Notes under the pieces: generated by a model
Seen by the model: the letters and a program-made list of their open reading frames with translations, nothing else
The model's database searches: none
Told to the model about the DNA's origin: nothing
From: a virus
Strand: one strand, 5' to 3'
IMG/VR virus record: IMGVR_UViG_3300005264_000045
Coordinates: 11,438 to 44,142 of that record
Length of the DNA: 32,705 nt
Position numbers and translations under genes: made by a program
Part shown: piece after piece, positions 1 to 32,705 of the stretch
Numbering within the stretch: the stretch's first letter is position 1
Layout: every line of letters begins with the position of its first letter

Positions 1-115
1 AAAAAAAAAGGTTGTACTAAAGGGATTGAGCGTGCAAGCTGTCAGGCTATGGTAACTACTCAACCTCTCTATGGTGCGTGCTGCTAAGGCCGCTCTATAC
101 TTAGCTTAGTTAATG

Positions 116-137
116 ATAGGTTGCTGTCCCAACCTAT
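116..137 (-). promoter_or_regulatory. Hairpin in early leader
   Basis: A perfect 8-bp inverted repeat (ATAGGTTG and CAACCTAT, 6-base loop) lies just downstream of the predicted start of the 151-185 promoter, so it would form near the 5' end of that transcript. A 5' stabilising or processing hairpin is an inference. Confidence 0.4.
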
Positions 138-150
138 ATTTTTCAAAGAG

Positions 151-185
151 CAAGTACATAATAATCATTCTAACTGTACTGTCAA
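151..185 (-). promoter_or_regulatory. Sigma70-type early promoter (outer)
   Basis: On the minus strand there is a perfect -35 TTGACA (180-185), a 16-base spacer and a -10 TATTAT (158-163, five of six consensus bases). It would transcribe toward coordinate 1 and out of the window. No gene lies downstream within the window, which suits an early promoter ahead of genes beyond the edge. Confidence 0.6.
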
Positions 186-410
186 GCTGTCTTAGGTGAT
201 TAACCCTTTCTCATGTCAAGTTAAGTCATGATCTCTATAAGGCATGTTGTCCTTACTTCTTCATGAAATGTTATACATGAGCTTACAGCCGCACTTCCCT
301 CTGTTTACCCTATCAAGGACAGAGTGCCTATACTGCAGGACTTAAGGATTTGTAAGGTGTCTTGAGTGATCTACATATAGATTTCTAAGAGCCTTGCAAC
401 ATCCGATTTG

Positions 411-475
411 TGATTGCATTATAGCAGAATAATTCTACATTGCAAGAACTTTTTTCAGATTCTTTGAACTTTTTT
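411..475 (-). promoter_or_regulatory. Sigma70-type early promoter with extended -10 and A-tracts
   Basis: The minus strand has a consensus -10 TATAAT (418-423) preceded by TGC (424-426), making an extended -10. It also has a -35 TTGCAA (440-445) at a 16-base spacing. Two A-runs lie immediately upstream, about two helical turns apart (near 452-475), resembling an UP element or bent DNA. It reads toward coordinate 1. This is the strongest host-type promoter seen in the window. Confidence 0.65.
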
Positions 476-480
476 TGTGT

Positions 481-597
481 AGATATAAGAGATATAAGAG
501 CATACAGAGATAGCATAGAGAATGCTGAGATACTAAGAGAGAGAGCAGAGATAGAGCAGAGAAGATAGAGAGTGCTGAGAGAGAGAGAGAGAGATGC
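481..597. repeat. Purine-rich AGAGAT/GAGA low-complexity tract
   Basis: The plus strand here is almost entirely A and G, with recurring AGAGATA and GAGAGA words. Its end (GTGCTGAGAG, near 569-578) is the reverse complement of CTCTCAGCAC at 636-645, so the tract and the next repeat block could pair as a long-looped stem. No open frame of note is present. Confidence 0.6.
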
Positions 598-635
598 TCA
601 GGTAGCTCTACCTTCTAACATCTCTTGTACCTACT

Positions 636-695
636 GCTCTCAGCACCTCTTAGTACCTCTTAGCAAACTCTTAGTACTCTCTTAGCACCTCTTAT
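636..695 (-). repeat. CTAAGAGGTN array with 10-11 bp phase
   Basis: On the minus strand the word CTAAG, with CTGAG and ATAAG variants at the two ends, recurs with plus-strand starts near 639, 649, 659, 670, 681 and 691. The spacing is 10 to 11 bases, one helical turn. Most units read CTAAGAGGTN. It resembles the short CCTAAAG repeats beside T7 terminal repeats. Confidence 0.7.
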
Positions 696-826
696 CTCTT
701 GCACCTTCTATGTATCCAGAGCGCTCAGGTGTCCTTAGTACTCTCTTAGGTGTCCTTAGTTCTTAAGAGTATTATAAGGAAGAACAAACAAAGTTAGGTG
801 TACTGAACTTCCTTAGCTACTCCGAA

Positions 827-936
827 TCGTCTTAGTTGTCCTGAGTATTATTAGGTATGCCTAACATTCTTAGGTGTCTTGCATCGTCTTAGTTGTCCCG
901 AGTGCTATTAGGTATGCCTAACATTCTTAGGTGTCC
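827..936. repeat. Direct repeat, two ~53-bp copies at 57-bp offset
   Basis: Copies at 827-879 and 884-936 differ at four positions. Each contains TTAGG-TATG-CCTAA, a short inverted repeat, and ends in CTTAGGTGTC. Related degenerate copies flank them: a TTAGGT-x-ACTG-x-ACTTCCTTAGCTAC segment appears near 794 and again near 964. No gene overlaps. Confidence 0.75.
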
Positions 937-1107
937 TTAGTTATCTTAGGTGCAACAAAGAGCATTAGGTACACTGCACTTCCTTAGCTACCCAGATCAT
1001 TCTTAGGTGTCCTTAGTATTATCAGGCATGCCAAGAGAGGCTATGGGGGAAGAGAGGCTTGGGTGTCGAGCAAAACGCACCGCACGATTCTATTTCAATT
1101 TTTTCAT

Positions 1108-1170
1108 CTTAGTACCTTAGTATCTCTTAGAACACCTTAGAACACCTTAGCATCTCTTAGAACACCTTAG
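1108..1170 (-). repeat. CTAAGGTGTT array in exact 10-bp register
   Basis: CTAAG (CTTAG on plus) starts at 1108, 1116, 1126, 1136, 1146, 1156 and 1166, so six copies are in perfect 10-bp phase. Units alternate between CTAAGGTGTT and CTAAGAGATR. All repeats face one side of the helix, as expected for a cooperative protein-binding array. The array follows the last late gene, where T7 has its right-end short repeats. Confidence 0.75.
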
Positions 1171-1179
1171 AGATGCAGG

Positions 1180-1216
1180 ATAGCCTGGCTTCTCTATAAA
1201 GGGATAGTCAGGCTAT
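1180..1216 (-). promoter_or_regulatory. Hairpin after last late gene
   Basis: An 8-bp perfect inverted repeat (ATAGCCTG and CAGGCTAT) with a 21-base loop starts 6 bases beyond the stop of the 1222-1338 gene on the minus strand. No U-run follows, so it is a poor intrinsic terminator. It may be an RNA 3'-end or processing hairpin. Confidence 0.4.
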
Positions 1217-1221
1217 ACTAC

Positions 1222-1338
1222 TTAGCAGATATAGGTAACAAAAGCATCAGCACTCTCAAGCAAAGTAGAAGCAAGAGCTCCTATGGCAACAAGCAATGCA
1301 AGGATAGCCTTACCTACCTTAGTCTTCAGAAATTTCAT
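1222..1338 (-). CDS. Small hydrophobic peptide, T7 gp19.5-like position
   Basis: This 38-residue frame starts at ATG 1338 behind an AAGGAG ribosome site and ends in TAA. It has a short basic N-terminus (MKFLKTKVGK), one hydrophobic segment (about residues 11-26, AILALLVAIGALASTL) and a C-terminal cysteine, so it is probably a single-span inner-membrane peptide. It is the last gene of the late block, as T7 gene 19.5 is, and 19.5 is also a small membrane-like protein ending with cysteines. The positional match is clear; the sequence match is only suggestive. The function is unknown. Confidence 0.6.
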   Translation of the reverse strand: MKFLKTKVGKAILALLVAIGALASTLLESADAFVTYIC

Positions 1339-1361
1339 AACATTCTCCTTTCTCTTTAAGT

Positions 1362-1634
1362 TTACCTTATCACCATACCCTTTACACCATACTTCTTATC
1401 AAACACATCAGCCTTACAAAGATATATGTTATCCTTAGAAAGCTTGATAATGTAATCGCCAGGTACAGGCTTCTGATTAGAAGAGACTGCAAACTCTAAT
1501 CGAGTCTTCACAGCACCCTTACCTTTATGGGAGTACACATACATACCTGCCTTCTTAGCTTTCTCTATGGTACCCTCTTCTAACATCTTACAAGCCAAGA
1601 CAGTTATAGGCTTGCTTGTATATTCTATTAGCAT
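1362..1634 (-). CDS. Small conserved phage protein (PGDYIIK / CKADVFDKKY type)
   Basis: This is a 90-residue soluble protein with an AAGGAG ribosome site; its start overlaps the end of the upstream gene by 7 bases. The KPITV start, the central PGDYIIK and the closing CKADVFDKKY match the pattern of a small protein seen in many unrelated phages (KPVxVEA, then PGDWIIKG, then YPCKPDIFEKTYE). That family has no firm function. It sits between terminase and the genome end with three other small late genes. Confidence 0.65.
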   Translation of the reverse strand: MLIEYTSKPITVLACKMLEEGTIEKAKKAGMYVYSHKGKGAVKTRLEFAVSSNQKPVPGDYIIKLSKDNIYLCKADVFDKKYGVKGMVIR

Positions 1635-1912
1635 CTTTCTAATCTCCTTCCATTATTAATATCAGAAACAATATAAACACCTGGTATATACTGCAGAGCT
1701 TCTGCAACATGATCCCCTTGCTGAGTGCTAACTTGAACAAGACAACCTTCAGGCAACTCCATAGCCTTAGTACTCCTTACCCAACCTTCTTCTTCATTTG
1801 AAATCTGACAAAGAAGTTGGAATGCATCTGCATTACCTATAACTTCAAGACCAGCTGTGCTTGCATCAGTACCTTCAGTACCTTCAGTACTTTCATCAGT
1901 ACCTTCATCCAT
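1628..1912 (-). CDS. Hypothetical protein with acidic Thr/Glu-rich N-terminus
   Basis: This 94-residue protein has an N-terminal stretch of DEGTDESTEGTEGTD type (residues 2-16) followed by a compact mixed domain. It starts behind AAGGAGG at 1912 and overlaps the next gene by 7 bases, so the two are probably translationally coupled. The stop is TAG. I do not recognise the family. The repeated GTD/STEG start resembles flexible linkers seen on some virion-decorating or tail-associated proteins, but that is only a resemblance. Confidence 0.6.
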   Translation of the reverse strand: MDEGTDESTEGTEGTDASTAGLEVIGNADAFQLLCQISNEEEGWVRSTKAMELPEGCLVQVSTQQGDHVAEALQYIPGVYIVSDINNGRRLERC

Positions 1913-1933
1913 ATTATGAACCTCCTTTGGATT

Positions 1934-1970
1934 AGCCCTCTCTTGAGCATACTGAGCTCGCCAGAGGGCT
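1934..1970 (-). promoter_or_regulatory. Two-tier hairpin between small late genes
   Basis: An 8-bp perfect stem (AGCCCTCT with AGAGGGCT) encloses a second 4-bp stem (GAGC with GCTC). It lies between the stop of the 1977-2237 gene and the ribosome site of the 1628-1912 gene. No U-run follows, so an RNase III-type processing hairpin, as used throughout T7 late mRNA, fits better than a terminator. Confidence 0.45.
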
Positions 1971-1976
1971 TAGTTA

Positions 1977-2237
1977 TTATGCAGGGGTTATATCTGTTCC
2001 ATCTGAGATACGCTCCCATACATCAGTCGGTGCAGAACCTTTAGCAACTACAATATCAAAGTTACCACCAGAGGTGTTGGTACAAAGGTAGATTGCTCCA
2101 AGCTTCTTACCAGAGTACAACGAATTGTTTACTGCGTTATCCTTATTCTCAAGATCTGCCTGAGTAACGATACCTGCAACGAGAGCTGCAACCATGGGCT
2201 GTACAGCCTTTACCTGAGTGTCTCCTATCAATGACAT
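1977..2237 (-). CDS. Hypothetical small protein, possibly virion-associated
   Basis: An 86-residue protein with a ribosome site at about 2245, 45 to 90 bases downstream of a predicted phage promoter (2301-2325), so it is likely well expressed late. The first half is hydrophobic and Ala/Val-rich (QPMVAALVAGIVTQADL). The second half (YSGKKLGAIYLCTNTSGG, then AKGSAPTDVWERI) resembles the beta-rich segments of the kind S-x-KxLGAxxxxT..G...A.GS.xxDxW found in small phage structural proteins. I would guess a minor virion or decoration protein, with low certainty. Confidence 0.6.
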   Translation of the reverse strand: MSLIGDTQVKAVQPMVAALVAGIVTQADLENKDNAVNNSLYSGKKLGAIYLCTNTSGGNFDIVVAKGSAPTDVWERISDGTDITPA

Positions 2238-2300
2238 AAATCCTCCTTCTCTTAAAATTGATTAATATTCAAAGTAGTTCAAAGTAGAAGAGGCTAACCT

Positions 2301-2325
2301 CTCTATCTATGATGCAACTTTATTA
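2301..2325 (-). promoter_or_regulatory. Putative phage RNA polymerase promoter
   Basis: On the minus strand AAAGTTGCATCATAGATAGAG matches the repeated element of this genome. It lies 64 bases upstream of the 1977-2237 gene. By comparison with T7 (CACTATAGGGAGA), CATCATAGATAGA would carry the start site at the G of ATAG. Confidence 0.65.
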
Positions 2326-2363
2326 AGTTCTGAGAGTTCTTGTACTCTCTTCTTCTTCTTTAT

Positions 2364-2377
2364 ATTCTTATAAGAAT
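2364..2377. repeat. 14-bp perfect palindrome
   Basis: ATTCTTATAAGAAT is a perfect palindrome lying between two predicted phage promoters and at the edge of a 10-bp tandem repeat. A role as RNA hairpin or protein site is open. Confidence 0.5.
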
Positions 2378-2426
2378 GTACTATCTTGTACTATCTTGTA
2401 CTATCTTGTACTCTCTTGTACTCTCT
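2377..2426. repeat. Tandem 10-bp repeat, five units
   Basis: Three copies of TGTACTATCT are followed by two of TGTACTCTCT without gaps. On the transcript this reads as purine-rich AGAGAGTACA/AGATAGTACA units in the initial transcribed region of the 2431-2455 promoter. A single further unit occurs at 2340-2350, and similar AAGAGAGTA words follow the capsid promoter. Confidence 0.8.
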
Positions 2427-2430
2427 TATT

Positions 2431-2455
2431 CTCTCTCTATGATGCAACTTAATTC
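2431..2455 (-). promoter_or_regulatory. Putative phage RNA polymerase promoter
   Basis: TTAAGTTGCATCATAGAGAG on the minus strand, just past the end of the large terminase gene (2488). Identical over 20 bases to the element before the capsid gene. It is the upstream member of a tandem pair with 2301-2325. Confidence 0.7.
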
Positions 2456-2487
2456 TAAGTGCAAGGAATTAAAAGAGAATTAGAAGA

Positions 2488-4104
2488 TTAGAATCTATTA
2501 CGCCTTGACCTTCTTTGCATCGAGAAAGCATTACGTTCTCTGGCACCTCTATGCGCAGCTTCAACTCCTGTGAGCCAGGTTCTACGGGACACTGGATCAT
2601 TCCAGATCTTTATCTTCTCAACTTCCTCAGCCCTTCTCTTTGCCTCGATAACAATCTGAGTGTCAAAGTCCAGACGGTCAACCACCCATCTAACAGCACC
2701 AGCCAGACTGTCCAATCTGTCATCATGCCTAAGACAGCCTCTATCTCTTGTGAGCATTGAGAGCTGATGCACAAACCTGTATGTACTTTTAAGTTCAACA
2801 GGGTAGATCTCAACAGAGTTTGCATCTTCCTCAAGAGCCTGTCCAGAAATAACGAGCCTGTGTGAAGAGAGAAGAGGTTCAAGCGTGTCAATAATCCTGA
2901 GTTCCTTCTGTCCTGTCTCATACACTTCCTCCAGCTGTACAGGCCATTCATGCTTCTGGAACAAAGGTTTCATCATGTTAGCATGAGCACCGTTACCAAA
3001 GTTCTTTTCGATGCACACAATATTAGCTTTATGCTCCTTTGCGACCTTCACGAGCTTCACTAAATTCTTCTCCTCATACCCACCTGGCACTCCACTGACG
3101 GCCGATATATAAACGTAAGCACCTATGAGCTTAATAACAGCGTAAGCCATCTCATCGGCGTTCTGGCCCCCTCCAGCGGGGTCTATGTACATCACCGTCT
3201 GCTCGAACGGCCTCATCTCATACTCATTCGGAACTGCTCGATATACTTTATACTTCATCCCAAATGAGACGCTCCTGTACATGTTTCTGGGGTCATTAGA
3301 CCAAACGGGTAGTACGGGTCCAACATCTGCGTTAAAGTCCGCTACGATCAAATTTTCGAGCTTTAAGGGGTATCTTTCAGAATCGGCAATGGAGGTATTG
3401 AGCATGTACTGCAGCATGAACTTTGCCTTTCCGAGAGAGATCTCTTTCTCCAGCAGCCTTTCTTCCGGGAACATCTCAGGGCAAGTAGGTTTCCCTGAGC
3501 TACCATCTATGCCACCGCCTTGTCTTAATGAAGGATCTAAGATCATATCAGCTTTAAGCATAGGTGCAAGATTATCAGCATAAGCGAGTTCTTCTTCTTC
3601 TGTAGGATATCTACCAGACCATACTCTAATATGGTACCCACGAGCTGGTAGATTGTTATAGATACTTTCAGTACTCTGTGGTGTTCCTAAGTAGATTATA
3701 TCTCCCTCAACACATATAGTTTCAAACTCTCTGGTTAAGTTCTCAAGTATCTCCCTTGTTATAACTGTTCTTGAGTTCTTCATACTCTCAACGTCATCGC
3801 TAATTAAGACATCAGCACGACTACCCTGAGCACTTGAATCTACACCCATGCACTTAATACTTGGAGACTTCTCTACACCTTTGAACAACCAATGCACATC
3901 ATACCCTTCTATGGACTCTCTGTCTCCAGCATTTTTATCTGCCCTTAACATCCAAAGAAAATCAAGACCATTTAAGATCTGAATAATGAAAGAAGCAATT
4001 TCTTTAGACATCTTGCCACCAGCAGAGAAGATAAGAACACGAATAGTAGGGTTGTGTATTAATCGAAAGACAGCGTAAATAGCCGTAAGTGTCGTCTTAC
4101 TTTG
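2488..4104 (-). CDS. terL: Large terminase subunit, 3' exon (packaging ATPase and nuclease)
   Basis: The large terminase powers DNA packaging through the portal and cuts the concatemer. This exon encodes residues 76-613 of a spliced protein (T7 gp19 has 586). Colinearity with gp19 is clear: QSKTT completes the Walker A loop, then SRADVLISDDVE (Walker B, about residues 170-181), IIYLGTPQS (coupling motif), YIDPAGGGQNADEMAY (first nuclease Asp), CIEKNFGNGAH and CLRHDDRLDSLAGAV (C-terminal nuclease Asp pair). An unspliced frame could start at TTG 4116, but this lies in the intron and lacks a ribosome site, so the reading starts at the splice junction. Exon length 1617 nt plus 225 nt is divisible by three. 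Confidence 0.93.
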   Translation of the reverse strand, partial: QSKTTLTAIYAVFRLIHNPTIRVLIFSAGGKMSKEIASFIIQILNGLDFLWMLRADKNAGDRESIEGYDVHWLFKGVEKSPSIKCMGVDSSAQGSRADVLISDDVESMKNSRTVITREILENLTREFETICVEGDIIYLGTPQSTESIYNNLPARGYHIRVWSGRYPTEEEELAYADNLAPMLKADMILDPSLRQGGGIDGSSGKPTCPEMFPEERLLEKEISLGKAKFMLQYMLNTSIADSERYPLKLENLIVADFNADVGPVLPVWSNDPRNMYRSVSFGMKYKVYRAVPNEYEMRPFEQTVMYIDPAGGGQNADEMAYAVIKLIGAYVYISAVSGVPGGYEEKNLVKLVKVAKEHKANIVCIEKNFGNGAHANMMKPLFQKHEWPVQLEEVYETGQKELRIIDTLEPLLSSHRLVISGQALEEDANSVEIYPVELKSTYRFVHQLSMLTRDRGCLRHDDRLDSLAGAVRWVVDRLDFDTQIVIEAKRRAEEVEKIKIWNDPVSRRTWLTGVEAAHRGARERNAFSMQRRSRRNRF

Positions 4105-4851
4105 CATTGTATTCAAGAAGGTTCGTTAAGCCTTCCCGGTTCTCTTATGAACTCCTGCATGTTTCCATGCAGATTAGACTATCTCTTACATCATATAGAT
4201 GTTCACATGTTTCCAAGCACTTGCTTGTACTTCCTTACGGAATAGTCGTTGCACTAAAACTTATAATCGCAAGATATATGTTTCCATGTAGCATGCCTTC
4301 TAATGTTTAGATAGGTGTTGCGAGACATAGAGACAAGGTGTTTAATATGTTTCCAGTTTCTACCTTTCTCTAACTGTCTACAGACTTCTCTAACCTCTTC
4401 TTCAGTTGTTGTACAGCCTCCATGCTCAAGCCCAACTCTTTTAGTTATCAGGCCAGTATCCCAAGCATGACGCATATTCTCTAAATGAGTACACCATTCT
4501 AAATTAGATACATTATTATTATTCTTGATACCATCCTTGTGATTGACATAAGGTCTTTCTGGATCTCTTGGTAGAAACGCCAATGCAACAAGTCTATGCA
4601 CTGCGTGGTACTTCTGGTTAATGCAGACAAGATGGTAACCATTCTTTATTCTACCTTTAAGAATGTGCCCCGTTGTCTCATTAACAACCACACCATTAGT
4701 ATCAACTGTATATTCATGCCCACTTCTGTTAGTCACTTCTATCTTTGCTTTTTCGTACATTATAACCCTCCTTATAGGATAGTTTTAGTTTTAGTCAGGA
4801 TCGTCCATGTAGGATGTTCCCTGTTTGAATGTGATTACGTAGCCAGTATTA
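4105..4851 (-). other. Group I intron in large terminase gene
   Basis: A 747-nt insertion interrupts terL after GGT (Gly75), exactly in the Walker A loop. The 5' exon ends in T and the intron ends in G, as group I splicing requires. Near the 3' end are an R-like element GTGCAACGACTATTCC (4239-4254) and an S-like element AAGAGATAGTC (4177-4187), whose GACTAT and ATAGTC pair as P7. A perfect hairpin CTGCATG-GAAA-CATGCAG (4155-4172) follows, fitting a P9-type stem. It carries an HNH endonuclease gene (4254-4760). Splicing restores a T7-colinear protein. Confidence 0.88.
4254..4760 (-). CDS. HNH homing endonuclease in terL intron
   Basis: This 168-residue protein has the layout of intron-encoded HNH enzymes such as I-HmuI relatives: an N-terminal NUMOD4-like strand region (about 13-50), the HNH core (H55-R56, VNHKDG 72-77, NNN 80-83, NLEW 86-89), and a C-terminal helical DNA-binding part (about 116-165). 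It would cut intron-less terL alleles near the insertion site and so drive intron spread. It has its own AAGGAGG ribosome site. Its stop touches the intron's R core element, so translation through the end could compete with folding of the ribozyme. A paralogue lies in the portal intron. Confidence 0.88.
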   Translation of the reverse strand: MYEKAKIEVTNRSGHEYTVDTNGVVVNETTGHILKGRIKNGYHLVCINQKYHAVHRLVALAFLPRDPERPYVNHKDGIKNNNNVSNLEWCTHLENMRHAWDTGLITKRVGLEHGGCTTTEEEVREVCRQLEKGRNWKHIKHLVSMSRNTYLNIRRHATWKHISCDYKF

Positions 4852-5076
4852 ACCACGTTGTGCTTGAATCATTCTGAACTTAGGGCCAGCAAATAACCAC
4901 TTACAAATATCTGCTTGTACTCTGTTTAAATCAGGGTTACCAACTATCAAGATGTTTATACAAGTCTGAGCAAAGAGGAGGAAGCCTTCCGAACTATAAG
5001 GGAAAGCTTCCTGAACCTCTGCTAAGGCTTCACGCATCTCAAGTTGTTTTTCTTTAGACATTTCACGTTTAGCCAT
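4852..5076 (-). CDS. terL: Large terminase subunit, 5' exon
   Basis: Encodes residues 1-75 of the packaging ATPase, from ATG 5076 behind AGGAGTGAT. It matches the N-terminus of T7 gp19 (adenine-binding region and lead-in to the P-loop): RVQADICKWL corresponds to QIDMAKVLAN, and FRMIQAQRG to FILQAFRG. The next base triplet in genomic DNA is TAA (4849-4851), so unspliced mRNA would give only a 75-residue stub ending halfway through the ATP-binding loop. It joins 4104 after intron removal. Confidence 0.88.
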
Positions 5077-5087
5077 ATCACTCCTTC

Positions 5088-5110
5088 CTATCTAAGATGC
5101 AACTTAAATA
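5088..5110 (-). promoter_or_regulatory. Putative phage promoter, divergent copy
   Basis: TTTAAGTTGCATCTTAGATAG on the minus strand lies between the small terminase stop and the large terminase start. It differs from the others in the core (CATCTTAG rather than CATCATAG), so it may be weaker. It would give terL its own transcript. Confidence 0.5.
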
Positions 5111-5424
5111 GCTTCTTCTAAGTCTTGGAAAGGTACAATCTTACCTCTCTGTGTATCTCTCAGTTTCTTCAATCTCTTTGAGAGTTCTGAAGTTTCATCT
5201 TCAGCAGCAATCCTGCAGCCAACTCCATTATACTCAACCCATTTCTGCATGGAAGAGAGGTCTCTTGAATTGATAACCATTACAATCTCTTCTATTTCAT
5301 GCCCTTGATTGAGCATCTCTTTTGCAACTTCAAGCATGTATTTTGCTTTCATGTTATGACACTGTGTGATAAGAGAATGTAATCTCCCTATATCATCTTC
5401 AGTTGCAGCGTTCTTATTGCTCAT
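5104..5424 (-). CDS. Probable small terminase subunit
   Basis: This 106-residue protein sits between the small membrane-protein gene and the large terminase gene, the same place as gene 18 (small terminase) in T7. It is mostly helical by composition, charged, with a helix-rich middle and a basic stretch (SKRLKKLRDTQRGK, about residues 81-94). T7 gp18 has 89 residues. I see no direct sequence match to gp18, so the call rests on order, size and composition. The start at 5424 overlaps the previous stop (TAATG); its ribosome site lies inside the preceding gene. Confidence 0.6.
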   Translation of the reverse strand: MSNKNAATEDDIGRLHSLITQCHNMKAKYMLEVAKEMLNQGHEIEEIVMVINSRDLSSMQKWVEYNGVGCRIAAEDETSELSKRLKKLRDTQRGKIVPFQDLEEAI

Positions 5425-5657
5425 TATAACCTCCTTTGGCTATTTAGAAATGTTTTCATCTCTTTCATAACTTCTGAAAGAGACTCTATTGCAGCAGTGT
5501 TCCTTGTCATCTGTTTAGTGAAATCTATCCTAATAGAAGACACTTCACTTGCATCGGCTTTTGTAGCTTTCATCATCTGAACGTCTGAATACAAGATGAT
5601 CAATGCACCTATAATAGGTAACAGGACACTAAGGGCAGCCCATTGTTTTCCAGTCAT
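5424..5657 (-). CDS. Small single-span membrane protein, holin-like (gp17.5 position)
   Basis: I place the start at ATG 5657, right behind GGAGGTAT, giving 77 residues; an upstream ATG at 5726 lies inside the fibre gene and lacks a ribosome site. Residues 1-5 are followed by one membrane span (about 6-24, ALSVLLPIIGALIILY) and a charged helical tail that could form a coiled coil (KEMKTFL). It lies between fibre and small terminase, where T7 has holin 17.5. A type II holin, or a small spanin component, is possible. The last codons (RRL) overlap the ribosome site of the next gene. Confidence 0.6.
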   Translation of the reverse strand: MTGKQWAALSVLLPIIGALIILYSDVQMMKATKADASEVSSIRIDFTKQMTRNTAAIESLSEVMKEMKTFLNSQRRL

Positions 5658-5673
5658 ATACCTCCTTTCTTTT

Positions 5674-7455
5674 CTAAAATTCAAATGAAACACAATAACC
5701 TGACCATGAAGATCTGTTATTACCAAGATATGTTAAAGAGCCTCCTCCCCATTTTTCCAAGAAGACTTCTACTGTCTGGCCTGCCGTTAGAAATACATTA
5801 ATAGTTAAACTCAAAGAATGTATTCTGGCTGCAGTAATACCATAAGGTATCGCATATTCTCTTCTATGTACTTTACCTCCTGCAAACATGTTCAAGCCCA
5901 CTGAAGTTACAGAACCATATATAACTCCTGTAAATGCAGCAACTACTGAGAAAGTATATAAACCAGATAAGAGACAAGTGAATGTATCGTTATCTGTTAC
6001 ACTATAAGGATCTTTAATCTTATTACTGAACTTTAAGTGAACACTTCCATCTGTAGTGGTTACTGTTTCATCATCAGAGGGTATACAATCTCTTTGAAAG
6101 TACAGAGCACCCGGTGATATATAATCTAACTTACCTGTACTTGCATTCTTAGTGACCAGCATATTAGTTCCAGCCGGTGTAACAGGACTGACATTAGTTA
6201 CAACATGATCTACAAACTTATCTTCCTTCATAGTGTAGTTTATCATAGTACTTGCAGCTCCTGAGATAGCAGCAGATGTTCCTGTGAAGTCACCACTTGG
6301 GATGAGATATCGTGTAGTGGACCATCTTGCAGCTGTCTGAGCAGCTAATCCACAAGTATCTCCATCTACCTGCTTAACCGCATCCAGTACTTCAGTTGGT
6401 GTAGAATATACATTCGGCTTATTCAGTATCTCTGCATATCCTGATGTAGCGTTCCAATCGGGGTTCACCAACTCAATCGAGTTAGCAGCATCCTCAGCAT
6501 CGGTAGCAGAGTTAGCAGCTGCGATAGCGGAAGCAGCAGCAGCGTCAGCCGAATCAGAAGCTTCAGCAGCTTTAGTGCTTGCAGTGCTTGCAGAAGCAGA
6601 GGCAGCAGCAGCAGAAGCTTCAGCATCATCAGCATGCCCTTCAGCAAGTTGAGCTTGCGTATAAGCAATACCTCCATTAGTACTTGCAGCAGCAGCAGAA
6701 TATGCAGCATCTAATTTAGACTGATACGCTTCAGCAGCTGCATCTGTAGCAGCAACAGCATCAGCATGCACAGAACTCTCTGAGGCAGCTGCGTTAGCTG
6801 CAGACAAAGCGGCAGCATCCGCAGAGGCTTCTGCTGCATCAGAATAAGTAGAAGCTGTACTTGCAGAGTCAGCAGCTGCAGTAGAAGAATTAGAGGCAGA
6901 GGTAGCAGAGATAGCAGCAGCATCCGCAGAATCTTCTGCACTATCCTTAGCTACCTCAGCAGCCGCAGCAGCAGCCTCAGCATCTATCTTATTCTGTTCA
7001 TTGCTTCCATACAAAGCCAAAACTTGATCTACATTTACAGCATCTTTAGGATCTGTACCATCTGCCAGATCTTTTATCTTATGACTTCCAAGAGATAGGT
7101 CTTGCTTCTCATAGTAACCATTTACTTTAAAGCCATCCATGAACCTGTGCGCTACATATAGTTGTTGTTGAAAGCTCCTGTTTATGTTAGTCTTTCCAAA
7201 GGCATTACCCCTCTGGAAATCAGTGTATGGTGCAGTATCATCCGGCACTCTCATTATCCTTATCTTTGCTTGATCAGCAGGAGCTTCATCAAGAGTGACC
7301 TGTGTAGGGCCACTCAAGATAAAACTTTTCTCAACACCATCCACTTCTACCTTTATATCTTCTTCTCTGAAGAATCCATTATCAGGACCAATAAAGGTAA
7401 AAGTGAAAGTGCTGATGCTCCCGTTGCCTATATGCTCCGAGAAACTATAAGCCAT
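5674..7455 (-). CDS. Tail fibre protein with gp17-type N-terminus
   Basis: This 593-residue receptor-binding fibre has three parts. Residues 1-150 match the T7 gp17 N-terminal domain that docks on the tail (MAYSFSEHIGNGS, FTFIGPDNGFF, QRGNAFGKTNINRSFQQQ). Residues about 155-320 are an Ala/Ser/Asp-rich heptad-like stalk. Residues about 470-593 are beta-rich with the spacing of a C1q-like jelly-roll trimer head (SGLYTFSVVAAFTG, LTAGQTVEVFLEKWG, SSWSGYCVSFEF). The last match is an inference from pattern. It ends the ejection-protein block, as gene 17 does in T7. The alternating frames of the stalk make long leucine-rich shadow frames. Confidence 0.88.
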   Translation of the reverse strand: MAYSFSEHIGNGSISTFTFTFIGPDNGFFREEDIKVEVDGVEKSFILSGPTQVTLDEAPADQAKIRIMRVPDDTAPYTDFQRGNAFGKTNINRSFQQQLYVAHRFMDGFKVNGYYEKQDLSLGSHKIKDLADGTDPKDAVNVDQVLALYGSNEQNKIDAEAAAAAAEVAKDSAEDSADAAAISATSASNSSTAAADSASTASTYSDAAEASADAAALSAANAAASESSVHADAVAATDAAAEAYQSKLDAAYSAAAASTNGGIAYTQAQLAEGHADDAEASAAAASASASTASTKAAEASDSADAAAASAIAAANSATDAEDAANSIELVNPDWNATSGYAEILNKPNVYSTPTEVLDAVKQVDGDTCGLAAQTAARWSTTRYLIPSGDFTGTSAAISGAASTMINYTMKEDKFVDHVVTNVSPVTPAGTNMLVTKNASTGKLDYISPGALYFQRDCIPSDDETVTTTDGSVHLKFSNKIKDPYSVTDNDTFTCLLSGLYTFSVVAAFTGVIYGSVTSVGLNMFAGGKVHRREYAIPYGITAARIHSLSLTINVFLTAGQTVEVFLEKWGGGSLTYLGNNRSSWSGYCVSFEF

Positions 7456-7464
7456 TAGACCTCC

Positions 7465-10400
7465 TTAATCTTTAATTTTATGCTCTATTACATTAAGAGC
7501 TTGGTTAATACCAATAGACTTGGCAAATGGTACAATCTTTCTAACATCCTTTAGAAGATCAGAATCATCCGCTTCTCCTGTAAGAGTGTCTGACAAAGTC
7601 CTTGCAGCTTGTGTAACATCCTTGAGCATACCTACCACTGGAACACTTCCCGGTGTTAATATTCTACCACCAGGATGCATAGAAGAAGCAAGCATGTCAT
7701 CTGGTAATAAGCCTATTGTAGCTAATCCATCTATACCAGTTTGAATAGAAGCAAGTTGTCCCATACGTGACATTACATCAATAACAGTCCTACCTGAAGC
7801 AAGATGTTTCTTTATATATTCATCTTGATCTTCTCTTCCTATAGCATTCTGTAAAGTTTGTACAGTTAATGCCATATAAGAGAGTACTGCAGAATGCATT
7901 AGTATCAAAGAACCTGCAATCTTATCGTGTCTTATGTCATTGATAAGTTGTTTCTCAAGCGACAATAGACTGAAGCTTCTGAACTGTGTAAGAGTTTGGC
8001 CTAACCATCTATGCATGAACATAGGAGTCTCTCCTATAAGAGGTCTCTGCATATCAGCAGCTATTAACCTATGCATACCAATCTGCAGTCTTTCTTGCAT
8101 ATCAGCTGGCATCTGTCCAAAGTTAAACAGTCTTACTTCTTCTCCATTATAGGTGTCAACTGCAGGATGCTCTTTCATCCATATCTTAAGATCATCAAGA
8201 AAGCCATCAGACCAACCAGCTCTTTTGATGTTAGCCTCAGATAAAGCAGCACCTGTACCTTCTACCCAGTTCTTGATTTGATTACCAAGACTCCTAACAG
8301 CTATCCTTTCACCTGAACCCTGAACAGCCCTAAAGCCAGATGTTATCTCTTGTATTCTCTGTCCTTGAGCAATAGCATTATCCATAAGCTCTCCGAACTT
8401 ATTACCAACAGCAGACTCTTCTAAGTTGTCAACCCGGAGCCCATTAGGATATAGTACATGATCTTCTCCTGTGTACCCCATAACTACTTCTAACTCTCTG
8501 AGATCTGCTCTTTTGAACTGACCACTGTACTTACCACCTTCTCTTAAGTTCTTTGTACCTAAGACAGCACCAAGATCTTTACATCCTTCTAAAGAATTTT
8601 TAAGCCCTCTTTGCACTGTAACCCTTGCAACTTCTGGAATAGATGCAGCACCAACAAACTGAAGCCTTAAGAGATTTGTTATATCCCGTAACCTTCCAAG
8701 ATTCCTAACCCATGCACTGTGTGGATTCTTATTCAAGGAACGACCATACGCAAGATCAACACCATCTTTAAGAATCTGTATCTCTCTTGCTATCTCCCTA
8801 ACATCAAACCCATTATTATGAGCTGCCTTCTCCATGTCAGTTAGGAAGTCAAGAACTTCTGCTCTTGTCTTGAAACCCAACTTAGCAAAGGATGTGCCTC
8901 CAGCTGCTTCTCTTGTATAAGATTCTAAGAGCTTTGGCAGATCACTATCAATAAGATCTATCATCTTCAATCCATTTAATTCTACGTCAATAGCTGGATA
9001 AAGAGATTTCTTAGCACGATTTGACATATGCTGCTTTATCTCAGCTTGCATTGAAGTTTCGAGGAAATCATTAATAGTATCTTCATCTACTCCAGCTTTC
9101 TTCAGCTGCTTAGCAAGGTCATCAACATCTTTATTTGAAGTTCTCCTTACATGTTCAGCCATAGACAAAGTATGATCTTTTGCTCTGGCGATATACCCAT
9201 CAGCAACTCTGTCTGCTAACTCTTTGTTCAAATGGAAATGACCTTCTTGGTAAGACTTAGATAGAAGATCTCTCACCTTATCATAACCATGCTCTCTTAC
9301 TGCGTACTTAATTTGTACTTCATTTAAGATAGTAGGAACATAGTTCTTGTCAAGATCCAGATTCTCAAACCCAGCCTCTCCAGCCTCTTTCCTTAACTTC
9401 CCAGCTAAGTAAAGCTGTTCTCTTACACCTTCAGCTCCTTTTATAACAGCAGGAGAATTATAAGTTCCAGGGTGTTTCACTTCCCTCATAACCATTTTAT
9501 GATAAGCTTCATAGTTCTCACGCTTCAAGAGAACAGAGGTCTTCCCAATGCCTTGTTCAGCACCCCATTCCTCAAGACCTTCATTCAATCTATTGCGCAT
9601 AGCAGACCTTATCTGATTCTGATAATTTCTAACTCTTGCGGCTACGGTTACCTTAGCAGCAGTACCACCTTGAGGTGCTTCAAACAAATGATAACCAAAA
9701 CCTCTAATGGCATAATCATCAGAATTAGAAACAACAGTCTGTGCTGAGTATATCTTATCGGTGATAGAATTAACCTTCCCTAAGAACTTACGACCTCTCA
9801 GGTCATCCGGTATTCTACTTCCATCATAAGCAAACCGAGCAAGCCTTTTCACCCTATCCATAGCCATATCATAGATTCTATGCAGAGGACGCTCTCCTGC
9901 TTTCATAGCACCTACTGAGCCTTGTTCAACACTTGTAGGTGCAGAAACAGAAGAAGGTTCAACTGTGGCTTCTCTTAAGGGCTTGTGTCCTTCAAGCTGC
10001 CTCTTAAGCTCAGTCTCCTTTACAGGTACCTCTTCATCAGTATAGATATGTGCAATCCTCTCATCCTCAGAGAGTCCTTTCCACTTACGGAGCTTGTTCA
10101 TAGAATCTTTTGCTTTCCTTGCAGACTGCAATTTGATCTCATATTCTCGCATCTTTTGAGTAAGTACAGTCCTTGCTTTCTTTGTTTTAGAAGTCTTGCC
10201 AGAGAGAGCTTTCTTGAACTTGCGTTCAGCTTCTACTACTCTTCCTTTCAACTTCTTTGTAACCTTCTTAATTGCAAGATCTCTTGCCTTTCTCAACTCT
10301 TCCAGCTTGGCCTCTTCTTTCCAAAGCTTAGCTGCCTGCTTCTGGCTGTTCTTAGTCTTTTCAAGATTCTTCTCAACCTTAGCAATCCTTGCCTTTTGTT

Positions 10401-11400
10401 TAGCTATACGGTCTTTATAAGATTCCGTAATCTCTACTTTCTTTGCATTAGCTTCCTCAACATACTCTTTCTTCCTGAGGCTAATCTCCTCTCTTTTAGC
10501 AGTCAACTCTCCCTGAGATGTTCTAATCCTCTCATTCTCCCTGTCAATCTGTTTTCTAAGAGCATGCATCTTCTTACGGACCTGTTTAACCTGTCCTTTT
10601 GTTAAAGGTTTACCTGTCTCACGTCTAAGCATCTTCTCATACTCATTAAGCCTTTTCCTGATAGCCTTCATATCAAGCTTAGAAGAAGGTAGAGTAGTCC
10701 TTGCCTCCTGAAGTATCTCATCAGCAACAATAGCATCAGCATCAGTATGCGCAGCTGCATCTACTTCCTGTGCTATTTCAGAAGGTGCACCCTTTGTAAG
10801 AAAGCTCATTCCTCCACCTATAACAGCACCTGTCCCAAAGGCCATAATAACATCAGAAGCTTTAGACTGAGTACTTCCTTTCATCAGAATAGTTTCTAAT
10901 GCAGCATTCTCTATACCTGACATAGCGGCAACTCTCATAGCCTTGGCAACTCCTGTCATCTTAGAGCCCCATCCAATACTTCCAGTAGCAGCACCAAGGG
11001 CTAACCCTACAGGATCAATCAAACTAAACCCTATGGTTGCTGCAATGCCTTTAAGACCAGCTTGTGATATAGCCTGAAGTCTATCCTTGTCTTCCTGAAT
11101 ATATTTCTTTCTGGATATAAACTCTTCTTCAGACTTACTATTCACTAAGTACTCTTCTTCTTCAGGTGTATAATCTTTCTGAATATCTTGAAGAACTTCC
11201 TCGTCTATGTTCCATTCAGCATCTCTTTCAAACTGAGAAGAACGTCTGTTCCATATGCGTAATGCAGCTGCAGGTGCCATGGCTTCTTCAAAGGCAGCTC
11301 CAGCATAGTCTTGTTCCTCTACTGACTGCTCTGAGATATATCGGAGGTCAGTAGAGGGTAGAGACTCACTATAGCCTAACTCATCATAGTATTCTCCCAT
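7465..11400 (-). CDS. Large internal virion (ejection) protein, gp16-like
   Basis: At 1311 residues this matches T7 gp16 (1318) in size and place, between the other core proteins and the fibre. It should be ejected into the host envelope to help build the DNA channel. Hydrophobic segments lie at about 115-145 (IAATIGFSLIDPVGLALG), 184-201 and near the C-terminus (LILMHSAVLSYMALTVQTL). Residues about 245-465 are an unusually long Lys/Glu/Arg-rich coiled coil. I see no transglycosylase domain at the N-terminus, unlike T7 gp16; a muramidase-like domain lies in the preceding gene instead. Confidence 0.8.
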   Translation of the reverse strand: MGEYYDELGYSESLPSTDLRYISEQSVEEQDYAGAAFEEAMAPAAALRIWNRRSSQFERDAEWNIDEEVLQDIQKDYTPEEEEYLVNSKSEEEFISRKKYIQEDKDRLQAISQAGLKGIAATIGFSLIDPVGLALGAATGSIGWGSKMTGVAKAMRVAAMSGIENAALETILMKGSTQSKASDVIMAFGTGAVIGGGMSFLTKGAPSEIAQEVDAAAHTDADAIVADEILQEARTTLPSSKLDMKAIRKRLNEYEKMLRRETGKPLTKGQVKQVRKKMHALRKQIDRENERIRTSQGELTAKREEISLRKKEYVEEANAKKVEITESYKDRIAKQKARIAKVEKNLEKTKNSQKQAAKLWKEEAKLEELRKARDLAIKKVTKKLKGRVVEAERKFKKALSGKTSKTKKARTVLTQKMREYEIKLQSARKAKDSMNKLRKWKGLSEDERIAHIYTDEEVPVKETELKRQLEGHKPLREATVEPSSVSAPTSVEQGSVGAMKAGERPLHRIYDMAMDRVKRLARFAYDGSRIPDDLRGRKFLGKVNSITDKIYSAQTVVSNSDDYAIRGFGYHLFEAPQGGTAAKVTVAARVRNYQNQIRSAMRNRLNEGLEEWGAEQGIGKTSVLLKRENYEAYHKMVMREVKHPGTYNSPAVIKGAEGVREQLYLAGKLRKEAGEAGFENLDLDKNYVPTILNEVQIKYAVREHGYDKVRDLLSKSYQEGHFHLNKELADRVADGYIARAKDHTLSMAEHVRRTSNKDVDDLAKQLKKAGVDEDTINDFLETSMQAEIKQHMSNRAKKSLYPAIDVELNGLKMIDLIDSDLPKLLESYTREAAGGTSFAKLGFKTRAEVLDFLTDMEKAAHNNGFDVREIAREIQILKDGVDLAYGRSLNKNPHSAWVRNLGRLRDITNLLRLQFVGAASIPEVARVTVQRGLKNSLEGCKDLGAVLGTKNLREGGKYSGQFKRADLRELEVVMGYTGEDHVLYPNGLRVDNLEESAVGNKFGELMDNAIAQGQRIQEITSGFRAVQGSGERIAVRSLGNQIKNWVEGTGAALSEANIKRAGWSDGFLDDLKIWMKEHPAVDTYNGEEVRLFNFGQMPADMQERLQIGMHRLIAADMQRPLIGETPMFMHRWLGQTLTQFRSFSLLSLEKQLINDIRHDKIAGSLILMHSAVLSYMALTVQTLQNAIGREDQDEYIKKHLASGRTVIDVMSRMGQLASIQTGIDGLATIGLLPDDMLASSMHPGGRILTPGSVPVVGMLKDVTQAARTLSDTLTGEADDSDLLKDVRKIVPFAKSIGINQALNVIEHKIKD

Positions 11401-11409
11401 TATCCATCC

Positions 11410-12540
11410 TTAGAATTTAAAGTTATCATCAGCTTTCTTTACAAAGCTATCAACTCCGCCTTTAGATATTGTCAGCCATCCGTCATTTGCTTTGATCTTC
11501 TTAGCAAATTTAGGACTAACCTTATCTGTCATGAAGTCAGAAGAGAATTTAATCTTAATCTCTTCACCAAAATTATATTCTTCAACAACCGGGGCACCTG
11601 TTATCTCAAGTGCTGCCTGATTATACCTTGTCAATCTCCTATTAAGAAGTCCGGGCAAAGGTTTACCAGCAGCTCTTATAGAATCAAGAGCAAGTACCAT
11701 AGCTTCAACAGTACGCCCTGCATTAGCAGCAGCCTTTGCTTTAGGGTTCTTATCAATAGCTTTAGCACCCATGTTATAAGTTAGATCAGACCAGAATACC
11801 TTCTCCTGTGCTGTCATATCAGACCACTTACTCAGTTTAGTTTTAGCAGTCTTATCTGAATCTTCTAAGACATCTCTTAACATAGTAGTAGCCTGTTCTT
11901 CTGTTATACCTTTGCTTATATCTACAGGCACTCCATCTATTTTAGGCCACTTCTTTTTATCTTTACTGAACCAAACTTTAGGTATCTTGATACCATATCC
12001 TATCTCCTGCTTAGACATACCCTTATCAGGTCCTTGTCCTTCAAGAGAATCAAATGGCATGAACCGTGCACCAGAGGTAGACTTAACATACCCTTTTGCA
12101 CCAGCATTCTCTGCGATCTTAACATCTTCAAGATGCTCCCTCTTTGCTGCTTCATCTGTCATCAACACACCAAGAGTATCATCCTCAATACCCTGTTCTG
12201 CATCTCTGTACATCTCTTCTTGAAGCTTAGCATTCCTCTCCATCTCTGTGGGGTTCTCAAGATTAAAGTCTTCTCCATCCCAAGGATCAAAGTCATCTTG
12301 AAGATCTTCATCTAAAAGACTGTTTATTTCAAACTCATCTAACCCTTCATATGTTTCAGGTGCCTCTTCTGGAGCTGGTTGTCTTAGAATAGCTTCAGTA
12401 GGTGCAGGTGCGTCTGAGACTTCTCTTGCATCTTGATCTACATTAGCAGGATCAAGTAATCTTTCTCTAAGAGTAGTCTCAGGCTGATCTGTACCCAAGA
12501 AGTTAGAAATAGCTTTAACACCTTCTTGCAGTATATTCAT
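11410..12540 (-). CDS. Virion protein with GH24 (T4 lysozyme-like) muramidase domain
   Basis: The start is ATG 12540 behind AGAGGAGG, giving 376 residues; the longer frame to 12903 is a shadow over the upstream gene. Residues 1-130 are acidic, Pro/Glu/Asp-rich and probably disordered. Residues about 135-320 carry GH24 landmarks: KIAENAG with Glu144 as candidate acid, MPFDSLEG, IGYG (180-183), DLTYNMG (252-258) and PGLLNRRLTRY (296-306). It sits among the ejection proteins, so it probably opens peptidoglycan during DNA entry rather than lysis. The catalytic assignment is by pattern and the loops are unusually long. Confidence 0.75.
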   Translation of the reverse strand: MNILQEGVKAISNFLGTDQPETTLRERLLDPANVDQDAREVSDAPAPTEAILRQPAPEEAPETYEGLDEFEINSLLDEDLQDDFDPWDGEDFNLENPTEMERNAKLQEEMYRDAEQGIEDDTLGVLMTDEAAKREHLEDVKIAENAGAKGYVKSTSGARFMPFDSLEGQGPDKGMSKQEIGYGIKIPKVWFSKDKKKWPKIDGVPVDISKGITEEQATTMLRDVLEDSDKTAKTKLSKWSDMTAQEKVFWSDLTYNMGAKAIDKNPKAKAAANAGRTVEAMVLALDSIRAAGKPLPGLLNRRLTRYNQAALEITGAPVVEEYNFGEEIKIKFSSDFMTDKVSPKFAKKIKANDGWLTISKGGVDSFVKKADDNFKF

Positions 12541-12541
12541 C

Positions 12542-14659
12542 TTATAGCAAACCTCCTCTCGGTGAATTTTTGATAATAGTCTTCTCAAAGGCTTCCTTTC
12601 TCCTTTGTGCTGCCTTTTCAAGCTCAACCTTTCTCTTATTTGCAATAGCTCTGAGCTTATCAAGGTTCTTGGTTGTACCTGGGATGTTACCGTACTTTGT
12701 CCTAAGTGACATAGTGTTATGCTTAGGGTCAGTAACAGGGAAGACATCATCAAGTTCCAAACCAAGCCCATCGAGCATAGGCTTAAGCTTATCTTTCTCA
12801 GAGTATACAAAGGCTTTAAAAGCATTCTTAAACCTTGAAGGATGCAGCTTAGTAGCAGCTTGCAGTTGGGAAGGTGAACCTTGAAGTCTAAGTCCATCAG
12901 CATTAGTCCACCCCTCTTTTAACCAATTAGAAACCATTTCAACATTAGTCTCACTGGTAGGATCAGGATCAACCATAACCTTCTTTCTTATGACTTCATC
13001 CATATAAGAGCTCTGGCTCTCTGGGATATCCTTTCTCCACCAAAAGTATTCTTGAGAATCTCTTACCTTGTCTACTGCCTTATCAACAGCTTTATAATCA
13101 ATAGGCTTTGGGTTCTTAGTGAGCAACTGAGCTCTGTCTAATGCCTGAGCATCCGGCATACCCATCTCTTTTAGATGATAGAAGTTACGTACAGTCTTAG
13201 CATCTTTAGCATCTAATGCTTCCAAGTATTGATCTTTAGCACCAATACTCATAGCATCAAAAGTTTCCATTGCTCTTTGTGCAGTAGGAGCTAATCTTAC
13301 TATCTCTCCATCTTCTGTCTTGATAGTCTCTGAAGCAGCTTGAACATTTATCGTTGCCAGATTATGAAGATCAGAAACAATAGAATCAATAAGAGCATCA
13401 GACTTAACAGACATATCAGTTACATGAGCAATAAGCTGAGTTTCTTTCTCTTTGATATACTTATCTTGTTCAGTCTCAGGTAATGCTTTAGCTTCTTCCC
13501 TTATCTTCTCCTTACCTATCTCTAAAGTTGTGTTGTACGTTGCCTGAATCTCTTTCTTCTTGTATTTATTCTTCAAGTCAGTTTGTTCAGGATTCATAAG
13601 ATCTTCTTGAATCTTAGCTTGTCTGTACTTTACAGCTTCAACAACCTGTTTCTGATTAAGATGATACTCTATCTTACTCTGTGTCATGAAATGACCATCA
13701 AGTTCTTTATTCCTTTTATCTATCTTTGCAAGGAACTCATCCTCTGTCATAGTACCATCATAGAACCCTTCAGTTAAGGCTTTGGTTTCAATAGCAAGAT
13801 CAACTGCATTAGTAGCCCTCTTCTCACTCTCAATCTTCTTCTGGATTTGTTGTATCCTACCACTTCTATTGTATAAAGAAACGGTATGATCTCCCATCCA
13901 ATATTTAGAAGCTTCTATCATATCAGGATTCTGAGTATTCTCGATAGCACTTATCCAGATCTTATCTTTCTGGGACGCAGTGAGTTTCAATGCTCCGAAC
14001 AAAGTATCAACTGTAGACCTCATCACTTCAGGATCTGTAACTTTAAAAGCTCCTGTCTGTGCAGCATTAATCAAGGCATCTGTTCCAGATACAATACGTT
14101 GATTAATCTCTTTGTCCATATCAGCAGCAAGCTTCTTTGCTGTAACCTGAGGCATCATCTCTCGTAGAGTTAGGACAGCAAGTTTCTGAAGATTCTCATC
14201 TTCCTTGTATCTGTCATAATTCTCCATCATGAAACTGTCAAGATTCTTGTAAGCTTCTCTCTTTGCAAGCTTCCAAGTTTCATCATCAACCCCTTCAGTT
14301 GCAAGCTGGTTAAGCTTCAGTTGCTCCTCCATAGCCTTGTTCTTCATACGGATAGCAGCATGAGCTTGATACCCAGCAACCGTAGCCTTATCAGAAGGTT
14401 TGAAGCCCTCCATGGCAAGTCCCGCTTGTTCTATCTTATCAGCTTCTACCTCTTTAGAGATCTTCTTAACATATGCATCACCAGCTACACCAGCAAACTT
14501 AACCAAAGAGTCTACTATAAGTGCACCTTCATTAGGACCAGCCTGAAACGCAGATCTCGGTAATGCCTGTGATTGAAGATCTGGCTTGTACTGTATTCTC
14601 TTACCAGGTTTTATACCCATACCGAATGGGTTATTAACTTTCTCTCTCTGTATTGCCAT
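12542..14659 (-). CDS. Internal virion core protein, gp15-like
   Basis: A 705-residue, largely helical and charged protein in the position of T7 gp15 (747 residues), between the gp14-like and muramidase genes. T7 gp15 forms the middle of the internal core and enters the periplasm. The N-terminus (NNPFGMGIKPGKRIQYKP) is basic and proline-rich, and the rest has long Glu/Lys helices without membrane spans. The stop is separated by one base from the next start. The assignment is by gene order, length and composition; no catalytic motif is visible. Confidence 0.75.
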   Translation of the reverse strand: MAIQREKVNNPFGMGIKPGKRIQYKPDLQSQALPRSAFQAGPNEGALIVDSLVKFAGVAGDAYVKKISKEVEADKIEQAGLAMEGFKPSDKATVAGYQAHAAIRMKNKAMEEQLKLNQLATEGVDDETWKLAKREAYKNLDSFMMENYDRYKEDENLQKLAVLTLREMMPQVTAKKLAADMDKEINQRIVSGTDALINAAQTGAFKVTDPEVMRSTVDTLFGALKLTASQKDKIWISAIENTQNPDMIEASKYWMGDHTVSLYNRSGRIQQIQKKIESEKRATNAVDLAIETKALTEGFYDGTMTEDEFLAKIDKRNKELDGHFMTQSKIEYHLNQKQVVEAVKYRQAKIQEDLMNPEQTDLKNKYKKKEIQATYNTTLEIGKEKIREEAKALPETEQDKYIKEKETQLIAHVTDMSVKSDALIDSIVSDLHNLATINVQAASETIKTEDGEIVRLAPTAQRAMETFDAMSIGAKDQYLEALDAKDAKTVRNFYHLKEMGMPDAQALDRAQLLTKNPKPIDYKAVDKAVDKVRDSQEYFWWRKDIPESQSSYMDEVIRKKVMVDPDPTSETNVEMVSNWLKEGWTNADGLRLQGSPSQLQAATKLHPSRFKNAFKAFVYSEKDKLKPMLDGLGLELDDVFPVTDPKHNTMSLRTKYGNIPGTTKNLDKLRAIANKRKVELEKAAQRRKEAFEKTIIKNSPRGGLL

Positions 14660-14675
14660 AAGACCTCCTTATAAT

Positions 14676-15227
14676 TTATACCTGAGCCTTAGCTCCAGCT
14701 TTGTTAGCAGCTCCTACACGATCACTCATCCCAGAGAGAGTATTGTATGTACCTAAGCCAGATGCGAAAGCAGAATAGAACGCAGGTGCCTGTATAGATC
14801 TATCTGCTCCTAAGCCAGATTGAGTACGACTACTCTGTGCTTGCCTGTCTACTTGATCAAGCTTAGCTTCTCTGTTATAAGTTATCTCAGCCATCCTACC
14901 TCCGAATCCAGTCTTCAAATCCTGAATAGCCAAGTCGATTGAGTTACCATAAGTACCTGTAGCAGCAGCCTGCAGTTCAATAGAACTTCTTGCCTCTAAG
15001 TAATCCTTCTGGGCCTGTAAAGACTCAGCATGAGATTCTTGTATAGCATCTGCTTCTACCTTATCTAACTCCTGATATTGTCTTATAGCTTCTTTCTCAA
15101 GAGATTTGTTATAAGCTTTTTGCTGTTCTTTTTGTTGTTGAACTGAAGTGTAAGTAGTTGCTGCACTTACAGCAGCACCAGCAAGAGCCATATAACCACC
15201 GTATGCAGCCACAAATGCAGCTCCCAT
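14676..15227 (-). CDS. Internal virion protein, gp14-like
   Basis: A 183-residue protein with a hydrophobic N-terminus (GAAFVAAYGGYMALAGAAVSA, roughly residues 2-22), then a helical Gln/Glu/Lys stretch (about 28-75) and a Gly/Ala-rich tail. T7 gp14 (196 residues) has the same layout and forms the outer-membrane part of the ejection channel. The start at 15227 overlaps the upstream stop (TAATG), and the ribosome site lies inside the previous gene. Confidence 0.8.
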   Translation of the reverse strand: MGAAFVAAYGGYMALAGAAVSAATTYTSVQQQKEQQKAYNKSLEKEAIRQYQELDKVEADAIQESHAESLQAQKDYLEARSSIELQAAATGTYGNSIDLAIQDLKTGFGGRMAEITYNREAKLDQVDRQAQSSRTQSGLGADRSIQAPAFYSAFASGLGTYNTLSGMSDRVGAANKAGAKAQV

Positions 15228-17689
15228 TATAACCTCCTTCCACGTCTATTTAAGTTACCATTATATTCAAAGTCACGTACCTCTAAAGGCAAGTGACTAT
15301 TAGTCATAAAAGTCAAAGTGTATTGATCAGATCTCTGCCTGATAGATACTCTGTGCTGTCCTCCTACAAGAGGAGCAAAGCCTACTAAATTCTCAGGACC
15401 ACCAAGAGTTCTGTTACTATACTGATACTCCCTTACAGCACCATACTTAGATTCAACTGTAGCAGATAGAGGGCCAGATGTATTGTAATTCATATAGAAT
15501 GAACCAATAGTTAATCTATCCAAATTCAATGCATAACCCTTTTCATCTAAAGCAACAGGATTTGTAGGTGAGTACTTGCAAGTATATCTTCTACCGATGA
15601 TTGAATATACAGGACCTCCTCCAGCACTTAACTCTTCAGTGGTTATCAAGTTACCTGCACCATCTCTTGAAATATCAATAGCAGTTCCTATATCCTCTAA
15701 GTAAGCTCCGGTAGATCTTACAGCTATAAGGTCTTCTATAGGTACATCTGGATAAGGATCTAAAGTAAAGTACCTACCACTACCAGAGTCATAATTAAAT
15801 ACCCTGTATACTTTCCTGTCTAACCTTACGGGAAAACCTAAAATAGAATCATCAGGATCTCCCATATTAACCTTCTCAATCCAGATTGAATTACCATCTC
15901 TTAATATAACCAGCCACAGAGTCTCATCAACAAACTCAAAATGCAAGACTTCATCTGTCTCAGGGAACACTATCTTACCCCAAGAACTCTGAACCTTCTC
16001 AGTACCCTGCCATAACCAATCATACGTATATAAAATATTCTTATCCTCTTTTGTTTTAATAAGAAGAAGATTAAGATTTGTAGAAGATGCCATAATATCA
16101 GGCGCTCCTTTAATGTATTCTTTTACATGATCTGTTACAGGTCTTGCTTTCTTTGTGTCTGTTATAGAGTCTGTGAAGAACTCACGGATACCTGTATAGA
16201 CCCCATACTTAAAAGCAAAGAAGATAGCATCTCCAGATGCAACAGGGTCAACAGAGAGCTGAGCTTCAAATGAAGTGACTCTTCTTAGAGTTGCATTATC
16301 TCTGGTAACAGGCTTGCTACCATCTAACAAGAACTGACTTGTAGTAGAGAAGAAGATAAGATCTCCATCAAAGGCTAAGCTTGTTATCAGATAATTTATC
16401 TGTGGTACGTCAGCAAAGATATCAATAGGATCTGTATCTAAAGCAGCTTGGGTAGTCTCTCTATAGAAGTTAAAGAAGTCATTTGATCTTGTCATTATAA
16501 CAGACTCTCCAGATGTTACGAACAATCTATTCTGGAACAACCCTATACTCTGTATGGTTAATGGGTTAGTCGGATCTACAAAAGTTGGTTGAGGATTAGT
16601 TTCATCATTCCCAACTTCTCTATCAGCCCACTCACCTTTACGCAATGAGAATGTAGCAACACCACTCGTTATGCTTTCCCTTACAAGAACATAAGGCATT
16701 GTAGATGCATCGAGACCTAATGAGATATCAGGTGCAATAGTCTCTTCCCATGTTACATGGTTAGAGTTTGTTCTCTTAGCCTTCAAGAAGAAGTTAGCAT
16801 TATCGCTCTTAGTTGAACCGGGAGGATCTACTTCTACTATAAAGCCTTCAGGTGCAGTACCAGGAAGCATGCTTGTGTTCTCTATCTTCCCTTGAATAGC
16901 AACTGTATTCGCATTGTCTACTTCATCTGTAGCTCTTATTGAGAAGCTGGCATGATCTTTCCTTTCAATAACAATAGTGTTACCTTCAGAATAGAAATCA
17001 TAATCAGCTGTGATATCTGTACCAATCCAACCAAAGTCTTTACCTTCAAGTGCACCTGAAGTGTTCTCACCAGAGCCTCCTGCTAAACAGAGCATCAATC
17101 TCTCTATTACGTATTCAGGGTTTACATAGTAGTGATGACTTGCATCTCCCCCATCAGGTGCACAATAAGTTGCAACCAGAGCATCATCTATATACAACTG
17201 AACTCTCTGTCCATAATCCATGAACTGACAGTAGATTATAGCCTTATGACTTATTGGTGGAGAAGTACTTGAACTTGCATATACCTTCTTCTCTGTGTTT
17301 ACAATGAAGGTGTAATCACCTATAGTCATAAGCCTTAGAAACTTCCGAGGATTAGGACTTCCTATATAGTTAGATGCACCTGCTTCTACATTTACAATAT
17401 GTTGAACACCAGAGGGACTCCAAACTTTAAGATCTCCTGTACCAGCTTCTATTGAAATGAAGTACTCTTCATTAGTACCTCTGTTATAATAATACCATTT
17501 TGAATAAGAAGATAAAAGAGCTGCCGTAAGCTCTGCTGAAGCTTCAGTTCCTTGTCTGTTAATAAGACCTCTTACTATATCAGGTCTTAGATTCTCTGAT
17601 AAAGTACACTGTCCAGGTAGCCTTGTCTTCTCAGGTTGCTGTGAGACACCCTGTATAGGTCTACCTTGATTTGATGTTATAAAACCCAT
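15227..17689 (-). CDS. Tail tubular protein B, gp12-like (nozzle)
   Basis: An 820-residue protein in the gp12 position (794 residues in T7). The opening GFITSNQGRPIQGVSQQPE and the PGQCTLSENLRPDIVRGL segment are the standard start of this family. The rest is beta-rich, in keeping with the propeller-like nozzle that caps the tail. It follows the gp11-like gene by 8 bases. The C-terminal RRGRRL is written by the ribosome site of the next gene. Confidence 0.9.
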   Translation of the reverse strand: MGFITSNQGRPIQGVSQQPEKTRLPGQCTLSENLRPDIVRGLINRQGTEASAELTAALLSSYSKWYYYNRGTNEEYFISIEAGTGDLKVWSPSGVQHIVNVEAGASNYIGSPNPRKFLRLMTIGDYTFIVNTEKKVYASSSTSPPISHKAIIYCQFMDYGQRVQLYIDDALVATYCAPDGGDASHHYYVNPEYVIERLMLCLAGGSGENTSGALEGKDFGWIGTDITADYDFYSEGNTIVIERKDHASFSIRATDEVDNANTVAIQGKIENTSMLPGTAPEGFIVEVDPPGSTKSDNANFFLKAKRTNSNHVTWEETIAPDISLGLDASTMPYVLVRESITSGVATFSLRKGEWADREVGNDETNPQPTFVDPTNPLTIQSIGLFQNRLFVTSGESVIMTRSNDFFNFYRETTQAALDTDPIDIFADVPQINYLITSLAFDGDLIFFSTTSQFLLDGSKPVTRDNATLRRVTSFEAQLSVDPVASGDAIFFAFKYGVYTGIREFFTDSITDTKKARPVTDHVKEYIKGAPDIMASSTNLNLLLIKTKEDKNILYTYDWLWQGTEKVQSSWGKIVFPETDEVLHFEFVDETLWLVILRDGNSIWIEKVNMGDPDDSILGFPVRLDRKVYRVFNYDSGSGRYFTLDPYPDVPIEDLIAVRSTGAYLEDIGTAIDISRDGAGNLITTEELSAGGGPVYSIIGRRYTCKYSPTNPVALDEKGYALNLDRLTIGSFYMNYNTSGPLSATVESKYGAVREYQYSNRTLGGPENLVGFAPLVGGQHRVSIRQRSDQYTLTFMTNSHLPLEVRDFEYNGNLNRRGRRL

Positions 17690-17697
17690 TCAACCTC

Positions 17698-18357
17698 CTA
17701 TGATCTTCTTTTAGGAAAGACACCATAACCATATCGTTGAGCATTATATCCTCCTACTCTGGATAAGAATGCAGACACAGATGCATTATCTGTAAAGGCA
17801 TTTCGCTTAACATTCTTGGAGTCTTCTCTTATCATGTTATTGTAAGCTACTATTTCATCTTGCATCTGGAATTTATACCTATTCGGATCAACTTCAAGGT
17901 CTTGTGCAAACTGTCTTCTTGCTATCATGACTATAGCTTGCTTTGCTATAGGTGGTACATCTTCAAATGGTATTTCAAAGATAAGAGTGAACTCAATAAA
18001 CTTGGTATCTGAGCCGGGTTCAGAGAAAGCCCTATCTCTTAGATCATATGTATGATTAAGAAGATCATATGCTTTGTTATCTCTTATAGTCAGACCCACA
18101 TTCCGAGAGTTTCCAGAAGAAACAATAGAGAGAACAGAAGAAGGGATAGCAATAAACCCTGTTGTCTCATCCGGTGTTATCTTCCAGTTACTTTCTTTAT
18201 TGAACCACCAACCTCTTGACTGTATATCTAAATTAACTTGATCAACAACCTGACCTGCCATAGCTACATCAAGATCAGGATCATCTTCAGTAGCCACCGG
18301 TGCAATACCTACACCACGTAAACAGGTATTAATTGCATCAAGGCGTGTTCGGGACAT
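17698..18357 (-). CDS. Tail tubular protein A, gp11-like (adaptor)
   Basis: 219 residues (T7 gp11 has 196). The start MSRTRLDAINTCLRGVGIAP and the segment DIQSRGWWFNKESNW are typical of this family. It makes the dodecameric ring between portal and nozzle. Its ribosome site (AAGGAGGTAAT) follows directly on the U-run of the capsid terminator, so readthrough of that terminator, or processing there, probably sets its level below that of the capsid protein. Confidence 0.9.
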   Translation of the reverse strand: MSRTRLDAINTCLRGVGIAPVATEDDPDLDVAMAGQVVDQVNLDIQSRGWWFNKESNWKITPDETTGFIAIPSSVLSIVSSGNSRNVGLTIRDNKAYDLLNHTYDLRDRAFSEPGSDTKFIEFTLIFEIPFEDVPPIAKQAIVMIARRQFAQDLEVDPNRYKFQMQDEIVAYNNMIREDSKNVKRNAFTDNASVSAFLSRVGGYNAQRYGYGVFPKRRS

Positions 18358-18369
18358 ATTACCTCCTTA

Positions 18370-18406
18370 GAAAAAGAACCCACCCTACCGTAGTAGGTAG
18401 AGTGGG
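18370..18406 (-). terminator. Intrinsic terminator after capsid gene
   Basis: An 11-bp stem (CCCACTCTACC with GGTAGGGTGGG, one G-U) with a 6-base loop is followed by TTCTTTTTC on the minus strand. T7 has its main late terminator at the same place, between genes 10 and 11. The U-run is only a few bases from the next ribosome site. Confidence 0.85.
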
Positions 18407-18408
18407 CA

Positions 18409-18424
18409 GTCTCACATGTGAGAC
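18409..18424. repeat. GTCTCAC/GTGAGAC palindrome after capsid gene
   Basis: GTCTCACATGTGAGAC is a perfect 16-bp palindrome located between the capsid stop and the terminator. A near-identical hairpin follows the reductase gene (25996-26011). Confidence 0.65.
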
Positions 18425-18433
18425 AAGTTTAGA

Positions 18434-19537
18434 TTAGGCATACACCTTAGTTGCAGTAGCTTTGCCTTTGGCTTTAGCCAAGACAGCCGCATTATCAGAA
18501 GATGCAGTAGAGCCTACAACAGCCATGTTATCATATCTATCAGGGATACAACCTTCAGCAAACCAAGAATCAATAAAGTTTGATTTGGTCTTCTTATCAA
18601 AGAAGATGTCACCCTGCAGGTTGATAGTACGACCAGCAAGCAAGGAATCCGGACCATAGATAATAGCCTGAGTCTTCTGCATGTCAGCTGTAACATCATA
18701 CCTATTACCGTTATTCTCATTTGAAAGAAGATGATGAGCCAGACCATCATGAGGATTCAGCTTCATCTGTGTGTATTCAGTGCTACCCATTACAGTAAGG
18801 TTATAACCTTTCAGGGTACCAGAGAGACCAGAGAAGTTAGTGCCAGATGTTTCATTAGAACCACCTTCAGTCTGTGCAATGAAGCCATAATCAACCAAGA
18901 GTGAGAACTCATTCACAGGCACAATACACCTAAGACCGGCAAGCGGGGTACGCTGGATAACAAGACCCATGATAGCAATCTCTATTGCAGAGACAAGCTG
19001 GTACGGATCATTTGCCTGAGACAAGTCATCATTCAGCTCAATATTAATAGCCACACCCTGACCAGAAACTCTGGACACACCACCTGTAATAGTGTTAGCA
19101 TACGGATCGAATGCACCACCTGTCATGGCACCTGCAAGCAACTGCTGAATAACCATCTGGTCTTCAAGAGTCTTGAGCTTACCCATCTGGTTCTTAGCCA
19201 GTTTCTCCATAACTGAAAAATCATTCTGCAGGTCATGCAGAGAGTGCACAGTATTTCTACCAAGCACGATAGTATCAACTATCAAGGCATTCTTATTGAA
19301 CTCAGTCTCCGTTGCATCAGGGTCCTGACCAGGAGTAAGAGTCTGAAGAACAGTATCTCCAATGTATTTATTAGATACCATGTTAGTACCCACAACTTCC
19401 TGAACATCAAACCCTGACAGAAGGTTCTCACCTTCAAGGTACTGCTGATGCACAACCCCATTAAACTTCTCAATAAGAAGAGTATCAACCTCAGCATTAT
19501 TAGGTACTGCCGGGTTGACAAGAACATTATCAGCCAT
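18434..19537 (-). CDS. Major capsid protein (gp10-like)
   Basis: 367 residues (T7 gp10A has 345), an HK97-fold shell protein by position and sequence style. It follows the scaffold gene, has its own predicted phage promoter with a leader hairpin and a strong ribosome site (AAGGAGGTTACAA), and is followed by a palindrome and a strong terminator, the usual arrangement for the most abundant protein. Family-like stretches include KFNGVVHQQYLEGENL, NTVHSLHDLQNDFSVMEK and LAGRTINLQGDIFFDKKTK. I see no gp10B-type slippery extension. Confidence 0.9.
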   Translation of the reverse strand: MADNVLVNPAVPNNAEVDTLLIEKFNGVVHQQYLEGENLLSGFDVQEVVGTNMVSNKYIGDTVLQTLTPGQDPDATETEFNKNALIVDTIVLGRNTVHSLHDLQNDFSVMEKLAKNQMGKLKTLEDQMVIQQLLAGAMTGGAFDPYANTITGGVSRVSGQGVAINIELNDDLSQANDPYQLVSAIEIAIMGLVIQRTPLAGLRCIVPVNEFSLLVDYGFIAQTEGGSNETSGTNFSGLSGTLKGYNLTVMGSTEYTQMKLNPHDGLAHHLLSNENNGNRYDVTADMQKTQAIIYGPDSLLAGRTINLQGDIFFDKKTKSNFIDSWFAEGCIPDRYDNMAVVGSTASSDNAAVLAKAKGKATATKVYA

Positions 19538-19567
19538 TTGTAACCTCCTTGTGTTAAATTGTTATTA

Positions 19568-19600
19568 GAGTACAAGAACGTTCTATATATTCTTATACTC
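19568..19600 (-). promoter_or_regulatory. Leader hairpin of capsid mRNA
   Basis: GAGTATAAGAA can pair with TTCTTGTACTC over 11 bp (one G-U) around an 11-base loop, between the capsid promoter and its ribosome site. A 5' stabilising or RNase III-type hairpin is inferred; T7 gene 10 mRNA also has a leader stem-loop. Confidence 0.5.
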
Positions 19601-19634
19601 TCTTATTCTTCTTGTTCTTTCTTATTCTTTCTTT

Positions 19635-19660
19635 CTCTCTCTATGATGCAACTTAATTAA
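19635..19660 (-). promoter_or_regulatory. Putative phage RNA polymerase promoter for capsid gene
   Basis: TTAAGTTGCATCATAGAGAG on the minus strand, in the gap between scaffold and capsid genes, matching the position of the strong T7 phi10 promoter. Purine-rich AAGAA/GAGAGTA words follow in the transcript, as they do after the 2431-2455 copy. Confidence 0.75.
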
Positions 19661-19672
19661 AAGATGCTGAAT

Positions 19673-20551
19673 TTATATACCTTTCGCAATCCCGGCACGC
19701 CTTAATCTGTCATATTTCTCTGGATTATTCTTGTACTCACCTGATTTCATAAGTTCAAGAAACTGAGAAGAAGAAAGAGCTTCATTTCCACTGAGAGGGT
19801 CACCACCTGTGTTACCTTCTTCTAAGTCAAGAACAGTAGGAGCAGCAGGAGCTCCAGCTTCAGTGAACTTACTATAGAGATCCTTGATCATAAGCTGCTG
19901 CATCTTCAAAGAACCTTCTTGCATCACTTTGTTAAATTCTTCTATCTCTGCATCGGATAGAGAAGAAGCAGCATAAGAAGAGAGGTCATCCCATCTGTCT
20001 TCACCTCCCATAATCTCCATAGTCGCATCCCAGGCTTCTTTCTCTGCCGCTGCTCTACTCTCTAAAGTCTGCTCATGCTCATTCAGCATAGCCAAATTTG
20101 ACGCTTTAAGGCCAGAGAGGTATGTGTCTACCTGCCACTTCCCAAACGCTTCATATGCAGCATTTAAAGACTCTTCAGAGAGAGTGAAATCCTCAGACGA
20201 ATACAGTTCTTTTGAGAGGGCCTGTATATCCAGATTGTGCTCATTCCCAAAATTAATCAGATCTGCAGGGATTGTCACCTCAACCGGTTTCCCATTGAAC
20301 TGAGCTCCCTCAGAATACTTCACATCCTCTGCCACAGATTCTCCTGTAGAGGGCTCTGACGGCTCTTTAGAGGCCGTTTCAGGATCTGCCGGTACAGTTG
20401 TATCACTTTTCGGAGAAACCTCCGTAGAAGCAGGCTCCTGCGTTGTAGAGACTTTAGGTTCTACCGGAGTCTGCACCCCTCCCTGAGCCGGTTCTTGGGT
20501 ATTCGGGGCAGCTGCGTCTGCTACTGCACCCACTTCATTTTGTAAGTCCAT
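19673..20551 (-). CDS. Capsid assembly scaffold protein (gp9-like)
   Basis: 292 residues (T7 gp9 has 307), acidic and rich in Glu, Ser, Thr, Ala and Pro in the first 100 residues, then helical, as scaffolds are. It lies between portal and capsid genes. The segment AYEAFGKWQVDTYLSGLKAS and the closing basic helix (YDRLRRAGIAKGI) suit the shell-binding C-terminus. Its start overlaps the portal stop by 17 bases and its ribosome site is inside the portal gene. Confidence 0.88.
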   Translation of the reverse strand: MDLQNEVGAVADAAAPNTQEPAQGGVQTPVEPKVSTTQEPASTEVSPKSDTTVPADPETASKEPSEPSTGESVAEDVKYSEGAQFNGKPVEVTIPADLINFGNEHNLDIQALSKELYSSEDFTLSEESLNAAYEAFGKWQVDTYLSGLKASNLAMLNEHEQTLESRAAAEKEAWDATMEIMGGEDRWDDLSSYAASSLSDAEIEEFNKVMQEGSLKMQQLMIKDLYSKFTEAGAPAAPTVLDLEEGNTGGDPLSGNEALSSSQFLELMKSGEYKNNPEKYDRLRRAGIAKGI

Positions 20552-20997
20552 CTAAACCTCCTTGTTTTATAACTTCAGGAACAGCATCCTTAGCAGCTTC
20601 AGCCATTTGTGCTTCTTGCTGTGCTTTAGCTATAGCTTCCTGCTTAGCTTGCCATTCTTCATCTGTCATCATGAAAGGTAACTTCATTGAAAGGGATGCA
20701 GCGATCTCTCTGGTATATATATCCCATTTCACTCTTGCCTGAACATCCATAGGCCAAGCAGCTGGTAGTTGCATCATCTCAGTAAACTGCTTCAGCTTAT
20801 CAAGATCGCCAGACTTTCCAAATGCTTCTAATCCTGTAACGATATTAGGTATAACAGCATCATCAGGAAGAGGGAAGCCTACTCTTTTAAGATACAGAGT
20901 GGCTAATGGTGTCTGCCAAGTCTGAGCTAATAAAGAATATACACCACCAAGAGAAGTTTCAAGTTCCTGTGCATCTAACCTCAGCTCTACCGTTGTC
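20535..20997 (-). CDS. Portal protein, 3' exon
   Basis: Encodes the C-terminal 154 residues or so of the portal. After the splice junction it reads TTVELRLDAQELETSLGGVY, which continues the T7 gp8 pattern (RVTAVEIRKNAMEVEQGLGGVY). The lower part (residues after ATG 20777) is helical and ends in a Gln/Ala-rich tail, as in gp8. The in-frame stop at 21002-21000 shows the frame cannot extend through the intron. There is no start signal at its 5' end, so splicing is needed for expression. Confidence 0.85.
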
Positions 20998-21736
20998 CAT
21001 CATGTTGTTGTATGAGTCGTTAGTTCATACGCTGTATGTTACCATACAGATCAGACTATATCTTCCCCGCAATGGGGCTACCTGTTTCGGAACACTTGTT
21101 CCTACTCCTTTCGGATAGTCGTTACACACCAATATTAACTTAATGTAGATGTAAGCCAAGACCAATTTTTACCTTGTCTCACTGACTTTATAGAAGCTAT
21201 ACCAACTGACAGTTTTAATCTATCTCTTATCTGTCTTGCAGTTAATTTTGTATTTCTTAGCTTCCAGATATTTATAACATCCTCTTCTCTTAACTTAGCT
21301 ATGGGATTCTTTTCCCCTTTGTTAGTTTTAAGATGAGTTCTGTACGCATGCAATACGTTCATACTTGCACTGCACCATTCAAGGTTATCAGCTGCATTGT
21401 TATATCTATCACCATCTATATGATTGACTTGAGTATAGTTATGCGGGTTGTCTAAGAAGTGCTCTGCAACAAGTCTGTGCAAAGCATAGAACTTATCAAG
21501 ATGAATCTTGACATACCTATTCTTCTTTGTTATTGACGTACCACGTAATTGTACACCTGTTGTCTCGTTTGTTACAATACCAAGTGTATCTATACTATAT
21601 TCACATTTCAAATCTTTATTAAGTTTTATCTTTCTGTAGAGCATTAATGCCTCCGTAGTTAAAGATTAATTGTTGCTCGGTATTGTCCCATAGGGAGTTC
21701 CACCGAATTAAGGTAGTTTATAGAGGGCAACATTCT
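20998..21736 (-). other. Group I intron in portal gene
   Basis: A 739-nt insertion splits the portal codon for Val between GT (exon, ending in T) and G (exon 2), and the intron's last base is G. Core elements match the terminase intron: R-like GTGTAACGACTATCC (21113-21127), S-like AAGATATAGTC (21054-21064) with GACTAT/ATAGTC as P7, and a perfect CTGTATG-GTAA-CATACAG hairpin (21032-21049). It carries an HNH gene (21135-21644). Exons of 1118 and 463 nt sum to 527 codons including the stop, near the 536 residues of T7 gp8. Confidence 0.87.
21135..21644 (-). CDS. HNH homing endonuclease in portal intron
   Basis: 169 residues with the same plan as the terminase-intron enzyme: NUMOD4-like region (about 14-50), HNH core (LHR 55-57, VNHIDG 73-78, YNN 81-83, NLEW 87-90), a conserved GEKNP-type NUMOD segment and a C-terminal helix-turn-helix-like region (TARQIRDRLKLS, about 134-145). 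The two share layout and many short words but differ along most of their length, so they are not a recent duplication. Its ribosome site is only a weak GGAGG, placed as GGAGGCATTA. Confidence 0.88.
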   Translation of the reverse strand: MLYRKIKLNKDLKCEYSIDTLGIVTNETTGVQLRGTSITKKNRYVKIHLDKFYALHRLVAEHFLDNPHNYTQVNHIDGDRYNNAADNLEWCSASMNVLHAYRTHLKTNKGEKNPIAKLREEDVINIWKLRNTKLTARQIRDRLKLSVGIASIKSVRQGKNWSWLTSTLS

Positions 21737-22854
21737 ACCCTCTCAGCATCACGCCGTACTGCAGAGTTTAATAAGAAAGCTTGACCTATTCTCTTCTTAT
21801 ATTCAGACAGAACCTCAGAGATAGGTGAGAAGTCTGCATATCTTTCTATCTGCAGAATACCTATATCATCCAAGTTACCAAAGATCCATTCACCTGTAGG
21901 TGCTCCAGCAATCTCATCAATATCTGTTTGAGATCCGGGCTTTATCAAGTACTTGATGTCAGCCATAAGAGCCATACCTTTAGCCACAGCTTCAGACAAG
22001 AATGCAATAACATAAAAGTCACCTGCATGGTCTTCTACTAACCCTCTACCATAGTCTTCACCATAGCAAGAGTTCCAACGTAAAGGTATCCAAGGTAATT
22101 GAGCTTCTTCAATCTCCTGAGCATCTTTAATAAGAATACCTTCAACAGACTGAGCAACTATAAAGGTCAACCTATCCTTTCTTTTTATGTAAGTATAGAG
22201 ATTAACCTCATCATCATCCTTAGGAGCCAAAGACTTCTTAATAGTCTTGATGCTCTCTCTTACTTCTTCAGACAATGTAGAGAAAGCTTTCTTCTGAACA
22301 ATAACCAATTCAATAAGGTTACCACTCAAATCTCTTGAGAGACAGTACCTGTCAAGCTTGATAGCCTGCAGTTGCCCATCTCCAGGTAAATAAATACATA
22401 CATTACCTGTTATAATTAAGTTCTTGAAAGCTTCTGTGTATGCTACTCTTGCAGCTATCTTAGTTTGCAAGGTACTACATCTCTTCTCAGCTTCAACTAA
22501 TAGTTCCGCTAACTGCGTTGCATCATAACCTGCTTTGCTAAGCGACACTTTAGTCTCTTGATCAAACTCTAAATTAAAGAAAGAGTGACCAGTTGGAAAC
22601 ATATTCATAGTAAGCTTATTTGCAAGATGATTAACTGCTTGTGCACCTATACCTTGAAAGCCATGCTGGTTAGCAGCGCCTCCTCTATCAAGATCCTCTG
22701 TATCAGGTAGTACATAAGGTAAAGTTAAACGACTATATTCTCTACCCCTATCTCTATAGCCGTTTCTGTCAGAGGATAGGTATGAGTACCTACCCTCTAT
22801 ATCAACAGAGTTGCCTTTACCCTTCATAATTTGAGTTAATAGGGTATCAGACAT
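21737..22854 (-). CDS. Portal protein, 5' exon (gp8-like)
   Basis: Encodes the first 372 residues or so of the head-tail connector through which DNA is packaged. Family features include YSYLSSDRNGYRDRGREYSR, PLYV-like LTLPYVLPDTED, NHLANKLTMNMFPTG and the PWIPLRWNSCYGEDYGRGL stretch near the end. Unspliced message would add five foreign codons (ECCPL) and stop at 21718. Start ATG 22854 has AGGAGGTTATAT upstream and lies 9 bases past the previous stop. Confidence 0.9.
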
Positions 22855-22863
22855 ATAACCTCC

Positions 22864-23046
22864 TTAAATTTTAAGACCAGAGACTGCACCACCGGTTGGC
22901 TTAATAAGAGATCTCTTACCTTGTGTTCTTAAATTGACACCTTCTGTGTCTTCTGAAGTACCGAGTTCAATATCCTCTGGTTCTACTTCTACGATTCTTT
23001 CCGGTCTCTTAGCCGGATCTGGAACATCAGCTCCACCCATACCCAT
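22864..23046 (-). CDS. Small tail or assembly protein, gp7.3-like position
   Basis: I choose ATG 23046 behind AAGGAGGTTATT, giving 60 residues; longer frames run back into the acetyltransferase gene without a ribosome site. The sequence is acidic in the middle (VEVEPEDIELGTSEDTEGV) and ends in LRTQGKRSLIKPTGGAVSGLKI-like residues, a pattern (RxxGKxxL....GSGLxI) seen in small head-tail proteins located before the portal in T7-like phages. T7 gp7.3 is 99 residues. The assignment is by position and C-terminal pattern only. Confidence 0.6.
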   Translation of the reverse strand: MGMGGADVPDPAKRPERIVEVEPEDIELGTSEDTEGVNLRTQGKRSLIKPTGGAVSGLKI

Positions 23047-23056
23047 AATAACCTCC

Positions 23057-23533
23057 TTATAATGACTTATAAAAGTTATAGCCTCCGGCATCATACCCAA
23101 GACCTTTATATAAAAGTGATGCAGGATTATCCTTAAAGACACCAGAGTTTGCTCCGGTATGAATAACCTTAGCACCACAAGCTTTAGCCCAATCTTCCAG
23201 CATACTTACAAGACCTTTTGCAAGAGTATATCCTCTGTATCCGGGATCTACATAAAGAAAGAGGTCATGGCAGATTACCTCAGAGGTCCAAACAAGACCA
23301 GAGATAGCAGCCCATACAGCACCTACAATCTTACCATTCACCGTAGCAACAAAGATCTGCTGATTCTCATCTTCCATTGCAAAGATAAGATGCTTCACGA
23401 ACTTATCCATATCAAGGGAAAGATCGCACCATCTTTCAGCTTCAGTTGCATAAGCTTCAGCTAAATTTACAAGCTGCATTATATCAAGATCAATAGCAGC
23501 TCTATGTTTAATACGTTCTTCTGGAGTATGCAT
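23057..23533 (-). CDS. GNAT-family N-acetyltransferase
   Basis: 158 residues. The acetyl-CoA binding core is visible as HDLFLYVDPGYRGYTLAKGL (about residues 89-108, with a degenerate R-x-x-G-x-A turn), followed by MLEDWAKACGA and the closing SLLYKGLGYDAGG (about 139-151), typical of GNAT motif B. The substrate is unknown. It sits directly before the structural genes, where other podoviruses also carry a GNAT, and might modify a host or virion protein. ATG 23533 has AAGGAGGAAAG upstream. Confidence 0.85.
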   Translation of the reverse strand: MHTPEERIKHRAAIDLDIMQLVNLAEAYATEAERWCDLSLDMDKFVKHLIFAMEDENQQIFVATVNGKIVGAVWAAISGLVWTSEVICHDLFLYVDPGYRGYTLAKGLVSMLEDWAKACGAKVIHTGANSGVFKDNPASLLYKGLGYDAGGYNFYKSL

Positions 23534-23702
23534 TCTTAACTTTCCTCCTTATCTCAGAGAGTACATTATTCCTGATGAAGTCGGCATGAGAAGCAGTATG
23601 CTTTAAGTCAGCTGATTCTGTAATGAGCATTAAGAACTCATAAGTATCTGGAGACATATTCAAAGGTCTCTGTTTAGATGTAGGATCAGTTATCCCACTC
23701 AT
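23508..23702 (-). CDS. Hypothetical small basic protein
   Basis: Starting at ATG 23702 gives 64 residues (MSGITDP); the start overlaps the end of the preceding gene by 17 bases, behind a GAAGAG sequence, which suggests coupled translation. A start at 23729 is possible but has no ribosome site. The C-terminus is basic (EIRRKVKNAYSRRTY) and overlaps the acetyltransferase start. I do not recognise it. Confidence 0.5.
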   Translation of the reverse strand: MSGITDPTSKQRPLNMSPDTYEFLMLITESADLKHTASHADFIRNNVLSEIRRKVKNAYSRRTY

Positions 23703-23883
23703 GCTCTTCACAAGCCGTGTGCTTTTCAAGCTCTACCTCCTCTATATATCTCTTAAGTTCTACTACATTAATACCAGCTTCATAAGCCTTAACAAGATCT
23801 TCATTAGAAGGTCTCACATTATTCCTAAAATACAACATCAATTTATCCACTAAATTGACAGCTCCTATATCATCCATCTTCAC
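23686..23883 (-). CDS. Hypothetical small acidic protein
   Basis: 65 residues, soluble, with helical composition and an acidic, His/Cys-containing end (HTACEEHEWDN). It follows the ligase gene by 22 bases with a GGAGGTGAAG ribosome site. The two ATGs at 23883 and 23877 are both plausible. No family recognised. Confidence 0.55.
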   Translation of the reverse strand: MKMDDIGAVNLVDKLMLYFRNNVRPSNEDLVKAYEAGINVVELKRYIEEVELEKHTACEEHEWDN

Positions 23884-23905
23884 CTCCTACTCACGTAACC
23901 TCCTC

Positions 23906-24871
23906 TTATACGTCTGGTTTGAATTTATCATTTCTTAGTTCTCCTACCTTTGGGAGTCTCAGCTTACCCTTGCTACTTTCTTGTAAAGCATACACCTGAA
24001 AGATTTTACCTACAGGTGAGCTAACAGTTGAGTGCATAAAATCATGGTACATCTGCTCAGCATCTTCATGAGTCCAGCCTTTACCGAGCATAGCTTTTAC
24101 AGTCTTACCATCTTTCCATTGAAAGATAAGATTAGAGATCTTCCCAGTATACTTCCCTGTTCCTTCTTCAGCACCGATGCAGAGTAGATCATAGTCTACA
24201 CCACGTACTATCTTGATCATCCTAAAACCTTTATGGCCTGCTACCCAATCAGAATATTTCTCTACTGCTGTCTTGAGCACGATACCCTCTTCACCAAGAT
24301 TAATATAGGCATTTGCAAGATCCTTAGCAGCCTTTGCATCTTCTACTATAGTAAGTTCAAGTAAATCAAACTCACCCGGTAAATTCTTTGCAAGCCATTC
24401 ATACCTCTTGTAATAAGGTTTCTTGTAAGCACCTCTCTTAAAAGCAGAGAGAGTTATAGCATCATGAAAGGATAAGTAGCAAGTGCTAAGAAGAGCCTCT
24501 TGATCTTCAGATAAAGCCTTGACTCTATTAGGATTTACAATGCCTGACAAGGTTTCAAGAGAGCATTCATCATTACAAAGCTCTGCTATGTATACTGCAG
24601 GTGCTACCTGTGAATCAGAGTACTTGCTTATATTTTCTACAAGCTTCTCTATGTTTTTGTAAGCCTTACCAGTCCGGGAGAATATGTTTACATCACCATT
24701 CAAGAGCTTGACAACTAATGCATATACTCCATCCTTCTTAATCTGACCATACATAGGCCAGAACTTCCTTGAGTCGGGCACTTCACTGAAATTCTTAACA
24801 TGCTGAGTGACTCTTGCACCCTTCCTATGAGTCTTAGGTAGACCCAAAAATTCAAAAATATTCTGCTTCAT
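23906..24871 (-). CDS. ATP-dependent DNA ligase
   Basis: 321 residues, in the size range of T7 ligase (359). Nucleotidyltransferase motifs appear in order: IKKDG (44-48) with Lys45 as candidate AMP-linked residue, FSRTGK (62-67, motif III), a GEEGIVLKT segment (motif IV) and MIKIVRGVDYD (motif V), followed by an OB-type end (EEGTGKYTGKISNLIFQW). It seals nicks during phage replication and recombination. The gene follows a predicted phage promoter (24893-24915), so it starts a transcript running into the late region. Confidence 0.9.
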   Translation of the reverse strand: MKQNIFEFLGLPKTHRKGARVTQHVKNFSEVPDSRKFWPMYGQIKKDGVYALVVKLLNGDVNIFSRTGKAYKNIEKLVENISKYSDSQVAPAVYIAELCNDECSLETLSGIVNPNRVKALSEDQEALLSTCYLSFHDAITLSAFKRGAYKKPYYKRYEWLAKNLPGEFDLLELTIVEDAKAAKDLANAYINLGEEGIVLKTAVEKYSDWVAGHKGFRMIKIVRGVDYDLLCIGAEEGTGKYTGKISNLIFQWKDGKTVKAMLGKGWTHEDAEQMYHDFMHSTVSSPVGKIFQVYALQESSKGKLRLPKVGELRNDKFKPDV

Positions 24872-24892
24872 ACGTAAGCTCCTTTGGTTAAT

Positions 24893-24915
24893 TCTATCTA
24901 TGATGCAACTTAAAG
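24893..24915 (-). promoter_or_regulatory. Putative phage RNA polymerase promoter for ligase
   Basis: TTTAAGTTGCATCATAGATAG on the minus strand, overlapping the end of the 24910-25218 gene and 22 bases before the ligase start. Confidence 0.65.
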
Positions 24916-25218
24916 TCCAGCGTCAATCTGTCTGATGCGTTCCTTGGCGATATGGATTATCTTTTCATAATCAAGTTTCCGGGTATCAGACTTCTTAGTA
25001 CGCAGTACTCTCTTGACAATATCAGCATCCCATGGGTTCAACTTATATACTTGCCAGATATGCCATGGCTGTATGAGATGCTTACTGTAATCAGAGTCTC
25101 CTATATTCTTGTCTTGACAAGACTCTTCCGTGGTTTTTATGATACCCAAGCTGATAAACTGCCTTATCACGGACTCGTTTCGCTTCACTAAGCTAAGTAA
25201 ATCTACCTCTGTACTCAT
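24910..25218 (-). CDS. Hypothetical protein
   Basis: 102 residues, starting at ATG 25218 behind AGGAGGTGTT, 8 bases after the phosphoesterase stop. Helical composition, no membrane span, a central tryptophan-rich PWHIWQVYKLNPWDAD segment and a basic stretch after it. No family recognised. It lies in the nucleotide and DNA metabolism block. Confidence 0.6.
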   Translation of the reverse strand: MSTEVDLLSLVKRNESVIRQFISLGIIKTTEESCQDKNIGDSDYSKHLIQPWHIWQVYKLNPWDADIVKRVLRTKKSDTRKLDYEKIIHIAKERIRQIDAGL

Positions 25219-25226
25219 AACACCTC

Positions 25227-25898
25227 CTACCTTTTAGGTATAAATTTCATTTCATCATGGGCAAGTACAATCCCACAACCAAGTGACATTCCTACTTTAA
25301 AAATGAGCTTAGCATACCGAGCATGATATTTATCCTTGTCAATTAGTGCTCCTACATTCATTGCAGCAAATCTTCTTCTTGCTTGAGGTATATCATAGAC
25401 TGCACCATAAGCATGAGTATGCCCCTGAACATAAGAAGAACCAAGCTTCAAAGCTGTATTCTTTGCTCCGTACATACCATTAGATCCGATACCATGTTCA
25501 TACACTACTCCATCAAGATCCCATCTTTCTTTCCATACCCAAGTATCAGGTAAACCATATATCTGATTAAGGGTTTTCAAGAACACATCTTCATGTAATC
25601 CCAACTCTTTAGCTGCTCTCACAGGTCTTACATCATGATTTCCATAACACAGCTTCATGTAAGGAAAGGCTTTCACCCATTTCTCTAACTCTTTCTTTGC
25701 TGCTTTCCACTCTTCAAGCGGATTCATAGCATCAAGTTCATTAGGATGAAAGCTGATATAATGATGATCCACTATATCTCCTATACACATAACATCAGTT
25801 ACTTTATGATCACTGAAAGAATCTCTAATAAACTCAAGAGAATCTGAACAGTGACCGGGAATATGAAGATCTGGAATCACCCCAGTCACTTTGTCCAT
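25227..25898 (-). CDS. Calcineurin-like metallophosphoesterase
   Basis: 223 residues with the full metal-binding series: PDLH (Asp10, His12), GDIVDHH (40-46), GNHD (86-89), His135 and GHTH (159-162). Such enzymes use two metal ions to cut phosphate mono- or diesters; phage members may act on nucleic acids or nucleotides, but the substrate cannot be read from sequence. It stands between the reductase and ligase genes. The stop is TAG, evidence for a standard code. Confidence 0.9.
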   Translation of the reverse strand: MDKVTGVIPDLHIPGHCSDSLEFIRDSFSDHKVTDVMCIGDIVDHHYISFHPNELDAMNPLEEWKAAKKELEKWVKAFPYMKLCYGNHDVRPVRAAKELGLHEDVFLKTLNQIYGLPDTWVWKERWDLDGVVYEHGIGSNGMYGAKNTALKLGSSYVQGHTHAYGAVYDIPQARRRFAAMNVGALIDKDKYHARYAKLIFKVGMSLGCGIVLAHDEMKFIPKR

Positions 25899-25899
25899 A

Positions 25900-25983
25900 T
25901 TATCTCCTTCTCAGTAATCTTAATACAGCATTGTAAGTATCCCAATCTTTAAGAGTAGATACTATCATTTTATCATAACGCAT
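25900..25983 (-). CDS. 27-residue ORF between reductase and phosphoesterase
   Basis: ATG 25983 lies behind a strong AAAGGAGGATTA site and the frame runs 27 codons (MRYDKMIVSTLKDW start, basic RLLRRR end) to TAA, one base before the phosphoesterase start. The last codons overlap the ribosome site of the next gene, so it may be a leader peptide or a small real protein. No homologue recognised. Confidence 0.5.
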   Translation of the reverse strand: MRYDKMIVSTLKDWDTYNAVLRLLRRR

Positions 25984-25995
25984 TAATCCTCCTTT

Positions 25996-26011
25996 GTCTC
26001 ACACGTGAGAC
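25996..26011. repeat. GTCTCAC/GTGAGAC hairpin after reductase gene
   Basis: GTCTCACACGTGAGAC differs from the capsid-downstream palindrome (18409-18424) at one central base. Here it lies between the reductase stop and the next ribosome site, with no U-run after it on the coding strand. Confidence 0.6.
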
Positions 26012-26024
26012 TTTATCAACTCCC

Positions 26025-27620
26025 TCACGTCTCACAGCCTATGTCAGTTTCAGAATATACATCACCAACATACTTCTTAGCTACGCTATAAGGAACTTTA
26101 GTTAAAGGTTGACCTCCTCTTGCACCATCAGGATATACAGTAAGACCTCTGAGCCCTTTAACATACTTCAAGACTATGTTACTGAAATCTTCAGGTGTAA
26201 AGGATTGTTCTTCAAAGGCTGGTAGATTGATAGTAGAAGAGATACACATATCAACATACTTCTGAACTTCATATTGAAACTTAATTCTTCTCTCAGGGTC
26301 TTCAGCAAGAGTAGTTGCTGTCTCAATCTCATCAGGATCAAGATCGTATTCATCAATAAGATGCTGAGCAGTAGAATCAATAACATACTCGTACTTCCAT
26401 TCAGTACCCTTCTCAAGATATCGTCTCTTGTAAGCCACAGCATACAAAGGTTCAATACCAGTTGTAGTGCAAGCAAGAATACCAATAGTTCCGGTAGGTG
26501 CAATAGCCCTATATCTCTTTGGCCTATTCAGACTGAGCTTGTCAGAGATCTCATTAGCACCAACTTCCCCAGCTTTAGCCCAAACTCCTAACCAGCTCCT
26601 GAGTTCTTCATTCATCTCATATTTATAACCATGTTTCAAGAGCCATTCATGTACACCCATCAGGCCAAGTCCAATCTTTCTATTTCTTTCTCTAACTTTC
26701 TTAATCTTTTCATAAGGCAAGTCAGCTCTGTATCCACCGCATACCAAGAACTTAGATGCTAAAGCAGAGACTCTATTTAACTCATACACTGATTCAACAT
26801 TACTCAGGTTAATAGAACCTAAGTTACATACATCTCCATCATCCTCAGAGCAGAACTCTCCGCATGCGTTTTTTAGGGTCTCTTTTGCATGTTCACCAAA
26901 GTTAAATGACATACCAGGTTCTGCAGTTCTAAGCATCTGATTGATATTATCCATCCAGATAGCCTTTGCTTTAGCACCTTCTTCTGTGTCTTTACCGATA
27001 ACAGACAACCATTCATCATCATAATTAACTGAGATGTTAGTCATATCCAGAGTAGCAGGAAAGTTAAAATCTTTCTCTTTCAAAGCTCTTACTTCTTTTG
27101 ACCAATCTTTTGAATGAATGAACTCTCTGATATCTCCGTGCTTCCATAACAAAGAAGCATACAAAGCAGATCTACGAGATCCTCCTTGCATTACGTTTCT
27201 TCCAACTTCATTCATTACTTTCATCAAAGGGATAGGACCACTTGCCTGACCTCCTGTTCTTCCAAGATATGAACCAGCAGCTCTGAATTTACTATAGTCA
27301 ACCCCGATGCCACCACCAGACATAAGACAAGCCATTGCATCATGTGTGATTCTTGCCCACTCTTCACGAGTATCCTCCTCTGCTCCCAGACTATAGCAAT
27401 TATTATAAAAGCTGGCTTTGTGTCCAGCATAATATAAGTACCTGCCAGCTGGTAAGAATTTCATATCAACAATGAAGTCGATAAGTTCATCTATTTCATC
27501 TTTAGGAAGAAGACCAGAGCAAACTTCATTAACAAGTACGTTTGCATTCTCTTCCCAACTCAGGCCATTAGAGTATTTTGCTTTGAAGATATTCTCAGCA
27601 AAGGTATTTTTAAATTTCAT
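26025..27620 (-). CDS. Ribonucleotide reductase, short class II-like
   Basis: 531 residues. It makes deoxynucleotides from ribonucleotides. The first redox cysteine is in NNCYSLGAEED (Cys75), the radical-site loop is NACGE (251-255: Cys253, Glu255), and the partner is in DVCNLGSINLS (Cys265). The family signature PTGTIGIL is present further on. The short length and lack of an ATP cone suit B12-dependent (class II) enzymes, as in the marine podophage SIO1, and no small-subunit gene is seen in the window. The C-terminus keeps only one cysteine (GCET). The start overlaps the ThyX-like gene by 11 bases. Confidence 0.88.
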   Translation of the reverse strand: MKFKNTFAENIFKAKYSNGLSWEENANVLVNEVCSGLLPKDEIDELIDFIVDMKFLPAGRYLYYAGHKASFYNNCYSLGAEEDTREEWARITHDAMACLMSGGGIGVDYSKFRAAGSYLGRTGGQASGPIPLMKVMNEVGRNVMQGGSRRSALYASLLWKHGDIREFIHSKDWSKEVRALKEKDFNFPATLDMTNISVNYDDEWLSVIGKDTEEGAKAKAIWMDNINQMLRTAEPGMSFNFGEHAKETLKNACGEFCSEDDGDVCNLGSINLSNVESVYELNRVSALASKFLVCGGYRADLPYEKIKKVRERNRKIGLGLMGVHEWLLKHGYKYEMNEELRSWLGVWAKAGEVGANEISDKLSLNRPKRYRAIAPTGTIGILACTTTGIEPLYAVAYKRRYLEKGTEWKYEYVIDSTAQHLIDEYDLDPDEIETATTLAEDPERRIKFQYEVQKYVDMCISSTINLPAFEEQSFTPEDFSNIVLKYVKGLRGLTVYPDGARGGQPLTKVPYSVAKKYVGDVYSETDIGCET

Positions 27621-28116
27621 CTCTACTCCTCATCACTATCCTTCCACAGGGTTTATCTTCATGGCAGACACCACCACGATATATACATTCAGGTACCATC
27701 CTCTTAGACAGTTCCAGGTCCACATCACACACAGCAAGCTTTATCAGAGTCATCAGATATCTTGTATCTCTATGAGCTTTATGGCACAGCCTTTTCCTTG
27801 CCATGTTAATGAGAGCTTGTGCATTGATAAGCATACCATGATCTACCGGAGTCCATCTATTCTCAGTACCATCACCACCTCTGTCTTCTCTGTTTGATTT
27901 TACAAAGTGAGTAACACCTTGAGTATGCCTTACAAAGTGAGTACTTACAAAGGTTGGTATATCCAGCATGGTCACTTGAAAGATTTGAGTACGCATAGGT
28001 GAATGCTCATTCTTATAGATAGAGCTAAGCTTAGCATGAGACTCCTTTCCAATAGTCAAAGAGCAAGCCCACTGCAGCAATTCAATATCTGTTACCTTCT
28101 TTACTTTAACCTCCAT
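27610..28116 (-). CDS. ThyX-like protein (divergent flavin thymidylate synthase family)
   Basis: 168 residues. The run NEHSPMR (36-42), then FVSTHFVRHTQG (56-67) and SNREDRGG (74-81) follow the pattern of ThyX, but the standard RHRx7S motif is altered: RHT with Ser eight residues on. A C-terminal Cys144, Cys151, Cys157 set (CIYRGGVC...PCG) is not part of classical ThyX and recalls a phage subfamily with unproven activity. Position in the nucleotide block, overlapping MazG-like and reductase genes, supports a role in dTMP or modified nucleotide supply. Confidence 0.7.
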   Translation of the reverse strand: MEVKVKKVTDIELLQWACSLTIGKESHAKLSSIYKNEHSPMRTQIFQVTMLDIPTFVSTHFVRHTQGVTHFVKSNREDRGGDGTENRWTPVDHGMLINAQALINMARKRLCHKAHRDTRYLMTLIKLAVCDVDLELSKRMVPECIYRGGVCHEDKPCGRIVMRSRDEI

Positions 28117-28600
28117 AAATCACCTCCGCAATCTTATCAACAGGGTTTATATGCTCTTTGTTCTTAACAACTTTACCATCTTTTGTCTTTGTACCTTTCA
28201 GGTTATTACATCCAATAACGATCAGTAAAGCTTTTCGTACACATTCTTCAAGATCTTCTCTTCCTTTCAAAGAAAACTCAGATGCAAGAGTAGAGTACAT
28301 GCTCTCCTGTGTATCATACATCCAATCTTGCAGCTGCAGAAATCTGTCTCTTTCCATGCTGAACATTGTAGTACTCTCAATAAGTGAAGCATAGTACTTG
28401 GCCTCTGTACCAAACTGTACAAACAAGAAATCAGCATACTCTGCAAGCTTATGTTCCAAAGTCTCAGCAAGAAAGAACTCACGAGCTTCTTCACTTAGCA
28501 TCTTCATCTCAAGCAAAGGATCAAAGCCTTTATCAAGCAGACCTCTCTCCCTGTTCCAATTTACAACATAAGCTTTTGCACTCAATACATCAGTTCCCAT
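28106..28600 (-). CDS. MazG-like all-alpha NTP pyrophosphatase
   Basis: The start is ATG 28600 behind GGGAGG, giving 164 residues. Helix motif SEEARE (36-41) followed by EYAD (54-57) gives the metal-binding acidic set of all-alpha NTP pyrophosphatases, and the later V-x-x-x-N-x-x-K region followed by DGKVVKNKEHINP (141-153) is also characteristic. It would hydrolyse NTPs or dNTPs to monophosphates, or act on an alarmone, within the nucleotide operon. It overlaps the ThyX-like gene by 11 bases, a coupled pair. Confidence 0.75.
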   Translation of the reverse strand: MGTDVLSAKAYVVNWNRERGLLDKGFDPLLEMKMLSEEAREFFLAETLEHKLAEYADFLFVQFGTEAKYYASLIESTTMFSMERDRFLQLQDWMYDTQESMYSTLASEFSLKGREDLEECVRKALLIVIGCNNLKGTKTKDGKVVKNKEHINPVDKIAEVIYGG

Positions 28601-28844
28601 TCTTAGCCTCCCTTTTCTTTTTAGCAGCAAGCCTTCTCTTTTTATTCAAAGCTAATCTTTTTTCTGTAGAAGTCTTATAGTTATAGTAAGTTATACCAGT
28701 TTGATCTGTAAGGTGCAACTCCCAAAAATCAGCTAACCTCCTGAGAGTAGCAATAGCCTGAACTGTACTGGTAGCTTTACCCCATCTTGTTACAGTAGAT
28801 AATACAGAACCTTCAACTTTATTATCAGATCTTTTCATCTTCAT
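28590..28844 (-). CDS. Hypothetical small basic protein
   Basis: Start at ATG 28844 (five bases after GGAGG) gives 84 residues; an ATG at 28859 is less well placed. The middle ATLRRLADFWELHLTDQTG is helical and the tail is strongly basic (KKRRLAAKKKREAKNGN), consistent with nucleic acid binding. It ends inside the start of the MazG-like gene. No family recognised. Confidence 0.55.
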   Translation of the reverse strand: MKMKRSDNKVEGSVLSTVTRWGKATSTVQAIATLRRLADFWELHLTDQTGITYYNYKTSTEKRLALNKKRRLAAKKKREAKNGN

Positions 28845-28855
28845 AGAACCTCCAA

Positions 28856-30040
28856 TCATGCAGGGAAGGTACCTTTATCTTTTGTAGGTATCTGCCATAG
28901 CTCTCCTTTCTTTGTTTGTAAATGAGCTAACTGTCCTTGTTCTGTTAGCATCTTCTTCCAGCCTTCACCATATTGGTTAAAGTATAATTGTTTCACCCGT
29001 TCAAGAAGATCTTGTTCAGATACAGCACTGTCTAAAATTTCATAAGCCCTTGTGTCTCCTACTCCGGGTAGTCCTGAATAGTTATCTACAGGGTCACCCA
29101 TAAGAAGCTGAGCATAGAAGAACTTAAGTCCTGTACCTTTCAGCTTATAAAGATATTCAGTCTTCTTCTTCCCTACTTTCATTCGTTTGAATTTGCCCTT
29201 CCCTTTCCTTATGCCACGAGAGTATGTATCCTGCTTATGCTTCTTATAATACCATACATAATCAAGCTCCCACTTCTCTTTAGGGCACTCAAGCTGGGCT
29301 TTGTTTCTTATTTGAATCTTCCCTTTATATTTAATAACAGAAGAACAAAGACTAAGATCTTTCACAACACCTTTGAAGAGAGGCCAATATTCATAAGCTG
29401 TTATTTCTCTCTCTCTCCAAATAGGTATCAGTTCTCCTAAAGGATCTACCCATGCAAGGTCCCCATCAGGTGGACAGTGCCAACCAGGTATGATACTGAG
29501 ATCTTTATCTCCTGATATTATTACAAAGTCAGAGAATTTACGATGCTCAGGAGTCCATAGATCTGCTTCAAAGGCAAGGTGTCTTCTCCAAGCTTCTATA
29601 GAAATCTCATCATCAGCTTCACATTTATCTGACATCTTAGCCTTATGAAAGTCTGTCAACCATTCTCTTATTTCATAAAAGAATGGTGGCTTCTCTTCAA
29701 CACGCTGGCCTTTGTATGGCTTTGTCTTAGCTATAGCCAAGCGAAAGTTAGATGCACCATCAGTGAGATAGATCTTTGCTGAATCACAGCCAGCATCAGT
29801 CACCCACTTATTCAATATGAAGTTAGCATGGTCAATCTTATCTTTCCATACTGAAGTCTTCTTATAATCAGAAGATCTTTTACACTTCAGATATTGCTGA
29901 AGATCTGAGGTATATCCTATGATATAGGCTATAGCATCAGCATCTACTAAAGCAACTCTGTTACCCTGATCGGGCCATACTTTAATATTACTTATTGGTC
30001 TTGTTATATCTTCTTCTTTACACCCATAGTTGAATGTCAT
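28856..30040 (-). CDS. 5'-3' exonuclease, gp6/FEN-like
   Basis: 394 residues (T7 gp6 has 300). The FEN-type acidic motifs are present: LVDADA (31-36), CEADDEIS (140-147), SGDKDL (176-181), MGDPVDN (314-320), with a helix-hairpin-helix GLPGVGDTRA (323-332). It removes primers and degrades host DNA to nucleotides. Residues about 210-303 form an extra Lys/Arg/Tyr-rich insertion between the acidic motifs. Its ribosome site directly follows the 30053-30085 terminator. Confidence 0.88.
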   Translation of the reverse strand: MTFNYGCKEEDITRPISNIKVWPDQGNRVALVDADAIAYIIGYTSDLQQYLKCKRSSDYKKTSVWKDKIDHANFILNKWVTDAGCDSAKIYLTDGASNFRLAIAKTKPYKGQRVEEKPPFFYEIREWLTDFHKAKMSDKCEADDEISIEAWRRHLAFEADLWTPEHRKFSDFVIISGDKDLSIIPGWHCPPDGDLAWVDPLGELIPIWREREITAYEYWPLFKGVVKDLSLCSSVIKYKGKIQIRNKAQLECPKEKWELDYVWYYKKHKQDTYSRGIRKGKGKFKRMKVGKKKTEYLYKLKGTGLKFFYAQLLMGDPVDNYSGLPGVGDTRAYEILDSAVSEQDLLERVKQLYFNQYGEGWKKMLTEQGQLAHLQTKKGELWQIPTKDKGTFPA

Positions 30041-30052
30041 CGTACCTCCTTA

Positions 30053-30085
30053 CAAAAAAGAACCCCAACCCAAGAAGGGCTGGGG
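30053..30085 (-). terminator. Intrinsic terminator before exonuclease gene
   Basis: A 9-bp stem (CCCCAGCCC with GGGTTGGGG, one G-U) with a 5-base loop is followed by TTCTTTTTTG on the minus strand. It separates the upstream small genes from the exonuclease and abuts its AAGGAGG site, just like the capsid terminator. Confidence 0.8.
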
Positions 30086-30096
30086 CTTAATTAATG

Positions 30097-30333
30097 CTAC
30101 AGGGTAGCTTCAAAGGCAAGGAAGTCAGTGATAATACGGGTCTTTGCCTTAGCATTCTTGCCTGTCAGTTCCCGAGCTTCACAATAAGCAAGCGCTCTCC
30201 TGTTCATATCTTCCTGCCCTTCAGCAAGTGCAACCGCTGTCTCAGCAGCAGAACGATCTTCAAAGGTTACAATCTCACCATCAATCTCTGCCATGTACTT
30301 ACCAAATGCTTCAATAACTTTTGTCTCTGTCAT
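30097..30333 (-). CDS. Hypothetical protein
   Basis: 78 residues, soluble, starting at ATG 30333 behind AAGGAGATTAG. It is Ala/Glu-rich and helical with a basic patch (GKNAKAKTR). It lies between a predicted promoter (30398-30423) and a strong terminator (30053-30085), so it may form its own short, abundant transcript. No family recognised. Confidence 0.65.
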   Translation of the reverse strand: MTETKVIEAFGKYMAEIDGEIVTFEDRSAAETAVALAEGQEDMNRRALAYCEARELTGKNAKAKTRIITDFLAFEATL

Positions 30334-30397
30334 TTCTAATCTCCTTGTTCTAAAGTTAAAATTAAATTTAATTAAAGTAATCCCCTTTCTGGGTCTT

Positions 30398-30423
30398 ACT
30401 CACTCAATGATGCAACCTTATTA
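30398..30423 (-). promoter_or_regulatory. Putative phage promoter (variant)
   Basis: AATAAGGTTGCATCATTGAG on the minus strand, a variant of the repeated element (GG for AG and ATTG for ATAG). It overlaps the end of the 30421-30654 gene, 65 bases before the next start. Confidence 0.5.
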
Positions 30424-30654
30424 GCAGGGGTTGCTATCCTTCTCTCCAATGAGAAGAGCATTCACCAGCTGCATAGCCTTTTTACCCTTCTCAATTTTGA
30501 TTCTATAATCATTACTGACATCTATCTGACGATGGATTTCTTTAACAGCTTTATCACGCTTAGCTTCTACATCATCCAGATACTCTTTCAAATCTTCCTG
30601 AGCTTTAGTTATCGAATACATGATTTCACTCAAGGACTTTGTTCTCTTAAACAT
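30421..30654 (-). CDS. Hypothetical small coiled-coil protein
   Basis: 77 residues, highly charged and helical (EDLKEYLDDVEAKRDKAVKE, about 19-38) with a C-terminal cysteine. The start at 30654 follows the upstream stop by two bases with GAGGTATAA before it. No membrane span. The function is not recognised. Confidence 0.6.
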   Translation of the reverse strand: MFKRTKSLSEIMYSITKAQEDLKEYLDDVEAKRDKAVKEIHRQIDVSNDYRIKIEKGKKAMQLVNALLIGEKDSNPC

Positions 30655-30656
30655 AT

Positions 30657-30812
30657 TTATACCTCTTCAGTTTCTACTTCCCATAAGATAGGGAAAGGTT
30701 TCCATTTAAACTCTAAGTTTTGTTCATTGCACCTAACACAAGGTTCTGCATCAGGTGCAATATCATCATAGAGACAGAGGGCACAGATATCCCCTTCATC
30801 AATAGAGATCAA
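30657..30812 (-). CDS. Small protein with paired CxxC motifs, TTG start
   Basis: There is no ATG, but a TTG at 30812 directly follows the stop of the single-strand binding protein gene with GAGGAG 6 bases upstream. The frame gives 51 residues to TAA. Two Cys pairs, CALC and CVRC, 11 residues apart, make a zinc-ribbon-like finger; the rest is acidic and tryptophan-containing. The gap between flanking genes is exactly filled, with 2 bases before the next start. A regulator or nucleic-acid binding protein is plausible. Confidence 0.6.
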   Translation of the reverse strand: MISIDEGDICALCLYDDIAPDAEPCVRCNEQNLEFKWKPFPILWEVETEEV

Positions 30813-31529
30813 TCAGAACTCCTCTTCATCTTTGAGATCTGTTTCAACCTCTGCCTTTGCAGCAGCATCAGGTGCTTCCTCTTTCTTCTTATCCTTATAC
30901 TTTGCAAAGTCGGGGTTCTTCTCACGAATTGAATTTACTATCTCCTCTGCCACAGAACCTTTGTATCGCTCACCCTTCATAAGGATATTAGCGACTTCCA
31001 AGATAGGGTTGAGTTCAAGTACTGCCTCTTCTGTCAACTCATCAAACGGCACATGCCCAACTCCTTTAATGGTTAAAGGTTCAATCATCTTTGCGAACTT
31101 AGCCGGAAGTCCAGAGAGACCTCCAAAGTTTACATACTTAGGAGTCCCATCTTCATTCAGAACTTTACTGCCTTTGCAGGTAACCTGACAAGGTGTACCA
31201 ATAAGATCATCAAAGCCTGAAGCAACACCTTTAGGATCAAGTGCTTTAATAAACTTTGTCATAAAAGCTTTATCACCCTTCTTAAGAGGGAAAGCTTTAT
31301 GGATAGTCAAAGGTGTTACACCATCATCCTCAAAGTCTTCTTCATCTTTCAGCTCAAAGATAGCTACTACTTCAGGAGCTGGTTTCTTCAACTGTCCTTT
31401 ATATTCTTCCCGGAAGAGACCACAGTGTATGATAGACCTTAGCACTGCAGAATGATCTCCAATCTCAGGATTCTTAAATACACCACCAGCCTCTACTACT
31501 TCTTCTGTTCCATAATTAAATGATCCCAT
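30813..31529 (-). CDS. Single-stranded DNA-binding protein, gp2.5-like
   Basis: I use ATG 31529 (MGSFNYG, behind GAGGAGA), giving 238 residues; T7 gp2.5 has 232. A basic and aromatic OB-type middle is followed by a linker and a strongly acidic end (TDLKDEEEF) closing on phenylalanine, the hallmark of gp2.5-type proteins, where the tail contacts polymerase and helicase-primase. Unlike T7, the gene follows the polymerase gene here. Two promoter-like elements stand upstream. Confidence 0.75.
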   Translation of the reverse strand: MGSFNYGTEEVVEAGGVFKNPEIGDHSAVLRSIIHCGLFREEYKGQLKKPAPEVVAIFELKDEEDFEDDGVTPLTIHKAFPLKKGDKAFMTKFIKALDPKGVASGFDDLIGTPCQVTCKGSKVLNEDGTPKYVNFGGLSGLPAKFAKMIEPLTIKGVGHVPFDELTEEAVLELNPILEVANILMKGERYKGSVAEEIVNSIREKNPDFAKYKDKKKEEAPDAAAKAEVETDLKDEEEF

Positions 31530-31575
31530 AATAAATCTCCTCATGTTCTTGTTATGTTCTTGTTATTATTATTCT

Positions 31576-31600
31576 TTCTATCTATGATGCAACTTAATTA
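31576..31600 (-). promoter_or_regulatory. Putative phage promoter before single-strand binding protein
   Basis: TTAAGTTGCATCATAGATAG on the minus strand, 47 bases before the gene start, close to the consensus. The second, weaker element lies at 31621-31643. Confidence 0.7.
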
Positions 31601-31620
31601 AGGAGGGAAGTACATTCCCT

Positions 31621-31643
31621 CCTATCAATGATGCTACTTAATT
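31621..31643 (-). promoter_or_regulatory. Putative phage promoter, variant copy
   Basis: TTAAGTAGCATCATTGATAG on the minus strand differs from the consensus at two positions and overlaps the stop of the 31642-31950 gene. It forms a tandem pair with 31576-31600. Confidence 0.5.
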
Positions 31644-31950
31644 ATTCATGTTCAGTGGTACAAAGAAGACCAAGCATAGTCCTTTTCTTTATTACAAGAT
31701 ATCCATATTTAGTCTTAAGTGTAATAAAACGAAAGCTAACTTTATCAATAGTTACATCGTATATTACATTTCCAGAAGGAAAGACAATAGAATAAAAGTG
31801 AGTACCTACCATCCATGTAGGTCTACCCTTTGCCCTGTTCATTAGCCATATGTTAATACAGGCTAAAGTATCCATAAGCATCGGTGCAAAGAATGGAACA
31901 ATCACCGCTGTAACCACTGTCATAATAACCATGTTCGTAATGTCAATCAT
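31642..31950 (-). CDS. Small membrane protein, unknown
   Basis: 102 residues. The N-terminal 35 residues are hydrophobic (MVIMTVVTAVIVPFFAPMLM) and make one, possibly two, membrane spans; the rest is a basic, beta-rich cytoplasmic or periplasmic domain. It lies between polymerase and single-strand binding protein genes. An AAAGGAGAGAATATG start signal is present. No family recognised. Confidence 0.6.
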   Translation of the reverse strand: MIDITNMVIMTVVTAVIVPFFAPMLMDTLACINIWLMNRAKGRPTWMVGTHFYSIVFPSGNVIYDVTIDKVSFRFITLKTKYGYLVIKKRTMLGLLCTTEHE

Positions 31951-31969
31951 ATTCTCTCCTTTGTTAAGG

Positions 31970-32626
31970 TTAATGTGTTTCTTCCCAAGAGTCTCCTATG
32001 CTGTACTCTCCAGCCGTAGGGCAACGTAAGCACAGCTCCTCTCCAGCCTTAGTAAGTGCCTTGCAATAGGCATCTCCAAGTACATGATAACTTCTCTGCA
32101 ATACAAGGTATTTAGAATCATCCTCTGTTATATGATCTTTGATAACAGGTGCAGACCAGATACCTCTTTCATCTTTATGCTGTCTCTTCTGCTCTGTCTT
32201 CCATTCACTTTCTTTTATCTTATACTGCATGGTAGATACTTCATCAGCATCAATCTCGAACTGACCTTCATCATGAATATGGGCAACAATAGGCATCTCA
32301 GATACATCATCAAGGTACCCTTGTTTAACCAGCATGTCCTCAGCTATGCAGTGTGCATGCTTCATCACTAAAGATCCAGTCATCTGAAGAAGAACATTCA
32401 ATGCAGTATTCAATGCAAGCTTTCCATTCTTAACTCTGATTCTACCCCATCTCCCATCAACAGCTAACAGGTACCCAAACTTCTCTCCAGCAGTCTGTAC
32501 CCTATCAAGAAGATTATCAAGATCCGGCAATGATTGTTTGAACCGGGCAACACACTCACCCATTTCATGTTCTGACATCCCTGTTTGTCTGGCAAGATTA
32601 GGGATACCTGACCCATACAAGAACAT
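31970..32626 (-). pseudogene. DNA polymerase family A, C-terminal part (frame broken)
   Basis: The C-terminal portion of a T7 gp5-type polymerase, 218 residues. FLYGSG continues the end of the O-helix region and VAHIHDEGQF carries the motif C His-Asp-Glu; the fingers and palm regions between (RWGRIRVKNGKLALNTALN) also match T7. Its frame is shifted from the fragment at 32631-32705 by a -29 base difference, and the intervening motif B is missing. An apparent ATG at 32626 is internal, with no ribosome site. Called a pseudogene fragment only because of the frame break; the sequence could be in error. Confidence 0.75.
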
Positions 32627-32630
32627 TGCT

Positions 32631-32705
32631 TAATCCAGCCATCTCTTGATTGAAAGTATGGATATCACCATGCAAGACAGTAGAAGTGTACAAAGCATTA
32701 TTCAT
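32631..32705 (-). CDS. DNA polymerase family A, upstream fragment (partial at window edge)
   Basis: The minus strand at the right edge reads LHGDIHTFNQEMAGL in the T7 gp5 motif A region (NGDIHTKNQIAAEL in T7), so the gene begins outside the window. After TTA (32631) the expected motif B residues of the O-helix do not appear; the next bases fall in another frame at FLYGSG. This frame itself stays open to TAA at 32598. Confidence 0.65.

Follow-up and report, generated by a model that had tools for sequence, protein, structure and literature searches.

What is a dense, oriented array of CTAAG words doing in the largest non-coding gap of a T7-like virus genome, and does it mark one of the physical ends of that genome? 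The DNA analysed here (32,705 nucleotides, hereafter the window) comprises bases 11,438–44,142 of the 44,142-base record IMGVR_UViG_3300005264_000045. The main genes all lie on the minus strand and make up a T7-like phage set, with tail, internal virion, capsid, portal, terminase, ligase and exonuclease genes within the window, and RNA polymerase, primase/helicase and DNA polymerase genes past its left edge; large and small terminases of the T7 type and a single-subunit RNA polymerase are all present. Positions 1–1361 hold no open reading frame of at least 60 codons; this non-coding gap has the last late gene on one side and the first early gene on the other, and the array sits in this late/early junction, as a T7-like genome end does. 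The closest isolated phages, many of them Autographiviridae, share at most about 54% identity in the large terminase (TerL) and at most 48.5% in the RNA polymerase. Our best explanation, to which as a whole we assign a probability of roughly 0.6, is that the source is an unclassified T7-like phage related to Autographiviridae, that window 1–1361 is its genome-end (concatemer-junction) region, and that the array is a terminal short-repeat array of the T7 type, with a most likely role in maturation.

A preliminary description of this DNA, made from the letters alone, had noted two sets of CTAAG words flanking a 57-bp direct repeat. The seven words of the outer set are all exact (starts at 1108, 1116, 1126, 1136, 1146, 1156 and 1166, with a constant 10-bp step through the last six), while only four of the six words claimed for the inner set are (649, 659, 670 and 681, spaced 10, 11 and 11 bp), the other two being degenerate (CTCAG at 639, CTTAT at 691). 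The 57-bp repeat between them is likewise present, with TTAGGTGTC at 746, 870, 927 and 1003. Overlooked in that description were 13 further exact words at 734–1016, whose spacings are multiples of about 9.5 bp (19, 38, 57), so that the 57-bp block is itself an array of 19-bp units; the half-phase positions of these units are also biased towards CT-N-AG (on average 2.2 of the 4 letters agree, vs. about 1 expected). An inverted repeat (TAGCCTG/CAGGCTA, 21-nt loop) is located at 1181–1215, just before the outer array, and CAGGCTA occurs again near position 44. The features of the region and of the genes that bear on it are collected in Table 1.

Table 1. Features of the putative genome-end region and of related genes and promoter-like sites (window coordinates).
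Feature	Position	Strand	Remarks
Sigma-70-like promoter towards early genes	158..185	-	11/12
Sigma-70-like promoter towards early genes	418..445	-	10/12, TG-extended
Inner CTAAG array	636..695	-	4 exact and 2 degenerate words, 10–11 bp apart
Central repeat block	724..1020	-	19-bp units, 57-bp higher order, 13 exact CTAAG words, degenerate half-phase words
Terminus signature CCCCCATAG	1041..1049	-	sole CCCC(A/G)TAG of the window, both strands
Predicted left physical end/terminal-repeat start	1074..1079	-	from the signature's distance to known ends
A+T-rich, then CGTG(C/T)G element	1081..1104	-	just outside predicted end; resembles the equivalent place in relatives
Outer CTAAG array	1108..1170	-	7 words; ~30–95 bp outside predicted left end
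Phage-polymerase promoter-like site, reading towards array	2302..2324	-	20/23 to 23-nt repeat
Phage-polymerase promoter-like site, reading towards array	2432..2454	-	23-nt repeat
Large terminase (TerL), second exon	2488..4116	-	begins at SP6 TerL residue 76
Large terminase (TerL), first exon	4849..5076	-	SP6 TerL residues 1–75
Small terminase (TerS), candidate array binder	5104..5424	-	PF11123, E 1.6e-9; phrog_891

The array is real, far above chance and coherent in phase. Between 600 and 1200 there are 24 copies of CTTAG on the plus strand (CTAAG when read along the genes), against 2.48 expected from 2000 dinucleotide shuffles (sd 1.52, maximum 9), and the longest run of words in register is six, where no shuffle exceeded two. 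As CTAAG is absent from the plus strand of the same region, the array is strictly oriented. The words keep a common register over 530 bp with a period of 9.55 bp (Rayleigh R 0.859), a coherence equalled by none of 5000 random placements, and the same holds (0/5000) for the 19 words that remain when those at 850–945 are removed. Runs of at least three CTTAG or CTAAG words at 8–12 bp occur in the whole 44-kb record at 649–1170 only; the remaining 43.5 kb contain 97 CTTAG, and across the window the two words together are just mildly common (135 vs. 114.5 expected).

Because the record almost closes on itself, the genome ends have to be deduced. A stretch of 104 bases at the start of the record is found again at window 32,523–32,626, after which the two copies diverge, a self-overlap that is expected of terminal repeats collapsed in assembly, but which permuted genomes may produce as well. 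The diverging copies perhaps represent versions with and without an insert; pieces of the DNA polymerase gene lie at both ends of the record (1–2308 of L002, which belongs to the same genome, and window 31970–32626), with an HNH gene at L002 281–691. The left edge of the window adjoins a scaffold gap of 15 N (record 11423–11437) flanked on both sides by AAAGGTTGTACTAAA.

A landmark for the left end was found in the motif CCCC(A/G)TAG, which follows the first base of the records of T7, SP6, T3, phiKMV and gh-1 at 27, 29, 30, 27 and 28 nt, respectively, those of P-SSP7, KP34, K1F and PP1 at 28, 27, 27 and 32 nt, and those of HJG and Kp7 at 36 and 26 nt. For P-SSP7, the ends were sequenced directly by experiment (PMC3350473). 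Among 18 isolates, the signature stands at the record start in these 11; it lies elsewhere in three (phiY2, CPP1m and VP-HS15, whose records were apparently opened at another point), is present as a variant in two (K1E, Tola) and was not found in two (GRNsp51, Premi) in the parts of the records covered. In 83 contigs (75 from terminase searches and 8 picked for arrays), there are 25 copies of the signature in the 374 kb behind TerL and two in the 422 kb before it, the two sides not being matched for coding content. Within a genus, the sequence with which the terminal repeat begins is known to be conserved (PMC10438801).

In the window, CCCC(A/G)TAG occurs once, at 1048–1041 in gene orientation, and the chance expectation of its longer form CCCCC(A/G)TAG in the non-coding stretch is 0.0008. 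Applying the 27–32 nt offset from phages with known or annotated ends, a distance that here serves for prediction and was not itself observed, places the left end at about 1074–1079; we regard it as very likely that the end lies within 1060–1090. A profile built from 21 non-redundant relatives, with the window excluded, gives this site the highest score among 65,276 positions (32.1; the next reaches 11.7). There is some circularity in what the signature itself contributes to this score. The outer part, on which no selection was made, is supportive rather than decisive, scoring 3.4 in exact register (rank 226 of 65,346) and 9.6 with a 1-nt shift. When relatives are aligned on the signature, two further elements immediately outside the cut prove common to them, one A+T-rich and one resembling CGTGTG. 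The T7 pause word ATCTGTT, found at the right edge of the terminal repeat in T7, T3 and SP6, is absent on the gene strand; being also absent at the repeat edge of phiKMV and KP34, and having no more than a near-match in gh-1, it does not define the family. A near-match in a pyrimidine-rich tract, considered as the right edge of the repeat, was dropped as uninformative. The earlier placing of a genome end near the arrays is supported, though not proven, by the signature, its profile rank and the late/early position of the gap. If the predicted end is right, oriented short-word arrays flank the start of the terminal repeat on both sides, as in T7, and the central block is predicted to fall within the repeat, whose length we can only infer, or just past it.

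Is such an arrangement found in phages with mapped ends? Dunn and Studier reportedly described arrays of the short repeat CCTAAAG beside the terminal repeat of T7. In the T7 record (NC_001604) we located six CCTAA at 175–239 and six TAAAG at 269–334, spaced 13 bp, just after the 160-bp terminal repeat, with more before and inside it. The parallel to T7 that had been drawn previously holds for where the arrays lie (next to the repeat on its outer side, within it and immediately after it) and for the polarity of the words relative to the genes (CTAAG or CTAAAG along the genes in both), but not for the pitch, which is 13 bp in T7 and 12 bp in SP6. CCTAAAG at 13-bp spacing does not occur in the window, where CTAAG is instead repeated at 9.5–10 bp, more densely and continuously over 530 bp; other relatives also differ from T7 in this respect. 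SP6 and K1E (Molineuxvirinae), whose TerS and TerL are related to those of the window, share the 5-bp word and its position (five CTTAG at 260–308 in SP6, nine from 385 in K1E), although with a spacing of 12 (10–13) bp and the opposite polarity, CTTAG running along the genes in SP6. This difference in polarity may mean little since CT-N-AG is its own reverse complement except for the middle base. In one simple periodicity test, the sole strongly periodic stretch of both the T7 and the SP6 genome lay within the first 500 bp.

We extended the comparison to 18 isolates (five whole genomes and parts of 13), defining a chain as equal words spaced 8–14 or 9–14 bp. A chain of at least four words lies near the end in eight (T7, SP6, phiKMV, phiY2, KP34, K1E, HJG and VP-HS15); six (T3, CPP1m, PP1, K1F, Kp7 and gh-1) have chains of three only, which up to a tenth of shuffles match where tested, with the T3 junction being enriched in TAAAG (21 vs. 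3.8). The remaining four (Tola, P-SSP7, GRNsp51 and Premi) show no array in the parts covered, so the array is not universal. As written in the records, the word is TAAAG in Studiervirinae (T7, T3), CTTAG in Molineuxvirinae (SP6, K1E, PP1), CTTGG in Colwellvirinae (HJG, VP-HS15, CPP1m) and CTCAG in the unclassified phiY2; the word looks subfamily-specific (CTAAAG, CTTAG, CTTGG, CTCAG) and the place constant. Nearest to the outer array of the window in layout is Shewanella phage phiY2, with five CTCAG 10–11 bp apart at −110 to −67 from its predicted end. Aeromonas phage HJG, whose RNA polymerase is the closest (48.5%), carries nine CTTGG behind the signature, and Vibrio phage VP-HS15 carries six; in all three the words differ from CTAAG, and the arrays are unannotated in the record parts covered.

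The layout around the end is alike in the window, T7, T3, SP6 and phiY2. Counted from the start of the repeat (predicted for the window and for phiY2), words lie at −94 to −36 (seven) and +60 to +427 (seventeen) in the window; at −110 to −67, at +41 and from +211 onward in phiY2; at −156 to −77, +17 to +94 and +175 to +332 in T7; at −188 to −154, +82 and +224 to +340 in SP6; and at −150 to −44 and +44 to +411 in T3. A literature search that covered subscription papers thinly returned no description of arrays outside T7 or of a family-wide signature.

Of 94 terminase contigs not selected for arrays, 79 extend at least 1 kb behind TerL. Chains of at least four words follow TerL in 22 of these loci and precede it in one (at least five, 7 vs. 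1; at least six, 4 vs. 0), a contrast inflated by the different coding content of the two sides and by the close kinship of several SP6-like contigs. In nine of the ten contigs that have both features, array and signature are no more than 650 bp apart, a limit chosen post hoc (2000 null draws gave 2.24 of 10 on average and 7 at most), and three contigs (L168, L182 and L228) show the order TerL, CTTAG array, RNA polymerase. The closest relative (L073, TerL 75%) ends short of the array; searches through RNA polymerase and bacterial genomes yielded no closer junction, and a 16-mer from the central block matched seven contigs, none with TerL. Two broader scans were rejected as evidence. Four CTTAG at 10 bp occur in 51 viral contigs and a control word in 45 (five shared), so that the word is not enriched among viruses at large. 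TerL was seen on 4 of the 51 CTTAG loci and on one of the 45 control loci, the single control case being itself an array at 10 bp that follows TerL; this is no clear difference. A scan at 12-bp spacing is contaminated by codon-multiple repeats. Around position 17124, the SP6-like contig L070 has nine CTAAG along the genes instead of CTTAG and no terminus signature, and we read its end region as inverted or misassembled. More than 20 CTTAG at exactly 10 bp are found near a primase/helicase-like gene in contigs L031 (1957–2191) and L036 (5797–6031).

Cumulatively, these comparisons suggest that the array belongs with the terminal short-repeat arrays of T7, probably as docking DNA for the maturation/packaging complex. 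In the mechanism that we propose, the words would be weak repeated contacts for this complex (both terminase subunits and possibly a paused phage RNA polymerase), which would load cooperatively on the array and so come to stand beside the cut site, marked by the A+T-rich element and CCCCCATAG. That the array is specifically a docking site for terminase is plausible at somewhat below even odds. The gene taken for the small terminase in the preliminary description indeed matches Pfam PF11123, the family of T7 gp18, and PHROG 891. Its predicted model is all-helical, with four helices and a mean pLDDT of 83.1; in a fold search against the PDB, which we regard as uninformative, it matched nothing at E ≤ 0.001, solved ring terminases included. 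The TerL gene is split in the region 4116–5076, within the likely ATP-binding loop according to the alignment consensus; between its two exons lie an HNH endonuclease (4254–4760) and a weak match to a group I intron (4155–4320, E 2e-5, below the Rfam cut-off). The portal gene is split too (20535–22854): 21718–22854 and 20535–20777 match the ends of one portal profile, with another HNH endonuclease (21135–21644) between them.

The same region could instead serve transcription or replication at the junction, with a host or phage DNA-binding protein on the array pausing RNA polymerase, shielding the ends or holding early promoters open. We consider this unlikely, yet the best of the alternatives. 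The two phage-polymerase promoter-like sites at 2432 and 2302 read into the array, and two sigma-70-like sites lie just past it; the 23-nt promoter-like repeat, near AATTAAGTWGCATCATWGATAGA, recurs at 11 places (eight in the window, three in L002), all on the gene (minus) strand. At the T7 junction, the polymerase, together with lysozyme, pauses and encounters gp18/gp19 (PMC3276506). The roles may therefore overlap. Further, 10-bp arrays of other words at 2339–2463 and 19564–19653 are close behind phage promoters. Against this reading, the outer array lies outside the terminal repeat, away from the early promoters, the one periodicity test described above confines strong periodicity in T7 and SP6 to the end region, and the promoter-like sites are not above chance (six sigma-70-like sites vs. 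5.9 in shuffles). A search for RNA families in window 1–1400 returned nothing credible.

Those arrays of unrelated words, together with one at L002 10826–10935, are all non-coding and bear also on a less probable alternative, namely that the CTAAG array is a by-product of replication slippage, tandem duplications gathering in non-coding DNA, of which the end region is the largest stretch. A genome-wide tendency to 10-bp tandem growth in non-coding DNA is possible, arrays of the control word are equally common in viruses, and the array itself shows recent duplications (a 30-bp unit 96% alike at 1114–1171, and the 57-bp copies). However, CTTAG was kept while the spacers drifted, the half-phase positions of the 19-bp units are still word-like, and distant relatives with mapped ends have arrays at the same position made of other words. 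The confinement of CTTAG runs to the genome end, with none elsewhere in the record, is what slippage alone leaves unexplained.

The preliminary description had also read the array as helically phased and as suggesting a filament or ring of terminase or another protein. Both readings are unproven because the spacing is 12–13 bp in T7 and SP6, and because the phage of the window has 10-bp arrays of other words elsewhere. Published models for other phages (PMC4737164) would let DNA wrap around a ring of TerS at contacts separated by one turn, and a review (PMC9611059) doubts that DNA wrapping confers specificity. SF6, like SPP1, offers a likeness in having repeats beside the packaging start, and its small terminase is proposed to select DNA that wraps round the ring, adjacent HTH motifs being separated by about one helical turn; its DNA-binding domain weakly prefers TTAGGTT (PMC4737164). 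In these phages, the repeats turned out to have no directing role in binding, and the TerS of the window is of another family (PF11123). SPP1 and SF6 are headful phages. A related alternative, in which TA steps every ~10 bp merely ease bending or wrapping, nucleosome-like, round a ring with no base-specific contacts, is improbable: a spacing of 12–13 bp in T7 and SP6 would lose helical phase, the coherent period here is 9.55 and not 10.5 bp, and the TerS model, as noted, resembles no solved ring at the E value used. Spacings of 9.5–13 bp among relatives argue against a signal of helical phase alone. Finally, GTGTC is a T7 primase site, and the block holds six on the plus and none on the minus strand (0.4 and 0.2 expected), but a role as primase start sites is very improbable, since the GTGTC copies are carried by the unit that is repeated in the central block, the outer array lacks them, and the primase of SP6 differs in specificity from that of T7.

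No function is known to have been established for the short repeats that adjoin the terminal repeat of T7. Keeping in mind that a maturation array of the T7 kind is our preferred reading, it is conceivable, although speculative and rather doubtful at present, that T7-group phages have a fixed terminus element in common, made up of an A+T-rich stretch, the cut and CCCC(A/G)TAG, with a flanking loading array whose subfamily-specific word (CTAAAG, CTTAG, CTTGG, CTCAG, here CTAAG) co-evolves with the maturation complex, the array acting as a cooperative terminase track and the word deciding which genomes the terminase cuts. The recurrence of one layout with differing words and spacings in distant relatives indicates that place, orientation and repetition are kept, and that the letters and the helical pitch are not. 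This pattern suggests swap experiments, and the common position of the arrays makes their function testable. The terminus signature, in turn, would allow the genome ends of many assembled T7-like phages to be placed without reads.

Follow-up and report, generated by a model that had tools for sequence, protein, structure and literature searches.

The large terminase (TerL) gene of this T7-like phage is interrupted within its Walker A loop by an insertion that is very probably an IA2-type group I intron, mobile and self-splicing. The window, i.e. the whole stretch of DNA analysed, comprises 32,705 nucleotides (bases 11438-44142 of a 44,142-base virus record) and carries a T7-like gene set; its features are listed in Table 1. 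The coordinates, the arithmetic of 225 + 747 + 1617, TAA as the first intron codon and the terminal G reported in the first-pass annotation were all correct on recheck. The exons had also been proposed to rejoin into a 613-residue T7-type TerL, and the joined protein indeed matches PF22530 and the solved T7-type terminases, a sequence profile retrieving 8dgc (E 6e-117) and also 4bij (DNA maturase B). Judged by PF22530 and by alignment to these two structures, the spliced chain holds Walker A, Walker B and an RNase H-like nuclease domain. The same alignment bears out the placement of the insertion between Gly75 and Gln76 and positions the cut three codons 5' of the Walker A lysine (RGQSKTT aligned with RGIGKS).

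Table 1. Features of the interrupted TerL gene, of its intron and of the other introns of this phage, with the three insertion sites found in TerL genes.
Feature	Position	Strand	Description and basis
TerL exon 1	4852..5076	-	225 nt, residues 1-75, ends ...CAACGUGGU (Arg74-Gly75); aligned to intronless TerL
Group I intron in TerL	4105..4851	-	747 nt, subgroup IA2 by P7.1-GUA-P7.2; starts UAA, ends G
TerL exon 2	2488..4104	-	1617 nt including stop, residues 76-613, starts CAAAGUAAGACGACA (QSKTT); PF22530
Internal guide sequence GCUACG	4838..4843	-	pairs with exon CGUGGU (4857-4852), giving P1 ending in U.G
P3 5' strand UCACAU	4829..4834	-	hand-built helices and covariation
P4, P5, P6 5' strand (CAGG..CCUG, UCC..GGA, ACUAAAACU)	4787..4823	-	hand-built helices and covariation
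Intron ORF, HNH_3 homing endonuclease	4254..4760	-	168 aa, looped out of P6; PF13392 E 2e-11; phrog_59 E 8.8e-39; 1u3e E 1.5e-9
P6 3' strand AGUUUUAGU	4253..4261	-	overlaps ORF stop; hand-built helices and covariation
P7 5' strand GACUAU, guanosine-binding helix	4242..4247	-	hand-built helices and covariation
P3 3' strand AUGUGA	4203..4208	-	hand-built helices and covariation
P7 3' strand AUAGUC	4177..4182	-	hand-built helices, covariation and Rfam alignment
P9 hairpin CUGCAUG-GAAA-CAUGCAG	4155..4172	-	Rfam alignment, hand-built helices and covariation
Second IA2-like intron, portal gene after RDAERV	20998..21736	-	739 nt; RF00028 31.3 bits; helices; junction by eye
Portal-intron HNH endonuclease ORF	21135..21644	-	169 aa
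Third intron, DNA polymerase gene at KFIY/MFLYG	L030 107-809 (G000:C1:107-809)	-	703 nt, 136-aa HNH ORF; outside the window, at contig start
TerL site	75/76		Walker A
TerL site	179/180		Walker B, ADD/IES
TerL site	386/387		nuclease motif, DPAG/GG

The junction is uninterrupted in ten intronless relatives from IMG/VR (66-76% identical), and four other IMG/VR contigs are broken at precisely 75/76 by a related intron, with insertions of 748 (L014), 748 (L016), 749 (L019) and 756 nt (L021). The first intron codon is TAA or TAG in 5/5 introns at this site, and all of them end in G. As TAA directly follows Gly75 in the window, an unspliced message stops after 75 residues, yielding the short stub that had been predicted. 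A boundary shifted by one base would still code for Gly at the junction; the position given here is fixed by the U.G pair closing P1 and by the terminal G of the intron.

Twelve helices were built manually in the window copy and in its relatives (P1, P3, P4, P5, P6, P7, P7.1, P7.2, P8, P9, P9.1 and P9.2), and the conserved core P3-P9 with the guanosine-binding helix P7 was found in the window intron. The P7 pairing (GACUAU/AUAGUC) and the GAAA-capped hairpin that had been noticed at first pass are both present, the latter being P9. Over the five introns at 75/76, pairing was retained in 99.0% of cells, as compared with 35-39% when the partners were slid, and both sides had changed in 12 of 63 pairs, which none of 500 shuffles equalled, three of the five sequences being nearly identical so that effectively three lineages were compared. 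Furthermore, P1 covaries across the exon-intron border, being CGUGGU/GCUACG in the window and CGAGGU/GCUUCG in L021. Counting against the group I reading are one mismatch in P1 of L016 and a short P10 of two pairs, judged by eye. P7.1 and P7.2 joined by GUA define subgroup IA2 (PMC3428280), and the window intron has this link (GGAA-GUA-CAAGC), which is retained in the other introns at 75/76 as well as in the DNA polymerase intron. The portal and DNA polymerase introns of the same phage form similar helices from different sequences.

A search with the Rfam group I model had been suggested as a check. At the gathering score (50 bits) no match was found; in E-value mode RF00028 aligned to the right place and strand (4320-4155, minus; E 2.3e-5), but its 29.7 bits lie under the gathering score of 50, a curated cut-off that is a detection threshold and no biological criterion. 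The low score is probably due to the 168-aa ORF separating P4-P6 from P7-P9; in the same genes, introns whose core is uninterrupted reach 56-67 bits. Since the known T4 nrdB intron was likewise not reported by the Rfam search at E<=0.01, the absence of a hit to the group I model, previously named as a refutation, is a weak one. In blastn, 596 phage records matched the 3' 150 nt of the intron (E<=1e-3), T4 nrdB and staphylococcal lysK among them. The original assignment to group I is thus upheld by a weak but correctly placed RF00028 match, a full IA2 fold with compensatory changes and the matches of the 3' core.

The ORF within the intron, to which the first-pass annotation made no reference, is open in 5/5 introns at 75/76. 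The closest solved structure by sequence is I-HmuI, the HNH endonuclease of an SPO1 intron (1u3e), which matches residues 12-105; the alignment, however, covers the N-terminal two thirds only, and the target gene differs. As the stop codon of the HNH ORF falls within the 3' strand of P6, translation of the endonuclease and folding of the core would be expected to compete. No dN/dS ratio was obtained for the ORF between the window and the other copies, synonymous sites being saturated.

Three other explanations of the insertion were weighed. TerL might be a split gene, in which the 75-residue stub and a protein of 539 residues are translated separately and then associate, without splicing. An in-frame ATG does stand just before CAA at the intron end (4107-4105) in both the window and L021, but the start codon is unconserved, the triplet being ACG in L014, L016 and L019; moreover, the cut would fall within one loop, three codons before the Walker A lysine, and a full ribozyme fold is conserved. 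Such an arrangement is highly improbable. Even less credible is a dead or dying intron, i.e. a copy that no longer splices in a contig derived from a defective virus. The sequence is a metagenome contig, and the DNA polymerase copy at the contig end lacks 732 nt, yet the window copy has all helices intact, its HNH ORF is intact and both TerL exons are open and conserved. A translational-bypass element or an intein is the least probable of all: an insertion of 747 nt that adopts a complete group I fold resembles no bypass element known to us. Mycobacteriophage TerL inteins are mobile self-splicing elements that sit in the Walker A motif (PMC5050341), but they are unrelated elements that act by protein splicing and are placed between Lys and Thr or one residue off, and the insertion described here is no intein because it opens with a stop codon and its HNH ORF both starts and terminates independently.

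Under the preferred reading, splicing by a group I intron and cutting by its endonuclease are suggested by the anatomy of the element, its conservation and precedent. In the RNA the guide GCUACG would pair with exon CGUGGU, a guanosine bound by P7 would attack after the U, and the freed exon 1 would then attack after the last G of the intron, giving the joined message for the 613-residue TerL. The HNH protein translated from the P6-loop ORF would nick or cut the Walker A sequence where it is uninterrupted, in a co-infecting phage that has no intron, and repair off the intron-bearing copy would insert the intron together with a little flanking exon.

Movement of this kind is visible among relatives. 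Among L014, L016 and L019 the intron is conserved at 99.6-99.9% identity, whereas the exons are only 72-79% (exon 1) and 72-74% (exon 2) identical. Furthermore, L019 carries the intron and L091 and L092, which are nearly the same phage, are without it; this plus/minus pair consists of metagenome contigs of a relative, distinct from the phage of the window. When the flanks of L019 were joined in a script and aligned to L091 and L092 (3,304 columns), two substitutions in 3.3 kb separated L019 from L092 and three separated it from L091. The two substitutions shared by both comparisons are found at -23 and -21 relative to the insertion; apart from substitutions, the sequences differ by a few short indels (at +1362 and near +2400). 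A substitution pair so close to the insertion is the pattern that co-conversion is predicted to leave, the count being small. Hence the same TerL site is filled or empty among relatives, with transfer between diverged hosts, and sequence comparison gives good support to intron mobility and to recent transfer between viruses in these relatives. Homing at an invariant site, as put forward initially, is supported by the HNH ORF, the empty-site relatives, the contrast between intron and exon identity and the near-isogenic pair.

Large insertions in 91 loci with TerL, some of which duplicate one contig, were found at only the three junctions of Table 1, the boundaries in L103, L110, L114 and L115 being approximate. 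Ranked by local conservation among 612 junctions, 75/76 is 10th, 179/180 is 71st and 386/387 is 12th; the probability that three random junctions are equally conserved is about 7e-4. That group I introns favour conserved sites has been established before (PMC2814812). Two TerL sites are occupied at once in L014 and L019. Walker B introns (ADD/IES) were located in L014 (2251-3042), where the endonuclease ORF is phrog_2081 without a Pfam match, and in L111 (2895-3726). The intron at site 386 of L019 (2410-3156) has a GIY-YIG ORF that seemingly ends within exon 2 (stop in GGAGGTAA). The TerL introns of KIL3 and DSS3_VP1 were rejected as Walker A cases, as by eye they are inserted much further downstream in the gene. 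In T7-like phages, the three catalytic motifs of the packaging motor (Walker A, Walker B and the nuclease motif) are probably separate homing sites; their introns carry at least three kinds of endonuclease and sometimes occur two per gene (L014, L019), and the one in Walker A is probably still spreading among phages.

The portal and DNA polymerase introns of this phage were absent from the first-pass annotation. Pectobacterium phage Gaspode (L041) apparently has an intron at the same portal junction. Two matches in the DNA polymerase gene were considered as two introns, but both fall in one 703-nt intron. The ends of the virus record overlap in this gene (window 32626-32627 versus L030 105-836), and the 732 nt lacking from the contig-end copy comprise the intron together with 27 nt from exon 1 and 2 nt from exon 2; the flanks of 79 and 104 nt are otherwise identical. 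The gap reflects either a chimeric assembly or a real defective variant. At the other end of the window, positions 1-1330, about 1.3 kb, are without an ORF of 60 aa and contain many short CTTAG-type repeats, e.g. CTTAGGTGTCCTTAG, and are possibly a terminal or regulatory region.

The T4 nrdB, td and sunY introns are group IA2 phage introns. The nrdB intron is 86% identical to the window intron over 50 nt of the 3' core and likewise has its ORF in a core loop, but the host gene in the window is a packaging motor and the endonuclease differs. The T7-like phage Pf-WMP3 has an IA2 intron in its DNA polymerase gene that is spliced in vivo and starts with UAA (PMC3428280). This intron, with I-PfoP3I, and those of phi-I and W31 share with the window intron the T7-like phage background, the P7.1-GUA-P7.2 link, an HNH ORF, the UAA start and insertion in a conserved functional segment (PMC3428280); they differ in that the gene is DNA polymerase instead of terminase and the ORF spans other core elements. 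In Lelliottia phage phD2B (L005) a T7-like TerL is split by an intron with a homing endonuclease, K1E being cited as the only similar case (PMC4246154); that intron, in contrast to the one described here, follows residue 386 in the nuclease motif (DPAG/GG) and has a contiguous core scoring 58 bits in Rfam. Group I introns also occur in TerL of Bastillevirinae, some genes having two or three, and that of SIOphi self-splices in vitro (PMC11878797), although the hosts of these introns are SPO1-like myophages; the SIOphi TerL insertion site was not found within the sequence stretch examined. TerL introns, T7-like or otherwise, are therefore already known, and the present one is another case, for which the signs of recent movement among relatives are unusually clean.

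The intron illustrates clearly how a homing intron can occupy the loop of an essential motor that is under the strongest constraint. L019 and L091/L092 form a natural plus/minus pair among the relatives, in which homing and the cost of splicing are directly measurable in a small T7-like genome. Furthermore, phage group I introns with an ORF inserted into the core escape detection at the curated Rfam cut-off, and counts of such introns in viral metagenomes are thus probably too low.
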